DNA of 64,000 nt from Salegentibacter echinorum. Lineage in GTDB: Bacteria > Bacteroidota > Bacteroidia > Flavobacteriales > Flavobacteriaceae. Below, piece by piece: positions 1 to 64,000 of this stretch. The translations under genes and the position numbers were made by a program. Location of the stretch: the NCBI RefSeq assembly GCF_900129445.1, contig NZ_FQVT01000001.1, positions 744,001 to 808,000 on the forward strand, in the 5' to 3' direction. The first letter of the stretch is position 1. The number at the start of each line of letters is the position of its first letter. Under the pieces are notes generated by a model. That model was not told the origin of the DNA and did not search any database. It saw nothing but the letters and a program-made list of their open reading frames with translations.

Positions 1-2707
1 ACAGCCTGTAAAAATTGAAGCCACCAATTTCATCTATGGTGCGAAAGAAGAATTAGTACCAGCCGAAGATGGTGAAAATCACCTTAAGCTGGTAGAAGCA
101 GGTGGGGGAGACCGTCATGATCATTACATAAAAGAAGGCGAAGTTCAAAATATTCATAACGTTTTATTTGCATTAAATAAGCCTACAGAAGGCGCCATTA
201 ATATTAATTATGATGAAGCCAGTGGTGAATACACGATAAATTCTCCTTTTGAAGGAGATTATATGCGAATGGCCGACCAGAAAAAAGGAGCGTTGGTACA
301 GGATTCTACCCAAAATCTAATGTTGCGTTCACTTTATAATATTGGGGAGATGCAGTTTGTATTCCCAGAGCCCATCGTTAAAGGAAAATATGACGTAATA
401 AAAACGCCAGAAAAAGCAGATGGACAAAGCGATGCTTTAACCTTAAAAGTTTCTTCGGAAGGGGAGTCTAAAACCATCACCCTAATGGGGGGACAGGGAA
501 TTGATAGCCAGCCGCAAAAATTAGAACTGGCAGGATTGGAATTTTACTTAAACTACGGAAGCAAAAAAATAGAATTGCCCTTCGCCCTAAAATTAAATGA
601 TTTTATCGCCGATAAGTATCCCGGGACAGAAAATAGTTACTCCTCATTTAAGAGTAAAGTAGAAATTGTAGAAGAAGGAAAGGAGAACGTGCCTTATGAA
701 ATTTATATGAATCACGTTTTAGACCATAAGGGCTTTAGGTTTTTCCAGGCCAGCTTTATGCCAGATGAAAAAGGAACCATACTTTCTGTAAACCACGATT
801 TTTGGGGAACCTGGATTACATATATTGGTTATACTTTACTTTACCTGGGGCTCATGTTAATTTTATTTGATAAAGGTTCACGTTTTGGAGATCTTAAGAG
901 AAGGTTGGAGAAAGTGAAGGATAAAAAGAAAAAATTAAGTATGGTACTGGTCTTCTTTATGGCAGCCGGTTCTATGTTCGCTCAAACGCCAGATGAATCT
1001 CATCAACATGCTGCTTCAGCTAAAAAACAGGTAGATTCTATAATTAAAAGTAATGCCATAAGCAAGGAACACGCAGCTAAATTTGGTAAGCTGGTAATTC
1101 AAGATGCTAGTGGGCGAATGAAGCCTGCAAATACGTATTCGTCAGAATTATTGAGAAAAATAAGTAAATCTGATACTTATGAAGGTTTAAGTTCAGATCA
1201 AATATTGGTTTCTTTAACTCAAAACCCTATGATTTGGTACAACGTACCTATTATTAAGGTAGAGAAACACAATGATAGTTTACACCATATTTTAAATGTT
1301 AACGAAGGGGAGAAATATCTTACTTTAGCCAGTTTTTTTGATAAAAAAGGTAATTATAAGCTCTCTCCATATCTTGAAAAAGCCTATCAGGCCGCGGTAC
1401 CCAATCAATTTCAGAAAGATTTTATCAATACCGATAAAAAGGTAAATCTTATGTATCGTGCTTTAGAAGGCAAAATACTTCGAATCTTTCCAATTCCCGG
1501 GGACGATAATAATAAGTGGTTGTCTTTTCCAGAATTAGATGAAGGGAATTTTAAGGGTATGGACTCGGTGTACACCAAACAGATATTGCCGTTGTACATG
1601 AGTTCGCTTCAGGAAGCCAATAAAACCGGTGATTATGCCCGGGCCAATGAATTTCTGGAAAGTATAAAAGGTTTTCAGAAGAAATTTGGAGAAGAAGTGA
1701 TGCCTTCCGAAGAAAAAATTAATGCAGAAATCACTTATAATAAATACGACGTTTTCCGAAACCTGTTTTGGATGTATATGGTTGCAGGCCTGGGAATGTT
1801 GGTATTTGTGATTGTAAGGATTTTTAAAGAAAATAAGCTCACAAAATGGCTTGTAAATATAAGTGGTATCATAGTACTGGTACTTTTTGTGGTGCATACC
1901 CTGGGCTTAATCGCCCGGTGGTATATCTCTGGTCATGCCCCCTGGAGTGATGCTTATGAGTCCATGATTTATGTGGCCTGGGCTACGATGTTTTTTGGTC
2001 TTGCATTTGGTAGAAAGAGTAGTTTAACAATCGCTTCTACGGCTTTTGTAACTTCTATGATCCTGATGATTGCGCATTGGAACTGGATGGATCCTGCCAT
2101 TGCCAACTTACAACCGGTGCTGGACTCTTATTGGTTAATGATTCACGTTTCGGTAATTGTAGGTAGCTACGGGCCATTTACCCTGGGAATGATTTTGGGG
2201 GTTGTTGCTTTGTTATTAATGATTTTTACAACAAAAGCTAACAAGAAGAAAATGGATCTCAATATAAAAGAGATTACTATTATTACAGAAATGGCGCTTA
2301 CGGTTGGCCTGGTGATGCTTACTATTGGAAACTTTTTGGGTGGCCAATGGGCAAATGAGAGCTGGGGACGCTATTGGGGATGGGACCCTAAAGAAACCTG
2401 GGCGTTAATTAGTATTATGGTTTATGCTTTTGTGATTCATATGAGATTAGTACCCGGTTTGCGAGGCCGTTGGTTCTTTAACTTAATGGCTATTGTTTCT
2501 TTTGCGAGTATCGTGATGACTTATTTTGGGGTTAATTTCTACCTGGCCGGCTTACATTCTTACGCGAGTGGAGAAAAGGTGATTACACCTACATTTGTGT
2601 ACTACTCGGTTGTAGCTGTTGCAATTCTAGGAGCAATTTCTTACTGGCGTTATAAAAAGTTTTATATGAAGCCAAAGAAGAAAAAGATAAAAAATAGAAA
2701 GTCCTAA
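1..2707 (+). CDS. ccsA: Cytochrome c biogenesis protein, ResB-CcsA fusion (5' end outside window)
   Basis: The frame is open from the first bases of the window, so the start lies upstream and only the 3' part is seen. The N-terminal half resembles a ResB/CcsB periplasmic domain ending in a membrane helix (about nt 800-870). A second helix (nt 940-985) is followed by a soluble stretch. The C-terminal third has about eight helices and the CcsA/CcmC heme-handling signature WGRYWGWDPKETW near nt 2360-2400, plus a conserved HAPWSDAYESM segment near nt 1935. System II assembly exports heme and attaches it to CxxCH motifs of c-type cytochromes at the outer face of the inner membrane. Fused CcsB-CcsA proteins are usual in Bacteroidota. 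The tail is strongly basic (KPKKKKIKNRK). A hairpin terminator follows 13 nt after the stop. The WWD motif makes the call secure. Confidence 0.93.
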   Translation, partial: QPVKIEATNFIYGAKEELVPAEDGENHLKLVEAGGGDRHDHYIKEGEVQNIHNVLFALNKPTEGAININYDEASGEYTINSPFEGDYMRMADQKKGALVQDSTQNLMLRSLYNIGEMQFVFPEPIVKGKYDVIKTPEKADGQSDALTLKVSSEGESKTITLMGGQGIDSQPQKLELAGLEFYLNYGSKKIELPFALKLNDFIADKYPGTENSYSSFKSKVEIVEEGKENVPYEIYMNHVLDHKGFRFFQASFMPDEKGTILSVNHDFWGTWITYIGYTLLYLGLMLILFDKGSRFGDLKRRLEKVKDKKKKLSMVLVFFMAAGSMFAQTPDESHQHAASAKKQVDSIIKSNAISKEHAAKFGKLVIQDASGRMKPANTYSSELLRKISKSDTYEGLSSDQILVSLTQNPMIWYNVPIIKVEKHNDSLHHILNVNEGEKYLTLASFFDKKGNYKLSPYLEKAYQAAVPNQFQKDFINTDKKVNLMYRALEGKILRIFPIPGDDNNKWLSFPELDEGNFKGMDSVYTKQILPLYMSSLQEANKTGDYARANEFLESIKGFQKKFGEEVMPSEEKINAEITYNKYDVFRNLFWMYMVAGLGMLVFVIVRIFKENKLTKWLVNISGIIVLVLFVVHTLGLIARWYISGHAPWSDAYESMIYVAWATMFFGLAFGRKSSLTIASTAFVTSMILMIAHWNWMDPAIANLQPVLDSYWLMIHVSVIVGSYGPFTLGMILGVVALLLMIFTTKANKKKMDLNIKEITIITEMALTVGLVMLTIGNFLGGQWANESWGRYWGWDPKETWALISIMVYAFVIHMRLVPGLRGRWFFNLMAIVSFASIVMTYFGVNFYLAGLHSYASGEKVITPTFVYYSVVAVAILGAISYWRYKKFYMKPKKKKIKNRKS

Positions 2708-2719
2708 GTTTTAAAATAG

Positions 2720-2750
2720 AAAAGGCTGCATTTTTAAGTGCAGCCTTTTT
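2720..2750 (+). terminator. Rho-independent terminator after ccsA
   Basis: An 11-bp perfect stem (AAAAGGCTGCA / TGCAGCCTTTT) with an 8-nt loop ends in a T tract. It sits between convergent ccsA and fumC and could serve both strands because the left arm begins with an A run. Confidence 0.85.
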
Positions 2751-2772
2751 ATTTTTATACTAATTAAGAAGA

Positions 2773-4170
2773 TTATTGAATCTCGCCGACCATCTCTTTA
2801 GGCTGTACCCATTCGTCAAATTGATCTTCTGTGAGGTGTCCTAATTTAACGGCAGCTTCTTTAAGTGTAGTACCATTCTTATGCGCTTCATTCGCGATTT
2901 CGGCAGCTTTGTAATAACCAATTTTGGTGTTTAAAGCGGTTACCAACATAAGGGAATTATTTACCAGCTCTTTAATACGTTGAGTGTTTGGTTCAATTCC
3001 GCGGGCGCAATTTTCATCAAATGAATCACAGGCGTCGCCAAGAAGCTGGGCGCTTTGCAATAAATTTGCTGCCATAACCGGCTTAAATACATTTAGCTCA
3101 AATTGTCCCTGCATTCCACCAACGCCAATAGCTACATCATTACCCATAACCTGGGCACAAACCATAGTTAGTGCTTCACATTGAGTAGGGTTCACTTTCC
3201 CGGGCATAATAGAAGAACCTGGCTCATTTGCCGGAATATTGATCTCTCCAATACCACTTCTTGGTCCTGAAGATAGCATCCTAATATCATTTCCAATTTT
3301 GTTTAAAGCTACAGCCAGCTGTTTTAAAGCTCCGTGAGTTTCTACAAATGCGTCGTGAGCAGCTAAAGCCTCAAATTTATTTTTGGCCGAAATAAATGGT
3401 AAGTCGGTGAATTTAGCAATGTAACCTGCTACTTTTTCGGCATAACCTTTTGGAGTGTTAAGCCCGGTTCCTACGGCGGTACCACCAAGCGCTAGTTCGG
3501 CAAGATGTGGTAGTGTGTTTTCCAGCGCTTTTATCCCGTGGTTTAATTGTGCGACATACCCACTAAATTCCTGTCCCAGGGTTAGAGGAGTCGCATCCAT
3601 AAAGTGCGTTCGTCCTATCTTTACTACTTCCTTAAATTCCTCTGATTTGTCCTGTAATGTATCTCGTAATTTTTTTATGCCGGGAAGTGTTACTTCCGTA
3701 ATTTTTTGATAAGCCGCAATATGCATTCCGGTAGGGAAGGTGTCATTTGAGGATTGTGACTTGTTGACATCGTCGTTGGGTTGCAGGGTTTTTTCTCCTT
3801 CTCCCAGTTTTTTTCCAGCCAACTGATGTGCTCTATTGGCGATTACCTCATTCACATTCATATTGCTTTGGGTACCGCTTCCCGTTTGCCAAATTACCAG
3901 TGGAAACTCGGCATCGTGCTTTCCTTCCAAAATTTCGTCACAAACTTTTGCAATTTGATCCCGTTTTTCTTCTGAAAGAACTTCCAGCTCACAGTTGGTG
4001 TAAGCTGCAGCTTTCTTGAGATAAGCAAAGCCATAAACGATTTCTAAGGGCATACTGGCCGCAGGCCCTATTTTAAAATTGTTCCGTGAACGTTCGGTTT
4101 GTGCTCCCCACAATTTATCTGCAGGAACCTTTACATCTCCAATCGTATCTTTTTCGATTCTATAGTCCAT
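2773..4170 (-). CDS. fumC: Fumarate hydratase, class II
   Basis: Catalyses fumarate + water to L-malate in the TCA cycle, as a cytosolic homotetramer. The 465-residue product has all class II landmarks: [14 protein letters not shown] near residue 97, [13 protein letters not shown] near 135, [17 protein letters not shown] near 185 and the superfamily signature [13 protein letters not shown] near 315. The frame is open further upstream to 4269, but homology begins at [16 protein letters not shown], so the ATG at 4170 is chosen; the extra 33 codons look like noncoding leader. It is convergent with ccsA and stands alone. Length matches the family (about 460-467 aa). Note that sucC, another TCA gene, is far away at 37.6 kb. 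Confidence 0.97.
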
Positions 4171-4349
4171 AAAATATAAGATTAGTTGAATCACAAATTT
4201 ACAAGTAAGTTGCTTCTTTAATGCATTGTTTAGCCTAAATTTAATTCCAATAGGACTCTGGCTTCTCATAATAATATTTTTTTAAAATTAATTGTGAAAA
4301 GCCGCCCAGACTTTATATCTTTGAAGTATTCTAAAAATTTCTGAAAGTT

Positions 4350-4517
4350 ATGTTCGAATTCGACCAATATCTCGGTTTTTTAGCTTTCCTGTTTATTCTT
4401 ACAATGGGATTCTGGCTAATGATTTTCTTATTTGCCTTATTGCCCTATTGGATTGGAGGTTCTCTAAAAGAATTTTTCCAGGAAAAGAAGGAAGAGCGAA
4501 AGAAGAAAAAATTATAG
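4350..4517 (+). CDS. Small membrane protein, 55 aa, function unknown
   Basis: A short frame begins ATGTTCGAATTCGACC and ends TAG directly before a strong terminator hairpin, which supports a real transcription unit. The product has a short acidic N-terminus (MFEFDQY), one long hydrophobic stretch (about residues 8-36, FLAFLFILTMGFWLMIFLF then ALLPYWIGG) and a highly basic tail (EKKEERKKKKL), so it should be an inner-membrane protein with a cytoplasmic C-terminus by the positive-inside rule. It is divergent from fumC. I do not recognise a family. Coding is inferred from the clean start, amphipathic design and terminator. Confidence 0.62.
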   Translation: MFEFDQYLGFLAFLFILTMGFWLMIFLFALLPYWIGGSLKEFFQEKKEERKKKKL

Positions 4518-4546
4518 AAAAAGGGACAGTTAATGTCCCTTTTTTT
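4518..4546 (+). terminator. Terminator after the 55-aa membrane protein
   Basis: Stem AAAGGGACA / TGTCCCTTT with a 5-nt loop and a T7 tract begins immediately after the stop codon at 4517. Confidence 0.88.
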
Positions 4547-4724
4547 ATGCCTTGCTTTTTGTATTTGGAATGCAGATGAAACCTATCTAGATTGCTTTAC
4601 CTTGTAATAAATATTCATCCCGGTGATCATCTGTATATCTGAAAATATAAATAATATTTTTTTATAAAATCTCGTGGATATCTCCCTGGTTTGTTTATTT
4701 CCATCTCTTTATGCATAAAAACAA

Positions 4725-4784
4725 TAAGACCTCACAATTTCGTATAACTCCCGGTAATTAATGGGACGAAACTATAAGGTCTTA
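4725..4784. repeat. Diverged copy of the ACCTCAC palindrome family
   Basis: Arms TAAGACCTCACAATTTCGT and ACGAAACTATAAGGTCTTA pair at 16 of 19 positions around a 22-nt centre that itself holds CCC/GGG. The outer arm shares AGACCTCAC with the perfect palindromes at 13753, 20739 and 27591. It lies between the convergent 55-aa gene and the TonB receptor, 56 nt after the receptor stop, and could terminate the receptor transcript. The rest of 4547-4839 shows nothing I can assign. Confidence 0.6.
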
Positions 4785-4839
4785 AAGCAACTCTTGTAAG
4801 AGATTTAGGCTCGGTTAAATTATATGAATGTTTAGCAGA

Positions 4840-7341
4840 TTATCCTTCAAAACCTTCTCCATCCATATCGTCACCTTCTCTACTTTTGCGTTGTTCATGT
4901 TTTTGTTGATTGAATCGATAGATGAGGGAAATATTAAAATTTTGTCCTTTTCTCCATTGAAATTCGGTAAAACGTTCGTAAGTATTTGTTGTAGTTAAAG
5001 ATTCTCTTTTTCTGGAATCCAATACATCTCTCACGTTTACTGAAATTGTAGCATTGTCATTAAATATATCTTTACTCAAAGCCAGGTCTAAAGAAAGATA
5101 ACCTTCTCTGTCGCCTTGCACGCCTTCTGCTGCACCTCTATAAAATGCGTTGGTTTGCCAATCTATCTTTGCGGGTAAGCTTACTTTAGAACTAAAGCGG
5201 GCAAACCAGCTGGTACTTTCTGCATCGTAGCTTTTCTCATTAAAATCCCCTTCTGTTTTAAATTGAAAGAAATTCACGCTGGTATTCAATCTAAGCCAAT
5301 CTGTTGGATTATAAAGTACGCCAAGTTCGGCTCCTGTTCTTTTATTTTCGGCCAGGTTTACCGGTAAAGTTCTAATTACACTAGAGCCTTCCACACTTTC
5401 CTCTATACGCTCAAATGAATCTGTTTCGTGCTGGTAATATACCGAAGATGTTAAGGTTAATGTTTTCCAGCGTTTTAAATAACCAATGTCAAAAGCATTG
5501 GAATAAGCGGGTTTTAAATTAGGGTTTCCCTGAAATACGTTATTATTACTACTTCTGGAAGGAAAAGGATTTATAAACCAGCTTCGAGGCCTATTGATCC
5601 TACGGTTGTACCCCAGGGTGATATTTTCTTTTTCACCAAGCTCAAAAGTAAGATTCACAGTAGGGAAGAGACCTAAGTAATCATCGTCAAAATTAGTTTC
5701 AATAGGAAAACCAAAAGCTTCTTCTAATTCTGCATCGGTAAGTTCACTATCTATATCACCTTTTAGATTTGTATTTTCTAATCTTAAACCAAGTAAAAAA
5801 GAAAACATTCCGAATTTACTTCCATATTGTGAATAAAGTGCGTGTACATTTTCAGTATAATCAAAAACATTGGTAAGCTGCGTGTTTAACTCCAGGTCAC
5901 CGGTTTCAACATTCTCTTGAAAAAGTTCATAATCGGTAAATTTATTTTCGAAATTTCCGCGATATCCGGCTTCAAATTGCGAGCTTTCACCAATTGGTAA
6001 CACGTAATCGGCCTGGATTAAATATTCTTTCTGGTCTTCAGTAGTATTAATTAACTCACCAAATAATGGATACTCAAAATCCTCATCTGCAATATTATTA
6101 AAATCGATTTCCTCATTAATATTGGTTATTTTGGTTTCTTTATCGGTTTCAAATTGAAAGTCGGCAGTAAGTTTATGACCTTCATCATTAAAATTGTTAA
6201 TGTAATTTAATGCGAATTGCCAGCTGTTGTCATTTTCCTTTTCTTTTTCCCTACGTGTTGTTCCCAGGGCTTCTTCATCACCTAAATAATTGGTGGTTTT
6301 ATTGGTGGTTAGATCTTCATCTTCCCCAGTACGATAGAAAATAGTACCGGTAATGGAAGATTGTTCAGTAAGAAAATATTCCATTCCCAGGTTAGTATTA
6401 AAATTTCTATTAACTCGGTCTATATCTCTGTCTTCATAAATACGGTCAAACTGCACACCACTATTTTCAAAATATTTAGTGTCGAAATATCCACCACCGG
6501 GGGCATCAAAATACCTGAAACTTGTAGTATTAAACAGGTTGAATTTTTCGGTTCTATAATTCACGTTTGCCGAAACACCGGCATTTGCGGGGGTTCCGCC
6601 GTTTAAGGTTAAAGAACCATTAAAACCGAGCGTTTCTTTTTGTCGCAAAATAATATTAAGGATACCCGCAGTACCTTCGGCATCATACCTGGCCGAAGGA
6701 GAGGTGATTACCTCAACCCTTTCAATAGCATCGGCAGGAAGTTGATTTAGCACATTGGTATCTCCAAATCCTGCCATTGCAGACGGTTTTCCGTTGATAA
6801 GGATTCTTACATTTTCATTACCGCGCAAGCTTATAGCACCATCTATATCTACATTTACAGACGGTACATTACTAAGCGCATCACTTACAGTCCCTCCGGC
6901 TGTGGTTAGATCCTTTCCAATATTATATACTTTTTTATCCAGCTGAATACTAACCTGGGTAGTCTCGGCGGTTACAATTACCTCATCCAGGTTATCTGAA
7001 CTTAAACCTAATTCTATGGTGCCTAAGTTTAAATCTGAACTAATCGTGCGATTATTGAATTTCTTAGATTCATAAGATATAAACTCCACTACAATATTGT
7101 AGGTGCCGGGAGAAACGTTAATTTTAAAAATACCTTTTCCGTTGGTTACACCACCGGTAACATCCTGAGGATTATTGGTGTTTACTATAGAAACGGTGGC
7201 ATACTCTAATGGAACCTCAAGTTCATCGTCCATTACTTTCCCCGAGATCTCAAAAGTTTCATTTGCCGATTGTGGATAAACCAGCAGGTTAATTAAAAGA
7301 AAAAACGCTAATATAAGCGGCTTGTAAATTTTGGTGGTCAT
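4840..7341 (-). CDS. TonB-dependent outer-membrane receptor with N-terminal carboxypeptidase-regulatory-like domain
   Basis: An 833-residue outer-membrane protein. A Sec signal peptide (KPLILAFFLLINLLVYPQS) is followed by a beta-sandwich CarboxypepD_reg-like domain (about 28-105), a plug domain (about 120-230, with LSNVPSVNVDIDGAISLRGN and VRILINGKPSAM) and a 22-strand-type barrel of the Bacteroidota outer membrane beta-barrel family. No SusD-like partner is adjacent, so it is not a classic polysaccharide-utilisation pair. Substrate cannot be told: these orphan receptors take up siderophores, peptides or other ligands. The C-terminus runs beyond the last strand (FNISLIYRFN) into a charged tail (EQRKSREGDDMDGEGFEG), which is unusual because barrel proteins normally end in an aromatic residue. 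Confidence 0.93.
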   Translation of the reverse strand: MTTKIYKPLILAFFLLINLLVYPQSANETFEISGKVMDDELEVPLEYATVSIVNTNNPQDVTGGVTNGKGIFKINVSPGTYNIVVEFISYESKKFNNRTISSDLNLGTIELGLSSDNLDEVIVTAETTQVSIQLDKKVYNIGKDLTTAGGTVSDALSNVPSVNVDIDGAISLRGNENVRILINGKPSAMAGFGDTNVLNQLPADAIERVEVITSPSARYDAEGTAGILNIILRQKETLGFNGSLTLNGGTPANAGVSANVNYRTEKFNLFNTTSFRYFDAPGGGYFDTKYFENSGVQFDRIYEDRDIDRVNRNFNTNLGMEYFLTEQSSITGTIFYRTGEDEDLTTNKTTNYLGDEEALGTTRREKEKENDNSWQFALNYINNFNDEGHKLTADFQFETDKETKITNINEEIDFNNIADEDFEYPLFGELINTTEDQKEYLIQADYVLPIGESSQFEAGYRGNFENKFTDYELFQENVETGDLELNTQLTNVFDYTENVHALYSQYGSKFGMFSFLLGLRLENTNLKGDIDSELTDAELEEAFGFPIETNFDDDYLGLFPTVNLTFELGEKENITLGYNRRINRPRSWFINPFPSRSSNNNVFQGNPNLKPAYSNAFDIGYLKRWKTLTLTSSVYYQHETDSFERIEESVEGSSVIRTLPVNLAENKRTGAELGVLYNPTDWLRLNTSVNFFQFKTEGDFNEKSYDAESTSWFARFSSKVSLPAKIDWQTNAFYRGAAEGVQGDREGYLSLDLALSKDIFNDNATISVNVRDVLDSRKRESLTTTNTYERFTEFQWRKGQNFNISLIYRFNQQKHEQRKSREGDDMDGEGFEG

Positions 7342-7537
7342 AAGAATTTTTATTCTTTGACCGTCAATTTTTAAAATGGTTTAATTAAAAATAGCTAAAA
7401 CATGCGTAAAATGTGAGTTTTCTCGATATTCATCATTTTATTGCCTGATTTTCAGAAGATAAGTATTTTTAAATTAATAACCTCAATTCAAGGATACGAG
7501 TTATGATTTTGAAAAAATCTCTTATTTTAAGGCAAGA

Positions 7538-7571
7538 CCCGGGGAACAAAATCCTGGGTAATCACCCCGGG
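7538..7571. repeat. Inverted repeat CCCGGGG/CCCCGGG after the 123-aa gene
   Basis: A perfect 7-bp GC-only stem with a 20-nt centre that contains another CCTGGG. It begins 1 nt past the stop of the gene at 7573 on the minus strand. The T tract expected of an intrinsic terminator is lacking, so it may be an mRNA-end stabiliser or a weak terminator. Confidence 0.4.
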
Positions 7572-7572
7572 A

Positions 7573-7944
7573 TTAAACCTCTTGAGATATCTTTTTATTC
7601 AATTCTAAATACTTTACAAATTGAGGTTCACTCATAAAGCTCTTAAGTTTTTTATGTTCTGCTTTCTGAATAGACTTTAACCTGTAAATGATTTCATCTT
7701 CACTTAAAGTCTTAGAGTTGATGATAGCGTTTTTCTTTAGTGTAAATTCGATGATTAAATCTTCCATTTTGGAGGTTTGGTACAAATCTAATTCAAGTCT
7801 ATTTTTCCATAGAAGTGCTAATTCCTCTGCGATTTCAAGCAGTTCTTCTCTACTATTTTTGTTGATATATATTTTAGAAAATACAAAACCTGCTACTAAA
7901 AAGCTCGCAGCACCGATTATTGCAATTTTTTGTTGAGTTTTCAT
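7573..7944 (-). CDS. Membrane-anchored helical protein, 123 aa, unknown
   Basis: The N-terminus has one hydrophobic segment (IAIIGAASFLVAGFVFSKIY, about residues 8-27) that could be a signal anchor. The rest is predicted highly helical with heptad-like spacing (LLEIAEELALLWKNRLELDLYQTSKM...). The last part (KLKSFMSEPQFVKYLEL) recalls the LTxxQ helical hairpin of Spy/CpxP-like periplasmic proteins, but the resemblance is weak. No cysteines or catalytic residues stand out. It starts 14 nt after the ArsC-like gene stop, so the two are probably cotranscribed from the prfB side. Confidence 0.7.
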   Translation of the reverse strand: MKTQQKIAIIGAASFLVAGFVFSKIYINKNSREELLEIAEELALLWKNRLELDLYQTSKMEDLIIEFTLKKNAIINSKTLSEDEIIYRLKSIQKAEHKKLKSFMSEPQFVKYLELNKKISQEV

Positions 7945-7958
7945 TGTTCGCTGGTTTA

Positions 7959-8300
7959 CTATAATAGTTCTTCAATTTTACTTTCTGGCCTGCCTACCAC
8001 TGCTTTGTCTTTAGTTGCTACAATGGGTCTTTCAATTAATTTTGGGTTGCTTTGCATCACACTCACCAATTCCTTATCACTAAGGTCTTTGTTCTTGTAT
8101 TCATCTTTCCAAAGTTTTTCTTTAGTACGAACTAATTGAATAGGAGCAAAGCTTAATTTTTCAAGAATCTCTTCCAATTCAGTTTCAGAAAGAGGGTCTT
8201 TCAAATATTCTCTAACTTTATATTCTTTTCCTGAATTTTTTACTAATTCTAAACCTTCTCGAGATTTTTTGCATCTGGCGTTGTGATAAACAGTAATCAT
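7959..8300 (-). CDS. ArsC/Spx-family arsenate reductase-like protein
   Basis: A 113-residue thioredoxin-fold protein. HNARCKKSREGL (residues 6-17) matches the ArsC active-site loop around the catalytic Cys10. A conserved arginine follows in LVRTKEKLW (about 58) and another in RPIVATKD (about 93), the positions used by glutaredoxin-linked arsenate reductases to bind oxyanion. YffB-type and Spx-type relatives share the fold, and no arsenite pump or ArsR regulator is adjacent, so a role in arsenic resistance is unproven; a general thiol-redox function is possible. It ends 14 nt before the following gene on the same strand. Confidence 0.82.
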   Translation of the reverse strand: MITVYHNARCKKSREGLELVKNSGKEYKVREYLKDPLSETELEEILEKLSFAPIQLVRTKEKLWKDEYKNKDLSDKELVSVMQSNPKLIERPIVATKDKAVVGRPESKIEELL

Positions 8301-8357
8301 TGTTTTTTGGTTTTTAGCAGTATAAAATACAAAATTAAAATGGAAATCCTAATAGCA

Positions 8358-9456
8358 TTAGTCTTCCTGTTTTTGTCCCATCATCATTAAAAATGATTTT
8401 AAAAATACATCAATATCCCCGTCCATAACCGAATCTACATTCCCGGTTTCTTCGCCGGTCCTTACATCTTTCACTAATTTATAAGGATGCATCACATAAT
8501 TGCGTATTTGCGAGCCCCACTCAATCTTCATTTTTGAGTCTTCAATCTCCCGGCGTTGCTCTTGTTGCTTCTGAAGTTCAATTTCATACAACTGACTTTT
8601 TAAAAGTTGCATCGCCTTGGTTTTGTTCTCCAATTGAGACCGGGTTTCAGAATTCTCTACAACGATACCGGTAGGAGCGTGGCGCAAGCGAACCGCGGTT
8701 TCAACCTTATTTACATTTTGACCTCCCGCACCCGAAGAACGCATCGTTTCCCAGGAAATATCTGAAGGATCAATATCAATTTCAATTGACTCATCGGCCA
8801 GCGGATAAACATAAACCGAAACGAATGAGGTATGTCTTTTTGCATTACTGTCAAAAGGCGAAATACGTACTAATCTATGCACGCCATTTTCACCTTTTAA
8901 CCAGCCAAAAGCATATTCTCCTTCAATCTCAAGGGTCACTGTTTTAACACCTGCAACATCACCAGATTGGTAATTGAGTTCCTTAATTTTGAAATTACGT
9001 TTTTCTGCCCACATTAAGTACATTCGCATAAGCATTTCTGCCCAGTCGCAACTTTCTGTACCACCGGCCCCTGCCGTAATTTGCAATACTGCACTTAATT
9101 TGTCCCCTTCTTCAGAAAGCATGTTTTTGAACTCCAAATCCTCTATAAGCTGAAGCGGCTGCACCATCTTTTCTTTTACTTCGGCTTCGGTGGCTTCTCC
9201 TTCTTTATAGAACTCCTGAAGCACCTCCAGGTCTTCTACCAGAGTTTCAGCTTTTTCAAATTCGCTTACCCATTGCTTTTCGGCATTTAGATCGCGCATA
9301 ATGACTTCGGCCTTTTTTGGATCATCCCAAAAATTTGGAGCAAAAGTTTTTTCTTCTTGATTGGCTATTTCTATTTTCTTGGAATCAATGTCAAAGATAC
9401 CCCCTTAACGCACCAAGGCGCTCTCTAAGATCTTTGATATATTCTGATGTGATCAT
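8358..9456 (-). CDS. prfB: Peptide chain release factor 2, expressed by programmed +1 frameshift
   Basis: RF2 reads UGA and UAA stops and triggers peptide release. The ATG at 9456 opens a 21-codon leader ([21 protein letters not shown]) that meets an in-frame TGA at 9393-9391. Skipping base 9393 continues as [14 protein letters not shown] and joins the main frame that otherwise would seem to begin at 9299. The joined product is 365 residues, the same length as E. coli RF2. The SPF codon-recognition tripeptide lies in [15 protein letters not shown] and the catalytic GGQ in [16 protein letters not shown]. Expression should be autoregulated: scarce RF2 lets the ribosome pause at UGA and shift. 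Annotating only the frame from 9299 would lose the first 52 residues. Confidence 0.97.
9391..9405 (-). promoter_or_regulatory. prfB: prfB +1 programmed frameshift site
   Basis: Read on the minus strand the site is AGGGGGTATCTTTGAC. It comprises an internal Shine-Dalgarno-like AGGGGG (9405-9400), a 3-nt spacer TAT, the slippery CTT (9396-9394) and the TGA stop (9393-9391) followed by C. This is the classic RF2 arrangement, including the poor termination context TGAC. Confidence 0.96.
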
Positions 9457-9575
9457 ATTTTCATTTTTTTTTGAATTGGCAGATACTGCCTTCATTTTAA
9501 AGAGTAAAAATAGAATTTAAGACCGCGCCAGGAAAGTATTTAACTATATTTTTATAGTTTTAAACTTTCAAAAAA

Positions 9576-12002
9576 ATGACTTCAATGAATCGATTTTTAC
9601 TTATTCTCCTGTTTGTCAGTTTCTCAGTTCCAACAACCGCACAATTTCTTTCAGAAAAAGAAAATCTTAAAGAATATAAAGGTTTTTTCAATTTTCATTA
9701 TAATGAAGAAAAAGATGAAATTTACCTGGAAGTTGATAAGTTAGATACTGAATTTTTATATGTACATTTCTTAACCAGTGGACTTGGGTCTAACGATATT
9801 GGTTTGGATCGTGGCCAGCTTGGGAATGAAGCTGTCGTAAAATTTCAAAAAGCGGGGAATAAATTATTATTGGTGCAGCCCAACCAAAAATACAGGGCCG
9901 AAACCGACAATATATTGGAAAAACAAAGTGTACGACAGGCTTTTGCTAAATCGGTTATTTATGGTTTTGAAATCAAGGAAGAAAAAGATTCGGTTTATGT
10001 AATAGATTTCACGCCATTTTTAATGGAAGATGCCCACGATGTTGCCGGGCGGCTCAAAAAAGGCAGTTACGGAACTTATAAACTCGATAAATCCAAAAGC
10101 GCTTTAGCTTTAGAGCGTACCAAAGCTTTTCCTGAAAATGTAGAATTTGAGGCTTTACTCACTTTTGAAGGGGAGCCTAATGGCAGGGCTTTGTACAGCG
10201 TGGCGCCCAATGCCAAGAAACTAAGTGTAATTCAGCATCATTCTTTTGTAAAATTACCCGATGATAATTACGGAAAACGGCTATTTGACCCTCGCAGTGG
10301 CGCAATTTCTATTTCCTACTTAGATTATTCTACACCGGTTTATGAACCTATAGAAAAGAAGTTTGCCATTCGCCACCGCTTAAAAAAGAAGAATCCGGAT
10401 GCCGAAATTAGCGCGGCCGAAGAACCAATTATTTATTATCTGGACCCCGGAACCCCAGAGCCGGTAAAGTCAGCTTTGTTGGAAGGTGCCCGCTGGTGGG
10501 ATGAAGCTTTTGAAGAAATAGGTTATAAAAATGCGTTTCAGGTAAAAATGTTGCCGGAAGACGCCGATCCTTTAGATACGCGGTACAATATGATACAATG
10601 GGTACACCGTTCTACCCGCGGTTGGAGTTATGGTGCCAGCGTAGTAGATCCCAGAACCGGCGAAATTATTAAAGGCCACGTAAGTTTGGGAAGTTTAAGG
10701 ATTCGTCAGGATTTTATGATTGCCCAGTCTTTAATGAATAAACCATTTGCCGAAAATGATAAAAACCACCGGGAAATGATGGAAATGGCGGTTGCCAGGA
10801 TTCGTCAGCTTTCGGCTCACGAAGTTGGGCATACCATAGGTTTTGCCCATAATTTTGCCGCCAGTGTAAATGATAATGCCTCGGTTATGGATTATCCGCA
10901 CCCACAATTCAACTTAGAAAATGATGAAATAAGTATTGAAAATGCCTACGATACTGGGATTGGCGATTGGGATAAAGTAACCGTGAAATATTCTTATGCC
11001 GATATTCCCAAAAATACTTCGGAAAGGGAATTCCTGAATTCGGTATTAGAAGATGCGCAGGAGGCCGGACTTCAATTTATTTCAGATAGCGATGCGCGGG
11101 CACAAGGTGGCGCCCATATTAATGCGCATTTATGGGATAACGGGGAAAATGCTACTGAAGAATTGGAAAAAATATTGAAAATCAGAAAAATTGGAATCGA
11201 TAATTTTTCTAAAGATAATATTCGCACAAATGAGGCTTATTCTGTTTTAGAAGACGTTTTTGTGCCCCTTTATTTCTTACACCGCTACCAGGTAGAAGCC
11301 GCGGTAAAAATTATTGGCGGACTCGATTATAACTATGCCGTTAAAGGCGGAAATAATAAGCTTTGGGAGCGAGCCGATGCAAAAATGCAGGAAAATGCGC
11401 TAAATTCAATTCTAAAAACTTTAGATGCTGAAGAAATAGCTATTCCGAAGGAAAAGTTAGCACTGTTTCCACCACGGGCTTTTGGCTTTAACCGAAGCCG
11501 GGAATCTTTTAAAAGTAATACCGGCGTGGCGTTCGATGCTTTGAGCGCACCAGTAACTTCTGCAAATTTATCCTTGTCCTTATTATTACACCCCCAAAGA
11601 ATGGCCAGGTTGGTGCAGCAAAAAGCACTGGATAAAAAACAATTGGGGGCTGAAGAAGTTTTGGATGAATTAATTAACGAAACCATTAAAAAATCGCAGC
11701 GTGACACTTATGTAGATGAAGTGCAACAAGCGGTGAATTATCAGGTTTTGTTACAACTGATAGAACTGGCCGAAACCGAATCGGCGACCGCAAAAGTGAA
11801 GGCGGTAACAAACTTTAAAATCGATGAGTTAAGAGATTGGTTAAGCAATAAAGACGGGGCAATGCACCAGCAAATGTTTAGGGAAATTGAAAATTACAGG
11901 AAAAACCCCGAAGAATATAAAACCAAATTAAACGTCCCAAAAATCCCCGATGGCAGCCCTATTGGGAGTTTTAGGTGTCAAGGGATGAATATGACAAAAT
12001 AA
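9576..12002 (+). CDS. Secreted zinc-dependent metalloprotease, DUF5117/DUF4953 type
   Basis: An 808-residue exported protein with a signal peptide (MNRFLLILLFVSFSVPTTAQ; the ATG at 9585 is an alternative start). The metzincin-like zinc site HEVGHTIGFAH lies near residue 415, and a Met-turn-like SVMDYPHPQF follows about 25 residues later. The N-terminal half (FYNFHYNEEKDEIYLEVDKL-like region) matches the DUF5117 domain found before this catalytic domain in Bacteroidota. It probably acts in the periplasm or at the cell surface; substrate unknown. The threonine aldolase gene starts 4 nt after the stop, so the two are cotranscribed. No C-terminal type IX sorting domain is visible. Length is typical for the family (about 800-850 aa). 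Confidence 0.88.
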   Translation: MTSMNRFLLILLFVSFSVPTTAQFLSEKENLKEYKGFFNFHYNEEKDEIYLEVDKLDTEFLYVHFLTSGLGSNDIGLDRGQLGNEAVVKFQKAGNKLLLVQPNQKYRAETDNILEKQSVRQAFAKSVIYGFEIKEEKDSVYVIDFTPFLMEDAHDVAGRLKKGSYGTYKLDKSKSALALERTKAFPENVEFEALLTFEGEPNGRALYSVAPNAKKLSVIQHHSFVKLPDDNYGKRLFDPRSGAISISYLDYSTPVYEPIEKKFAIRHRLKKKNPDAEISAAEEPIIYYLDPGTPEPVKSALLEGARWWDEAFEEIGYKNAFQVKMLPEDADPLDTRYNMIQWVHRSTRGWSYGASVVDPRTGEIIKGHVSLGSLRIRQDFMIAQSLMNKPFAENDKNHREMMEMAVARIRQLSAHEVGHTIGFAHNFAASVNDNASVMDYPHPQFNLENDEISIENAYDTGIGDWDKVTVKYSYADIPKNTSEREFLNSVLEDAQEAGLQFISDSDARAQGGAHINAHLWDNGENATEELEKILKIRKIGIDNFSKDNIRTNEAYSVLEDVFVPLYFLHRYQVEAAVKIIGGLDYNYAVKGGNNKLWERADAKMQENALNSILKTLDAEEIAIPKEKLALFPPRAFGFNRSRESFKSNTGVAFDALSAPVTSANLSLSLLLHPQRMARLVQQKALDKKQLGAEEVLDELINETIKKSQRDTYVDEVQQAVNYQVLLQLIELAETESATAKVKAVTNFKIDELRDWLSNKDGAMHQQMFREIENYRKNPEEYKTKLNVPKIPDGSPIGSFRCQGMNMTK

Positions 12003-12006
12003 TTTT

Positions 12007-13035
12007 ATGAAAGAAATAGATTTAAGAAGCGATACGGTAACCCGCCCAACCAGCGGCATGTTAAAAGCGATAATGAGCGCCGAAGTTGGCGACGATGTAT
12101 ATAAAGAAGATCCTACCGTAAATGCTTTGGAAGAAAAACTGGCAAAGATGTTCGGGATGGACGAAGCATTATTTTTTCCTACCGGAAGTATGGCCAACCA
12201 GGCAGCGATTAAATTGCATACCCAACCGGGGGAACAGCTTATTTGCGATAAATGGGCGCATGTTTTTAATTATGAAGGTGGCGGCGTTTCTTTTAATAGC
12301 GGGGTTTCCTGCAAGTTGGTAGATGGCGACCGCGGAATGATCACCGCAGCGCAGGTGGAAGAAAATATCAATCCACCTGATTTTTACCACAGTCCGTTAA
12401 CTACTTTGGTATGTTTGGAAAATACCACCAATAAAGGAGGTGGCGCCTGTTACGATTTAGAAGAAATAAAGAAAGTAAGGAATGTTTGCAACACCAATAA
12501 TTTAGGTTTGCATTTGGATGGAGCCAGACTTTTTAATGCGTTGGTGGCTAAAAATGAAGACCCAAAAGATTACGGAAAGTTGTTTGACACTATTTCAGTT
12601 TGTCTTTCTAAAGGTTTGGGGACCCCAATGGGCTCGGTGCTTATTGGCGAAAAAAAATTAATGAAAAACGCCATTAGAATTCGTAAAGTTTTGGGCGGCG
12701 GAATGCGACAAATTGGTTTTATGGCCGCTGCGGGAATTTATGCATTGGACAATCAATTCGATCGTTTGGCCGAAGACCATAAAAGAGCAAAAGAAATTGC
12801 CGAAACCTTAGCTTCAGCCACCTATGTGGATAAAGTAGAACCCGTAGAAACCAATATTGCTATTTTTTATCTGAAAAATGCTTCAAATGAAGCTGCATTT
12901 ATGAAAAAGCTGCAAAAGGAGAATATCAGGATTAGTAATATGGGGCAGGGAAAATTGAGAATAGTTACCCATTTAGATTATTCCGAAGAAATGCATCAGA
13001 AGTTTTTAAAGCTGCTTAAGGAAATTAAATTGTAA
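12007..13035 (+). CDS. ltaE: Low-specificity L-threonine aldolase
   Basis: A PLP enzyme of fold type I that cleaves L-threonine or L-allo-threonine to glycine and acetaldehyde. The 342-residue chain starts MKEIDLRSDTVTRPTSGM, the usual family N-terminus. HLDGARLFNA (about 170) supplies the PLP-ring aspartate, and VCLSKGLGTPMGS (about 198-210) supplies the Schiff-base lysine. It follows the metalloprotease by 4 nt, which suggests translational coupling, although the two functions have no obvious link beyond peptide and amino-acid salvage. Confidence in the family is high; stereopreference cannot be read. Confidence 0.92.
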   Translation: MKEIDLRSDTVTRPTSGMLKAIMSAEVGDDVYKEDPTVNALEEKLAKMFGMDEALFFPTGSMANQAAIKLHTQPGEQLICDKWAHVFNYEGGGVSFNSGVSCKLVDGDRGMITAAQVEENINPPDFYHSPLTTLVCLENTTNKGGGACYDLEEIKKVRNVCNTNNLGLHLDGARLFNALVAKNEDPKDYGKLFDTISVCLSKGLGTPMGSVLIGEKKLMKNAIRIRKVLGGGMRQIGFMAAAGIYALDNQFDRLAEDHKRAKEIAETLASATYVDKVEPVETNIAIFYLKNASNEAAFMKKLQKENIRISNMGQGKLRIVTHLDYSEEMHQKFLKLLKEIKL

Positions 13036-13160
13036 TGGATTTGTAATATGTGAAATTATAAATTTGTATTACAAGAAAATTTTAACCATAGCTTATCATA
13101 GTTTTAATAAGATTGGATGACATAAATTGTAATTTTCAACAATAGAAAAAATGAATTATT

Positions 13161-13676
13161 ATGAAAAATGTCTTACCACGAAAAGAAGTGCCAAATTTAC
13201 GAGTAGAAACCACTAGTGGAATGAAATGGGATTTGCGGGAGCAAAATTCAGAAAATTTTACAATGGTTGTGTTTTATCGAGGTTTGCACTGTCCTGTTTG
13301 TAAATCTTATTTGCAGGAATTGAATGAAAAAGTGGAAAAATTTGAGGAGAAAGGTGTAAACATAATTTGCATTAGTGCAAATAATAAAGAACTAGCCGAA
13401 AAAACGGTAGAAGAGTGGAATGTGGATAATTTAACCATAGGATATGGTCTGGAAACCGCCGATTCCAGAAAATGGGATTTATATGTTTCTGAAGGAATAA
13501 ATGATAATGAACCTGAGGTGTTTTTTGAACCCGCTTTGTTCTTAATAAAGCCAGACAATATGCTTTACGCCGCATCTATTCAAACTATGCCCTTTGCCAG
13601 GCCAAAATTTGATGAGTTGCTAAAAGCTATAGATTTTGTTTTGGAAAAAGATTATCCGGCTAGGGGAGAGGCTTAA
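13161..13676 (+). CDS. Peroxiredoxin-like (AhpC/TSA fold) protein
   Basis: A 171-residue cytosolic thioredoxin-fold protein with VVFYRGLHCPVCKSYLQEL at about residues 36-54. The CPVC pair (Cys44, Cys47) replaces the PxxxTxxC peroxidatic motif of typical peroxiredoxins, as in the 'peroxiredoxin-like' AhpC/TSA subgroup. It could be a thiol reductase or peroxidase. It has no signal peptide. It stands alone, 125 nt after the aldolase, and is followed by a perfect palindromic repeat. The C-terminal region ends FVLEKDYPARGEA. Confidence 0.83.
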   Translation: MKNVLPRKEVPNLRVETTSGMKWDLREQNSENFTMVVFYRGLHCPVCKSYLQELNEKVEKFEEKGVNIICISANNKELAEKTVEEWNVDNLTIGYGLETADSRKWDLYVSEGINDNEPEVFFEPALFLIKPDNMLYAASIQTMPFARPKFDELLKAIDFVLEKDYPARGEA

Positions 13677-13752
13677 GGAAAGCCTACAAATAGTAATGTA
13701 GCTTGCAAAAAAAATTCCGTCCTAAATCGGTTACAAGCGTCCTCAATAAAAG

Positions 13753-13790
13753 AGACCTCACAGTCCCGAACTATCGGGACTGTGAGGTCT
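13753..13790. repeat. Perfect 17-bp palindrome, ACCTCACAG family
   Basis: Arms AGACCTCACAGTCCCGA and TCGGGACTGTGAGGTCT pair without mismatch around the 4-nt loop ACTA. It lies between two convergent genes (peroxiredoxin-like and ybaB), where it could act as a bidirectional terminator, though the T tract is poor. See the copies at 4725, 20739 and 27591. Confidence 0.85.
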
Positions 13791-13813
13791 AATTGTTTTA
13801 CAAAGATTTGCAG

Positions 13814-14137
13814 CTATTTCAACTGGTCCAAACCGGGAATATCGGGCATTCCATCTTTGGCAACTGCTGCGAGTTCAGCTTCGTTAATTTCAGATGCTTT
13901 GTTTATAGCTTTGTTCAAGGTTAAAACCAGGTAATCTTCCAGTTGTTCCTTATCTTCAAGCAGTTCATCGGCAACGCTTATATTTTTAATTTCCCGGGTT
14001 GCAGTAATGGTAACTTTAAGTAAATCGTCACTGGATTTCTCTTCTAAGGTAACGGTTTTTAAACGTTCTTTTGTCGCTTCAACTTTTTCCTGGGTTTCCT
14101 TTATTTTATTCATCATACCCATCATATCTCCAAACAT
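13814..14137 (-). CDS. ybaB: YbaB/EbfC family nucleoid-associated protein
   Basis: A 107-residue DNA-binding protein. The Met-rich start [26 protein letters not shown] is typical, with helix 1 followed by a three-strand sheet ([27 protein letters not shown]) and a C-terminal helix of the tweezer-like dimer. In most bacteria it sits next to dnaX and recR; here it is alone. The frame is open upstream to 14230, but family homology begins at the ATG at 14137, and the extra codons are AT-rich leader. Confidence 0.92.
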
Positions 14138-14233
14138 AGTCTCTTTTTTTAAAATTGTAAATACAAATTTACTAAAATTAACATCAGGATTAATATCGTC
14201 CTCAATAATTATTGAACTAAAACAATTCATTGA

Positions 14234-14261
14234 AAGACTTCTCGACTGCGCTCAAAGTGGG
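14234..14261. repeat. Dispersed repeat fragment, CTTCTCGACTGCGCTC type
   Basis: AGACTTCTCGACTGCGCTCAA is a GC-richer patch in an AT-rich spacer. It resembles a short interspersed sequence common in flavobacterial genomes and related to the elements at 40540 and 48190 (CGACAAGCTCAGC, GTGCTGAGCGTAGCCGAAG). Confidence 0.5.
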
Positions 14262-14446
14262 ATTGTAATTTATTAAAAAACAATGCTTTATCTTAGTTCG
14301 GGCGCAGTAGAAACCTCCCTGATTTAAAAATTGGTAATTTCAGCTGAATCAAAAATTAATTCCTTATTATATACCTTAAAAAGCACAGTGAAGGCCATCA
14401 TATTTCTAATAGTAGGTTGAGTATTATGTATTTTACAATTAAAACT

Positions 14447-14454
14447 TAACTTTG
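14447..14454 (+). promoter_or_regulatory. -7 promoter box for the S9 peptidase
   Basis: TAACTTTG matches the Bacteroidota -7 consensus TAnnTTTG. Transcription would begin about nt 14460, leaving a leader of some 15 nt before the TTG start at 14477. No clear -33 TTG is present at the usual distance. Confidence 0.5.
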
Positions 14455-14476
14455 TGCGCGTTAAAAAACTGCAGAT

Positions 14477-16537
14477 TTGAAAAAAGAAATTTTACCCCCA
14501 AAGGCAAAGAAAATACCGAAAAAACTGGAAGCTCATGGCGATTTAAGGATCGATGATTATTATTGGATGAACGAAAAGGAAAATCCTGAAGTAATTGCCT
14601 ATCTAAATGAGGAGAATGCTTACAATGATAAGATGACTGCTCATACGAAAGATTTCCAGGCGCGATTGTTTGATGAAATGAAAGGGAGAATTAAAGAGGC
14701 AGATCAATCGGTTCCCTATAAACTAAACGGGTATTGGTATCTTACTCGGTTTGAAGAGGGCAAAGATTATCCTATATATTCTAGAAAAAAAGGTGATTTA
14801 GAAGCTCCGGAAGAATTGCTTTTTGATGTAAATGAAATGGCTAAAGATTTTGAATACTATAGCCTTGGCGGATTAAATATAAGTCCAGATAATAAGATGG
14901 TGGCTTTTGGTGTAGATAATGTAAGCCGTCGAAAATATACCATTCAGATAAAAAACCTGGAAACGGGAAAAATCTATAGCGATAAAATAGAAAATACAAC
15001 CGGTGGTTCTACCTGGGCTAATGATAATAAAACACTTTTTTACACTAAGAAGGACGAAAAAACGCTTAGGTCATATCGAATTTACAAACATATTCTAGGT
15101 ACCAATTCTACTGAAGATGAACTGGTTTTTGAAGAAAAAGACGAGACGTTTAATACTTCCGTGTATAAGTCTAAATCTAAAGAATATATCATAATTGGGA
15201 GTCATAGCACCCTCACAACAGAGTATCAAATTTTAAACGCCAGCGATCCAAACGGAGAATTTAAGGTTTTTCAAGCGCGGGAACGTGGTTTGGAATATGC
15301 CATAGCTCATTTTGAAGACCACTTTTACGTGTTAACCAATAAGGATAAAGCTACCAACTTTAAACTTATGAAAACGCCGGTAGAAAAAACTCAAAAAGAA
15401 AATTGGGTTGATGTGGTACCACACCGCAAGGACTATCTATTGGAAGATATTGATATCTTTAAAGAGTATCTGGTAGTAAGTGAACGTCACGAAGGCTTAA
15501 ATAAAATAAAAGTAATGCGCTGGGATGAATCTGAAACCTATCATATCCCATTTGACAATGAAACCTATACGGTTTTCACTTCCATAAACCCAGATTTTGA
15601 TACCGAAGTTCTGAGGTTCGCTTATAATGATCTAAGCACGCCAACTTCGGTAATAGATTTTAATATGAAAACCCGTGATAAAACCATTCTGAAAGAACAG
15701 GAGGTTTTAGGCGGTGAATTTGATAAAGATAACTATACCTCAGAGCGTATTTGGGCAACTGCGAAAGACGGCACCAAAATTCCAGTTAGTTTGGTTTATA
15801 AAAAGGGAATAGAAAAAAATGGAAATAATCCTTTGCTACAATATGCCTACGGTTCTTATGGCGCAACTATAGATCCCTATTTTTCTAGTGTACGCTTAAG
15901 TTTGTTAGATAGAGGCTTTATTTATGCGATAGCCCATATACGTGGGGGAGAGTACCTGGGACGGGATTGGTATGAAAACGGAAAACTTTTTAAGAAAATA
16001 AATACGTTTACCGATTATATAGATGTTTCAGAAGCATTAATAGCAAAAAAATATACTTCTGCGGCACATTTATATGCAATGGGAGGTTCTGCCGGTGGAT
16101 TATTGATGGGTGCCGTGATTAATATGGCGCCACAACTTTATAATGGAGCTATTGCGGCAGTTCCTTTTGTAGATGTCTTGACGACGATGTTAGATGATAG
16201 TATTCCACTAACTACCGGGGAATATGACGAATGGGGAAATCCCAATGAAAAGGATTATTACGAATATATTAAGAAATATTCCCCTTATGATAATGTTGTT
16301 GCTCAAAGTTACCCTAATTTGCTTGTAACTACAGGTTTACATGATTCGCAAGTGCAGTATTGGGAACCGGCAAAATGGGTAGCTAAATTAAGAGAGTTGA
16401 AAACAGATAAAAATTTACTTTTATTCCATATTAATATGGATGCCGGTCACGGCGGAGCTTCCGGGCGATTTGAAGCTTTAAAAGAGGTAGCCGAAGAGTA
16501 TGCTTTTTTACTGGATTTAGAAGGAATTCAAGGCTAA
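14477..16537 (+). CDS. S9 family serine peptidase, oligopeptidase B-like
   Basis: A 686-residue prolyl-oligopeptidase-fold enzyme that cleaves short peptides, probably after basic residues if it is true oligopeptidase B. An N-terminal seven-bladed propeller (to about 415) precedes the alpha/beta-hydrolase. The nucleophile serine sits in AMGGSAGGLLMG (about 537), the acid in TTGLHDSQVQYWEPAKW (about 622) and the histidine in DAGHGGASGR (about 656). The only start that keeps the conserved N-terminus (LPPKAKKIPKKLEAHG) is the TTG at 14477; the next ATG would cut 30 residues. A -7 box just upstream supports this start. No signal peptide is seen, so it is cytosolic. Confidence 0.92.
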   Translation: MKKEILPPKAKKIPKKLEAHGDLRIDDYYWMNEKENPEVIAYLNEENAYNDKMTAHTKDFQARLFDEMKGRIKEADQSVPYKLNGYWYLTRFEEGKDYPIYSRKKGDLEAPEELLFDVNEMAKDFEYYSLGGLNISPDNKMVAFGVDNVSRRKYTIQIKNLETGKIYSDKIENTTGGSTWANDNKTLFYTKKDEKTLRSYRIYKHILGTNSTEDELVFEEKDETFNTSVYKSKSKEYIIIGSHSTLTTEYQILNASDPNGEFKVFQARERGLEYAIAHFEDHFYVLTNKDKATNFKLMKTPVEKTQKENWVDVVPHRKDYLLEDIDIFKEYLVVSERHEGLNKIKVMRWDESETYHIPFDNETYTVFTSINPDFDTEVLRFAYNDLSTPTSVIDFNMKTRDKTILKEQEVLGGEFDKDNYTSERIWATAKDGTKIPVSLVYKKGIEKNGNNPLLQYAYGSYGATIDPYFSSVRLSLLDRGFIYAIAHIRGGEYLGRDWYENGKLFKKINTFTDYIDVSEALIAKKYTSAAHLYAMGGSAGGLLMGAVINMAPQLYNGAIAAVPFVDVLTTMLDDSIPLTTGEYDEWGNPNEKDYYEYIKKYSPYDNVVAQSYPNLLVTTGLHDSQVQYWEPAKWVAKLRELKTDKNLLLFHINMDAGHGGASGRFEALKEVAEEYAFLLDLEGIQG

Positions 16538-16723
16538 TTCAAAAAAATGCCTTAAATTTGAATGGTTTTATGATTTCTTTTTTTGGTAAAAGTGAACCTT
16601 AATAAGGTTCCAAAAGCTACAAACTTGCAAATTATAAAACTTTCACTGCTCAATTGAGCCATATTTTCTTCACTTAAAAGAGAATGTGTTGTTAAACTCA
16701 AATTTTGTAAAGAACTTCGATTT

Positions 16724-17761
16724 ATGAAAGAAGATTTGCAAGTATATGACAACGTATTACAATTAATTGGTAATACCCCATTGATTCACTTAAATAAAAT
16801 AACCCGAAACTTTAAAGGCACTTTTTTCGCTAAGGTAGAAGCTTTTAATCCCGGGCATTCTGCAAAAGACCGTATCGCTCTTTATATTATTGAAGAAGCC
16901 GAAAGAAAAGGTATTCTTAAACCCGGCAGTACAATTATAGAAACTACCTCGGGTAATACCGGGTTTAGTATTGCTATGGTGAGTGTGATAAAAGGTTATG
17001 ATTGTATTTTGGCCGTGAGCTCTAAAGCGTCTAAGGATAAAATAGACATGCTTAAAACCATGGGAGCTAAAGTTTATGTGTGCCCAGCTCACGTTGCTGC
17101 AGATGATCCCAGGTCTTATTATGAAGTAGCCAAAAGATTGCACGGGGAAACTAAAAATTCAGTATATATCAATCAATATTTCAACGAGTTGAATATTGAT
17201 GCTCATTTTAATTCTACCGGTCCTGAAATTTGGAAACAAACCGAAGGTAAATTAACCCACTTAATCGCTTGTAGCGGTACCGGAGGTACAATTTCTGGAA
17301 CAGCAAGATATTTAAAGGCTCAAAACCCCAATTTAAAAGTTATTGGAATAGATGCTTTTGGTTCGGTGTTAAAAAAATATCACGAAACAAAAGAATTTGA
17401 TGCCAATGAGATTTATCCTTATAGAATTGAAGGATTGGGCAAAAACCTAATTCCTTCGGCCACAGATTTTGAAATTATAGATCGTTTTGTAAAAGTAAGT
17501 GACGAGGATAGTGCCCACACGGCCAGGGAACTTGCTAAAGTAGAGGGGCTTTTTGTAGGTTACACCAGTGGTGCCGCTACCCAGGGTCTTAAACAGCTGG
17601 CTGCAGAAGGAGAATTCGACGAAAATAGCAATGTGGTAGCAATTTTCCCAGATCACGGTTCCCGATATATGGGAAAAGTCTTTAGTGATGACTGGATGGA
17701 GGAACAGGGCTTTTTTGATACTGAAAACGTAGAGGCAGAGCCTATAGAAACTATAAAATAA
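16724..17761 (+). CDS. Cysteine synthase/CBS-fold PLP enzyme, candidate cysteate synthase
   Basis: A 345-residue fold type II PLP enzyme. [10 protein letters not shown] (14-23), NPGHSAKDR with the Schiff-base Lys48, the substrate loop TSGNTG (75-80) and the phosphate-binding SGTGGT (about 183-188) are all present. It catalyses beta-replacement on a serine derivative. The variant NPGHSAKDR (rather than NPxxSVKDR of CysK) and the C-terminal extension past [13 protein letters not shown] place it nearer the cystathionine beta-synthase branch. The next gene is an alpha-oxoamine synthase; together they fit sulfonolipid synthesis, where phosphoserine plus sulfite gives cysteate. That assignment is inference from context; ordinary cysteine or cystathionine synthesis remains possible. 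Confidence 0.85.
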
Positions 17762-17795
17762 ACATATTTTGAATTTTTTCAGTAGAAAAATATTA

Positions 17796-17823
17796 AAAGC
17801 ATCCTCATCAACGTGGATGCTTT
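17796..17823 (+). terminator. Hairpin after the cysteine synthase-like gene
   Basis: Stem AAAGCATCC / GGATGCTTT with a 10-nt loop. The following T tract is short, so termination may be partial. Confidence 0.6.
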
Positions 17824-17853
17824 GTTCTATTTGCTGTTACTGAAGAAATAACA

Positions 17854-17885
17854 TTGTAAAATTGAGCCAAATTTAACTACTTTTG
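17854..17885 (+). promoter_or_regulatory. Promoter of the alpha-oxoamine synthase gene
   Basis: TTG at 17854-17856, a 21-nt spacer and TACTTTTG at 17878-17885 match the Bacteroidota -33/-7 pattern (TTG, TAnnTTTG). The start codon follows 22 nt after the -7 box. Confidence 0.68.
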
Positions 17886-17907
17886 CAGCTCGAAAAAATT
17901 TTGATGG

Positions 17908-19173
17908 ATGAAGGATTTATTTGATAAAATATATAAGGATAAGGGGCCCCTGGGAAAATGGGCAGACCAGGCTGAAGGATATTTTGTATTTCCAAAACTG
18001 GAAGGTCCAATTTCTAATCGTATGAAATTTAGGGGAAAGGAAGTAGTTACCTGGAGTATCAATGATTACCTGGGATTGGCGAATCATCCCGAGGTGAGAA
18101 AGGTAGATGCTGAAGCCGCTGCCGAGTATGGTTCAGCCTATCCTATGGGGGCCAGAATGATGAGTGGCCATACCCAAATGCACGAAAAACTACAGGATGA
18201 GCTGGCTTCTTTTGTTCACAAACAATCGGCATATTTGCTTAATTTTGGATACCAGGGAATGGTTTCTACCATAGATGCTTTGGTTTCCAAAAAAGATGTT
18301 ATTGTTTACGATGTAGATGCCCATGCCTGTATTATCGACGGGGTTCGTTTACATCTTGGCCAGCGCTTTACTTATAAACACAATGATCTTGATAGTATTG
18401 AAAAGAACCTGGAACGCGCCACTAAGATAGCTGAGCAAACCGGAGGAGGAATTTTACTTATTTCTGAAGGGGTATTTGGTATGCGTGGAGAACAGGGAAG
18501 ACTCAAAGAAATTGTTGAGCTTAAAAAGAAATATAATTTCAGGTTTTTTGTTGATGATGCCCACGGTTTTGGAACACTTGGCAAAACTGGAGCAGGTGCA
18601 GGTGAAGAACAGGGCGTGCAGGATGAAATTGATGTTTATTTTGCCACTTTCGCCAAGTCTCTCGCCAGTACAGGAGCCTTTATCGCCGCCGATAAAGAAA
18701 TTATTGATTATTTAAAATATAATTTACGTTCCCAAATGTTTGCAAAATCCTTGCAGATGCAATTGGTGATTGGTGCTTTAAAACGCCTGGAAATGCTTAG
18801 GTCTATGCCAGAGCTTAAAGAAAAGCTATGGGAAAATGTAAATGCTTTGCAAAATGGTCTTAAAGAGAACGGTTTTGATATAGGAACTACGCAAAGCTGT
18901 GTGACCCCGGTTTACTTAAAAGGAAGTATTCCAGAAGCTATGGCACTGGTAAAAGACCTTAGGGAGAAACACGGGATTTTCTGCTCCATTGTAGTATATC
19001 CGGTAATTCCTAAAGGACTTATCTTATTGAGAATGATTCCTACCGCTTCGCATACGCTAAAAGATGTAGAAGAAACTATTACAGCATTTTCTGCTATAAG
19101 AGAGCGCCTGGAAAATGGAACTTATAAACGCCTATCTGCATCGGTAACCGCTGCTATGGCAGGAAAAATGTAG
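17908..19173 (+). CDS. Alpha-oxoamine synthase, candidate cysteate fatty-acyltransferase for capnine synthesis
   Basis: A 421-residue PLP-dependent acyltransferase of the 2-amino-3-ketobutyrate CoA ligase/serine palmitoyltransferase family. NDYLGLANHPEV (about 52), GSAYPMGARMMSGHT, FVDDAHGFGTLG with the PLP aspartate (about 217) and TFAKSLASTGAF with the Schiff-base lysine (about 249) are visible. Family members join an amino acid to an acyl thioester with loss of CO2. In Flavobacterium and Alistipes a member uses cysteate to build sulfonolipids. Adjacency to the cysteine-synthase-like gene supports that substrate, but serine (sphingolipid) or glycine (KBL) cannot be excluded by eye. The usual KBL partner, threonine dehydrogenase, is absent. 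It has its own promoter. Confidence 0.85.
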   Translation: MKDLFDKIYKDKGPLGKWADQAEGYFVFPKLEGPISNRMKFRGKEVVTWSINDYLGLANHPEVRKVDAEAAAEYGSAYPMGARMMSGHTQMHEKLQDELASFVHKQSAYLLNFGYQGMVSTIDALVSKKDVIVYDVDAHACIIDGVRLHLGQRFTYKHNDLDSIEKNLERATKIAEQTGGGILLISEGVFGMRGEQGRLKEIVELKKKYNFRFFVDDAHGFGTLGKTGAGAGEEQGVQDEIDVYFATFAKSLASTGAFIAADKEIIDYLKYNLRSQMFAKSLQMQLVIGALKRLEMLRSMPELKEKLWENVNALQNGLKENGFDIGTTQSCVTPVYLKGSIPEAMALVKDLREKHGIFCSIVVYPVIPKGLILLRMIPTASHTLKDVEETITAFSAIRERLENGTYKRLSASVTAAMAGKM

Positions 19174-19196
19174 CATAAGATTATTTCAAAAATTAT

Positions 19197-19227
19197 AAAA
19201 CCGTTTAAGATCTTTAAACGGTTTTTT
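19197..19227 (+). terminator. Terminator after the oxoamine synthase
   Basis: A 12-bp stem AAAACCGTTTAA / TTAAACGGTTTT with a 5-nt loop and T6 tract begins 24 nt after the stop. Confidence 0.9.
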
Positions 19228-19322
19228 CTTTGGAATAAATCTTTGGGCGAACAAACAAAATGAAAAAAGGTATTTAAAAATTAAATAACAGTTAGTTAGG
19301 TTCTCATCTACAGCAATCCCAA

Positions 19323-20294
19323 TTAATTTTCGTTTTTATTTCTTTCATTTTGTTTATAGTAGCCTTTTTCTTCCAATTCCTGACCTCTTTGATCCCTGTT
19401 TCCTTCATAAGTATCTTCAATATATTCATTATCGTCGTGAAAGTCGAAACGATAAGAAACTCCGGCTGCTACTTGCCAGCGGGAAGGTGTATCTTTAAAG
19501 TTTACCAGCCCTGAAACATCTACCTGGAAATCTTTGGAAAATAAATAAGCTGCACCACCGCGTACAATGTCATCGGCATAAAGATCACTTATATAGGTTT
19601 GAAATTCGCCAAAAATCGCAAACTCGGGGGTAATGGCGTGAGTGAGTGTAAATATACCGCCATAAGAAGGATATTCTTCTGTAAATTTATCGGCTATAAA
19701 ATTCATAACTAACACCGAATTTCCCCAATTATGTTGGGTGATAAGCGCAGCTTTAGGACTTATCACAGATTCTCCTTGAAATTTATAAGGATTATCCCAC
19801 CATAAAAGATTAGCGCCACCATAAACAGCAACTGCGGGGATTAGCGTTCGCCAGTTAAAACGTTGATTGGCTTTCCAGCTATATAAATTTACTTTTCTTT
19901 CCGGTACATGTATTTCGGGATCAAATAGAAGAAATTTAGCTCCCAAAATATTAGACCTAAAGTTGGTGATGTCTGTTTCCTTCATAATTCCGGCTACTGG
20001 TTGATTGGTAAGCTGGTTTTGAAATGAACCTGAAAAATGAAGCTCCAGTATTTCGGTGAGTAAACCATAACGTACCTCGTAACGAGCACCAAAGATATCG
20101 GTGTCACTTCTTAAGAGATCGTGATTCTGGCTGTCATAATACCCCCCGGCTTCCAGTTGTAATACATTTTTCCCCACCGCATAGGCTCCCTGGGATTCTC
20201 CCGGACGGTTAGAATTAATAGTTTCTGTATATTGCGCATTGGCAGAGAAAATTCCGAAGAAAATAAAAGCGAGGCTGGCTTTTAAATAATGCAT
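19323..20294 (-). CDS. Outer-membrane beta-barrel protein, Phenol_MetA_deg-like
   Basis: A 323-residue exported protein. The ATG at 20294 gives a good signal peptide (YLKASLAFIFFGIFSANAQ); the longer frame to 20318 adds eight polar residues before it. The mature part begins YTETINSNRPGESQGAYAVGK, followed by alternating beta-strand pattern, as in the 'transporter' family related to phenol MetA-pathway proteins. It ends in a charged region (EDTYEGNRDQRGQELEEKGYYKQ). Function is unknown; such proteins are thought to form small-molecule channels. It is convergent with the oxoamine synthase and divergent from DUF4834. Confidence 0.78.
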   Translation of the reverse strand: MHYLKASLAFIFFGIFSANAQYTETINSNRPGESQGAYAVGKNVLQLEAGGYYDSQNHDLLRSDTDIFGARYEVRYGLLTEILELHFSGSFQNQLTNQPVAGIMKETDITNFRSNILGAKFLLFDPEIHVPERKVNLYSWKANQRFNWRTLIPAVAVYGGANLLWWDNPYKFQGESVISPKAALITQHNWGNSVLVMNFIADKFTEEYPSYGGIFTLTHAITPEFAIFGEFQTYISDLYADDIVRGGAAYLFSKDFQVDVSGLVNFKDTPSRWQVAAGVSYRFDFHDDNEYIEDTYEGNRDQRGQELEEKGYYKQNERNKNEN

Positions 20295-20377
20295 AGTAAG
20301 AGGTTTTTGTGGTTTCAAAGATAGTAGATTTATTATTTTTTTAGCAGGCTAATACTACGTTTCTCCCGGCTTATTTT

Positions 20378-20385
20378 TATTTTTG
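20378..20385 (+). promoter_or_regulatory. -7 promoter box for the DUF4834 gene
   Basis: TATTTTTG fits TAnnTTTG and lies 16 nt before the ATG at 20402. No TTG is seen at the -33 spacing. Confidence 0.45.
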
Positions 20386-20401
20386 CAAAAAGATTTAAGA
20401 A

Positions 20402-20677
20402 ATGTTAGAAGCTTCTTTTTCCGATGTATTAGAAACGATTCTAATCATTCTATTAGTATATTTTGGCTTTAAATTGCTAATAAAATGGTTTGGTCCACTG
20501 CTTTTAAAATATTTTCTAAGGAAAATGGGAAAACGCTTTGAACAACAGTTTAAAAAACAACAAAGACCTTCTTCGCAGGAAGAAGAAGGTAAGGTTAGCA
20601 TTGATAAAAAGCCTAAAAACCGCCGATCTTCCAATAAAGATGTTGGGGAATATATAGATTACGAGGAAATTGATTAA
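20402..20677 (+). CDS. DUF4834 family small membrane protein
   Basis: A 91-residue protein with an N-terminal hydrophobic segment (VLETILIILLVYFGFKLLIKWFGPLL, about 9-34) and a basic, Gln-rich cytoplasmic part (KKQQRPSSQEE) that ends in an acidic stretch (GEYIDYEEID). The layout, length and the terminal 'IDYEEID'-like end are those of the DUF4834 family of Bacteroidota. It often sits before a YfhO membrane protein gene, as here, which suggests a shared envelope role. No biochemical function is known. Confidence 0.78.
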   Translation: MLEASFSDVLETILIILLVYFGFKLLIKWFGPLLLKYFLRKMGKRFEQQFKKQQRPSSQEEEGKVSIDKKPKNRRSSNKDVGEYIDYEEID

Positions 20678-20738
20678 TTTCGATTTCTAAATCCTTTAAA
20701 GTATAAAAACGTTCAATAGATTATTGAAATCCGAAAGC

Positions 20739-20775
20739 AAATACCTCACAGGTCTCGAAGACCTGTGAGGTATTT
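20739..20775. repeat. Perfect 17-bp palindrome, ACCTCACAG family
   Basis: Arms AAATACCTCACAGGTCT and AGACCTGTGAGGTATTT around a 3-nt CGA loop, between two plus-strand genes. The outer ACCTCACAG matches the other copies while the inner stem differs but remains complementary. Confidence 0.85.
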
Positions 20776-20853
20776 AGGTCAAACATTCGACCTTAATGGA
20801 ATATTCATAGATGTTTTATTCTTCTAAAGAAAAAGTGATCTAAAAAATTATAG

Positions 20854-23298
20854 ATGGCCAATTTTAAAAAAATCCTACCGCATCTACGTGTTTTGGTAGG
20901 CTTCGTAATTATTTCCTTATTTTATTTTAGTCCCGTGCTGCAGGGTAAAAAGATTTTTCAGAGCGATATTGTGCAATATATCGGGATGGCTAAGCAGCAA
21001 AATGATTTTAGGGATCAAACCGGTGAAGAACCTTATTGGACAGATTCAGCTTTTGGTGGGATGCCTACTTTTCAACTCGGCGCATATTATCCACATAATT
21101 ATGTGAAAAAGCTGGATACTGTCTTACGGTTTTTACCACGTCCTGCCGATTATCTTTTTCTGTATTTTATTGGGTTTTATATTCTGTTATTGTGTTTAAA
21201 ATTAGGTTTTAGGCTTGCTTTCCTGGGAGCTTTAGCTTTTGGTTTTTCTACTTATCTCATTATCATTTTAGGAGTAGGGCATAATGCCAAGGCTCACGCT
21301 ATTGCTTATATGCCATTGGTTTTAGGCGGTATAATCCTCACATTTAGACAAAAATACCTGTGGGGTTTTCTGGTATTGGCTTTGGGAATGGCGCTGCAAA
21401 TTGGTGCTAATCACTTTCAAATGACTTATTACTTATTATTGTTGGTAATAACACTGGGAATCGCTTATCTTGTGGATGCCTTTAGAAAGAACAAGCTTCC
21501 GCAATATTTTAAATCCCTGGGAATAATGGTGGTTGCAGTGATATTAGCCATAGGAGCCAATGCTACAAATTTATTGGCTACGCAAGAATATACAGCCCAT
21601 AGTACTCGTGGGGATACTGGTTTAACGATTAAACCCAATGATGCAGATAAACCTGCCGCGGGATTAACTTTCGATTATATCACCGAATACAGCTACGGAA
21701 TCGTGGAATCTTTAAATCTGTTTATTCCCAGGTTTATGGGTGGTTCTAACGCCGAAAATATAGGTAAAGATGCTGAAATTTATGATGCTCTAATTAAGCT
21801 TGGAGCCTCGCCTGTGCAGGCAGCAGACTTAGCAGAAAACGCACCTACTTATTGGGGAGATCAACCTTTTGTGGGTGCTCCGGCCTATATTGGTGCTACC
21901 GTTTTATTTCTTTTTGTTTTTGCACTTTACCTCGTTAGAGGCCGATTAAAATGGTGGATTGTTGGCGGTAGTTTACTGGCTTTACTTCTTTCATGGGGAA
22001 AGAATTTTGGTTTCCTTACTGAGTTTTTTATTGATTATGTGCCGTTATATAATAAATTTAGGGCTGTTTCTTCCATACAGGTAATTATAGAATTATGTGT
22101 GCCGGTTTTAGCGGTTTTTGGACTTTATAAACTTTTTGATCCCAAACAGCAAAAAGAAACTAAACTATATGCTCTTAAATGGAGTGGAATAATTGTAGGT
22201 GGCCTTGGTTTAGTCCTGTTGCTATTTGGCGCTGCATTATTCGATTACAGTGGCGCAGGGGATGCCGCCTTAATTCAGCAATTGGGAGCCGATTTTGTAC
22301 GGGCGCTTAAAGAGGATAGAAAGGCAATTTATACTGAAGATATACTTAGGTCACTGCTCTTTTCAGGCCTAACAATTGCGGTTATCTGGCTTTATATTCA
22401 GCAGAAAATTAAACAAAACTGGGTAGTACCAGCACTTGCACTTTTGATTTTGGTAGATCTTATTCCTGTAGATAAACGCTATGTAAATAATGATGACTTT
22501 GTGATCGCCAGTAAAATGGATAAACCATTTTCACCAACGCAAGCCGATAAAAATATCTTGCAGGATAAAGGACACTACCGGGTTTTTGACGTTTCCGGAA
22601 GTCCCTTTAATACCGGCCGAACTTCATATTTTCATAAAAGTATAGGAGGTTACCATGCAGCCAAACCGGGCCGTATACAAGATCTTTTCGATTTTTATAT
22701 CTCGCAAAACAATATGGCGGTTTTAAATATGTTGAACGCCAAATATTTTATTGTTCCTTCGGAAAACGGAACGCCACAAGCCCAACAAAACCCAAATGCA
22801 TTTGGCAATGCCTGGTTTGTAAATGATATAAAATGGGTAGATTCGGCTAATGAGGAAATACTGAGTTTAAAAGAAACAAACCTTAAAAACACAGCAATTA
22901 TTAATAAAGAATTTCAGGATCAAATTTCTAAAGATTTTAATGCGGGTGAAACTGCTGCAATTAGTCTGGAAAGCTATCAACCTAATGAATTAATTTATAA
23001 AACAAGTTCTAACTCCTCGCAATTTGTTGTTTTTTCTGAAATGTACTATCAACCGGGCTGGCAAGCTTACATAGACAACAAGCCTGTAACTCACGTAAGA
23101 GCAAATTATGTGTTGCGGGCTATGAATATTCCTGCGGGAGAACATACGGTGACTTTTAGGTTTGAGCCCCAGGTAGTGAACACCGGGAGCAACATTGCCC
23201 TGGCAAGTTCTATAGTTTTGGTGTTAATTATTTTAGGTGGATTTTATTACAAATCCCGTAAAAGCAAATCTCAAATAGGACCGAAAGCTACAGAATAG
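20854..23298 (+). CDS. YfhO family multi-spanning membrane protein
   Basis: An 814-residue GT-C-like membrane protein. Roughly thirteen hydrophobic helices run from residue 14 to about 540, with an early extracytoplasmic loop carrying QSDIVQYIGMAKQQNDF and DSAFGGMPTFQLG, as in YfhO proteins, where a loop acidic residue is thought to be catalytic. The C-terminal periplasmic domain has the typical EMYYQPGWQAYIDNKPV and RFEPQ, followed by a final helix (IALASSIVLVLIILGGFYY). Family members add sugars to lipid-linked or wall polymers (for example lipoteichoic acid glycosylation in Bacillus). The glycosyltransferase and flippase genes that follow support a surface-glycan role. Confidence 0.88.
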   Translation: MANFKKILPHLRVLVGFVIISLFYFSPVLQGKKIFQSDIVQYIGMAKQQNDFRDQTGEEPYWTDSAFGGMPTFQLGAYYPHNYVKKLDTVLRFLPRPADYLFLYFIGFYILLLCLKLGFRLAFLGALAFGFSTYLIIILGVGHNAKAHAIAYMPLVLGGIILTFRQKYLWGFLVLALGMALQIGANHFQMTYYLLLLVITLGIAYLVDAFRKNKLPQYFKSLGIMVVAVILAIGANATNLLATQEYTAHSTRGDTGLTIKPNDADKPAAGLTFDYITEYSYGIVESLNLFIPRFMGGSNAENIGKDAEIYDALIKLGASPVQAADLAENAPTYWGDQPFVGAPAYIGATVLFLFVFALYLVRGRLKWWIVGGSLLALLLSWGKNFGFLTEFFIDYVPLYNKFRAVSSIQVIIELCVPVLAVFGLYKLFDPKQQKETKLYALKWSGIIVGGLGLVLLLFGAALFDYSGAGDAALIQQLGADFVRALKEDRKAIYTEDILRSLLFSGLTIAVIWLYIQQKIKQNWVVPALALLILVDLIPVDKRYVNNDDFVIASKMDKPFSPTQADKNILQDKGHYRVFDVSGSPFNTGRTSYFHKSIGGYHAAKPGRIQDLFDFYISQNNMAVLNMLNAKYFIVPSENGTPQAQQNPNAFGNAWFVNDIKWVDSANEEILSLKETNLKNTAIINKEFQDQISKDFNAGETAAISLESYQPNELIYKTSSNSSQFVVFSEMYYQPGWQAYIDNKPVTHVRANYVLRAMNIPAGEHTVTFRFEPQVVNTGSNIALASSIVLVLIILGGFYYKSRKSKSQIGPKATE

Positions 23299-23313
23299 GA
23301 GGGAAGGAATCGT

Positions 23314-23348
23314 AAAAAAGACAGGAATATACTTAATTGTCCTGTTTT
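23314..23348 (+). terminator. Weak hairpin between yfhO-like and glycosyltransferase genes
   Basis: ACAGGA / TCCTGT with A-run and T-run extensions and a 13-nt loop, 15 nt after the stop. It may attenuate rather than stop transcription, since the next gene follows after 17 nt. Confidence 0.45.
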
Positions 23349-23364
23349 AAATCTATTATATTAG

Positions 23365-24651
23365 ATGAGAAAAGTACTTATCATAACTTATTACTGGCCT
23401 CCGGCCGGTGGTCCCGGCGTGCAACGTTGGCTTAAGTTTGTAAAGTATTTAAGAGATTTTGATTTTGAACCGGTTGTTTATATTCCTGAAAATCCTACTT
23501 ATCCCATGCGCGATATTTCTTTTGAAAAAGAGGTGCCAAATGGAATTGAAATTTTAAAACAACCTATTTTTGAACCCTACGCGTTAGCGGGCATCTTTTC
23601 TAAGAAGCAATCGAAAACTATTAGCAAAGGAATAATCGCTGCGGAAGAAAATCAGTCTTTTCTCCAAAAATCCATGCTTTTTATAAGAGGTAATTTATTT
23701 ATTCCCGATGCCCGGAAATTCTGGATAAAACCATCAGTTAAATTTTTAAAAGATTATTTAGAAAAAACAACGATAGACCAAATTATTACTACCGGGCCGC
23801 CACATAGCCTGCATCTTATTGGCTTAAAGTTAAAAAAAGAGTTAAAGCTAAAGTGGACCGCCGATTTTAGGGATCCCTGGACGCAAATTGGCTATCACAA
23901 GAAATTAAAGCTTACAAAAAAGAATCGGCAGAAACATAAAGTTTTGGAGCTGGAAGTTTTAAATACCGCCGATGAAATAATCACCACTAGCTTTACCACA
24001 AAGAGAGAATTTTCAGCAAAAACAAACAAACCTATTACAGTAATTACCAACGGCTTTGAAGAAGAGAATGATGTAGATGAAAAAGTAGGTTTAGACGATC
24101 GATTTAGTATCGCCCATATTGGCTCTTTACTTTCTGAACGGAATCCTATAAATCTTTGGAAATCGATTGCTGAAATTTGCAGGGAGAGTTCAACTTTTTC
24201 GAAAGACTTGCAGTTAAACCTGGCAGGCACCGTTAGTGAAGAAGTGGTCGCCTCGATAAAAGCTGTGGGCTTAGAAGATCACCTAAATTTACCGGGGTAT
24301 TTAAGCCATAATCAAGCTTTAAAAATGCAAAAAGAAAGTCGGTTGCTACTATTAATCGAGATCAATAGTCTGGAAACCCGCGGAATTATTCCGGGGAAGC
24401 TTTTTGAGTATTTAAATTCCCGGCGCCCCATTTTAGCGGTGGGGCCAGATAAATGGGATGTGGAGCAAATTCTAAAAGAAACCGGCGCAGGAAAAACTTT
24501 TGCCTATAATGATAATAAGAAACTTAAAGACACGATATTAAAACAATACAAGGCTTTTAAAGCAAAAGAACCTAATTTCACTAATGGAAACATCGCACAA
24601 TACAGCCGCAAAAACCTGACTGCAAAATTGGTTTCAGTCTTAAAAAAATAG
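23365..24651 (+). CDS. Glycosyltransferase family 4-type protein
   Basis: A 428-residue GT-B fold enzyme. The N-terminus VLIITYYWPPAGGPGVQRW is the hallmark of a GT4 subgroup, and TADFRDPWTQIG (about 170) is the conserved central segment. The C-terminal nucleotide-sugar domain contains IAHIGSLLSERNP (about 250) and PGKLFEYLNSRRPILAVGP (about 345-363), where an acidic residue before or within FEYL contacts the sugar nucleotide. It probably adds a sugar to a cell-surface polysaccharide. It is 3 nt from the next gene, a flippase, which indicates an operon. Donor and acceptor cannot be read from the sequence. Confidence 0.88.
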   Translation: MRKVLIITYYWPPAGGPGVQRWLKFVKYLRDFDFEPVVYIPENPTYPMRDISFEKEVPNGIEILKQPIFEPYALAGIFSKKQSKTISKGIIAAEENQSFLQKSMLFIRGNLFIPDARKFWIKPSVKFLKDYLEKTTIDQIITTGPPHSLHLIGLKLKKELKLKWTADFRDPWTQIGYHKKLKLTKKNRQKHKVLELEVLNTADEIITTSFTTKREFSAKTNKPITVITNGFEEENDVDEKVGLDDRFSIAHIGSLLSERNPINLWKSIAEICRESSTFSKDLQLNLAGTVSEEVVASIKAVGLEDHLNLPGYLSHNQALKMQKESRLLLLIEINSLETRGIIPGKLFEYLNSRRPILAVGPDKWDVEQILKETGAGKTFAYNDNKKLKDTILKQYKAFKAKEPNFTNGNIAQYSRKNLTAKLVSVLKK

Positions 24652-24654
24652 GGA

Positions 24655-26118
24655 ATGGGCGTTATTATCAAGCAGTCTTTTAAGAACATGGTTACCACTT
24701 ATTTTGGTTTTGGTATTGGGGCCATTAATACCCTTTTTTTATATACTTATTTTTTAGAGCAGGAATATTATGGGCTGGTGACCTTTTTACTTTCAGCAGC
24801 CAATTTAGTATGGCCTTTTATGGCTTTTGGCGTTCCTAATACATTGGTGAAATTTTTTACTTTTTACAGAAAAAAAGAAGAAAAAGACAAGCTCTTAAAC
24901 CTGGTATTAATTTTACCGATTGTGGTTAGTTTGGTTTTGGGCTTACTGGCTTACGTAGCTTATGATTTTCTAATTGGCTATTTCACTAAAGGAAATAGCC
25001 TGGTAAGACCTTATATATGGCTCATATTTGTAATTGCTTTTGCCTCAACTTATTTCGAAATATTCTTTGCCTGGTCTAAACTCTTTTATAAAAGCGTTTT
25101 TGGGAATTTTATGAAAGAAGTTTTTCAAAGGTTTTGTATTAGTCTTCTACTCGTGGCGGTATATTTAAACTGGCTTAGTGTACACCAATTTATTTATTGC
25201 ATCGCCGGGGTGTTTGTTTTGCGTTTACTGGCCATGGGTATCTATGCCTTTTCTTTGTATGTTCCTCAGTTTAGTTTTAAATTTCCGAAGCAACTATCGC
25301 CGGTTTTAAAATATACGGCCTTAATTTTAATAGCGGCTTCTATCGCTACTGCTTTATTGGATTTGGACAAAGTAATGATCGAGTATTTCCTTCCTATAGA
25401 AAATGTGGCGATTTATGGAATTGCCGTTTATATAGCCACAGTAATCTCGGTACCGCAAAAAGCAATGCATCAAATCACGCATCCTTTAACTGCTGAATAT
25501 TTGAATAATAGGCATAAAGACAAGCTGGAAGAACTCTATAAAAAAAGCTCACTCAACTTACTTATTATAAGCGGACTAATCTTTATCCTTATTCTTAGCA
25601 ACGTGAAACAATTATACGAATTAATTCCAGATGAATATGAGTTAAGTGTATTGGTGGTTTTACTCATTTCATTAGTTAAGCTTTATGATAATTTGTTGGG
25701 CAACAATAATAGCATATTATTTAATTCAGATTATTATCGAATAGTGCTGGTAATTGGTTTAAGCCTGGTGGTATTAGCTGTAGTTTTAAACATTATCTTT
25801 ATTCCAAGGCTGGGAATTGATGGCGCTGCAATAGCCACTTTTATTGCTTTTTTTCTATATAATTCGGCTAAAATCTTGTTGGTGTACCGCAAGTTCAGAT
25901 TTCTACCGTTTACTTCAAAAACCTGGCTTATACTTTTGCTGGGAACGCTATTAAGCTTATGTTTTTATTTTTGGGATTTTACTTTTCATCCTTTGCTGAA
26001 TATAGGGTTTAAGTCTATTCTAATTAGTTTAAGTTATTTGGGGCTAGCTTATTTCTTAAATTTTTCTTCGGAAGTAAAAAGAATTATCAATCAGGTCTTT
26101 GGGATAAAAAAAGGTTAA
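24655..26118 (+). CDS. Polysaccharide flippase (Wzx/MATE-like)
   Basis: A 487-residue integral membrane protein with about 14 helices, from FGFGIGAINTLFLYTYFL at the N-terminus to SILISLSYLGLAYFLNF at the C-terminus. AALLDLDKVMIEYFLP-type segment near residue 235 (IATALLDLDKVMIEYFL) is the helix with a buried acidic pair seen in O-antigen/teichoic acid flippases. It would move a lipid-linked glycan across the inner membrane. It overlaps functionally with the preceding glycosyltransferase (3-nt gap) and ends the cluster, before a strong hairpin. Confidence 0.87.
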   Translation: MGVIIKQSFKNMVTTYFGFGIGAINTLFLYTYFLEQEYYGLVTFLLSAANLVWPFMAFGVPNTLVKFFTFYRKKEEKDKLLNLVLILPIVVSLVLGLLAYVAYDFLIGYFTKGNSLVRPYIWLIFVIAFASTYFEIFFAWSKLFYKSVFGNFMKEVFQRFCISLLLVAVYLNWLSVHQFIYCIAGVFVLRLLAMGIYAFSLYVPQFSFKFPKQLSPVLKYTALILIAASIATALLDLDKVMIEYFLPIENVAIYGIAVYIATVISVPQKAMHQITHPLTAEYLNNRHKDKLEELYKKSSLNLLIISGLIFILILSNVKQLYELIPDEYELSVLVVLLISLVKLYDNLLGNNNSILFNSDYYRIVLVIGLSLVVLAVVLNIIFIPRLGIDGAAIATFIAFFLYNSAKILLVYRKFRFLPFTSKTWLILLLGTLLSLCFYFWDFTFHPLLNIGFKSILISLSYLGLAYFLNFSSEVKRIINQVFGIKKG

Positions 26119-26124
26119 AAAACG

Positions 26125-26163
26125 GGAAACCCCTGAAACGTTTTCACATTTCGAGGGGTTTCC
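26125..26163. terminator. Terminator after the polysaccharide cluster
   Basis: A 10-bp stem GGAAACCCCT / AGGGGTTTCC with a 19-nt loop lies between the convergent flippase and Arg/Ser-rich protein genes. There is an A run before it on the plus strand (read as a T run on the minus strand), so it should stop the minus-strand transcript best. Confidence 0.65.
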
Positions 26164-26197
26164 AACTAACCAACCAAAAAATTAACTTATGAATTTC

Positions 26198-27352
26198 TTA
26201 TCTACTACTACTCATATTCCGTGCCGAACTTCTCCCTGAGCCTGAAGATTTTCTACTGCTACTTCTACTACTTCTGGAAGCGCGAGAACTTCTCGATCCA
26301 GAGCTTTTATTTGCTCTACTTCTACTGCGGGTAGGAGCGGTGGCCCTGGAATTACTAGAACTACGGGAAGTACTTCTAGCACGATTACTTCTTCCAGAAT
26401 TATTACTTCGCGCTCTCGAAGAACTACTGCGTGTTGCTCTTGTATTGCTTCTGCTGCTGTTTCTGCTTTTTGTTGCGCTTGTGTTTCTTCTCGACCTGGA
26501 AGTTCTGCTTGCCCTTTCGTTAGAGCTATTCGCTGTTTTTCGGGAAGCATTGGTGGTTCTTCTTCGGGTTGTTTTCGCTGAGCTTCTACTGGAATTCTTA
26601 TTACTTCTTACATTTTTAGAGGAAACATACCTATTTTCCCTAATAGCAAGTCCGTCTAAATCTCTTTTTGAAGAGGTCCTTCTACCTTTGTTATAAGATT
26701 TTACCTTTTGGTTTGGACGGTAAAAATTATAATTGGGTTTTGAAGAAGAATAATGATTGTTGTAATAATTTACGTGCTGCACATAAGTTACTCTATTTGG
26801 GCGGTAATAAGCACGATAAGGCTGTCCAAAAACGATACTTACATTGGCCCTCGGCCTTGAATAATATTGATGCCAGGGCCTGTATGTATAACTTCGGTTG
26901 TAATTATTGATGTATCCAGAATAATTGGTAACCCGGTTAAACCTGTTATAGTTTATTCGAAGTCCCCCCAGCCTGCTTATACGACCGTGCCGGTTATAAT
27001 CGATGTAGATTCCCCCGGCACGAATTATTCTTCCGTAGTAATCGTAATAAACAGGAACGCTTTCAATTTGAATTACCGCACCATAATCGTCATATTGAAT
27101 ATAAGGCTCGTAATTATAGCCAGAGTTATAACTAATATTCACATTGGGCGCCGAAATATTTACCACGTTGGTAGTTTGAAATTCGGGATTGTAATAAAAA
27201 TCGAACTCCCCATTTGGATAAATGGCAAACTCAACTCCGCCTTCTATAAATATGATTGCGTCTTTATAGTAATTTCTAGAGTTTATATTAGAAGCTTTTA
27301 CCAGGTTTGAACCAAGTAATAAAAAGCTAAAAAGAAGTATAAGTTTTTTCAT
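26198..27352 (-). CDS. Secreted Tyr-rich protein with a long Arg/Ser-rich tail
   Basis: A 384-residue protein with signal peptide MKKLILLFSFLLLGSNLVKA. Residues 25-150 are Tyr/Gly-rich with a repeated unit (YDYYGRIIRAGGIYIDYNRHG, RISRLGGLRINYNRFNRVT). Residues 150-215 are Tyr/Pro/Asn-rich. From about residue 240 to the end the chain is almost only Arg, Ser, Thr, Asn and Ala with no hydrophobic residue for over 100 positions. The tail is extremely basic and surely disordered; it could bind DNA, polyanionic glycans or lipopolysaccharide at the cell surface. The N-terminal half resembles hypothetical Bacteroidota envelope proteins. No catalytic motif is seen. Opposite-strand frames here are by-products of the biased codons. 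Confidence 0.8.
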   Translation of the reverse strand: MKKLILLFSFLLLGSNLVKASNINSRNYYKDAIIFIEGGVEFAIYPNGEFDFYYNPEFQTTNVVNISAPNVNISYNSGYNYEPYIQYDDYGAVIQIESVPVYYDYYGRIIRAGGIYIDYNRHGRISRLGGLRINYNRFNRVTNYSGYINNYNRSYTYRPWHQYYSRPRANVSIVFGQPYRAYYRPNRVTYVQHVNYYNNHYSSSKPNYNFYRPNQKVKSYNKGRRTSSKRDLDGLAIRENRYVSSKNVRSNKNSSRSSAKTTRRRTTNASRKTANSSNERASRTSRSRRNTSATKSRNSSRSNTRATRSSSSRARSNNSGRSNRARSTSRSSSNSRATAPTRSRSRANKSSGSRSSRASRSSRSSSRKSSGSGRSSARNMSSSR

Positions 27353-27701
27353 AATATTTTCTTTGAGTGAATTCCAGAAAATCCAGATTCATTGTATAAA
27401 ATACAAAGCGCGTGCCAAAAAAATTAAGGCTTATTTTATAAGGTTAAAATGGTAGTAGAGTAGAAGAATTTAGAAGGATAGTAGCATGCCATCAATATAA
27501 TTCTATAAATAGTCAAATTTAATGTCTGTAAGAGTACCTCTTAAAATTATGTTTCAAACAAAATCTGTTAGAATAAGTTCTTATATATGAGACCTCACAG
27601 CTTTTTAAAACTGTGAGGTTTTACTTCAAAAAATTCTTTGAATATTCCGTAAACATTGTGACTGATAGGTGAAAAACACAATATCTTCAGGTTTTTCTTA
27701 C
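27353..27701. other. Intergenic spacer between purB and the Arg/Ser-rich gene
   Basis: This 349-nt AT-rich stretch has no credible gene. It holds the palindrome at 27591-27620, and must include the promoter of the Arg/Ser-rich gene, which I cannot pinpoint. Confidence 0.6.
27591..27620. repeat. Palindrome, ACCTCACAG family
   Basis: GACCTCACAG and CTGTGAGGTT pair over 10 bp (one G-T) with a 10-nt AT loop; a T run follows. It lies about 80 nt past the purB stop on the minus strand and could end that transcript. This copy has lost the inner stem present at 13753 and 20739. Confidence 0.75.
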
Positions 27702-29045
27702 TTAAATCCCAGTATAATTCTGCGGAGTTATTTTTTTCAATTCCTCTTTAACTGCTTCAGAAACAGCTAAAGTTTCAATAAAATTAGCAATGCTTTCTTT
27801 ATTAATTCTTTCGTTGGTGCGCGTTAAACCTTTTAAAGCCTCATACGGATTTTTAAAACCTTCCCTGCGCAGTATGGTTTGGATTGCCTCGGCAACCACA
27901 GCCCAGTTGGCTTCCAGGTCTTCATTTAATTTATCTTTATTCAGCAATAATTTATCCAGTCCTTTTAATGTACTTTTAAAAGCAATGCTGGTATGTCCCA
28001 GGGGTACCCCAATATTTCTAAGCACGGTACTGTCGGTTAAATCCCGTTGTAAACGACTAATGGGTAATTTAGCCGATAAATGTTCAAAAATAGCATTGGC
28101 AATTCCCAGGTTTCCTTCACTGTTTTCAAAATCTATAGGGTTTACTTTATGCGGCATTGCCGAAGAACCAATCTCTCCTTTTTTAATTTTCTGCTTAAAA
28201 TAATCCATCGAAACGTAAGTCCAAATATCCCTGTCCAGATCAATTAAAATAGTATTAATGCGTTTCAAGCCATCAAATAAAGCGGCTAGTTGATCATAGT
28301 GTTCAATTTGGGTGGTGGGAAAAGAGTGGTGCAATCCCAATTGTTCCTGGACAAACCGGGTTCCAAAATCTTTCCAATCTATGTTTGGGTAAGCAATTTT
28401 ATGCGCGTTAAAATTCCCGGTAGCACCACCAAATTTGGCGGCATGAGGTACTTTATTCAGCAAATCCAATTGTGATTCTAACCTGGTAATAAAGACTTCT
28501 ATCTCTTTACCTAATCGGGTAGGGGAAGCCGGTTGGCCGTGTGTTCTTGCCAATAATGGAACATTGGCCCAATCTTGCGAAAGCTGGGTTAATTTAGCGA
28601 TTATTGCTTCTATCTCGGGGATATATTCAGTATTAACCGCGTCTTTTAAACTTAAAGGAACTGCCGTGTTGTTGATATCCTGGGAGGTGAGGCCAAAATG
28701 AATAAATTCTTTATGAGCTTCCAGGCCTAAAGCATCAAATTTTTCTTTTAAAAAATACTCCACCGCTTTTACATCGTGATTGGTGGTCTTTTCTATTTCC
28801 TTAACCGCTTGTGCATCTATCCCGGTAAAATTTTTATAAATGTCTCGTAAAGCTTCAAAATTAGAAGCATCAACCTTTTTTAGTTGGGGCAATGGCAGTT
28901 CACATAGGGCAATAAAATACTCTACTTCAACCTTAACCCGGTATTTTATAAGTGCTTCTTCACTAAAGTATTTTGAAAGCTGTTTTGTTTTGGAATGATA
29001 TCTTCCATCAATAGGGGAAATGGCAGTTAAGGGTGTCATGGACAT
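27702..29045 (-). CDS. purB: Adenylosuccinate lyase
   Basis: Acts twice in purine synthesis: releases fumarate from SAICAR and from adenylosuccinate. The 447-residue chain has the superfamily signature GEIGSSAMPHKVNPIDFENSEGN near residue 290, HFGLTSQDINNTAVPL near 117 (catalytic Thr-Ser region), and ARTHGQPASPTRLG near 165 with the catalytic His. The N-terminus TPLTAISPIDGRYHSKTKQL is the E. coli-type form, so it belongs to the longer gamma-proteobacterial-like PurB class. The start could be Met1 or Met3. It is single and not linked to other pur genes. Confidence 0.96.
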   Translation of the reverse strand: MSMTPLTAISPIDGRYHSKTKQLSKYFSEEALIKYRVKVEVEYFIALCELPLPQLKKVDASNFEALRDIYKNFTGIDAQAVKEIEKTTNHDVKAVEYFLKEKFDALGLEAHKEFIHFGLTSQDINNTAVPLSLKDAVNTEYIPEIEAIIAKLTQLSQDWANVPLLARTHGQPASPTRLGKEIEVFITRLESQLDLLNKVPHAAKFGGATGNFNAHKIAYPNIDWKDFGTRFVQEQLGLHHSFPTTQIEHYDQLAALFDGLKRINTILIDLDRDIWTYVSMDYFKQKIKKGEIGSSAMPHKVNPIDFENSEGNLGIANAIFEHLSAKLPISRLQRDLTDSTVLRNIGVPLGHTSIAFKSTLKGLDKLLLNKDKLNEDLEANWAVVAEAIQTILRREGFKNPYEALKGLTRTNERINKESIANFIETLAVSEAVKEELKKITPQNYTGI

Positions 29046-29121
29046 GGTTTTGAAAATTAAAAGTCGTAAAGATACTGCTTCAAACTAATCTTTAAAACTC
29101 AAAACCTAATTCTTTTACAAG

Positions 29122-29820
29122 CTATTTTAGGTTAGTTTTTTTATTCTCTAACAATTCTTTTACCAGTTTTGGTACTCCTTTAACCGCCTTTTCAGCAATG
29201 ATATGTAGATTGTCTTTTTCTGAAATATTTGGTTTGGGATCAATAAAATAAACCGGAATTCCACGAGGAGCAAAATCTAAAAGTCCGGCGGCGGGATAAA
29301 CCTGCATGGAAGTTCCTACTATTAGCAAAAAATCTGCATTAGAAACGATTTCTAAAGCTTCTTCGAACATGGGAACTGCTTCGCCAAACCAAACCACGTG
29401 TGGCCTTAGTTGATAATTGAATTCACAAAAATCTCCTTTGTTAAGGTCCTCTTTCCAGTCTAATACCAGATTTTCATCGAAAGTGCTTCTCGCTTTTAAC
29501 AATTCCCCGTGTAGATGCGTTACATTCTTACTACCGGCCCTTTCGTGTAAGTCGTCTACATTTTGAGTGACAATTTCTACTTGAAAGCCTTCTTGTAAAT
29601 CGGCCAGGGCTTTATGGGCGGCATTAGGTTGAACTGTGAGCAATTGCCTGCGTCTTTTATTATAGAAATCTAAAACCAGTTCCTGGTTTTTTTCCCAACC
29701 TTCGGGTGAGGCCACTTCCATCACATCGTGTCCTTCCCAGAGGCCATTGGCATCCCTAAAAGTTTTAATTCCACTTTCTGCGCTAATTCCGGCGCCTGTT
29801 AGTACTACAACCTTCTTCAT
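29122..29820 (-). CDS. cobB: NAD-dependent protein deacylase, class III sirtuin
   Basis: Removes acyl groups from lysines using NAD. The 232-residue chain has the Rossmann-fold GAGISAESGIKTFRDANGLW (8-27), TQNVDDLHERAGS (about 98) and the catalytic HLHGEL (about 116). FYNKRR (about 52) carries the Tyr-x-x-Arg pair that marks desuccinylase/demalonylase (SIRT5-like) specificity. The four zinc-ligand cysteines that normally follow HLHGEL are missing: only one Cys (GDFCEF) occurs in that module. A zinc-less small domain is known in some CobB-type sirtuins, so the enzyme may still be active. It lies downstream of no obvious partner. Confidence 0.9.
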   Translation of the reverse strand: MKKVVVLTGAGISAESGIKTFRDANGLWEGHDVMEVASPEGWEKNQELVLDFYNKRRRQLLTVQPNAAHKALADLQEGFQVEIVTQNVDDLHERAGSKNVTHLHGELLKARSTFDENLVLDWKEDLNKGDFCEFNYQLRPHVVWFGEAVPMFEEALEIVSNADFLLIVGTSMQVYPAAGLLDFAPRGIPVYFIDPKPNISEKDNLHIIAEKAVKGVPKLVKELLENKKTNLK

Positions 29821-30001
29821 TTAACTATTTGATTTTTTTAAAATATAATATATTGTTAAACTTATTTTTCCTCAATCTGATTCTCAGCAACCTACAAAAA
29901 AAAGAAGTTAAAATATAGAAAAACCCCATAATAATACGCAACCTTTTACTGTTATTGCCATCTCTAGAGAGAATTAATTAATAATCTAAAATTTTATTTA
30001 A

Positions 30002-30853
30002 ATGAAAAAAATTGTATTAGGATTAGCAGTTGTAGCCGGATTGGCAAGTTGTAGTGACGACGACGATGTAACAACTCCACCACCATTTGAAGGTGAATCT
30101 AAAGAGTACACTCTTAATGAATTGGGAGATTCTGGCGTAACAGGTACCGTTACTTTTAATGAAAATGAAGACGGAACCACAACCGTAGATTTTGATCTTG
30201 ATGGGACTGAAGAAGGAAGTGTACATCCAGCACATATTCATATGGGTAATGCTGCCGAAGGTGGTGACATTGTAGTTACTTTTAATCCAATTACTGATGG
30301 GGTTAGCACTACAGATGTAACTGCATTAGATGGTGAAGATGGTGAAACTATCACTTACGAAGAGCTAGTGACCTATGATGGTTATATTAATGTACATTTA
30401 AGCTCAGATGAACTTGAAACAGTTGTTGCGCAAACCGATATTGGTGCGAACGAATTGACCGGGGAATCGGTAGCTTATGATCTTGCTTCGATAGGAGAAT
30501 CAGGAGTAAGCGGAACTGCAACTTTCCAGGAACGTGAAAACGGGGAAACGTTAGTAACTCTTGCTTTAGAAGGAACGGAAGATGGAGATGAACACCCAGC
30601 TCATATTCATATGGGAGCTGTAGCAGATGCTCCAGGAGCAATAGCAGTTACCTTATCTTCTGTAGATGGTGCAACCGGTGTAAGTATGACCAATGTTGCC
30701 AAATTAGATGATACCGAAGAGGAAGAAGGTGCGGCGATTAACTATGAAGAATTAACTGACTTTGATGGTTATATTAATGTACATGAAAGTGCAGATAATC
30801 TTGAAACTCTTGAAGCACAAGGAAATATTGGTATAAACGCTTCTGAAGAATAA
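30002..30853 (+). CDS. Lipoprotein with two CHRD-like domains
   Basis: A 283-residue lipoprotein. The signal MKKIVLGLAVVAGLASC has lipidation Cys17, followed by DDDD, a sorting context for outer-membrane or surface lipoproteins in Bacteroidota. Two similar halves follow (about 32-143 and 150-280), each with a GVTGT/GVSGT strand, HPAHIHMG, an acidic linker and YEELTxFDGYINVH, so it is an internal tandem duplication of a CHRD (chordin-like) domain. The two invariant histidines in HPAHIH could bind a metal. The protein is extremely acidic (Glu/Asp over 20%), as expected for a surface protein in salt water. Function unknown. Confidence 0.85.
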   Translation: MKKIVLGLAVVAGLASCSDDDDVTTPPPFEGESKEYTLNELGDSGVTGTVTFNENEDGTTTVDFDLDGTEEGSVHPAHIHMGNAAEGGDIVVTFNPITDGVSTTDVTALDGEDGETITYEELVTYDGYINVHLSSDELETVVAQTDIGANELTGESVAYDLASIGESGVSGTATFQERENGETLVTLALEGTEDGDEHPAHIHMGAVADAPGAIAVTLSSVDGATGVSMTNVAKLDDTEEEEGAAINYEELTDFDGYINVHESADNLETLEAQGNIGINASEE

Positions 30854-30876
30854 TATTTTTTAAATATTTTCTAATT

Positions 30877-30907
30877 AAAAGCCCAGCATTTTGTTGGGCT
30901 TTTTTAT
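30877..30907 (+). terminator. Terminator after the CHRD lipoprotein
   Basis: Stem AAAAGCCCAGCA / TGTTGGGCTTTT (one G-T pair) with a 5-nt loop and a T run. Confidence 0.9.
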
Positions 30908-30916
30908 TTTTAGCCC

Positions 30917-31567
30917 ATGCAGGAAAAGGAAATTATTGCCCATTTAGAAAGCTTTTTAACTCCACATAGAAGGTCACTATTTAAAGAGGTGCTTGCCCAG
31001 CGCACTAACCACTTAACCATAGCCACGCAAGACGTCTATCAATTGCACAACACCAGTGCGGTTATGCGTAGTTGTGAGGTTTTTGGAATTCAAAACCTGC
31101 ACGTAATTGAGGAGCGAAAACCCAAAAATATTCAAAGGGAAATCGCTATGGGGTCGCAAAAATGGACCACTATAAACTCCTATAAATCTTCTGAAGATTG
31201 TTTAGCTTCTCTAAGAAATAAAGGCTACCAGATTGTGGCAACCACACCCGGGACGGCAAGTACAGCGCTCTCAGATTTTGCTATAGAAAAACCTTCAGCT
31301 ATATTCTTTGGAACCGAAAAAGAAGGTTTAAGTGATAATATTATTAGTGAAGCAGATGTACAGTTAAAAATCCCGATGTTTGGTTTTACTGAAAGTCTAA
31401 ATATATCGGTGGCTGCTGCCATAATCATTCAATCGCTTACTTCCAGGCTTCGCAACAGTAAAATCGATTGGAAATTAGATGAAAAAGAAGCGAAATCCAT
31501 TTATTTTAACTGGTTACAAAAATCTGTTAAAAATTCTGAAAGTATAATCGCACAATACAAGCAATAA
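30917..31567 (+). CDS. trmH: tRNA (guanosine-2'-O-)-methyltransferase, SpoU family
   Basis: A 216-residue SPOUT-fold enzyme that methylates ribose of G18 in the tRNA D-loop. Motif 1 is DVYQLHNTSAVMRSCEVFGI (about 40-59), including the catalytic Arg. Motif 2 is FFGTEKEGLSDNII (about 133) and motif 3 is SLNISVAAAIII (about 160), which forms the trefoil knot that binds SAM. The N-terminus LTPHRRSLFKEVLAQRTNHL matches E. coli TrmH better than RlmB. It starts 10 nt past the preceding terminator; a downstream SRPBCC gene follows after 31 nt. Confidence 0.9.
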   Translation: MQEKEIIAHLESFLTPHRRSLFKEVLAQRTNHLTIATQDVYQLHNTSAVMRSCEVFGIQNLHVIEERKPKNIQREIAMGSQKWTTINSYKSSEDCLASLRNKGYQIVATTPGTASTALSDFAIEKPSAIFFGTEKEGLSDNIISEADVQLKIPMFGFTESLNISVAAAIIIQSLTSRLRNSKIDWKLDEKEAKSIYFNWLQKSVKNSESIIAQYKQ

Positions 31568-31598
31568 TTTTCTTAAATTAGGCTGCTAATTTACTCCC

Positions 31599-32150
31599 AT
31601 GACCCTAATTTTTTACCTGCTTATAGCTTTTATTACATTTATTGCATTTCTCCATGCCTGGGCTAAGAAGAGCTATGACGTGAGTCGAACTATAGTTATA
31701 AATGCACCCAAAGAACTTATTTTTAGTTATGTAAGACAATTAAAAAAACAACCAATATGGATTGAATGGTTTAAAAAAACTGCTCAAGCCGTACTAAAGT
31801 TTAAGGGAGAAGACGGAAAAATGGGCGCTACGTTTTATTGGAAAGGTGATAACAGAACAGTAGGTGAGGGCACACAAAAAATTACAAAAGTTAAGCCGCC
31901 CAACCTTATGGAAACCAGGATATTATTTGTGAGTCCTATTAAATTACGCATACGTACTTATTTTGCGGTTAAAGAATTGGAGCCCGGAAAATCTAAAGTA
32001 GTTTGTGGAGCCAGGGGAAATTTGCCTTTTCCACTATCGGTAATGAGTATTTTCTACAGCCCGGAAAAGTTATGCGCTGCAGACTTTGAAAATGCTCTGA
32101 ATAAATTAAAAAGAAACTTAGAAGTGAAAGTTAGCAAAGTAAAAGTTTAA
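31599..32150 (+). CDS. SRPBCC family protein with N-terminal membrane helix
   Basis: A 183-residue protein. The N-terminal helix (LIFYLLIAFITFIAFLHAWA) anchors a START/Bet v1-like domain beginning YDVSRTIVINAPKELIFSYVRQL, the standard first strand and helix of the SRPBCC fold. Conserved KGDNRTVGEGTQKITKVKPPNLMET forms the sheet. Members bind lipids or hydrophobic ligands in a deep pocket. Similar Bacteroidota proteins are annotated 'polyketide cyclase'. No active-site residues are diagnostic. It probably shares an operon with trmH. Confidence 0.78.
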   Translation: MTLIFYLLIAFITFIAFLHAWAKKSYDVSRTIVINAPKELIFSYVRQLKKQPIWIEWFKKTAQAVLKFKGEDGKMGATFYWKGDNRTVGEGTQKITKVKPPNLMETRILFVSPIKLRIRTYFAVKELEPGKSKVVCGARGNLPFPLSVMSIFYSPEKLCAADFENALNKLKRNLEVKVSKVKV

Positions 32151-32238
32151 CTTTTAAAACTTTGCTTGCGAGCAATCTTAACCTGGAATTGAAGTAATTC
32201 ACTCCTCATTTTATCCCCTGTTATTTCCCAAAATATGA

Positions 32239-33129
32239 TTAATTCTGAATAGGTTTCGCTAATGATTTTATTTTAGACTTTTTAAAAGAACGAATATTTT
32301 GCTTTTTATAATAGAAAAAAATAGTTAGAATAAGAATTAGCTGAAGAAGTAAGGAAAGAATAGAAGCTTCAAAACCAAAATCGCCTCCATTAATGATATT
32401 ATTATCTGCAATTTGAAATTCAATAATAGAATAAAACTCCTGTCCGCTAACGTTGAACCCAAAATAAGTTTGAAAGAGATTCCAACTAAAATGCAGAGCG
32501 ATGGGAAACCATAGGTTTTTGGTAAAGAGATAGGAAATACCTAACAATATCCCAGCAAAAAAAATGCCGGTAAACGCAATCCAGCTAAAGTTGGGATTAA
32601 ATCCATGTGCCAGGGCGAAAAGAGCGGCTGAAATTAAAAGTGCTATATAATCATTAAAGCTATACATTAAATTACGCTGAATATAGCCTCTAAATAATAA
32701 TTCTTCGCCAATACTTACTGCAATAAAAACCAGGCTTGAGAATAGGATACTTTTTGCGTTAAAATTAAAAGCTAAAAACTGAAGCTCGTTTAAAAACAAC
32801 AAAATAAAAAATGCAACAGCCATTATTAAAAAACCTACCAGAATTCCGATTAAGATATCCTTTATGCGGCCTGTAAGACTCAAGCCTAAGTCTAGAAATT
32901 CTCTCTTTTCTACGCTTTTTATAAAAAAATGTAAGACCGATAAAGTACCTAACAAGGTTGCAATACTTATAACTGTTTGATCTGCTAAACTTCTAGGGAT
33001 ATTTGTTCCATTTGGAGTATAACCGATAATGATATAAGCTACAAACTGAAAAACACCTACAATGGTAAGATAGGGTAGAAAGATTAGTAAAACCCTAATC
33101 CATCCCATCTTTTTATCGTCTTTTTCCAT
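32239..33129 (-). CDS. CPBP family intramembrane metalloprotease
   Basis: A 296-residue protein with about eight membrane helices. The glutamyl-protease motifs of the CPBP (Abi/CAAX-like, Rce1) family are all present: EELLFRGYIQR (about 140-150; EExxxR), FALAHGFN (about 170; FxxxH) and HFSWNLFQ (about 215; HxxxN). Family members process prenylated or peptide substrates, give self-immunity to bacteriocins, or serve in peptide export. Two very small membrane-protein genes lie immediately upstream on the same strand (33342-33464 and 33181-33342). They are possible substrates or partners; this is inference. Confidence 0.9.
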   Translation of the reverse strand: MEKDDKKMGWIRVLLIFLPYLTIVGVFQFVAYIIIGYTPNGTNIPRSLADQTVISIATLLGTLSVLHFFIKSVEKREFLDLGLSLTGRIKDILIGILVGFLIMAVAFFILLFLNELQFLAFNFNAKSILFSSLVFIAVSIGEELLFRGYIQRNLMYSFNDYIALLISAALFALAHGFNPNFSWIAFTGIFFAGILLGISYLFTKNLWFPIALHFSWNLFQTYFGFNVSGQEFYSIIEFQIADNNIINGGDFGFEASILSLLLQLILILTIFFYYKKQNIRSFKKSKIKSLAKPIQN

Positions 33130-33180
33130 TACTTCTACCGGGGGTAAATTTGATTATAATTTTAGCTGAGGAAATAATAA

Positions 33181-33342
33181 TTATGTTTTCACTTTCATTT
33201 TACCAACTACAAGCATAATAAATCCAAAACCTATAACAGCTGCCGAATAAAAGCCTGATTGTTTCTTATCAACATAAATATTTATAAAAATTCCGCTTAA
33301 AAATAAAAATAAACCTATTAATCTGATTTTATTTATTTTCAT
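33181..33342 (-). CDS. Small membrane protein, 53 aa, unknown
   Basis: MKINKIRLIGLFLFLSGIFI opens the chain and it ends VVGKMKVKT. Two hydrophobic segments (about 8-23 and 33-47) flank a polar loop VDKKQSGFY, so a helical hairpin with both basic ends in the cytoplasm is likely. The start ATG overlaps the stop of the preceding 40-aa frame (TAATG), which indicates translational coupling. It ends 51 nt before the CPBP protease start on the same strand. I do not recognise a family. Confidence 0.6.
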   Translation of the reverse strand: MKINKIRLIGLFLFLSGIFINIYVDKKQSGFYSAAVIGFGFIMLVVGKMKVKT

Positions 33343-33464
33343 TACAAAAGCCCCAGGTTTAAAGTTTTTACCGCTGCTGTAAGACTGAAATCTATCAATA
33401 TTACAAGAATTACGGCCGATATTATTATACCCGCTAATTTTAGAAAATTTATTTGATCTTTCAT
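33342..33464 (-). CDS. Small membrane peptide, 40 aa, unknown
   Basis: The chain begins MKDQINFLKLAGIIISAVIL and ends AAVKTLNLGLL. One strongly hydrophobic helix (about 11-25) is followed by a shorter amphipathic helix. The stop TAA shares a base with the ATG of the next small gene. No double-glycine leader or cysteine pattern is present, so it is not a typical bacteriocin precursor. An AT-rich leader precedes it. Coding is supported by the coupled overlap and membrane design, not by homology. Confidence 0.5.
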   Translation of the reverse strand: MKDQINFLKLAGIIISAVILVILIDFSLTAAVKTLNLGLL

Positions 33465-33822
33465 TTTAAAAATTTTTAATGTCAGAAAAATTCTCGATTA
33501 CTTCTAAATTTCATTTTAAGAAATAAGAGTAATGCACAAAGGGATTTATACTTTGAATAAGTATAAAACAAGGCTATTTCTATAGCTTAAAAAAACTGTA
33601 TTTTTCTGAAAAGAATTTTTGATATAGTTGTAAAAGTATAGAATTTTTATGTTTTACACCAAATTTTTCGGAATAAATGCTCTTAATTGCGTGAAATTCA
33701 AGTCTTATTCTGGCTAAATTATTGAAGTAAATTCAATGATCCTGGAACGATATCCGAATTCGATTTTCACACATTTGCTTCAGCATATTGAGTGCTTTTA
33801 GGCAAAATTCCCGAAGAAATAA

Positions 33823-34008
33823 AACTCCTTATTTTATAGAAAAATAGCTAACGGTTTTGACTATGTTTCAAATTATCCAGAAATCAACAACCTCACACCC
33901 AAAGGTGCAAGGTATGCTTCCGAAAAAAACTTTTTTATTCTGAAGCAAGCTTGGGGAGAAATTAAACCCATGACTATCGTCCCGCTATTAAAAGTTCCCG
34001 GCTTGTAA
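33823..34008 (+). pseudogene. Relic of a degraded gene, unidentified
   Basis: About 61 codons ending TAA read as protein-like sequence (ANGFDYVSNYPEINNLTPKG, then ARYASEKNFFILKQAWGEIK) with balanced composition unlike the surrounding AT-rich spacer. No start codon exists at its 5' end; a stop lies just upstream at 33820. A second patch in another frame (DPGTISEFDFHTFASAY, about 33739-33790) may be part of the same former gene. The rest of 33465-34041 shows nothing else. Confidence 0.4.
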
Positions 34009-34041
34009 AAGTTTATCCTAAAACGGTTTAATTCCGAGAAA

Positions 34042-34572
34042 TCAGTCGGTGGTAAGTAGGTATTCCACATCAAGCAAGGTAACCGATTGAGCCTGGCTAA
34101 GCTCTAATGACTCCTCTTTGCCGAAACTTAGGATGCAACTGGAATTTGCAGCAAGCTCATAGCAGGGGGAAGAAGCTTCAGAAGAATAACTACCGGAAAC
34201 TTTTATATCATCAACCTGCATCGTTAAAATTGGCGCACCAGAGACTGTATAATCATTATTATTCATTAATTTAATTTCAAATTGTAAGCGGGAAGTGTCA
34301 TTACCGGTATCTGGAGTATAATTGAAAGATAATACTTCATAAGAAAAATTCTCAAGTTTCGCACTTTCAGTAATTTCTCCCTGATTTTCTGGATCGGGAG
34401 TACTGCAAGGAACTTCCTGGGTTACTTCTGGCAGGTAGGTGGAGCCGGTTGGTGTTTGTATTACATGTTCATATTGAACAATAATTGTTTTGGTACAGTC
34501 ATCGTCTGATGAGCAGCTGGAAATTAAAAAAACAAGAAGTAAAAGAAGAATATATAGGGGGCGTGTTTTCAT
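34042..34572 (-). CDS. Lipoprotein, 176 aa, unknown
   Basis: The signal peptide PLYILLLLLVFLISSC carries lipidation Cys20, followed by SSDDDC. The mature part is acidic, Thr/Ser-rich and has a strand-rich look (FSYEVLSFNYTPDTG, LQFEIKLMNNNDYTV), with four further cysteines (ones in DDDCTKT, VPCSTP, SPCYEL and SSCILSF) that could form two disulfides. It resembles a small immunoglobulin-like surface domain. It has its own promoter region to the right and no linked gene with obvious function. Confidence 0.7.
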   Translation of the reverse strand: MKTRPLYILLLLLVFLISSCSSDDDCTKTIIVQYEHVIQTPTGSTYLPEVTQEVPCSTPDPENQGEITESAKLENFSYEVLSFNYTPDTGNDTSRLQFEIKLMNNNDYTVSGAPILTMQVDDIKVSGSYSSEASSPCYELAANSSCILSFGKEESLELSQAQSVTLLDVEYLLTTD

Positions 34573-34695
34573 GGTAGTTATTTAATGCCGTTATTAATTT
34601 AAGCAACTATTTATTTTGTAATTTTTTGATTGTGAATATTCATAAGTCATTCTAAATTTTCTTCAAGCTATAATTGAAAATCAATCTTAGAAAAA

Positions 34696-35928
34696 TTATT
34701 CCTCTACGTGAGCAGGATTAGCTTCTAAATCTACTATTTTTTGATGTCTTATGAGATCCTCAAAACTTTCCCTTTCCCTAATTAAATGTGCTTTCCCGTT
34801 GTGCCATAAGACTTCGGCAGGACGATAGCGGGAATTAAAATTGCTGGCCATAGAAAAGGAATAGGCGCCTGCATTGCTAAAAGCGAGGATGTCGCCTTCG
34901 GTTATTTCGGGAATTCGCCTGTTATTGGCAAAAGTATCGGTTTCACAAATATAACCTACTACCGAGTAAAACCTGAATTTCCCATCTGGATTGGAAATAT
35001 TTTTGATATCGTGATGCGACCCGTAAAACATAGGGCGTATTAAATGATTAAAACCGGTATCTACTCCTGCAAAAACGGTAGAAGTGGTTTGTTTAATAAC
35101 ATTTACTTTAGTTAAAAATTTACCGGCTTCACTAACCAAAAATTTACCCGGCTCAAAAATAAGGGTAAGTTCGCGTCCATATTCTTTACAGAAATTCTTA
35201 AAGCGATGGGTAAGTTTCTCTCCCAGTTCTTCAATATCTGTTTCAATATCATTTTCCCGGTATGGTACTTTAAATCCGCTGCCAAAATCCAAAAACTCAA
35301 GATTATCGAAGTTTTTTGCCGCATCGAAAAGAATTTCAGAAGCACGTAAAAATACTTCAATATCTAGAATATCACTACCGGTGTGCATATGGATTCCATT
35401 AATATTCATACCGGTATTTTCTACAATTCTAATTAATAAAGGCATTTGATGAATGGAAATTCCAAATTTTGAGTCAACGTGGCCTACCGATATTTTTGAA
35501 TTTCCGCCTGCCAAAATATGCGGATTGATTCGAATACAAACCGGAACTTCAGGATGCCGGGCGCCAAATTGTTCTAAAATAGAAAGGTTATCGATATTAA
35601 TTTGAGCTCCCAGGGCGACTACCTCTTCAATTTCCTCTAGAGAAACCCCGTTGGGGGTGTAGATAATATCTTCAGGGGCTACACCGGCTTTTAGAGCCAA
35701 TCTCACCTCCTGTACAGAAACGGTATCCATTCCGCTGCCCAAAGAATTCAGAAATTTTAAAATAGATATGTTAGAAAGTGCTTTTACCGCATAATGAATG
35801 CGTACATCCTTAATTTTTGAAAAAGCAGCTTGAAGCCTTTGATATTGCTCAGCAATTTTTGCGGCATCATACACGTATAACGGACTGCCAAATTCGTTGG
35901 CAACCTGGAGTAAATCTTGATTGGTCAT
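34696..35928 (-). CDS. lysA: Diaminopimelate decarboxylase
   Basis: Last step of lysine synthesis: meso-diaminopimelate to L-lysine and CO2. The 410-residue chain is a fold type III PLP enzyme. The PLP lysine is in IHYAVKALSN (Lys49). GIHMHTGSDI (about 185), the phosphate-binding DFGSGFKVPY (about 225), EPGKFLVSEAG (about 270) and the catalytic-cysteine segment YICETDTFA (about 335) follow. EPGK replaces the usual EPGR at the substrate-contact position, a modest change also seen in relatives from this phylum. It stands alone on the minus strand. Confidence 0.94.
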   Translation of the reverse strand: MTNQDLLQVANEFGSPLYVYDAAKIAEQYQRLQAAFSKIKDVRIHYAVKALSNISILKFLNSLGSGMDTVSVQEVRLALKAGVAPEDIIYTPNGVSLEEIEEVVALGAQINIDNLSILEQFGARHPEVPVCIRINPHILAGGNSKISVGHVDSKFGISIHQMPLLIRIVENTGMNINGIHMHTGSDILDIEVFLRASEILFDAAKNFDNLEFLDFGSGFKVPYRENDIETDIEELGEKLTHRFKNFCKEYGRELTLIFEPGKFLVSEAGKFLTKVNVIKQTTSTVFAGVDTGFNHLIRPMFYGSHHDIKNISNPDGKFRFYSVVGYICETDTFANNRRIPEITEGDILAFSNAGAYSFSMASNFNSRYRPAEVLWHNGKAHLIRERESFEDLIRHQKIVDLEANPAHVEE

Positions 35929-36075
35929 AATTCAGTAAAAATTAAGTGGCTAAAATACAGGAGAAAATAACAATCCTACAAGCCGTGGCTTCAAAAATAA
36001 CGAATTCCCTTAAATTGTTAATATTTTATAAAGCGGGAATTTATCTTTATCCCAAATTAAGTCTTTTAAAAAGTT

Positions 36076-37248
36076 TTAGGAAGCCGTAACTGCCCGTTTG
36101 TCTTTTTTCTTTCTAATAAAAATGATAGAAATTGCAATTAAAACTCCACTAGCGGCCATTGCCGATCCCACCAAAGAAGCCGAGGTAAAATCATATCCAA
36201 AAGCAATGGGTAATCCCGCTAAATAGGCGCCAGAAGCATTGCCCATATTAAATGCACTTTGGTTCATTGAAGAGCCTAAACTCTCAGAACCTTTGGCAGA
36301 ATTGATCATAACCATTTGGATAGGTGTGGAAAGGGAAAAAGCAATAAAAGCAACCAGAAAAGTCATAAAGAATATCGCCAGCTGGTCATGGGCTACATAA
36401 GCATTGGTAATAAGCGCTAAAACCATGCAGATCATACTAATCATAACGGCATAAATAGGTGAAAATTTTTCGGCTAGTTTTGCGCCAAATAAATTACCAA
36501 CTACCATGCCCAGCCCCGCAAGAATCATTATATAGCTCACCATAGTTTCGGGATGCCCCGCGACTTTAGTAACCAAAGGTGCAATATAGCTATACCAGGC
36601 AAAAAAGCCCCCGGTGCCAATGGTGGTAAGTAAGATCACCATCCATAATTCGCCACGTTTTAATACGTTTAGATCTTTTCTTATTCCTTCCGAAGATGAT
36701 TTTTCCAGTTTTGGCATCCAGAATTTAATACTGGTAATAGCGAGGATACCAACAATCCCAACCAGCATAAACGACACATTCCAGCTATAATGATGCCCTA
36801 AATAGGTGCCCAATGGCACACCCAAAACATTGGCAAGGGTAAGCCCCGTAAACATAGTAGCGATTGCCTGGGCAGATTTGCCCGGTTTGGCAAGTTTTCC
36901 TGCAACAACAGCACCTATTCCAAAGAAAGCCCCATGCGGTAAACCAGATAAAAACCGGGAAACCATTAATAATTCATAGGAGTTGGCAAAGGCTGAAAGC
37001 GAATTAAAAACGGTAAACCACAGCATCAAGACAAGTAGCGTTTTATGTGCGGGCCATTTTCCACCAAATGCGGTAAGCAGGGGAGCGCCTATAACTACAC
37101 CCAAAGCATAGGCCGAAATAAAATGGCCGGCTTGTGGAATACTTATATCTAAAGCTAAAGCTACATCTGGAAGGATTCCCATCATAACAAATTCGGTCAT
37201 ACCAATTCCAAATCCTCCAATGGCCAGTGCAATTAGTGCTTTTTTCAT
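36076..37248 (-). CDS. MFS transporter, AraJ/drug-efflux type
   Basis: A 390-residue, twelve-helix major facilitator. The N-terminus ALIALAIGGFGIGMTEFVMMGILPDVA is the hallmark of the AraJ/YdhP/NepI efflux group, and SRFLSGLPHGAFFGIGAVVAGKLA carries the MFS motif in helix 4-5. The C-terminus is basic (RKKKDKRAVTAS). It is a proton-coupled exporter of sugars, purine ribosides or drugs; the substrate cannot be read. No regulator is adjacent. Confidence 0.9.
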   Translation of the reverse strand: MKKALIALAIGGFGIGMTEFVMMGILPDVALALDISIPQAGHFISAYALGVVIGAPLLTAFGGKWPAHKTLLVLMLWFTVFNSLSAFANSYELLMVSRFLSGLPHGAFFGIGAVVAGKLAKPGKSAQAIATMFTGLTLANVLGVPLGTYLGHHYSWNVSFMLVGIVGILAITSIKFWMPKLEKSSSEGIRKDLNVLKRGELWMVILLTTIGTGGFFAWYSYIAPLVTKVAGHPETMVSYIMILAGLGMVVGNLFGAKLAEKFSPIYAVMISMICMVLALITNAYVAHDQLAIFFMTFLVAFIAFSLSTPIQMVMINSAKGSESLGSSMNQSAFNMGNASGAYLAGLPIAFGYDFTSASLVGSAMAASGVLIAISIIFIRKKKDKRAVTAS

Positions 37249-37387
37249 TTATATCGAGTTAATAAAAGCTGCAAAAATACTTTAGAAAATTGGGTTCCCA
37301 TAAGTTTAAGAGAAAAACCTACGATAAGCTTATAGTTAAAAGATTAGTGAAATAAACTAATTTTCGGTATTTATCAAACTTAAAGAA

Positions 37388-37549
37388 ATGCTAATTCTTA
37401 GTTACGCTTTACTTGATCATCATTATGTGAAAGTTTTGAAGCTTGCCAGAAAATCATACAAATCTTCAATTATAAAACCTCAAGAACTTGCCAGATATAG
37501 TTTATTTATAATAGTACTGGGAGAAGCTGTAAAAATATTGGTACAATAG
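37388..37549 (+). CDS. Possible small protein, 53 aa
   Basis: An ATG-to-TAG frame whose product begins MLILSYALLDHHYVKVLKL and ends FIIVLGEAVKILVQ. The N-terminal part is basic amphipathic and the C-terminal 13 residues are hydrophobic. The sucC promoter box overlaps its 3' end, so it may instead be sucC leader. Codon content is AT-rich and unremarkable. I see no family. Confidence 0.3.
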   Translation: MLILSYALLDHHYVKVLKLARKSYKSSIIKPQELARYSLFIIVLGEAVKILVQ

Positions 37550-37569
37550 TATTACATTTGTTACTTTTG
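37538..37569 (+). promoter_or_regulatory. Promoter of sucC
   Basis: TTG (37538-37540), a 21-nt spacer and TACTTTTG (37562-37569) match the Bacteroidota -33/-7 consensus, with the ATG 32 nt downstream. The spacing equals that of the promoter at 17854. Confidence 0.7.
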
Positions 37570-37601
37570 TTTCCCTATTAATACAGAAGAAATAGCTGAC
37601 T

Positions 37602-38795
37602 ATGAATATACACGAATACCAAGGAAAAGAAATATTAAGCAGTTTTGGCGTGCGCATTCAGCGTGGAAAAGTTGCTCACAATTCTAAAGAAGCTGTAGAT
37701 GCAGCAAAAGAACTAACCCAGGAAACCGGAACCGGATGGCACGTAATTAAGGCGCAGGTACACGCCGGTGGCCGTGGTAAAGGTGGTGGTGTAAAACTCG
37801 CAAAAAACCTTAAAGAAGTAGAAGAGGTTGCAGGTGAAATTATAGGAATGAACCTGGTAACCCCACAAACTACTGCCGAAGGTAAGAAAGTAAATCAGGT
37901 TTTAGTTGCTGAAGATGTGTATTATCCCGGGGATAATGAACCTGAAGAATATTATATGTCTGTGCTGTTAAATCGTGCAACAGGTCGCAATATGATTATG
38001 TATTCTACTGAAGGTGGTGTGGATATTGAAACCGTAGCAGAGGAAACTCCAGATTTGATCTTTACCGAAGAGATTAATCCGGCAACAGGACTTCTTGCAT
38101 TTCAGGCGCGTAGAATTGCGTTTAACCTGGGACTTAGCGGAACGGCTTTTAAAGAAATGACCAAGTTTGTAACTGCTCTTTATACTGCTTTTGAAAAATC
38201 TGATTCTTCTCTTTTTGAGATCAATCCGGTTTTAAAAACAAGCGATGATAAGATTCTTGCTGTAGATGCTAAGGTTACTTTAGACGACAACGCACTTTAT
38301 CGTCATAAAGATTATGCTGAAATGCGCGACACCCGTGAAGAAAACCCAACCGAAGTTGAAGCAGGGGAAGTTGGACTTAACTATGTTGACCTGGATGGTA
38401 ACGTGGGTTGTATGGTAAATGGCGCCGGACTTGCAATGGCAACGATGGACCTTATTAAGCAAGCTGGAGGCGAACCTGCAAACTTCCTTGATGTTGGTGG
38501 TACTGCCGATGCAAAAAGGGTAGAAGAGGCTTTTCGTCTTATTTTAAAGGATGATAAAGTTGAAGCTATTCTGGTGAATATCTTTGGAGGTATTGTAAGA
38601 TGTGACCGTGTAGCGCAAGGTATTGTAGATGCTTATAAAAATATGGGTGATGCGATTAACGTACCAATTATTGTACGTTTACAGGGAACAAACGCCGATA
38701 TCGCAAAAGATCTAATTGACGAAAGCGGATTTAAAATCCATTCAGCTGTACAATTTCAAGAAGCAGCAGATAAAGTACAGGAAGTACTTAAATAA
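37602..38795 (+). CDS. sucC: Succinyl-CoA synthetase, beta subunit
   Basis: With SucD it interconverts succinyl-CoA and succinate, making ATP or GTP in the TCA cycle. The 397-residue chain has MNIHEYQGKEILSSFGV, the ATP-grasp fold with VHAGGRGKGGGVKLAKN (about 52-68), FEINPVLKT and LAVDAKVTLDDNA (about 207-230; metal ligands), and the subunit-interface GGIVRCDRVAQGIV (about 330). The sucD gene is not next door, since a terminator and a toxin-antitoxin pair follow, so it must lie elsewhere. Confidence 0.97.
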   Translation: MNIHEYQGKEILSSFGVRIQRGKVAHNSKEAVDAAKELTQETGTGWHVIKAQVHAGGRGKGGGVKLAKNLKEVEEVAGEIIGMNLVTPQTTAEGKKVNQVLVAEDVYYPGDNEPEEYYMSVLLNRATGRNMIMYSTEGGVDIETVAEETPDLIFTEEINPATGLLAFQARRIAFNLGLSGTAFKEMTKFVTALYTAFEKSDSSLFEINPVLKTSDDKILAVDAKVTLDDNALYRHKDYAEMRDTREENPTEVEAGEVGLNYVDLDGNVGCMVNGAGLAMATMDLIKQAGGEPANFLDVGGTADAKRVEEAFRLILKDDKVEAILVNIFGGIVRCDRVAQGIVDAYKNMGDAINVPIIVRLQGTNADIAKDLIDESGFKIHSAVQFQEAADKVQEVLK

Positions 38796-38820
38796 GAGGA
38801 ATTTTTATATTATATAATTC

Positions 38821-38848
38821 AAAACCCGGTGTATAACCGGGTTTTTTT
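38821..38848 (+). terminator. Terminator after sucC
   Basis: A 10-bp stem AAAACCCGGT / ACCGGGTTTT with a 5-nt loop and T7 tract. Confidence 0.92.
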
Positions 38849-38898
38849 ATTTGACGTGTTTTTGGGAATTTATTGAGATAATCTTTTTGAAGATTGAA

Positions 38899-39219
38899 TT
38901 ATTTACCATTGTATCTTTTTTGATCAATCATTTTATCTGGATTTTGTCTTACATCAAAAACATCATTTATAAATATTTTATCCTCTTTAACCCTATAGAT
39001 AATCTTATAGTTTCCGCTAAGTAAATATCTATAACTTTGATTGAATTTATCTAAATAGGATTCGATTTGACCAGATTCTGGATTAGAGCTAAGTTGCTTT
39101 GTTGATTGGAGAATTTGCCAGCGAATTTTGTGGGCAATTCTTCGGGTAACTTTTACTTTGTAATATTCAAAAATACTTTTCAAACTGGCAATGGCAAATT
39201 CTGACCAAACTATTTTCAT
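38899..39219 (-). CDS. RelE/ParE-family toxin of a type II toxin-antitoxin system
   Basis: A 106-residue protein. MKIVWSEFAIASLKSIFEYY is the usual N-terminal strand and helix of the ParE/RelE fold; LLSGNYKIIYRVKEDKIFINDVFDVRQNP supplies the central sheet and the basic YR pattern near the C-terminus. ParE toxins poison DNA gyrase and RelE toxins cut mRNA on the ribosome; which one applies cannot be told. The antitoxin gene lies 10 nt upstream on the same strand, the standard order. The YR..VFDVRQNP ending is closer to ParE. Confidence 0.82.
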   Translation of the reverse strand: MKIVWSEFAIASLKSIFEYYKVKVTRRIAHKIRWQILQSTKQLSSNPESGQIESYLDKFNQSYRYLLSGNYKIIYRVKEDKIFINDVFDVRQNPDKMIDQKRYNGK

Positions 39220-39229
39220 AATTCTGAAC

Positions 39230-39463
39230 TTACCATTTTTCGGATAATTTTTCTAATTCAGCTTGAGTTTTGAATTTACAATTTTCAAAATCCTTCTCCG
39301 ATTTTCGAATTCTATTTTCAAATTCCTCCCTGGAAAAAGGCTTAAAATCAGATACATCGTTCTTTGTTTCTAAGATATAATTCTCAATTTTATCCAGAAC
39401 CTCTTCATCCTGAATCTGAACAAGATAAGTAATTAAATCTAATTTTCGGGTTTGTAAATCCAT
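39230..39463 (-). CDS. Antitoxin partner of the RelE/ParE toxin
   Basis: A 77-residue, strongly helical, acidic protein. LDLITYLVQIQDEEVLDKIENYI starts it, a pattern common in Bacteroidota antitoxins, and FSREEFENRIRKSEKDFENCKFKTQAELEKLSEKW is the C-terminal toxin-wrapping region. It has no evident DNA-binding ribbon. Its position before the toxin and matching size support the role. Its transcription likely starts just above 39463. Confidence 0.75.
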   Translation of the reverse strand: MDLQTRKLDLITYLVQIQDEEVLDKIENYILETKNDVSDFKPFSREEFENRIRKSEKDFENCKFKTQAELEKLSEKW

Positions 39464-39653
39464 AATAAATATAGTTTATCCAAATATACCAAAATGCTTT
39501 TTTGATTAATCCCTATTTTAAAGAAAGATTTTTTACTACACAACTGTCTTATAATCAGAAAAATGTCTCTTTTTTTCTTGTCCTAAACACTTTTGCTTCT
39601 GGCACAACAATCATTAAATAATCATTTCTGATTTTTCCTGAGTATCTCTTCAA

Positions 39654-40451
39654 TTACTCTTCTTTATCCGGATACCAGTTTAACAAGCGCACTTCAATAT
39701 CTTTATTTCCCTGGTTTACCAGGCTTTTAAACTTATCAACATCGGCAAAACCATCTTTTCCCCTGTAGTGGTAAGGAATCACAACTTTAGGATTAAATGC
39801 CAGGACACCCTCAGCAGCAGCTTCTACTGTCATGGTATAAGGCAGGTTCATTGGGATAAGTGCCAGCTCTATGTTTTTTAAATTTCGCATTTCGGGGATA
39901 TCTTCAGTATCTCCGGCTATATATAAACGCTGTCCGTCTTTTTCAACTACATAGCCATTGCCACGTCCTTTTACATGAAAAGCATCTTCTTTTTCCGGTA
40001 AATTATACATTGGAATCGCTGTAATTTTAAAGTCAAGGATATTTAAAGATCCGCCATTATCTAAAACCTGAAGCTTTGCAGACATTTCCCCGGGAAGTTT
40101 TTCTTTCACTGTCTGCGGAACAATGATATCAATATTCTGCAAGTCTAAACCTTGAAGTGTTTCAACGCTTAAATGATCTCCGTGAATATCTGTGATTAAG
40201 ATAAAATCTGGATTTGCTTTTCCTTCAAAAGCTTCTGCACCACCAACGGGATCAATGTAAAAAGTAACATCTTTCCAGTTAATTGCCGCCGTGGCATGCG
40301 AAATAGGCTCAATTTCTATTTTAGCGGTATCTTCTTGATGCTCAGTATTTTCTAAAACTCCTGCTGAAGAAGCTTCAGCCTGCTCTTTTTTATTATTCTT
40401 ACAACCGGTCACAACTAAGCTGGCCAGAAGAAAAGTGTATATAAATTTCAT
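39654..40451 (-). CDS. MBL-fold lipoprotein, UlaG-like hydrolase
   Basis: A 265-residue protein with lipoprotein signal ending VVTGC (Cys17), then a Lys/Glu linker. The metallo-beta-lactamase domain includes HATAAINWKDVTFYIDPVGG (about 54-75), the metal-binding ITDIHGDHLS (about 88-97), GDTEDIPEM (about 177) and IPYHYRGKDGF (about 232). The first position of the HxHxDH motif is Asp (TDIHGDH), as in UlaG-like proteins. It probably works in the periplasm. The substrate is unknown. Confidence 0.85.
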   Translation of the reverse strand: MKFIYTFLLASLVVTGCKNNKKEQAEASSAGVLENTEHQEDTAKIEIEPISHATAAINWKDVTFYIDPVGGAEAFEGKANPDFILITDIHGDHLSVETLQGLDLQNIDIIVPQTVKEKLPGEMSAKLQVLDNGGSLNILDFKITAIPMYNLPEKEDAFHVKGRGNGYVVEKDGQRLYIAGDTEDIPEMRNLKNIELALIPMNLPYTMTVEAAAEGVLAFNPKVVIPYHYRGKDGFADVDKFKSLVNQGNKDIEVRLLNWYPDKEE

Positions 40452-40539
40452 AACTAAAAGATTAAATTGCTCCCGAAACTTTTAAATCCTGAAGCCGGTT
40501 TTTATTAAAAGTAAATAATTTATAACAAAATGTAGGTCT

Positions 40540-40578
40540 AGCTTGTCGAAGACGTTATTTAAAACGCTTCGACAAGCT
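40540..40578. repeat. Hairpin with CTTCGACAAGCTC arms
   Basis: AGCTTGTCGAAG and CTTCGACAAGCT form a perfect 12-bp stem that continues inward as CGTT/AACG with one bulge. CTTCGACAAGCTCAGC is a well-known dispersed repeat core in flavobacteria. It lies between the MBL lipoprotein gene and the GNAT gene, both on the minus strand. Confidence 0.7.
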
Positions 40579-40622
40579 CAGCGGGACAATTTAATTCATT
40601 ATGCGTTAACTTACATAAAATT

Positions 40623-41081
40623 TTATAGAAGCGCTAACCGCATTTTTATATCTCCGCGGCTATAGGGATTGTTTTCTTCAATAGGAATCTCTTTAAAACC
40701 ATATTTCTTATAGATATAAATCGCATTTTCTAATTTCCGGTTAGAATATATAATCAATTCATCCCAGTTTTGCTTTTTAGCAAACTCTATACTGTATTTC
40801 ATTAACTTTTGACCAATTTTTCTACCCTGATGTTTGGGAGTAATTGCCATTTTTGTCAATTCAAAAACCCTATCTTCAATTTTCATTAATGCCACGCAGC
40901 CTATAATTTCTTCCTGTTCTTCCACAAGAAAAATTTTTCCGCCGGGTTTTATAATGAATTTTTCCGGTTGGCCTAATACTTCCTTGTCGTGAGGTTCTAC
41001 ATAGAAATATTTTTCTAACCAGGCAATATTTAAAGCTTTAAAATCTTCGGCATAAACCGATTCAAAAGGAATTATTTTCAT
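40623..41081 (-). CDS. GNAT family N-acetyltransferase
   Basis: A 152-residue acyltransferase. MKIIPFESVYAEDFKALNIAWLEKYFYVEPHDKEVL is split by the cofactor-binding part: the acetyl-CoA loop is MAITPKHQGRKIGQKLM (about 98-114) with the QGRKIG P-loop-like motif. AIYIYKKYGFKEIPIEE (about 126) is the C-terminal strand and helix. The acceptor is not known. It follows hutG on the same strand after a terminator, so it may be a separate unit. Confidence 0.87.
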   Translation of the reverse strand: MKIIPFESVYAEDFKALNIAWLEKYFYVEPHDKEVLGQPEKFIIKPGGKIFLVEEQEEIIGCVALMKIEDRVFELTKMAITPKHQGRKIGQKLMKYSIEFAKKQNWDELIIYSNRKLENAIYIYKKYGFKEIPIEENNPYSRGDIKMRLALL

Positions 41082-41093
41082 TTAATTTTTATC

Positions 41094-41120
41094 TAAAAAC
41101 TCCCAGGAAATGCTGGGAGT
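41094..41120 (-). terminator. Terminator after hutG
   Basis: The 8-bp stem ACTCCCAG / CTGGGAGT with a GAAATG loop reads into a T5 tract on the minus strand, just past the hutG stop. Confidence 0.85.
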
Positions 41121-41124
41121 AAAG

Positions 41125-42132
41125 TTAATCTGCAACCTTGCTCATAAAATCTGTAATAAAATACGCCAGGGCTTTTCCAACCTGATCTTTATTTTGCTCG
41201 TTAGGAGCTGCTTCACAAAAATGAATGTATTTACAGTTTTTTTCCTCGGAAGCAATCTTTATGAAATTACGCATCATATTTAGCTCAAATCCTGAAGGGG
41301 ATTTTGCGCTACTTGGGAAATTCACGATGGCGTCACAATCTACCTCCAAACCAAACTCCTGATTTTTTAGAAATTCCAAATGTGAGTAATATGCAGCCAG
41401 GTGTTCCTTTTTACTCAACAAATTTAATTCTTCAAAAAGCTGAAATTTAAACTCAGAATTTGATTTTATTTCTTCAAAAATATATTGTGGGGTATAATTT
41501 TTATGAAGTCCAAATATTGTATATTTTGCCAAATAATCATGATGTTTTGCATAGCTAAATCCGTTGCCACTATGTCGATGCTCCAGTTGTCTTAAATCTG
41601 TGTGCGCATCGATATTCAAAATATTTACAGGCTTATTGATTGCTTTAGAGGCACCTTTAATATTTGCAAAGGCATTATTATGTCCGCCACCAATAATGAT
41701 TGGTATTTTTCCTGCGGAAACAATTTTTTCTATCAGCCGGCTTACTTTATCATCGATTTCTTCCACAAGATCGCCAAGTTTTGCATAATAATTAGGATCG
41801 CTGCTATCAATATTTCCTGCTTTTTCCATTTCAGGTTTACAATCTACTTCCCCAAGTAAAATAAGCGTATCCGGAAAAGTAAATTCATTATGCTGAATAT
41901 TAAGCAAAGATTTTAAACAGGCACTCCAGGCTTTTGCAGCACCCGGTTTACCGTGATTAGCTCGAATCCCAATATCCTCTGGAATACCAAAAAGCACATA
42001 TTTAGCTTTTGAATTTTCAAGATTTTCAAAAGCATCAAGAAAGTTTATTTTTTCTCCAAAACGAGTTTCTCCGTCACGTTTTGTTATCAATTTTTCTATA
42101 CTTCGCAGATTATAAAGGTTTAAACTCTCCAT
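41125..42132 (-). CDS. hutG: Formimidoylglutamase
   Basis: Histidine-degradation enzyme of the arginase/ureohydrolase family, converting N-formimino-L-glutamate to glutamate and formamide. The 335-residue chain has GGGHNNAFA (about 148; first metal ligand), NIDAHTDLR (about 173-181) and DCDAIVNFPSSAKSPSG (about 263), the three Mn-binding signatures. The start ATG overlaps the hutI stop by one base (TAATG), so translation is coupled. Only the last two hut steps are here; hutU and hutH are not in view. The family also contains agmatinases, but hutI next door fixes the role. Confidence 0.92.
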   Translation of the reverse strand: MESLNLYNLRSIEKLITKRDGETRFGEKINFLDAFENLENSKAKYVLFGIPEDIGIRANHGKPGAAKAWSACLKSLLNIQHNEFTFPDTLILLGEVDCKPEMEKAGNIDSSDPNYYAKLGDLVEEIDDKVSRLIEKIVSAGKIPIIIGGGHNNAFANIKGASKAINKPVNILNIDAHTDLRQLEHRHSGNGFSYAKHHDYLAKYTIFGLHKNYTPQYIFEEIKSNSEFKFQLFEELNLLSKKEHLAAYYSHLEFLKNQEFGLEVDCDAIVNFPSSAKSPSGFELNMMRNFIKIASEEKNCKYIHFCEAAPNEQNKDQVGKALAYFITDFMSKVAD

Positions 42133-43370
42133 TACTCTACTAATTTTCCATTTATATAAACTGCTTCAATGGAGTTTGTTCCAAAAGCATAGGGAAGAAA
42201 AGTATAGGACGGAATTTCTTTGGTAAGTATAAAATTCGCGTTTTTTCCTTTAGTAATAGATCCATGGGTTTCGCTAAGCTCCATGGCGTAGGCGCCGTTA
42301 ATAGTGGCTGCGTTGATAGCTTCTTCCGGAGTCATTTTCATTTTAATACACGCCAGCGAAACTACCAGGTTCATATTTCCGCTGGGCGTACTGCCCGGAT
42401 TAAAATCAGTCGCTAGTGCCAATGGTAACCCTGCGTTTAACATTTCACGTGCGGGGGAATAAGGAATACTCAAAAATAGCGAGCAGGAGGGAAGCGCCAC
42501 CGGCATGGTGCTAGTGCCTTTTAACGTTTCAATATCTTCTTGAGTCATCACTTCCAGGTGATCTACACTAAGCGCATTATGTTCGATTCCTGCTTTAATG
42601 CCGCCAATAGCATTAAACTGGTTCACGTGAATTTTGGGTTTTAATCCATATTTTTTAGCTGCCGAAAGTAACTTATGTGTATCATCTACACTAAAATAGC
42701 CTTTTTCACAAAAGATATCGATGTATTCTGCGAGGTTCTGCTCGGCAACTTTTGGTAATATTTCTTCGATTACCAGTTTCATATAAGCATCGGGATCTTT
42801 TTTATATTCCTTCGGAATAGCGTGAGCTCCCAGGAAAGTAGCTTTAATTGGAAGCTCATAATTTTTCTGCAACTTTTTAATTACCCGAAGCATTTTTAAT
42901 TCCCCTTCTTCGGTAAGTCCGTAGCCCGATTTTATCTCTACAGCGCCGGTGCCTAGTTTTATAACTTCTTCCAACCGTTTCGCCGATTGTTGGTAAATAT
43001 CTTCTTCGGAAGTTTCTGCCAAGGTTTTCGCCGAGTTTAAAATCCCGCCACCACGGTTGGCAATTTCTTCGTATGAAAGTCCGTTGATCCTATCGGCAAA
43101 TTCCTGCTCTCGGTTTCCGGCATAAACGATATGTGTATGCGAATCACACCAACTGGGTAGGATTATTTTACCTGTAGCATCTATGGTTTTATCGGCATCA
43201 ATTTCGGATAGGGCATTCATTTCACCGTAATCGGCAATTTTATGATCTTTAACTAAAAGCCAGGCATTTTTAATACCCGGTAACTCTTTCATCTCTTTAC
43301 CAGAGAGCTTTTCTACCGGTTTTTCCCTTACCTGAATTAATTCTTTAATATTGATAAATAACTGTTTCAT
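42132..43370 (-). CDS. hutI: Imidazolonepropionase
   Basis: Third step of histidine breakdown: 4-imidazolone-5-propanoate to N-formimino-L-glutamate. The 412-residue amidohydrolase has the metal motif SWCDSHTHIVYAGNREQEF (about 76-94), the conserved NRGGGILNSAKTLAE, HVNQFNAIGG (about 245) and SVDHLEVMTQEDIE (about 265), and the C-terminal catalytic Asp in LATDFNPGSTPS (about 320). Overlap with hutG gives a two-gene operon. It probably acts in the cytosol and binds Zn or Fe. Confidence 0.95.
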   Translation of the reverse strand: MKQLFINIKELIQVREKPVEKLSGKEMKELPGIKNAWLLVKDHKIADYGEMNALSEIDADKTIDATGKIILPSWCDSHTHIVYAGNREQEFADRINGLSYEEIANRGGGILNSAKTLAETSEEDIYQQSAKRLEEVIKLGTGAVEIKSGYGLTEEGELKMLRVIKKLQKNYELPIKATFLGAHAIPKEYKKDPDAYMKLVIEEILPKVAEQNLAEYIDIFCEKGYFSVDDTHKLLSAAKKYGLKPKIHVNQFNAIGGIKAGIEHNALSVDHLEVMTQEDIETLKGTSTMPVALPSCSLFLSIPYSPAREMLNAGLPLALATDFNPGSTPSGNMNLVVSLACIKMKMTPEEAINAATINGAYAMELSETHGSITKGKNANFILTKEIPSYTFLPYAFGTNSIEAVYINGKLVE

Positions 43371-43429
43371 TGTGTGGTTGGTTTTGTGTTAATTGGCGTT
43401 GGAAGCACTGGTTTAATCGTAATTAGTGA

Positions 43430-44134
43430 TTATTCGTTGAATATCTCGTAAATATCCTGGTCAAATATTCCTGCAGTTAAAATTTCATCTTGTTTTACAA
43501 TGGTATCCATTTCAAATGTTTTGTGTTTTTCAAGATTTTTATTGTAGTAGTTTAAAGCGCCAAAATACTCAGTAGTAAATACAATTTCTTTCGAAATAGG
43601 TTTTCTATATCCGCTCATCAGTGGGATGATTTTTAAATAATTGCTTTCTTTTGGAGGAGGGATTTTATCTGTAAAATCTACATAGACTTTATTGTTCTTT
43701 AAAGTTATTTGTATTGGAAGACCATCTGTTGCAGACTGTTTAAAGAGTTGTTCAATTTCGTCTCCATATTCATCAACGGCTCTTTCTACTGGTTTTCTCC
43801 AATTAAAATATTTCTTCTTACGATAAATGAAATTCAGTGTTTTTACCATTAGTATGGTAAATAAAAAAGTTAAAATGGAGGTCCATAAGAAATCATATTT
43901 TCTAATGGGTAATTGATAGAGAAAATTATAGAAAACAGGTACTAACTTTGGAACGGTTAGATCAATTATTAGACGAATTATATAAAAGAAAAAGAATATT
44001 ACAATTCCATACAATATAGAATGAAATATTAATCTTTGGGATTCTAATCTCTGATATTTATATTTAAAATAATCATATTTTGTGATTACAAAATAACCGC
44101 TAATAAGAGGTAATATCCAAAGACTATAAGGCAT
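43430..44134 (-). CDS. Membrane protein with cytoplasmic Sm/SH3-like domain, unknown
   Basis: A 234-residue protein. The first 115 residues hold three membrane segments (about 5-17, 36-62 and 90-105), followed by a basic patch (YRKKKYFNWRKPVERAVDEYG). The soluble part has LPIQITLKNNKVYVDFTDKI and LMSGYRKPISKEIVFTTEYFG, a beta-rich pattern like the small barrel (Sm/SH3) domains of several unannotated membrane proteins; that link is my inference. It directly abuts the 64-aa gene upstream (stop and start adjacent). It ends before hutI and does not share its function in any obvious way. Confidence 0.65.
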   Translation of the reverse strand: MPYSLWILPLISGYFVITKYDYFKYKYQRLESQRLIFHSILYGIVIFFFFYIIRLIIDLTVPKLVPVFYNFLYQLPIRKYDFLWTSILTFLFTILMVKTLNFIYRKKKYFNWRKPVERAVDEYGDEIEQLFKQSATDGLPIQITLKNNKVYVDFTDKIPPPKESNYLKIIPLMSGYRKPISKEIVFTTEYFGALNYYNKNLEKHKTFEMDTIVKQDEILTAGIFDQDIYEIFNE

Positions 44135-44329
44135 TTACTCATTTTTCTTATTAAATCTTATACGCTTAACTAGTTTAGAAGTGGCAAGTCTGTCAACTTT
44201 TTTTAAAACATCTGGATTAGAGAAGAAAATTTTATGGTTTATATATAAAGCCCCCCTGTTATTCTCCCTAACTCCGGTATCCTCGCCCTTAGCGTTTGTT
44301 ATAACTCTTTCGTAGTTGCTCATATCCAT
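44135..44329 (-). CDS. Small protein, 64 aa, paired with the membrane protein downstream
   Basis: A small basic soluble protein (NYERVITNAKGEDTGVRENNRGALYINHK...). No membrane segment, signal or cysteine is seen. ENNRGALYINHKIFFSNPDVLKKV suggests a short beta-hairpin and helix, perhaps nucleic-acid binding by its charge. Its TAA stop is directly followed by the ATG of the 234-aa membrane protein, so the two are translated together. No family recognised. Confidence 0.55.
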   Translation of the reverse strand: MDMSNYERVITNAKGEDTGVRENNRGALYINHKIFFSNPDVLKKVDRLATSKLVKRIRFNKKNE

Positions 44330-44410
44330 AGATTATATATCAAATATAGTTATAATTAATTTGGCATAATAATTAACTTTAAAACAACCTCCAAGCGAGT
44401 GTCTAAATTG

Positions 44411-44504
44411 TAAAGACCGACAACAGGATTTACCAGATTTTAAGAGTTCAGAGTAAACTAAAGTCTAAGATTGTTTTCAAAATGAACCTGATTATCGGTC
44501 TTTA
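44411..44504. repeat. Long-loop inverted repeat downstream of the alcohol dehydrogenase
   Basis: TAAAGACCGA (44411-44420) and TCGGTCTTTA (44495-44504) are a perfect 10-bp inverted pair around 74 nt. An inner CAGG/CCTG pair (44424, 44487) extends it. It lies between the adh stop and the 64-aa gene start. Confidence 0.5.
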
Positions 44505-44525
44505 TAAACAGATATAAATTTAATT

Positions 44526-45575
44526 CTAATTCTTCAAAGATTTCATATCAATTACAAAACGATATTTTACATCAGATTTTACCACGCGCTCAAAAGCTTC
44601 ATTGATATTCTGCATATCGATCATTTCAATATCTGAAACAATATTGTGCTCGCCACAAAAGTCCAGCATTTCCTGGGTTTCTTTAATACCGCCTATCACC
44701 GAGCCGGCAATACTTTTACGTCCGCCAATTAAGCCGCCACCGTGTACAGGATCCAAAGGTTCTATTGCGCCCACTAAAACCATAGTAGCGTCGCGTTTTA
44801 ATAAGGCAACATAAGGGTTTACATCGTGACCCACAGGTACGGTATTTAGAAGAAAATCGAAAGTACCCGCCTGTTTCTTCATGGCGTCTTCATCCTTAGA
44901 AACCAGTACTTCATCGGCTCCAAGTTCTTTCGCATCATCTGCTTTAGAAGGAGAGGTGGTAATCATCACTACGTGTGCACCAAGAGCGTGAGCAAATTTA
45001 ACCCCCATATGACCAAGGCCGCCAAGACCAATTACGCCGACTTTATCGCCTTTTTTTACATTCCAGTGTCTAAGCGGAGACCAGGTGGTAATTCCTGCAC
45101 AAAGTAGAGGGGCAGCACCTCGCGCATCAATATTTTCAGGGACTTTAAGTACAAAATCTTTATCGACAATTACCTGTTCAGAATAACCGCCAAAAGTATG
45201 ACCTCCCAGGTGCTTATCTTTACTATTGTAGGTAAGGGTAGCACCTTTCTCACAAAATTGTTCTAAATCATCTTTACAAGAGTCACATTCCTGGCAGGAA
45301 TCTACCATACAGCCCACGCCCACGAGATCACCTTGTTTAAAATTCTTTACATTTTCACCAACTTCGGTAACTTTTCCAATAATCTCATGTCCAGGTACCA
45401 CTGGGTAATTTGAATTCTTCCAATCATTTCTTACCTGGTGAATATCACTGTGGCAAACCCCACAGTAAGTAATTTCAATCTTTACATCATTTGCGGTAAT
45501 ATCCCTGCGCTCTATATCCAGAGCTTCTAAATTAGCGTCACTCGCCTGTGCGCCGTAAGCTTTTACTTTACTCAT
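44526..45575 (-). CDS. Zinc-type NAD(P)-dependent alcohol dehydrogenase (YahK/CAD-like)
   Basis: A 349-residue medium-chain dehydrogenase. The catalytic zinc ligands are in YCGVCHSDIHQV (Cys37) and PGHEIIGKV (His at about 65). The structural zinc uses CQECDSCKDDLEQFC (about 95-110). The Rossmann motif GLGGLGHMGVKFA (about 180) is of the type that suits NADP in YahK-like enzymes. It reduces aldehydes to alcohols and could clear acetaldehyde or other aldehydes. It has no neighbour in an operon. Confidence 0.93.
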   Translation of the reverse strand: MSKVKAYGAQASDANLEALDIERRDITANDVKIEITYCGVCHSDIHQVRNDWKNSNYPVVPGHEIIGKVTEVGENVKNFKQGDLVGVGCMVDSCQECDSCKDDLEQFCEKGATLTYNSKDKHLGGHTFGGYSEQVIVDKDFVLKVPENIDARGAAPLLCAGITTWSPLRHWNVKKGDKVGVIGLGGLGHMGVKFAHALGAHVVMITTSPSKADDAKELGADEVLVSKDEDAMKKQAGTFDFLLNTVPVGHDVNPYVALLKRDATMVLVGAIEPLDPVHGGGLIGGRKSIAGSVIGGIKETQEMLDFCGEHNIVSDIEMIDMQNINEAFERVVKSDVKYRFVIDMKSLKN

Positions 45576-45886
45576 AACATTTATTTTTCTTAAAATAAAG
45601 ACTATTATTTTTAATGACTATGGCTTTAACTTTTTTAACTTCAGTTTGATAACAGTATTTTTCTGAATTCGCAGATTAAGGATGGTTTATTAAGAAAAAA
45701 GTTTTTTATAATTCAAAATATTCAGTTTTTACTATTTCTTTATTCTGAAATTAAACGCTGTAAGATCAAGCGGATATTTAGGATTTTTATTTTTACATTA
45801 GGGCTTTTTAAAAATAAATTTTAAGGAACTTCTAGTTTTTTTGTGTGTAAAGATCATCGAAACTGAAGGCTAAAAAATAACAGGAA
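45576..45886. other. Intergenic spacer between divergent adh and gamma-synthase genes
   Basis: This 311-nt AT-rich stretch contains the promoters of both genes, but I see no -33/-7 pair good enough to place. There is no gene or repeat. Confidence 0.5.
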
Positions 45887-47044
45887 ATGAAAAAACAACG
45901 CGGATTAAATACTATTTGTACGCATAGTGGGGAATTGGAAGACAAACAGCATAAAGGTGCAGTTTCGCCCTTGTATATGTCAACCTCTTATGCCTTTGAA
46001 GGAGTGGAGGAGAAGCGTTACCCAAGATATTTTAACACGCCAAATCAGGTAGGTTTGGCTAAGAAAATGGCCGCCCTGGAGCATGGGGAAGCTGCGATTA
46101 TTTTTGGAAGTGGAATGGCTGCAATAAGCACATCACTCTTCGCTTTCGTTAAACAAGGAGATCACGTAGTGTTTCAGAATACATTATATGGGGGCACCAG
46201 CAATTTAATTACTGAAGAATTCGATAAATTCGGCATAGGTTACTCTTTTACAAAAAATTCTAAACCGGCATCTTTTGAAGAAGAAATAAAGGAAAATACC
46301 AAAGTGGTTTATATTGAAACTCCTTCAAATCCTTTACTTACTGTCACCGATATTAAGGCGATTGCTGAAATTTCGAAAAAACACGGCTTGGTGAGTATGA
46401 TAGATAATACTTTTGCATCTCCGGTAAATCAAAACCCCATAGATTTTGGAATTGATGTGGTTTTACACTCGGCGACAAAATATATGGGCGGACATAGCGA
46501 TATCCTTGCAGGAACTGCGATTGCTACTGAAGCTCACCTGGATAAAATATTTCAGAAGGCTAAAAATTTTGGCGGAAGTTTAAGTGATTTTACCGTTTGG
46601 ATGTTAGAACGCAGTTTAAAAACACTTGGTCTTCGGGTAAAAGCTCAAAACGAAAATGCATTGGCCCTGGCAGAATTTTTGCAAAATGAAGAAAATGTGG
46701 CTAAAGTGTATTATCCCGGATTAAGTTCTCATCCCGATCACGAATTGGCAAAATCACAAATGAAAGGTTTTGGCGGCATGCTTTCTTTTGAATTAAAAGA
46801 AGGTTTAGACCCCGATCTTTTTCAACAGAAATTAAAACTGATAAAATCTTCCATGAGTTTGGCGGGCGTAGAATCTACTATGCTTTCACCTGCAAAAACA
46901 TCTCACGCGTTATTAGCTCCTGAAGAAAGAAAAGCGCAGGGAATTAATGATGGTTTGATACGTTTTTCAGTAGGCATAGAAGAAAAAGAAGACCTAATGG
47001 ACGATTTAAAACAAGCGCTGGAGGAAGTAAAGGTTAAAGTTTAG
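45887..47044 (+). CDS. Trans-sulfuration PLP enzyme, cystathionine gamma-synthase/lyase or methionine gamma-lyase type
   Basis: A 385-residue Cys/Met metabolism PLP enzyme. GEAAIIFGSGMAAISTSLFAF (about 63), the substrate tyrosine in NTLYGGTSNL (about 98), the PLP aspartate in MIDNTFASPVNQNP (about 180) and the Schiff-base lysine in HSATKYMGGHSDIL (about 204) are all seen. The family includes cystathionine gamma-synthase (MetB), gamma-lyase, O-acetylhomoserine sulfhydrylase and methionine gamma-lyase, which cannot be told apart by these motifs. Its neighbour bshB1 needs cysteine, so a supply role is possible. The gap to the next gene is 135 nt. Confidence 0.88.
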   Translation: MKKQRGLNTICTHSGELEDKQHKGAVSPLYMSTSYAFEGVEEKRYPRYFNTPNQVGLAKKMAALEHGEAAIIFGSGMAAISTSLFAFVKQGDHVVFQNTLYGGTSNLITEEFDKFGIGYSFTKNSKPASFEEEIKENTKVVYIETPSNPLLTVTDIKAIAEISKKHGLVSMIDNTFASPVNQNPIDFGIDVVLHSATKYMGGHSDILAGTAIATEAHLDKIFQKAKNFGGSLSDFTVWMLERSLKTLGLRVKAQNENALALAEFLQNEENVAKVYYPGLSSHPDHELAKSQMKGFGGMLSFELKEGLDPDLFQQKLKLIKSSMSLAGVESTMLSPAKTSHALLAPEERKAQGINDGLIRFSVGIEEKEDLMDDLKQALEEVKVKV

Positions 47045-47179
47045 AAATTAAAGAGTAGAAAGTAAGAAATGTGTTTCTTAATGTTAGGACAGGAAGTTTT
47101 TTTCGAACTAAGAAAGTGATTATTGCAGAAAAATAATTTCTGAATATGTGTTGTTCGATTAGAAGTGAAAAATAAAAGC

Positions 47180-47896
47180 ATGAAATTAGATATATTGGCG
47201 ATTGGGGCTCATCCCGATGATGTGGAGCTAAGTTGCTCTGGTACTATCGCAAAAGAAGTGGATAGAGGAAAAAAGGTAGGAATTTTAGACCTTACCCGCG
47301 GGGAATTAGGTACTCGCGGTACTGCCGAAACAAGAGAAGAAGAAGCAAAAAACGCAGCAGAGATATTAGGGGTTTCGATGCGGGAAAACCTGGAATTTAG
47401 CGACGGATTCTTCGAAAACAATGCAGCTCATCAATTAGAAATCATTAAGGTATTAAGAAAATATCAACCTGAGATTATACTTTGCAATGCTATTGAAGAC
47501 CGGCATATAGATCACGGAAAAGGAGCTAAATTGGTTTATGATGCCTGCTTTTTAAGCGGACTTCGAAGAATTGAGACTATAAAAGACGGTGAAAGTCAGT
47601 CAGAATGGCGACCTAAACAGGTATATCACTATATACAATGGAAAAACTTAAAACCAGATGTAGTGGTAGATATTTCCGGTTATATGGACAAGAAAATAGC
47701 TTCCGTTCTGGCCTATAAAACCCAGTTTTACGATCAAAATTCTAAAGAACCCGAAACCCCAATTTCCAGCAGTAATTTCTTTGAAAGTATAACCTATAGG
47801 GCAAAGGATCTTGGTAGGTTAATAAATAAAGAGCATGCCGAGGGCTACACCGTACAAAGATTACCGGCGGTAGATTCAATTTTCGATTTAATTTAA
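47180..47896 (+). CDS. bshB1: Bacillithiol biosynthesis deacetylase BshB1
   Basis: A 238-residue LmbE/PIG-L zinc hydrolase that removes acetyl from GlcNAc-malate, the second step in bacillithiol synthesis. The zinc motif GAHPDDVELSCSGTI (about 9-23) and DRHIDHGKGAKL (about 108) are the usual ligands. The ATG at 47180 (MKLDILAIGAHPDD) matches the family N-terminus; a GTG at 47165 would add five residues and is less likely. Bacillithiol is the low-molecular-weight thiol of many Bacteroidota, and bshA and bshC must be elsewhere. Confidence 0.93.
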   Translation: MKLDILAIGAHPDDVELSCSGTIAKEVDRGKKVGILDLTRGELGTRGTAETREEEAKNAAEILGVSMRENLEFSDGFFENNAAHQLEIIKVLRKYQPEIILCNAIEDRHIDHGKGAKLVYDACFLSGLRRIETIKDGESQSEWRPKQVYHYIQWKNLKPDVVVDISGYMDKKIASVLAYKTQFYDQNSKEPETPISSSNFFESITYRAKDLGRLINKEHAEGYTVQRLPAVDSIFDLI

Positions 47897-47988
47897 AAAT
47901 AATTATTAGCTAGCTAATTGATTAAAAGAACCTTAAGCATAGGCTGGAGTAAAACTTTAAAATAGCACGAGTTTATTGACTTATTTTC

Positions 47989-48019
47989 TTTGTGAAATTG
48001 CTAAAATAGCCTACATTTG
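47989..48019 (+). promoter_or_regulatory. Promoter of tRNA-His
   Basis: TTTG (47989-47992), a 19-nt spacer and TACATTTG (48012-48019) match the Bacteroidota -33/-7 consensus. The tRNA starts 16 nt after the -7 box. Confidence 0.78.
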
Positions 48020-48035
48020 CATTCGAAATTTAAAT

Positions 48036-48110
48036 GGTGGTTGTAGCTCAGCTGGTTAGAGCGCCGGATTGTGGTTCCGGAGGTCGCCGGTTCGAACCCG
48101 GTCTTCCACC
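48036..48110 (+). tRNA. tRNA-His (anticodon GTG)
   Basis: Cloverleaf: extra 5' G (48036) opposite C73, D-arm GCTC/GAGC, anticodon arm CCGGA-TTGTGGT-TCCGG with anticodon GTG, variable AGGTC, T-arm GCCGG-TTCGAAC-CCGGT. CCA is not encoded. The acceptor arm GTGGTTG against CTTCCAC leaves two U-U mismatches at pairs 5-68 and 6-67. The unpaired G at -1 is the identity mark of tRNA-His. A terminator follows at once. Confidence 0.96.
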
Positions 48111-48117
48111 CTTATAG

Positions 48118-48145
48118 ACCCTTCAGTTCGCTGGAGGGTTTTTTT
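48118..48145 (+). terminator. Terminator after tRNA-His
   Basis: ACCCTTCAG-TTCG-CTGGAGGGT stem with a UUCG tetraloop and T7 tract. Confidence 0.92.
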
Positions 48146-48189
48146 ATTGAAAAAGGTTGTCAGTAACGGTTATTTTGACCGGATGAGAA

Positions 48190-48214
48190 GCCTGTGCTGA
48201 GCGTAGCCGAAGTG
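48190..48214. repeat. Dispersed repeat GTGCTGAGCGTAGCCGAAG
   Basis: CCTGTGCTGAGCGTAGCCGA resembles a flavobacterial interspersed repeat (CTGAGCG-AGCCGAAG core). It lies between the tRNA-His terminator and a partial copy of the tRNA end. Confidence 0.55.
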
Positions 48215-48245
48215 AAACCGGTCTTCCAACCTTATAAACCCTTCG
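48214..48245. repeat. Partial copy of the tRNA-His 3' end
   Basis: A 32-nt block matches 48094-48125 (tRNA T-arm, acceptor and first part of the terminator) at 28 positions, displaced exactly 120 nt. It starts GAAACCGGTCTTCC. The 5' part of the tRNA is absent, so it is not a working tRNA. It may be a scar of an integration or local duplication. Confidence 0.75.
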
Positions 48246-48300
48246 GGTTACCTGGAACTTAAGCTTATAATTAAATAAAGCTATTGTCATAAGAATGAAC

Positions 48301-48326
48301 TGTCATTCCGACGTAGGAGGAATCTT
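48301..48326. repeat. Dispersed repeat TGTCATTCCGACGTAGGAGGAATC
   Basis: A short element with inverted ATTCC/GGAAT arms, near identical to a repeat spread through many Bacteroidota genomes (consensus TGTCATTCCGACG-AGGAGGAATC). It sits in the repeat-rich spacer after tRNA-His. Confidence 0.65.
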
Positions 48327-48443
48327 TTCTTTAGAACTTGAGTTTTTCGACTACTGCCTAAGGTAAGATAAAGAAGAAAGGTTCTCAATAACAATCCGGA
48401 ATAGTAAGAATGCAGCGCTAAACTAAAGCCAAAGTTTTTAAGC

Positions 48444-48499
48444 TACTGCTCACTGAATATTGTTCACTGGAAGCTGTCTACTGAGACTGCTCACTGCCA
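48444..48499. repeat. Imperfect tandem repeat, units of about 13-14 nt
   Basis: Four degenerate units: TACTGCTCACTGAA, TATTGTTCACTGGA, AGCTGTCTACTGA and GACTGCTCACTGCC. All carry CTGnnnACTG. It lies about 70 nt before mazG. Together with the elements at 48190-48326 it fills the 423-nt spacer 48146-48568, where I see no gene. Confidence 0.6.
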
Positions 48500-48568
48500 A
48501 CTAATTTCCTCCCTATATTCTAAAAACCCAACTTCTATTCCTATTTTTGCTAAAAATATAGGCCTGTT

Positions 48569-49342
48569 ATGAATTCCAGAGAAAACCAATTAAAAGCATT
48601 CGATAGATTGTTAACCATTATGGATGAGTTAAGGGAGCAATGTCCCTGGGATCGCAAACAAACTATGGAATCCCTACGGCACTTAACCATAGAAGAAACT
48701 TATGAGCTGGGAGATGCTATATTGGATAATAATTTGGAGGAAGTTCGCAAAGAATTGGGTGATTTGTTGTTACACCTGGTTTTTTATGCAAAAATAGGGA
48801 GCGAAACTAAAGATTTTGATATTGCAGATGTTGCCAATGGAATTTGCGAAAAACTAATTAGCCGGCATCCCCATATTTATGGAGATGTAAAGGTAACCGA
48901 TGAAGAAGAGGTGAAAAAGAATTGGGAGAACTTAAAACTAAAGGAAGGTAAAAAAAGTGTGTTAGAAGGAGTGCCACGTTCATTACCGGCAGTAGTAAAA
49001 GCCAGCAGAATTCAGGAGAAAGTAGCGGGAGTTGGTTTCGACTGGGAAAAACCACCCCAGGTTTTTGAGAAACTTCAGGAAGAGTTACGGGAATTTCAAC
49101 ACGAAGTTGCCAGCGATAATAAGGATAAAATGGAAGCTGAATTTGGCGATGTGTTGTTCTCTATGATTAATTATGCACGCTTTCTTCGGATAAACCCTGA
49201 AAATGCGCTGGAACGTACCAACAAGAAATTTATTAGTAGGTTTCAATATTTGGAAAAGAAAGCGGCAGGTCAAAACAAGGCCTTAAAAGATATGACTTTA
49301 GCTGAAATGGATATTTTATGGACAGAAGCTAAAGGTCTTTAG
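48569..49342 (+). CDS. mazG: Nucleoside triphosphate pyrophosphohydrolase
   Basis: A 257-residue MazG that hydrolyses NTPs to NMP and PPi. Two MazG domains are visible. The first has CPWDRKQTMESLRHLTIEETYEL (about 24-46) with the EExxE metal motif, and GDLLLHLVFYAKI (about 67). The second has EFGDVLFSMINYARFL (about 190-205). The linker carries VLEGVPRSLPAVVKASRIQEKVAGVGFDW, split by the active helices. It limits misincorporation and stress nucleotides such as ppGpp. The stop abuts the convergent methyltransferase stop (TAGTTA). Confidence 0.95.
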   Translation: MNSRENQLKAFDRLLTIMDELREQCPWDRKQTMESLRHLTIEETYELGDAILDNNLEEVRKELGDLLLHLVFYAKIGSETKDFDIADVANGICEKLISRHPHIYGDVKVTDEEEVKKNWENLKLKEGKKSVLEGVPRSLPAVVKASRIQEKVAGVGFDWEKPPQVFEKLQEELREFQHEVASDNKDKMEAEFGDVLFSMINYARFLRINPENALERTNKKFISRFQYLEKKAAGQNKALKDMTLAEMDILWTEAKGL

Positions 49343-49969
49343 TTATTTCGTAAATACAATTAGATTAGGATGTATTTCCAACCTACTAAATTTTGAATGA
49401 TTTTTAATCCATTGTAAACTTTTTTCAGTATAAAAAAATACGTGGGTGGGATCATCTTTATAATACCATTTTTTGAAATTTATTGCAGGTGAATAAAGCG
49501 AAGTTTTGCAATATAATTTTCCGCCCGGATTCAATTTTTCTGCCAGGTTATTAAATTCCTGTGCGGGAAGAAAAAAATGCTCCATCACTTCGCAGCAAAT
49601 AATAAAATCGTAAGTTTTGTTCAGCACTGTGGTATACGGATGAAAAAATGGATCATATAAGGCAACCTCAAATCCTCTTTTTTCTAATTCTGTAGCGGCA
49701 ACCGGTCCGGTACCGCAACCGTAATCCAAACCCTTGTTTTTTGTTGAGAAATCCTTCAAAATTCGAGAGGTGATAGGAAGAACAAATTTTTGGTATCGGG
49801 GATCTTTTACATCGTTATTATGAGTGAGGTAGCGCGCTTTTTCTGCATTGGGTTTTATATAAAAATCGGGAGTAAGTTGAATGCCTCCACAATTATGGCA
49901 CTCAACATACTCCCGTGAATTAATACTATAAAATGCTTTGGTAGGAGCCGTGCAAAGAATACAATGCAT
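49343..49969 (-). CDS. SAM-dependent methyltransferase with N-terminal zinc ribbon
   Basis: A 208-residue class I methyltransferase. CILCTA and CHNCGG near residues 3 and 24 give four cysteines in a CxxC-n-CxxC zinc-ribbon pattern. The SAM-binding motif LDYGCGTGPVA lies at about 90 and CCEVMEHFF at about 123, followed by LNPGGKLYCKTSLY. This mix of a zinc ribbon and methyltransferase occurs in 3-demethylubiquinone-like enzymes and in capsule or O-antigen methyltransferases. The substrate is unknown. It is likely transcribed with the DUF349 gene, 8 nt upstream. Confidence 0.82.
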   Translation of the reverse strand: MHCILCTAPTKAFYSINSREYVECHNCGGIQLTPDFYIKPNAEKARYLTHNNDVKDPRYQKFVLPITSRILKDFSTKNKGLDYGCGTGPVAATELEKRGFEVALYDPFFHPYTTVLNKTYDFIICCEVMEHFFLPAQEFNNLAEKLNPGGKLYCKTSLYSPAINFKKWYYKDDPTHVFFYTEKSLQWIKNHSKFSRLEIHPNLIVFTK

Positions 49970-49977
49970 GACTCAAA

Positions 49978-52236
49978 TTAATAAAGCGTTTTTATTTTAC
50001 GCAGTTTCTCCTGCCATACCTCTAATTGCGCCTTATGATCCTCTATGTTCTTATGTACTTTTTGCACCATAGGATTATCTTGATCTGCATTAGAGAAGAA
50101 CTGCAAGTTATTCTCTAACTGGCGAATTTCAGCTTTAGTTTCTTCTATTTTCTTGGTTAGGAAATAATGTTCGTTACGCAGTTTTTTATCATCATCGACA
50201 TCGTTAATGGCTTGTACTTTATTTTCATATTTAAGCATTTCTGCCCTGGTATGATCTACATCTAATTTATTAAAAAGTTGATCTAAAACTTTATTGAATT
50301 TCCCTTCAATAAACCGCTTGTTATACGGCACCCTGCCAATATTTTTCCAATCCTCTATAAATTGCTTGATCTTTGGAAGATCTTCTTTTTTATCTCCGCT
50401 ATGCTCAAACGATCGAATTTTATCCAGAAGGGCTTTTTTCTTATCAAAAGCTTCAAACTCCTCTTTGTTCTCATCATTTCTATTTTCGTGTAACCTATCG
50501 AAATAATGGTTGCAGGCGGCTTTAAACTGTTTCCAAACTTTGTCGCTATCCTTTCTGGGAACGTGTCCAATTTTTTTCCAGTCAGCCTGGATTTTTTTCA
50601 TTAAAGGGGTCACGGTTTTAAAATCCTCACTGTCTTTATTGTCTTCAGCAATTTGTATCAATGCTTTTTTGGCCTCCAGGTTATCATACTGCTCCTTTTT
50701 AAGATTTTTATAAAAAGCATTTTTGTTACGGTTAAACTTGCGAACAGATTGTTTAAAATCTGTCCAGGTTGCTTCGTTTTTACTTCGCGGTACTTTCCCC
50801 GCTTTAAAGAAAGCTTCACGAAGTGCCTCAATCTCCTTTATTTTTTGCTGCCATTTGTTATGGCTCTTATAATCCTGGTCTGCAATCTCACGAATCTTTG
50901 CGATTATTACCTGCTTGGCTTTCCAATTTTCTTCGTATCGCTCATCTAAGGTATTAAAATATTCCTGGCGTTTATCGTGAATTTGCTTTGTAGCATTGCT
51001 AAACCTATCCCAAATATCCTCCCTAAATTCTTTGGCTACCGGTCCTAATTCTTCTTTCCACATTTTATGAAGCATTTGAAGCTCCCTAAATGCACGGTTA
51101 ATATCAGATTCCTGCACCAATTCTTCAGCACGGTCTATAACCTTTAATTTCTGCTCCAGGTTGTGTTTAAAATCCAGATCTCTAAACTCCCTGTTTAAGT
51201 GGAGAAAATCATAGAAATTTTCTACGTGGTGATGATAGGTATTCCAAACATTATTATATTTTTCCCTTGGAATTGGCCCGGCAACGCGCCAGCGATCCTG
51301 CAGGTCTTTAAAATGTTTATAAGTGGTATTTATATTCTCTTCAACATCAATAAGTCCCTTTAATTCTTCAATGATTTCCAGACGCCTTTCCAGGTTTTTA
51401 TTCAGGTCTTGCTTAAGTTGTTTATAGTATTTGTTGCGTTTTTCCTTATAATCGAAATACAGGGAATTAAAGCGTTTTTTTAATGGGGTAGAGTAGTGGA
51501 AGTCAATTATATTTCCTCCATCTGCAAGAAATTCTTCTTTTTTCTCTTCTTCTTCCTCATTGAATTTTGCCGTAAATTCGGTTCTTATTTCAATAACGTG
51601 CTCTTTGATTGCCTGCACTTTTTCCTTCTTAAGCAACCTTTCAAACTCATCTACCAATTGCTCTTTGTCCATTGCATGATAATCTTTCTGCGGAATATCA
51701 TGACGTTCTTTGGTCGTTTCATCTTCACTGTCTTCAGCTACTGAATCTTCCAATTCCTCCTGATGGCTTTTTTTGGTATTTTTCTTTTCTGAAGCTTCTT
51801 CTTCAGCTACTTCGCTTTCTTCGTCCTTCTGCTTTTCGTCTTTTGCGGCTTCAGTTTCTGCTGAGATTTTATCGCTATCTGGCCGGGTTTGCTTTCTACT
51901 TTCTTCCAGCATTGCATCCCCATCATCATCTTCCTCGCTTACCGCTTTATTTTCTTCCGAAGTATTTTTTTTATCTCCTGCTTCAGCAACTATGGCATCT
52001 TCCAGGTTATCTTCTTTAGATCTTACTTCATTTGCTCGTTCAGCAGGCGTTATAACTGCTTCTTCTCCCTTTGGAGCATCTTCTTTAGAAAATGAATTTT
52101 CCGTAGCATTTTCCTCTTTCTTTTCGTTTTCATCAGATGTTTTTTCTGCGAGCTTTTTCTCTTCCGGCTTGTTCAATTCATCTTTGGAAAACGCTTCTTT
52201 CTCTTTATCATTTTCTTGCTGAGACATATCTTTCAA
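49978..52236 (-). CDS. DUF349 repeat protein with acidic N-terminal extension
   Basis: A 752-residue protein. The first 195 residues are Glu/Lys/Asp/Ser-rich and surely disordered (for example EKEAFSKDELNKPEEKKLAE). Five DUF349 helical repeats follow from about 280 to 690, each with a W..xGx(V/I)P(R/Y)xxx motif (RWRVAGPIPREKYNNVW, ADWKKIGHVPRKDSDKVW, EDWKNIGRVPYNKRFI and two more). The C-terminus is a coiled coil (LRNEHYFLTKKIEETKAEIRQLEN). The family is linked to ribosome or RNA-binding stress functions elsewhere, but its role in Bacteroidota is not known. Confidence 0.9.
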   Translation of the reverse strand: MKDMSQQENDKEKEAFSKDELNKPEEKKLAEKTSDENEKKEENATENSFSKEDAPKGEEAVITPAERANEVRSKEDNLEDAIVAEAGDKKNTSEENKAVSEEDDDGDAMLEESRKQTRPDSDKISAETEAAKDEKQKDEESEVAEEEASEKKNTKKSHQEELEDSVAEDSEDETTKERHDIPQKDYHAMDKEQLVDEFERLLKKEKVQAIKEHVIEIRTEFTAKFNEEEEEKKEEFLADGGNIIDFHYSTPLKKRFNSLYFDYKEKRNKYYKQLKQDLNKNLERRLEIIEELKGLIDVEENINTTYKHFKDLQDRWRVAGPIPREKYNNVWNTYHHHVENFYDFLHLNREFRDLDFKHNLEQKLKVIDRAEELVQESDINRAFRELQMLHKMWKEELGPVAKEFREDIWDRFSNATKQIHDKRQEYFNTLDERYEENWKAKQVIIAKIREIADQDYKSHNKWQQKIKEIEALREAFFKAGKVPRSKNEATWTDFKQSVRKFNRNKNAFYKNLKKEQYDNLEAKKALIQIAEDNKDSEDFKTVTPLMKKIQADWKKIGHVPRKDSDKVWKQFKAACNHYFDRLHENRNDENKEEFEAFDKKKALLDKIRSFEHSGDKKEDLPKIKQFIEDWKNIGRVPYNKRFIEGKFNKVLDQLFNKLDVDHTRAEMLKYENKVQAINDVDDDKKLRNEHYFLTKKIEETKAEIRQLENNLQFFSNADQDNPMVQKVHKNIEDHKAQLEVWQEKLRKIKTLY

Positions 52237-52549
52237 TGTTAAGGTTCTTAAAAATTCTAATTATCCTGAAAGATAGTAACTCCACTAAAATTGGGCAAAC
52301 AATTCTGTTTTTTTGTACTATTTAGAATTCGTCTATTTCAGTATAAATGAGATTAAAAATTCTTGAAAATATCGTAAAATTTTTCAGTGTTGAAAGAATT
52401 TAGGGCACTGACTAAATAACCTAAAAATTCTGTATTATTTTAAGTGTTTAGCTGAAGAAAAAATGGAAATAAAAATAGAATGATGTAAATGAATCAAAAT
52501 TAAAAACCTCTGGGATTTCAAGATTTATTTATCTGGAAGCGATTTAATT
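52237..52549. other. Intergenic spacer between DUF349 and aroE
   Basis: This 313-nt AT-rich stretch between two minus-strand genes holds no gene or strong hairpin that I can see. The DUF349 promoter must be in its left part. Confidence 0.5.
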
Positions 52550-53278
52550 TTATTGATTCCAAATCTCCCAGGCACTCTCGGCTTGTAATTCTAACATTTT
52601 TAATCCATTTGTAGTTGTGGCACCTAGTTCGGCTGCTTGTTTTAGAAGTGCGGTGGTAGCGGGATTATAAATAAGATCGTAAACCAGATGTTTTTTATTT
52701 AAAAATTGAAACGGGATCTCGGGGTGATCCATGACCTCTGGGAAAGTTCCCAGGGGTGTGGTATTAACAATAATGGTGTATTCCTGAAGTATTTCTTTGG
52801 AAAGTTCCTGATAACTAATTTTATTTTTGCCAGAGTTTCTCGAAACAAATTTAGTCTCAATATTTAATTTTTGGAAAGCATATTCCACTGCTTTTGAAGC
52901 TCCTCCCGTTCCCAGGATAAGTGCTTTTTTATGTTCCGGTCTTAAAAAGGGTTTAATAGATTTAGAAAAACCAATATAATCTGTATTGTGGCCTATAAGC
53001 TTGTTTCCCTTAACTTCAATCGTATTTACCGCGCCAATTTCTTTTGCTTCCGGAGACATTTCATCCAAAAAAGTGATAATTTCCTGCTTATAGGGAATCG
53101 TAACATTAAGTCCCGATAAATTTAGGCTTTCCTTTATCACATCACGAAACTCTTTAATATCCCTCAAATCGAAGTTGAGATATTCTGCGTCAATTTTCTC
53201 TTTTTCGAATTTTGTTGAAAAATAAGATTTAGAGAATGAGTAATCTATATTCTTTCCAATAAGGCCAAATGTTCTCAT
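52550..53278 (-). CDS. aroE: Shikimate dehydrogenase
   Basis: NADPH-dependent reduction of 3-dehydroshikimate, in aromatic amino-acid synthesis. The 242-residue chain has GLIGKNIDYSFSKSYFSTKF (shikimate-binding Ser-x-Ser), NVTIPYKQEI with the catalytic Lys at about 64, NTDYIGF with catalytic Asp, the Rossmann GTGGASKAVEYAF (about 122) and NTTPLGTFPE. The usual NRT NADP clamp appears as SRNSGKN. It is short for the family (about 270). Its ATG overlaps the DUF368 stop by 4 nt (ATGA), so the genes form an operon. Confidence 0.93.
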   Translation of the reverse strand: MRTFGLIGKNIDYSFSKSYFSTKFEKEKIDAEYLNFDLRDIKEFRDVIKESLNLSGLNVTIPYKQEIITFLDEMSPEAKEIGAVNTIEVKGNKLIGHNTDYIGFSKSIKPFLRPEHKKALILGTGGASKAVEYAFQKLNIETKFVSRNSGKNKISYQELSKEILQEYTIIVNTTPLGTFPEVMDHPEIPFQFLNKKHLVYDLIYNPATTALLKQAAELGATTTNGLKMLELQAESAWEIWNQ

Positions 53279-54300
53279 TTCAAAACAGGTTTATTGTTTT
53301 TTTTCTCATACCAGGCTAGTCCCAATACGATGAATATACCTACAAAGATAAAGAAAATTGCGAGCCAGGTTTCAAAAGAATTAAAAGCAGGGAAATATCT
53401 ATCGTAATAATCTATAACCCCGTTTCCCTGACTGTCCAATAACATATCCCCATTCTCCTTCATTTTAAAAATCTTTTCTTTCCAGGGCCAAACAACACCC
53501 AACGAACCAGCAATAAACCCAATTATTGCTGCAAAAGTATCGTTTTTATAATTTTTAAGTACAAAGCCCAGTAAATGAGAAAGACTCACCAGACCGGCCA
53601 GAGAACCTGCAGCAAAAACCAACATAACCTGAAGAAGGCGCATTCTTGCCTCATTTTCCAAAAAGCTAAAGTCCAATACCAATAAGTTTGCAATGGTATC
53701 ATATAAAGCATTTACCGAGTCAACCAACAATAAGACATAATTTCCCAGTAATATTAAAATAAACGAGCCCGAAAGTCCCGGTAAAGTCATCCCTGAAACC
53801 CCAACTATTCCGCAGAAAAATACAAACCAAAGATTATCATTTTCTTTGGCTGGCTCTAAAAAACTAATTGCTACTCCCGTGATAATTCCCAGAAAAATAA
53901 AGACCAGTGAGCGTTTGGTCCATTCATCAAAATCTTTACTAATATAATATATGGAGCCAATGATCATCCCAAAGAAAGCGGCCCAAACATAGAGTTCATA
54001 ATGCAATATCAAATAGTCCAGTAACTTGGAAACACTAAAATAACTAATGAGCATTCCAAGAATAAGCAAGCCTAAAAACCTACCGTTCACATAATGAAAA
54101 AGGCTTTTAAATCGACCATTAATGAGTAAAATAAATGCGCGGTAATTAAACCTTTGCAGAGAAAAAATAAATTCTTCATAAAAACCGGCAACAAAAGCAA
54201 CGACACCTCCAGATACGCCGGGAACTTTATTTGCCGCTCCCATGGCCAAACCTTTTAATACTAAAAGGACACGATCTGTAAAGGATCTAATCTGTTGCAT
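53275..54300 (-). CDS. DUF368 family membrane protein (PopT-type undecaprenyl-phosphate translocase)
   Basis: A 341-residue protein with about nine helices. LKGLAMGAANKVPGVSGGVVAF near the N-terminus and SGMTLPGLSGSFILILLGNYV in the middle are the two inverted-repeat signatures of DUF368. Members recycle undecaprenyl phosphate back across the inner membrane. The ATG at 54300 fits the family start; the frame to 54342 would overlap the paralogue more. It overlaps the upstream gene by 14 nt and aroE by 4 nt. It is a diverged copy of the neighbour. Confidence 0.87.
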   Translation of the reverse strand: MQQIRSFTDRVLLVLKGLAMGAANKVPGVSGGVVAFVAGFYEEFIFSLQRFNYRAFILLINGRFKSLFHYVNGRFLGLLILGMLISYFSVSKLLDYLILHYELYVWAAFFGMIIGSIYYISKDFDEWTKRSLVFIFLGIITGVAISFLEPAKENDNLWFVFFCGIVGVSGMTLPGLSGSFILILLGNYVLLLVDSVNALYDTIANLLVLDFSFLENEARMRLLQVMLVFAAGSLAGLVSLSHLLGFVLKNYKNDTFAAIIGFIAGSLGVVWPWKEKIFKMKENGDMLLDSQGNGVIDYYDRYFPAFNSFETWLAIFFIFVGIFIVLGLAWYEKKNNKPVLK

Positions 54301-55225
54301 TTGTATGTTCCTGATTCTTTGAGGCGAAAGACTCCAGTCCAATAATAAGAAAGAATCCTGCCAACATTAAAATAATGGCAAAAGCGGTATGTGCATCACC
54401 ATTAAAATTCCACGGTAATACCGAAGCTTCTTTAAGCACCACTTCTTTATCTCCATACATTTCGGTTTCTAAAACGTGTTTCCACGGCCAAATTTTATTT
54501 AAAGATCCGGCGATGAATCCTGTTAAAACGGCCAGGGTTATACTGCTGTAATGTACAAAAAGCCATTTAAGAATTTTAGAAAAACTAAGTAAACCAATGA
54601 CAGCGCCAACTGCAAAAATTCCTAAAGTTTTAAAATCAAAATCGTGGGCGGCTTCGGTAATTCTTTTGTACGCTCCCAGTAAGACTAAAATAAACGCTCC
54701 TGATATTCCCGGTAAAATCATTGCGCAAATAGCAATGGCACCAGAAAAGAATATAAACAAATAACTGTTGTTTGCAGCCATAGGAGGGAGGGAAACAATA
54801 TAAAAAGCCACGGCTGCACCGGCCAGTAATGCCAAAGTTATTTTAAAATCCCATTTTGGTATTTGCTTGCCAACGTACCAAATACTGGCAACTACAAGGC
54901 CAAAGAAAAAGGACCAAATAAGAATAGGGTGATTTTCCAATAGGTAATTTGCTAATCGCATTACCGTAAAAACACTAATTAGAATTCCGGCAAATAAAGC
55001 GATAATAAAAGACCCGTTAAGCTGTTGCCACATTGCTTTAAAGCCTTTCTCTTTCCAGGTAGTAATGAGCGAAAGATTAACCCCGCTTATGGTAGATATT
55101 AATTCTTCATAAATGCCCGAAATAAAAGCGATGGTACCGCCAGAAACTCCGGGTACCACATCGGCTGCCCCCATGGCCATCCCTTTAAGGACAATTCTCA
55201 CATGGTCTAAAAGGCTTCTTTGCAT
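54287..55225 (-). CDS. DUF368 family membrane protein, second paralogue
   Basis: A 312-residue protein with the same architecture: VLKGMAMGAADVVPGVSGGTIAF (N-terminal signature) and CAMILPGISGAFILVLLGAYK (central signature). It ends ESFASKNQEHTNATD. It is the first gene of the three-gene minus-strand operon (DUF368, DUF368, aroE). Tandem paralogues suggest heteromer formation or split specificity; both ideas are inference. Confidence 0.87.
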   Translation of the reverse strand: MQRSLLDHVRIVLKGMAMGAADVVPGVSGGTIAFISGIYEELISTISGVNLSLITTWKEKGFKAMWQQLNGSFIIALFAGILISVFTVMRLANYLLENHPILIWSFFFGLVVASIWYVGKQIPKWDFKITLALLAGAAVAFYIVSLPPMAANNSYLFIFFSGAIAICAMILPGISGAFILVLLGAYKRITEAAHDFDFKTLGIFAVGAVIGLLSFSKILKWLFVHYSSITLAVLTGFIAGSLNKIWPWKHVLETEMYGDKEVVLKEASVLPWNFNGDAHTAFAIILMLAGFFLIIGLESFASKNQEHTNATD

Positions 55226-55439
55226 ATTTAATGGGTATAGAATTAGGGCTCAAAGTTAGTAAAATAACTTACCTATAATACCTGAATTTAATGCAAATAA
55301 TCACTATTATCCGGTAAAAGAATCAATCAATGGAACATTCGGAACGCTTTGCTGCAAGAGAAGAGACTACAGCAATGATAACTAATAAGCTATTATTCTC
55401 CTGAACACAACATAAATCAAGCTATTTTCTTCAGAAGAA

Positions 55440-56144
55440 TTAATTTTTATAAAATGGGATTAAATAACTTATCCCATAACCATAGCCCACGCCAAAGTTG
55501 CTATCGTCGTAGGTTCGGTTAAACCCTGGTATCACGAGATTGTCAAAATTATCTGGCGTAGATTGAAAAAGACGTTGTTTAAGTTGCACATTTGCCGAAA
55601 GGAACAAATTATTGAACAACTCTACTTTTATCCCTAAAATCAACTCAGCCCAACTGGCTGTAAGTCCGCTATTCTCAATGGTTTCTGTACGAATATCTGG
55701 TCCAAAAAACTGATTGTTGGTGTAGATTTTATATTCTTCGGTCTCCTGGGTAAAGGTCGAGAAACCATAACGCACACCCACAAAAATCATATTTTGCATA
55801 CCGGTCCAGTTTTCATAGGCATTGTATTCGGCGCCAATTTTAGCGTAGCTTCCCCGAGAAGTTACCTTAAGATTATCTTCCTCGTAGCCAATACTTTCAT
55901 TTCCCAGTTCGGCAGCAGCATAATAATCTTTATACACCCTATAGTCTCCCATAACTTCAAAACCTGTATAATCGTCTTGCAGAATAGTTCTTGCCAGTTT
56001 GCTAAGATCTGTACCTACCCGCAAGCCAAACTTATCATTTTTTGCAAGCGTGTCCTGAACAGAAGCCTCCTGAGCAACTGTATCAAAGCCGGTCAATAAG
56101 AAAATTAAGCTAAAAAAATATGCTAATGTGTGCTTGTGTTTCAT
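55440..56144 (-). CDS. DUF6048 family outer-membrane beta-barrel protein
   Basis: A 234-residue exported protein with signal KHTLAYFFSLIFLLTGFDTVAQ and an alternating strand pattern (YYAAAELGNESIGYE, WAELILGIKVELFNNLFLSANVQLKQRLF) that ends in an aromatic-rich last strand (GVGYGYGISYLIPFYKN). The chosen ATG at 56144 overlaps the DUF6452 gene by 35 nt; the earlier ATG at 56165 gives a longer overlap. The pairing rlmD-DUF6452-DUF6048 recurs in flavobacteria. Function is unknown. Confidence 0.82.
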   Translation of the reverse strand: MKHKHTLAYFFSLIFLLTGFDTVAQEASVQDTLAKNDKFGLRVGTDLSKLARTILQDDYTGFEVMGDYRVYKDYYAAAELGNESIGYEEDNLKVTSRGSYAKIGAEYNAYENWTGMQNMIFVGVRYGFSTFTQETEEYKIYTNNQFFGPDIRTETIENSGLTASWAELILGIKVELFNNLFLSANVQLKQRLFQSTPDNFDNLVIPGFNRTYDDSNFGVGYGYGISYLIPFYKN

Positions 56145-56637
56145 CTTCAATATTGGGTTCTTCAATAATATAAGAATCTATCCAGGATCCATCTTCGCCA
56201 CCACTAAGCGTTAATTTCATACTGTTGTAAATTACCTTGTAAGCACAGGCCCGGTTAATATAAATTTGTTCCCGGCCGTAAGTAAAGCTAAGACTATCTG
56301 TTTTGGCAATAAGGTCTGGATCTTCCTCCTCTTCATCTGCATTGTCAAAAAGGGTGAATGCATAAGTAGTTAGGTTCCTATCGGTGCGTAATGGAATAGC
56401 GAAACTATCACGATTTATGGTTTTGTAGAGTGCTGTGTCTTTTCCCGCTACGGTGGCTCTAATACTTAAATTAGTTGGAGTTTTGGGGCTGTCCCTGTCT
56501 TCGGCATCATAAAACCGCAAGACAAGCATAGGCGTGGTTTGCGTAGTTTCGGGACAAATATCGTCTCTTTGGCAACTCATAACCAGTAGCAGTAAACCAA
56601 TACTTCCCAATAATCTATTTAAACTTTTTTTATTCAT
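56110..56637 (-). CDS. DUF6452 family lipoprotein
   Basis: A 175-residue lipoprotein. GSIGLLLLVMSC gives lipidation Cys22, followed by QRDDICPETTQTTP, the hallmark DDICPE motif of the family. The rest is strand-rich (PMLVLRFYDAEDRDSPKTPT). It likely acts with the DUF6048 barrel in the outer membrane; the two genes overlap. The rlmD stop abuts its start, so rlmD, DUF6452 and DUF6048 are one transcript. Confidence 0.85.
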   Translation of the reverse strand: MNKKSLNRLLGSIGLLLLVMSCQRDDICPETTQTTPMLVLRFYDAEDRDSPKTPTNLSIRATVAGKDTALYKTINRDSFAIPLRTDRNLTTYAFTLFDNADEEEEDPDLIAKTDSLSFTYGREQIYINRACAYKVIYNSMKLTLSGGEDGSWIDSYIIEEPNIEDETQAHISIFF

Positions 56638-58047
56638 CTACCTTCTTTCTAAACAAACAACATTCTCTACGTGGTGAGTTTGTGGAAACATATCTACCGG
56701 TTGTACTTTGGTTACCTTATAATGCTCATCTAATAAAGCCAGGTCTCTGGCCTGTGTGGCCGAATTGCAACTTACATAAACAATGCGTTGTGGCAAGATA
56801 CCAATAATTTGCGCAATCACATCTTTGTGCATCCCGTCCCTGGGCGGATCGGTAATTATAACATCTGGTGCACCGTTATTACTAATAAATTCTTTAGAAA
56901 AAACCTTTTTCATATCGCCTACAAAAAAATCGGTATTCTCTATTTGGTTTCGTTTAGCGTTTTCTTTAGCATCGTGAATAGCCTCTGGAACTACTTCTAC
57001 GCCAATTACCTTTTTTGCTTTTTTGGCAACAAATTGGGCTATAGTACCGGTACCGGTATATAGGTCGTACACCAATTCATCTCCATTTAAACTAGCAAAA
57101 TCGCGGGTAATTTTATAGAGTTCGTAAGCTTGCGCCGAATTGGTTTGATAAAAAGACTTCGCGTTAATTTTAAACTGTAGTCCTTCCATTTGTTCAAAAA
57201 TATGATCGCGCCCTTTAAAACAAACCACTTCCTGATCGTAAATAGTATCATTACCTTTTTCATTAATCACATATTGAAGTGAGGTGATCTCCGGGAACAT
57301 TTCAGCTACTGCATTTAGCAATAATTCACGTTTTTCTTTATCTTCATAGAAAAACTGGATAAGCAACATAATTTCCCCGGTAGAGGAGGTTCTAATCATT
57401 AAAGTGCGAAGCATGCCTTCCTGTTTACGGGCATTAAAGAAACTTAGGTCATTCTCTTTCGCAAATTTCTTCACAAAATTTCTAATGGCGTTGCTGGGGT
57501 CTTCCTGTAAATGACATTTTTTAATGTCTAGAATTTTGTCCCACATCCCGGGAATATGAAAACCCAGGGCTTCCTTGTCTTCAATTTCTACTCCGCTATT
57601 TATTTCTTCGGCGGTAAGCCATCGACTATCGCTAAAGGAAAATTCCATTTTATTTCTGTAGAAATAGATCTCCTTGCTACCCAGGATAGGAGTGATCTCT
57701 GGCAATTCTATTTTACCAACCCTACGTAAATTATTTACTACCTCATCTTCTTTGTATTCCAGTTGGTATTGATAATCCATATTTTGCCATTTGCAACCAC
57801 CACAGGTGCCAAAATGCTGACAAACAGGTTCGACCCTTTTTTCAGAAAGCTTATGAAAATTTATAGCAGTTCCCTGGTAATAAGCTTTTCGCTTTTTTAG
57901 CGTTTGGATATCGGCCACGTCTCCCGGTACCACGTTATCAATAAAAATCACCCTGCCATCTGGTGATTTGCCAATTCCTTTACCTTTCCCGCCTGCGCCG
58001 GTAATTTCTACGGCTTCAAAAATTTTCTTTTTATTTCTTCGTCCCAT
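56638..58047 (-). CDS. rlmD: 23S rRNA (uracil-1939-C5)-methyltransferase
   Basis: A 469-residue SAM-dependent rRNA methyltransferase. An N-terminal TRAM RNA-binding domain (about 5-60) precedes an Fe-S cluster loop CQHFGTCGGCKWQN (Cys residues at about 77, 83, 86, with CHLQE at about 178 as the fourth ligand). The catalytic domain has DLYTGTGTIAQFV (about 328), ITDPPRDGMH (about 405) and the catalytic cysteine in VYVSCNSATQARDL (about 430). The Fe-S ligand set is complete. Whether its target is U1939 or U747 cannot be read, so RlmCD-like is possible. Confidence 0.9.
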   Translation of the reverse strand: MGRRNKKKIFEAVEITGAGGKGKGIGKSPDGRVIFIDNVVPGDVADIQTLKKRKAYYQGTAINFHKLSEKRVEPVCQHFGTCGGCKWQNMDYQYQLEYKEDEVVNNLRRVGKIELPEITPILGSKEIYFYRNKMEFSFSDSRWLTAEEINSGVEIEDKEALGFHIPGMWDKILDIKKCHLQEDPSNAIRNFVKKFAKENDLSFFNARKQEGMLRTLMIRTSSTGEIMLLIQFFYEDKEKRELLLNAVAEMFPEITSLQYVINEKGNDTIYDQEVVCFKGRDHIFEQMEGLQFKINAKSFYQTNSAQAYELYKITRDFASLNGDELVYDLYTGTGTIAQFVAKKAKKVIGVEVVPEAIHDAKENAKRNQIENTDFFVGDMKKVFSKEFISNNGAPDVIITDPPRDGMHKDVIAQIIGILPQRIVYVSCNSATQARDLALLDEHYKVTKVQPVDMFPQTHHVENVVCLERR

Positions 58048-58233
58048 AGCCGCAAAAATAGGATAATTGCCAAGATTTATTCCTTGTCTCCTTGAAAATT
58101 TCGCTAAACATTTAGTAATTTGCGAAAACTCAAAATATTGGATGATTTCTCTCCTTAGTAGCCCGGAGTCTTATAAAATAAAAGAGGCAAAAGAAGGAAT
58201 TATATATTTATATATTTTAAAAAACAATTGAAT

Positions 58234-59478
58234 ATGTCTTTACCAAAAATTACATCTTCAAAAGAAGCTATTGAATTAGAAGATCAACACGGCGCCCATA
58301 ACTATCACCCGCTGCCGGTAGTGCTTAGTCGCGGTGAGGGTGTACACGTATGGGATGTGGAAGGAAAAAAATATTATGATTTTCTTTCAGCTTATTCGGC
58401 TGTAAACCAGGGTCACTGTCATCCAAAAATTATAGATGCTTTATCTAAACAAGCTTCTACTTTAACTTTAACTTCCAGGGCTTTCCATAATGACATGTTG
58501 GGGCCTTATGAGAAATTTGCTACAGAATATTTTAATTTCGATAAGCTTTTGCCAATGAATACCGGGGCAGAAGCGGTGGAAACTGCTATTAAGATCGCCA
58601 GGAAATGGGCTTATGAGAAAAAAGGAGTAAAAGAAACCGATGCGCAAATTATAGTATGTGAAAATAATTTCCACGGAAGAACTACTACCATTATCTCCTT
58701 TTCCAATGATGAAGGAGCCCGTAAGAATTTTGGACCATATACTCCCGGATTTATTAAAATTCCTTACGACGATGTAGATGCTTTAGAAAAAGTGCTTAAG
58801 GAAAATGATAATATCGCAGGATTTTTAGTAGAACCTATACAGGGGGAAGCCGGTGTTTACGTGCCTTCTGATGGATTTCTAAAAAGAGCCAAGGAACTTT
58901 GTAGTGAAAACAATGCGTTATTTATCGCCGATGAGGTTCAAACCGGAATTGCCAGGACAGGAAAGTTACTTGCCGTAGATCATGAGGAGGTAAAACCCGA
59001 TATGTTAATTTTAGGAAAAGCTATTTCTGGTGGTGTTTATCCCGTTTCTGCTGTTCTTGCAGATAATGAAGTGATGGACGTTATAAAACCGGGACAACAC
59101 GGTTCTACTTTTGGTGGTAATCCTCTTGCAGGTGCGGTTGCTCACGCAGCTCTAGAAGTAATTCAGGAGGAGAATCTAGCGGAAAACGCTGAAAAACTCG
59201 GCGGACTTTTCCGAAGGTTAATGAATGACTTTATACGTGAATCTAATATCGTAGAATTAGTTAGAGGGAAAGGATTGCTTAATGCTATTGTGATCAATGA
59301 TTCTGAAGATAGCTCTACAGCCTGGGATATTTGTATGGCACTTAAAGAAAATGGATTACTCGCCAAACCAACCCACGGTAATATAATTCGTTTTGCACCT
59401 CCATTGGTAATGAACGAAGAGCAGCTTAAAGACTGTGTGAATATAATCACTACCACCTTAAAGCAATTTGAAAAATAA
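58234..59478 (+). CDS. rocD: Ornithine aminotransferase (ornithine--oxo-acid transaminase)
   Basis: A PLP class III aminotransferase that converts ornithine to glutamate-5-semialdehyde, linking arginine and proline. The 414-residue chain starts at the ATG 58234 (SLPKITSSKEAIELEDQHG). GAHNYHPLPVVLSRGEG (about 20), NTGAEAVETAIKIARKW (about 110), FIADEVQTGIARTGK (about 228) with the PLP aspartate, and LGKAISGGVYPVSAV with the Schiff-base Lys (about 261) all fit. A TTG at 58228 is a weaker start. A terminator follows. Confidence 0.94.
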   Translation: MSLPKITSSKEAIELEDQHGAHNYHPLPVVLSRGEGVHVWDVEGKKYYDFLSAYSAVNQGHCHPKIIDALSKQASTLTLTSRAFHNDMLGPYEKFATEYFNFDKLLPMNTGAEAVETAIKIARKWAYEKKGVKETDAQIIVCENNFHGRTTTIISFSNDEGARKNFGPYTPGFIKIPYDDVDALEKVLKENDNIAGFLVEPIQGEAGVYVPSDGFLKRAKELCSENNALFIADEVQTGIARTGKLLAVDHEEVKPDMLILGKAISGGVYPVSAVLADNEVMDVIKPGQHGSTFGGNPLAGAVAHAALEVIQEENLAENAEKLGGLFRRLMNDFIRESNIVELVRGKGLLNAIVINDSEDSSTAWDICMALKENGLLAKPTHGNIIRFAPPLVMNEEQLKDCVNIITTTLKQFEK

Positions 59479-59505
59479 GAGTTTTTCGCATTGTTACTTT
59501 TAAAG

Positions 59506-59535
59506 AAAGCCTGTTGATTTTGACAGGCTTTTTTT
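59506..59535 (+). terminator. Terminator after rocD
   Basis: Stem AAAGCCTGT / ACAGGCTTT with an 8-nt loop and T run. Confidence 0.9.
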
Positions 59536-59599
59536 ATAGACAATTCTTACGCGAAATTTAAAAAGGAACATGAAAAGCGTCGATAAATGATAAAAAGTG

Positions 59600-59607
59600 T
59601 ATTTTTG
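59600..59607 (+). promoter_or_regulatory. -7 promoter box for the CAP lipoprotein gene
   Basis: TATTTTTG fits TAnnTTTG and lies 20 nt before the ATG at 59628. No -33 TTG is obvious at the usual spacing. Confidence 0.45.
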
Positions 59608-59627
59608 GCCGGAAATTATAGAAAATT

Positions 59628-60122
59628 ATGTTAAGAAAAATCATTAAAATACACTTTATCTTCCTTGCAGTCCTTCCAATTTCCTCCTGTACTTCTGAAG
59701 ATAATACTTCGACTCCTGTAGAAATTGTAGCGGAAAAATCTTTTGATTATTCTAAAATTGAAAAAGAGATTTTAAAGCTAGTAAATGATTATAGAACTAC
59801 ATTAGAACTCAACTCTCTTTATCCCAAAGCAGAAATTTCCTTAGAAGCAAGAGTACATAATTTTTATATGATTGAAAAAGGAGAAACCAGTCATGATAAT
59901 TTTGCTGCCCGTTCCAATAGTTTAAAAAAGGTTTTAAATGCAAAAGCTATTGGTGAGAACGTGGCTTATGGTTATCGCACGGCAAATGCAGTTGTAGATG
60001 CCTGGATAGAAAGTGAGGGACATAGAGAAAATTTAGAAGGTAATTTTACACATTTTGGTATTTCTGTAGAAAGAGATGAAGCGGGAAGATACTACTTTAC
60101 CAATATTTTTTTAAGACAATAA
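59628..60122 (+). CDS. CAP-domain (SCP/PR1) lipoprotein
   Basis: A 164-residue protein. IHFIFLAVLPISSC gives lipidation Cys21. The CAP fold follows: LVNDYRTTLELNSLYPKAEISLEARVHNF is split by a His, then HDNFAARSNSL (about 87), ENVAYGYRTANAVVDAWIESEGHRENLEG (about 107-135) and THFGISVERDEAGRYYFTNIFLRQ (end), which contains the usual His and Glu pairs that bind zinc in bacterial CAP proteins. Surface-attached and perhaps a protease inhibitor or hydrolase; function not known. Confidence 0.9.
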   Translation: MLRKIIKIHFIFLAVLPISSCTSEDNTSTPVEIVAEKSFDYSKIEKEILKLVNDYRTTLELNSLYPKAEISLEARVHNFYMIEKGETSHDNFAARSNSLKKVLNAKAIGENVAYGYRTANAVVDAWIESEGHRENLEGNFTHFGISVERDEAGRYYFTNIFLRQ

Positions 60123-60164
60123 GTGTGCTAAATAAGGAGCAAGCTTACGAAACATTTTAAAAAA

Positions 60165-60638
60165 CTATTTAAATTCATACATAAGGATGCGATGCTCCTC
60201 TTTATCAATCAAAGGATATTCGCCAAGATCTACTTCATAAATATAACCTTCTTCAATTGTATTAAAAATATCATATTCACTTTCTGCTTTATAACCCAAA
60301 TTTTTCCGGGCATAATCTAACCAGGTTTGATAAAGAGGTAAATCCATTTTATTTTTAGAGATTACGGTTAAATGATCGCTTGTTATGTTAATTGAATAAC
60401 GTTCATCTTCATTATTAGCAACCTTTTTAACATCAACCCATTTACCCTCGTTCATTTTCGATATTTTGAAATGACTTAAATCTGTTGGTTTAAAATCTAC
60501 AGCATAGACCACATGATTTCTACTGTAATTATCAGGATTGGTGATGCCGCCCAGAGTGCAGCTTCCGAAGAATAAAGGAAAACAAAATAGTGCGAGAAGG
60601 AATAAAGTTGATTTTTTTAGATTAAAGTGTCGAAGCAT
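60165..60638 (-). CDS. Lipoprotein, 157 aa, unknown
   Basis: An N-terminal signal (STLFLLALFCFPLFFGSC) gives lipidation Cys27. The mature chain is acidic with IKS-like strands (HVVYAVDFKPTDLSHFKISKM) and an Asp/Glu-rich tail. It has no recognisable domain. The convergent CAP gene ends 42 nt away. I cannot assign a function. Confidence 0.68.
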   Translation of the reverse strand: MLRHFNLKKSTLFLLALFCFPLFFGSCTLGGITNPDNYSRNHVVYAVDFKPTDLSHFKISKMNEGKWVDVKKVANNEDERYSINITSDHLTVISKNKMDLPLYQTWLDYARKNLGYKAESEYDIFNTIEEGYIYEVDLGEYPLIDKEEHRILMYEFK

Positions 60639-60943
60639 ACCTATTATAATTATTCAGAATGAATTTTATAAGTAGCTATCATAAATGTGAGAGGCATTTC
60701 AAAAATAACTAATAAGAAGTTTGTTTCCGGCGATTTAAGTGATTATTAGTCGAAGTGCAGGTTTTATAGATGAACTGACAATCTATTGGTTTAATTGTGG
60801 TTTTCCGTAATTTTGAAATAACTTTTAGTGACTGAAGCGGCTTATTTTTAGTTTAAATCAATTAATTCAAAAAAACAGAACAAGTATTTATTTTCCTTCC
60901 GGCTTCAGTCTAAAACTTGTAAATTGCAGGAAAGTAAAACGCT
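60639..60943. other. Intergenic spacer between divergent lipoprotein and pdxH genes
   Basis: This 305-nt AT-rich stretch holds both promoters, but I find no -33/-7 pair I trust, and no gene or hairpin. Confidence 0.45.
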
Positions 60944-61591
60944 ATGGAAAAAAACCTTAAAGATTACCGAAAAAGCTACGGAAAAGATGAACTGTTGGAA
61001 AGTCAAATTCCAAATTTTCCACTAGAACTTTTTGAAGCCTGGTTTGAAAAGGCAGAAGCACATCCTAAAATTGATGAAGTAAATGCAATGAACCTGGCTA
61101 CCTGTGGAATTGAAGGTTTTCCTAAAAGCAGGATTGTATTACTTAAATCTTTTGGCACAGATGGTTTTAGCTTTTACACCAATTATAATTCAGAAAAAGC
61201 GAAAGATATTGAAGAGAACCCCAGGGTTTGTCTTTCGTTTTTTTGGCCGGCATTAGAAAGACAGGTAATCATTACTGGCGTTGCTATGAAAATTTCAGAA
61301 GAAGAATCTAAATCCTATTTCGCTTCCAGGCCTCGCGGAAGTCAATTAGGTGCCTGGGCTTCCAATCAAAGTCATGTAATTTCTTCCAGAGAGGAACTTC
61401 AGGAACAATTAAAAGAAGTAGAAGGGAAATTTGAAAATCAGAAAGTTGAAAAACCGGCACATTGGGGCGGATATCTCGTTACCCCAAGAAATTTTGAGTT
61501 TTGGCAGGGACGTAACAATAGATTACACGATCGCATAATTTATGAGTTTATTGAGAATGATACCTGGGAAAGAAAACGATTGGCTCCTTAA
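60944..61591 (+). CDS. pdxH: Pyridoxamine 5'-phosphate oxidase
   Basis: FMN enzyme that makes PLP from pyridoxamine- or pyridoxine-5'-phosphate. The 215-residue chain has LKDYRKSYGKDELLE (start), SRIVLLKSFGTDGFSFYTNYNSEKA (about 64-88), SFFWPALERQVIITG (about 100), SRPRGSQLGAWASNQS (about 128-143; FMN and substrate loop) and WGGYLVTPRNFEFWQGRNNRLHDR (split by two sheets near the end; key Arg and His). The many PLP enzymes in this window depend on its product. Stands alone. Confidence 0.95.
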   Translation: MEKNLKDYRKSYGKDELLESQIPNFPLELFEAWFEKAEAHPKIDEVNAMNLATCGIEGFPKSRIVLLKSFGTDGFSFYTNYNSEKAKDIEENPRVCLSFFWPALERQVIITGVAMKISEEESKSYFASRPRGSQLGAWASNQSHVISSREELQEQLKEVEGKFENQKVEKPAHWGGYLVTPRNFEFWQGRNNRLHDRIIYEFIENDTWERKRLAP

Positions 61592-61685
61592 ATTAAAGAT
61601 GATTAATTAGATTAAAAAAATAGTACCAGGCAATTAAGTTAATTGCACTGCATAAAATAATTAGGAATACTTAAAAACTATAACG

Positions 61686-62171
61686 ATGAAAAGGTTGATA
61701 CTTATTAGGCACGGAAAGTCTTCGCGGGAACATAATGTAACCGATAAAAAAAGACCATTAAAAGAACGAGCTTATAATGATGCTGCTTTAGTACTTGAAG
61801 TTTTTAAGCAATTTCAGGAAGAGAAACCTTTTATTTGGAGTAGCCCTGCAACCCGGGCGCAAAGTACCGCAAAGATCTTTAAAGATGAGCTGAACATAGA
61901 CGATAATAACTTTGAGATTATAGAACCGCTTTATACTTTTGAAGAAAAGGAGTTGTTAAATACCATTAAAACCTGCCCCAATGAAATTGACACCTTAATG
62001 GTTTTTGGCCATAATCCCGCGATGACCGAGGTAGTAAACACTTTGGGAGATAAAGAGTTTGAAAATGTTCCAACCACCGGCCTTAACGTTATAGATTTTG
62101 AAGTGCACAAATGGCCAGAACTTGATAAGGGTAAAAACATATTACATTTGTTCCCAAAAAACCTACGTTAA
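61686..62171 (+). CDS. Histidine phosphatase, SixA type
   Basis: A 161-residue phosphatase. MKRLILIRHGKSSREHN holds the catalytic RHG (His9). SSPATRAQSTAKIF (about 56), the acidic PLYTFEEKELL and FGHNPAMTEVVN (about 103; second His) complete the fold. SixA in E. coli removes phosphate from histidine-phosphorylated ArcB and PtsN. It lies 3 nt before ppk1, a pairing that recurs in this group and suggests a role in phosphate or polyphosphate control. That is inference. Confidence 0.9.
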   Translation: MKRLILIRHGKSSREHNVTDKKRPLKERAYNDAALVLEVFKQFQEEKPFIWSSPATRAQSTAKIFKDELNIDDNNFEIIEPLYTFEEKELLNTIKTCPNEIDTLMVFGHNPAMTEVVNTLGDKEFENVPTTGLNVIDFEVHKWPELDKGKNILHLFPKNLR

Positions 62172-62174
62172 TTT

Positions 62175-64000
62175 ATGCCGAATAAGAAATATTTAAACAG
62201 GGAACTTAGTTGGTTACAATTTAACGCCAGGGTGCTGCAAGAGGCCGAAGATGAAAGTGTTCCACTCATTGAACGTTTGCGGTTTTTAGGGATTTTTTCC
62301 AATAATTTAGATGAATTTTTTAAAGTTCGTTACGCCACGGTGAAAAGGATAGATCTGGCGGGAAAAGCGGGCAAAAGTGTGCTTGGTGGTATAAAAGCCA
62401 GCGAGTTGCTGGAAGAAATTACCAAAATAGTAATTAAACATCAGGCCGATAGTCTTAGGATTTTAGCCGATATACAGCACCGTCTTAAAGATCACAATAT
62501 TCATATTATCAATGAAAAGCAGGTTTCTTTTTCCCAGGCTAAATTTATCAAGGAGTTTTTTCTTTCAAAAGTGAGTCCGGCGCTCGTGACGATTATATTA
62601 AATGACCTTACCGAAATCCCTTCCCTAAAAGATAACGGGGCATACCTGGCCGTAAAAATGGTCATGAAAGAAGACAAAACCCAGGAAGGAATTTCTAAAC
62701 TCCTGAATACTTCTGAAAAAGAAATTAGATATGTTCTTATTGAGATCCCTCGTAGTATAGAACGTTTTGTTGTATTACCCGAGGAGGATGATAAGCAGTA
62801 CGTGATTTTATTAGACGATCTAATAAGACATAATTTGGGGTCTATTTTCAATATTTTCGAATATGATAACCTTTCAGCACACATGATTAAGATTACCCGG
62901 GATGCTGAGTTGGATATAGATAGCGATTTAAGCAAAAGTTTTATAGAAAAAATTTCCAGCAGTGTAAAAGATCGTATTAAAGGGGAGCCGGTTAGATTTG
63001 TCTATGATATGAATATTGCCGATGATACCCTGGCTTATCTTATGAATAAAATGGGTATAGATTCTACCGATAGTATTATCCCCGGGGGCCGTTATCACAA
63101 TAGACGGGATTATATGAATTTTCCCAGTCTAGGAAGAGAAGAACTGCTATACAAACCTATTGAACCCCTTCCTATTCCCGGGTTAATTTTGCAAACCAGC
63201 TTGCTCGCCAGTATCGCCAAAAAAGATTATTTACTTTATACACCTTATCAAACTTTTGCCTATACCGTAAAATTCCTTCGGGAAGCAGCTTTAGACCCTA
63301 AAGTAAAAACTATAAAAATCACCATTTATAGACTGGCGAAAATATCACATATCGCCAGTTCATTAATCAATGCTGTAAAAAATGGTAAGAAGGTGATTGT
63401 ACAAATTGAACTTAGGGCCAGGTTTGACGAAGTGGCAAATATTAAATATGCTGAACAAATGCAGGCCGAAGGAGTTCAGTTAATTTTTGGGGTTCCAGGC
63501 TTAAAAGTACACTGTAAAACCTGTGTAATTGAACGTAAAGAACACGGGAAAATTAAACGGTATGGCTTCATTAGTACGGGGAATTTAAATGAATCTACCT
63601 CACGTATTTATACAGATTATACACTTTTTACATCCCATCCCGAAATCTTGAAAGATATCGATAAGGTTTTTAATTTCTTTGAAATCAATTATAAAGTAAA
63701 TAAATACAAACACCTTATCGTTTCGCCCCATTACAGTCGGCAGGTTTTTGCCAATTTAATTCAAACTGAAATTGATAATGCAACTAACGGTAAACCAGCG
63801 GGGATTGCTCTAAAGATGAACAGCCTTTCCGATAATATGATGATCGATAAACTTTACGGGGCAAGCGAGGCCGGGGTGGAAGTGAAACTCATTGTAAGAG
63901 GTATTTGTTGTTTAATTCCGGGAGTTCCGGGAATGAGTGAAAACATTAAAGTAATTAGCATTTTAGATAAATTCCTGGAACATCCCAGGGTGTTTATCTT
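62175..64000 (+). CDS. ppk1: Polyphosphate kinase 1, 3' end outside window
   Basis: Makes polyphosphate from ATP. The first 608 residues are present. The N-terminal helical domain begins NKKYLNRELSWLQFNARVLQE and FSNNLDEFFKVRYATVKR. The phospholipase-D-like core has KTIKITIYRLAK (about 376), GKKVIVQIELRARFDEVANIKY (about 403-424), GLKVHCKTCVIERK (about 444) with the phosphorylated His, and STGNLNESTSRIYTDYTLF (about 465). It uses the same operon as the SixA gene (3-nt gap). A ppx/exopolyphosphatase gene often follows, past the window edge. Confidence 0.95.
   Translation, partial: MPNKKYLNRELSWLQFNARVLQEAEDESVPLIERLRFLGIFSNNLDEFFKVRYATVKRIDLAGKAGKSVLGGIKASELLEEITKIVIKHQADSLRILADIQHRLKDHNIHIINEKQVSFSQAKFIKEFFLSKVSPALVTIILNDLTEIPSLKDNGAYLAVKMVMKEDKTQEGISKLLNTSEKEIRYVLIEIPRSIERFVVLPEEDDKQYVILLDDLIRHNLGSIFNIFEYDNLSAHMIKITRDAELDIDSDLSKSFIEKISSSVKDRIKGEPVRFVYDMNIADDTLAYLMNKMGIDSTDSIIPGGRYHNRRDYMNFPSLGREELLYKPIEPLPIPGLILQTSLLASIAKKDYLLYTPYQTFAYTVKFLREAALDPKVKTIKITIYRLAKISHIASSLINAVKNGKKVIVQIELRARFDEVANIKYAEQMQAEGVQLIFGVPGLKVHCKTCVIERKEHGKIKRYGFISTGNLNESTSRIYTDYTLFTSHPEILKDIDKVFNFFEINYKVNKYKHLIVSPHYSRQVFANLIQTEIDNATNGKPAGIALKMNSLSDNMMIDKLYGASEAGVEVKLIVRGICCLIPGVPGMSENIKVISILDKFLEHPRVFI

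What the first reader, a model, noticed from the sequence alone, without database searches (positions are those of the whole stretch)
16724..19173. Neighbouring enzymes that may make capnine-type sulfonolipids
A fold type II beta-replacement enzyme and an alpha-oxoamine synthase lie side by side (147 nt apart), with separate promoters. Known capnine synthesis uses exactly these two activities: cysteate synthase, then cysteate plus fatty-acyl thioester. The variant NPGHSAKDR loop and absence of threonine dehydrogenase near the second gene fit this use over cysteine or threonine metabolism.
Basis: partly seen in the sequence, partly recalled or inferred. Interest (0 to 1): 0.75.

Follow-up and report, generated by a model that had tools for sequence, protein, structure and literature searches.

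The report
Known capnine (sulfonolipid) gene pair

Summary
Observation and interpretation hold. ORF 16724-17761 (345 aa) passes the curated NCBIfam equivalog for cysteate synthase CapA (649 bits, cut-off 600). ORF 17908-19173 (421 aa) is 74% identical to a solved cysteate-C-fatty acyltransferase (28eh) and 60% to SulA of Alistipes finegoldii, but about 32% to serine palmitoyltransferase (SPT) and KBL. It keeps the lysine (K280 = SulA Lys281) published as marking sulfonolipid enzymes. Trees separate both proteins from CBS/CysM and SPT/KBL. The genome's KBL, CysM and CBS-like enzymes lie elsewhere; no SPT was found. capA and capB are adjacent in 76 of 80 named relatives, but in 0 of 17 genomes of one sampled genus. 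A terminator-like hairpin between the genes and a conserved TAnnTTTG element before each make separate promoters likely. CapA/CapB is a published pathway: a new member of a known kind. No lipid data exist here. Side leads outside the window: FAAL-ACP-CapB fusions; a glyoxalase-superfamily protein that in a 296-genome sample occurs only with CapB (40 of 40); an unnamed tandem-GNAT protein beside capB or SPT in many Bacteroidota, a candidate N-acyltransferase not found in this genome.

The parts
16724..17761 (+). capA: cysteate synthase (PLP, fold type II), predicted O-phosphoserine + sulfite -> cysteate
   Evidence: NCBIfam NF053679 CapA equivalog 649.4 bits over cut-off 600; 16-row clade 96/92; 66% identical to PDB 9k2p, which is named only as a PLP-dependent protein
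16847..16873 (+). NPGHSAKDR loop, holding the lysine expected to bind PLP (recalled for the fold)
   Evidence: distribution of the loop
17908..19173 (+). capB (sulA/CFAT): cysteate fatty-acyltransferase making 3-ketocapnine
   Evidence: 74% to PDB 28eh, 60% to 7u7h, 32% to SPT, 31% to KBL; CapB clade SH-aLRT 100
18655..18657 (+). codon of Lys250, PLP Schiff-base lysine (SulA Lys251)
   Evidence: role from PMC9304779
18745..18747 (+). codon of Lys280, the CapB/SulA marker residue (SulA Lys281; Ala in the SPT-like rows, Asn in the KBL rows)
   Evidence: Lys in 135 of 146 aligned rows; the 11 others are the 9 SPT-like and 2 KBL rows
16553..16560 (+). TAAATTTG, candidate -7 promoter element of capA, 15 nt after the stop of the S9 peptidase gene
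   Evidence: element in 66 of 71 capA upstream regions
17796..17823 (+). terminator-like hairpin between capA and capB
   Evidence: in 40 of 70 gaps of at least 80 nt; shuffles mean 3.6, largest 8
17878..17885 (+). TACTTTTG, candidate -7 promoter element of capB, 22 nt before the ATG
   Evidence: element in 67 of 75 capB upstream regions
19197..19225 (+). terminator-like hairpin after capB (13 pairs, also listed on the - strand)

Best explanation
The two genes are capA and capB of the capnine/sulfonolipid pathway. CapA replaces the phosphate of O-phospho-L-serine by sulfite to give L-cysteate. CapB condenses cysteate with a fatty-acyl thioester (acyl-ACP in the studied homologue), releasing CO2, to give 3-ketocapnine. 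A reductase encoded elsewhere would then give capnine, which may be N-acylated to sulfobacin-type lipids of the outer membrane that support gliding. Shown here by sequence: family membership, catalytic and marker residues, conserved pairing, separate expression signals. Inferred from published homologues: substrates, reactions, outer-membrane and gliding role. Not shown: identity of reductase and N-acyltransferase, lipid production.
For: CapA equivalog over cut-off; of 296 sampled genomes of the phylum only the 30 of the same family pass it, and 0 of 14 control genomes ring. CapB's best matches are cysteate acyltransferase structures. Lys250 and Lys280 kept (PMC9304779 sections). Trees. Own-genome paralogues account for the rival functions: KBL over cut-off (703.9 vs 493), CysM over cut-off (474.7 vs 413), CBS-like L004 in the sister clade. 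No SPT in the own genome at E 1e-90 and no alpha-oxoamine synthase beside KBL at E 1e-5. Pair adjacent in 76 of 80 named relatives. GldJ over cut-off in the genome.
Against: No lipidomics and no enzyme assay for this organism. No characterised CapA sequence was available for the tree. CapA's closest paralogue (L004) is 55-56% identical, so overlap in substrate use cannot be excluded by sequence. No certain 3-ketocapnine reductase: the best candidate scores 275 bits against a cut-off of 400. The pair is split in 17 of 17 genomes of genus g2 and in G088.
Confidence: 0.93

Rival explanations
1. ORF2 is a serine palmitoyltransferase making ordinary sphingolipids, and ORF1 an unrelated cysteine/cystathionine synthase.
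For: Same superfamilies; SPT is the best NCBIfam match of ORF2, though far under its cut-off (294.7 vs 640 bits).
Against: 32% identity to SPT vs 60-74% to cysteate acyltransferases; separate clades; Lys280 instead of Ala; ORF1 passes CapA and no CysK/CysM/CBS cut-off.
Confidence: 0.02
2. ORF2 is KBL/glycine C-acetyltransferase or BioF and ORF1 a cysteine synthase: plain amino-acid metabolism.
For: Shared folds only.
Against: A KBL over cut-off (L002) and a CysM over cut-off (L005) are encoded elsewhere; ORF2 scores under every KBL and BioF cut-off.
Confidence: 0.01
3. The pair makes capnine, but capnine is not N-acylated here, so the end product is free capnine rather than sulfobacin-type lipids.
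For: A tandem-GNAT family that is a candidate N-acyltransferase is found in 28 of 30 sampled genomes of the family but not in this one.
Against: The GNAT's function is unproven, and 22 CapB-bearing genomes without SPT in other families also lack it at E 1e-30, so another N-acyltransferase may exist.
Confidence: 0.15

Closest known systems
CapA-CapB of Capnocytophaga ochracea (C7M8J5/ACU93374.1 and C7M8J6/ACU93375.1; Liu et al. 2022, known here from citing passages only)
   Same: Same two activities; consecutive accessions there suggest the same adjacency (passages of PMC12927429, and PMC10191378). CapA cut-off passed here.
   Different: Different species; their sequences were not compared directly here. 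In the window the genes are separated by a terminator-like hairpin and capB has its own promoter-like element.
SulA, Alistipes finegoldii alfi_1224 (PDB 7u7h)
   Same: 60% identity over 416 aa, catalytic Lys and Lys281 kept.
   Different: Alistipes uses an archaeal-type cysteate synthase instead of CapA, according to a passage of PMC10191378.
Cysteate-C-fatty acyltransferase, PDB 28eh
   Same: 74% identity over 417 aa.
Fjoh_2419 of Flavobacterium johnsoniae
   Same: Needed for sulfonolipid synthesis (passages of PMC12045153); called a close relative of alfi_1224, and an F. johnsoniae SulA is in the Lys281 alignment.
   Different: In the 17 sampled g2 genomes (probably Flavobacterium, my inference) capB is not next to capA.

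Membership tests
CapA cysteate synthase | Score over the curated equivalog cut-off NF053679 | tested here: met
   649.4 bits vs 600
CapA cysteate synthase | Phylogenetic placement apart from CBS/CysK/CysM, with CapA | tested here: met
   16-row clade, 96/92, own CBS-like paralogue outside; no characterised CapA sequence in the tree, so the clade is named after model-passing members
CapA cysteate synthase | Makes cysteate from O-phosphoserine and sulfite | not testable with these tools
   needs enzyme assay
CapB/SulA cysteate acyltransferase | PLP lysine and the His/Asp/His/Asn/Arg active-site set | tested here: met
   N52, H139, D216, H219, K250, R375 all present
CapB/SulA cysteate acyltransferase | Lys281 (SulA numbering) where SPT has Ala | tested here: met
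   K280 in the window protein
CapB/SulA cysteate acyltransferase | Clusters with characterised SulA/CFAT and not with SPT/KBL | tested here: met
   33-row clade, SH-aLRT 100 (quick method); that output warns of long branches meeting
CapB/SulA cysteate acyltransferase | Uses cysteate and acyl-ACP/CoA | not testable with these tools
   needs enzyme assay
Serine palmitoyltransferase | Score over the curated SPT cut-offs | tested here: not met
   294.7 vs 640, 273.6 vs 500, 199.1 vs 670
KBL / glycine C-acetyltransferase | Score over the curated cut-offs | tested here: not met
   282.9 vs 460, 239.6 vs 493
Complete capnine pathway in this genome | 3-ketocapnine reductase (CapC/KCR) present | tested here: inconclusive
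   best SDR C28:344253-345044, 275.4 bits vs cut-off 400; this model also rings in 13 of 14 control genomes

The most novel reading that the evidence does not exclude
The unnamed tandem-GNAT family that faces capB in many Flavobacteriaceae, and lies next to SPT in other Bacteroidota, is the missing N-acyltransferase of capnine and sphinganine; its absence from the window's genome (and from one other of 30 sampled family members) leaves free capnine as the main sulfonolipid.
Probability: 0.15. Interest if true: 0.55.

Novelty: new member of a known kind. Interest (0 to 1): 0.22.

Why it matters
Sulfonolipids are outer-membrane lipids of Bacteroidota (PMC9304779, abstract) linked to gliding, to inflammation in mouse models and to choanoflagellate development (introduction of PMC11211663). 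The window adds a clear genomic case in a relative of Salegentibacter and suggests that the two genes are transcribed apart. The wider survey gives three testable leads on less known parts of the pathway: possible self-loading fusion enzymes, a glyoxalase-superfamily partner, and a candidate N-acyltransferase.

Tried and rejected
Rejected: SPT, KBL/BioF and CysK/CysM/CBS identities. Rejected: a shared regulatory motif upstream of both genes. TTGAGCCAWATTT has 2 sites in the window, both exact; allowing one mismatch, 21 of 100 shuffles had at least 2, which does not test exact matches. It is not kept in relatives: TTGAGCC is in 1 of 72 capA and 2 of 84 capB upstream regions.

Tried without a firm result: a conserved capA leader hairpin. 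Leaders fold better than controls (mean z -1.49 in 59 capA leaders; capB -0.29 in 46; S9 peptidase gene 0.13 in 26; other ORFs -0.84 in 17), but a consensus fold of 16 gave no pair and Rfam gave nothing for 14000-21000. A -33 TTG box at a fixed distance was not found. Sigma-70 scan: at chance. Viral contigs: 2 CapB-like loci only.

Against my own side lead: members of the GNAT family over 280 bits also occur in 21 sampled genomes without CapB (my count from the list), so the family is not specific to capnine; in family f2 it is not next to capB in any of 6 genomes.

Papers: PMC9364336 and PMC9275813 (the F. johnsoniae and C. gleum enzyme papers) are not held; I know them from citations only. 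The Caulobacter ceramide synthase, to which the GNAT family might be related, was not compared; only passages of PMC11334938 were seen.

Full report
Observation. Pfam gives PALP and Aminotran_1_2. The window is G000:C28:744001-808000 of a 3.96-Mb genome in 40 contigs; the nearest named relative by CapB is Salegentibacter lacus (95%).

ORF1. Of 38 NCBIfam families matched (the best 25 listed), only CapA cysteate synthase is over its cut-off (649.4 vs 600) among those listed; CBS, CysK and CysM are under theirs. The nearest solved chain, 9k2p (named only as a PLP-dependent protein), is 66% identical; two CBS chains are at 43-44% and E. coli CysM at 33%. In a maximum-likelihood tree of 33 rows ORF1 lies in a 16-row clade (96/92) beside a 12-row clade of bacteroidotal CBS-like enzymes (91/85) that holds the genome's own paralogue L004 (long branches flagged for L005, L006 and 5ohx). 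No characterised CapA sequence was in the tree. GHS is in the loop of 92 of 102 CapA-like sequences (divided by identity, not by the tree; one of the 102 had no such loop) and of 2 of 12 CBS-like ones.

ORF2. Nearest solved chains are 28eh (named cysteate-C-fatty acyltransferase, 74%) and 7u7h (SulA, 60%); SPT is 32% and KBL 31%. In a 44-row tree, 33 CapB-like rows form one clade (SH-aLRT 100), apart from 9 SPT-like and 2 KBL rows (quick method, long-branch warning). The lysine that PMC9304779 gives as the mark of cysteate acyltransferases (outline and four sections read) is K280 here. It is present in 135 of 146 aligned rows, and the 11 others are exactly the SPT-like and KBL rows (the rows include duplicates of some loci and of the window protein).

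The rest of the genome. The only other alpha-oxoamine synthase at E <= 1e-5 is a KBL over its cut-off. CysM and a SbnA-like PALP are over their cut-offs; L004 is CBS-like but under all cut-offs. No SPT at E <= 1e-90. So the rival functions are covered elsewhere, and CapB is the only sphingoid-type condensing enzyme found. Third step: 11 SDR matches, the best at 275 bits against a cut-off of 400, which is no identification. GldJ is over its cut-off (933.6 vs 458.2), so gliding is plausible. Three weak matches to the APS reductase model, all under cut-off, leave the sulfite source open.

Conservation. In a sample of 296 genomes of the phylum, CapA is over cut-off in 30, all of the same family, and 0 of 14 control genomes ring. 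Reading positions: capA and capB are adjacent in 12 of 13 family genomes outside genus g2, in 0 of 17 of g2, in 6 of 6 of family f2 (CapA-like at 541-552 bits, under cut-off) and in G037. Among 80 named loci, 76 carry capA upstream of capB; two of the other four are cut by the contig end. Gaps by ORF-caller starts range from -50 to 503 nt; five loci overlap by 1-4 nt.

Expression. TAnnTTTG (the Bacteroidota -7 element, recalled) is upstream of capA in 66 of 71 regions and of capB in 67 of 75, against 2 and 13 on the other strand and means of 5.1 and 9.5 (largest 10 and 18) in mononucleotide shuffles. A terminator-like hairpin lies between the genes in 40 of 70 gaps of at least 80 nt (shuffles mean 3.6, largest 8), and in the window (z -6.06). 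Relatedness of the loci inflates these counts.

Known or new. CapA, CapB and CapC are published (passages of PMC10191378; PMC11211663 parts 1-3 of 5; passages of PMC12927429). C. ochracea CapA and CapB have consecutive accessions. The pair in the window is a new member of a known kind.

Side leads outside the window. (a) Three genomes fuse AMP-binding, ACP and CapB-like domains in proteins of 1108-1143 aa that keep the marker lysine: candidate self-loading cysteate acyltransferases. (b) A 350-aa glyoxalase-superfamily protein overlaps or follows capB directly in G158, G064, G254 and G219, and lies about 1 kb after it in G179. 40 of 296 genomes have it (one match partial, one weak at 33% identity), and all 40 are among the 108 with CapB. 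Of the 40, 26 are from one family, so the chance estimates are inflated; the 14 others are also all CapB-bearing. It is not found in G000 at E <= 1e-20. (c) A tandem-GNAT protein (AlphaFold mean pLDDT 85; Foldseek top hits are GNAT N-acetyltransferases, several of them tandem, at 10-15% identity), without an NCBIfam name, faces capB in 46 of 80 named loci; 31 others have at least 2 kb downstream held and lack it there. It occurs in 219 of 224 SPT genomes, 39 of 63 with CapB but no SPT, and 3 of 9 with neither. Homologues lie directly beside SPT in at least 19 genomes (positions; lists truncated). It is not found in G000 or G053 (E <= 0.01). It is a candidate N-acyltransferase, no more.

Noticed in passing
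L065 2145-5576 (+), L066 3571-6897 (-), L067 2472-5852 (+): AMP-binding (FAAL-like) - ACP - CapB-like fusion proteins of 1108-1143 aa in three families, all keeping the Lys281-equivalent: possible self-loading cysteate acyltransferases.
   Followed up: partly
L056 4115-5155 and the 296-genome sample: A 350-aa glyoxalase/dioxygenase-superfamily protein overlaps, follows or lies within about 1 kb of capB in five sampled genomes and in the sample occurs only in CapB-bearing genomes (40 of 40); function unknown.
   Followed up: partly
L056 2099-2893: An SDR ORF overlaps the called start of capB by 4 nt: a candidate 3-ketocapnine reductase in that lineage.
   Followed up: partly
L071 5331-6473 (-) and 45 other named loci: Unnamed tandem-GNAT protein convergent with capB; homologues lie beside SPT in other families; not found in the window's genome. 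Candidate capnine/sphinganine N-acyltransferase.
   Followed up: partly
window 16553-16723 and capA leaders of 59 relatives: capA leaders tend to fold into a hairpin of changing sequence at a similar position; statistics moderate, no consensus structure obtained.
   Followed up: partly
L148 2956-4272: A CapB/SulA gene nearest to that of Alistipes on an IMG/VR contig, flanked by ORFs that look like tyrosine recombinases by eye (not searched).
   Followed up: no
window 47165-47896: Bacillithiol deacetylase BshB1, over its cut-off, beside a Cys/Met-metabolism PLP enzyme at 45887-47044 that is under the cut-offs of all 25 families listed.
   Followed up: no
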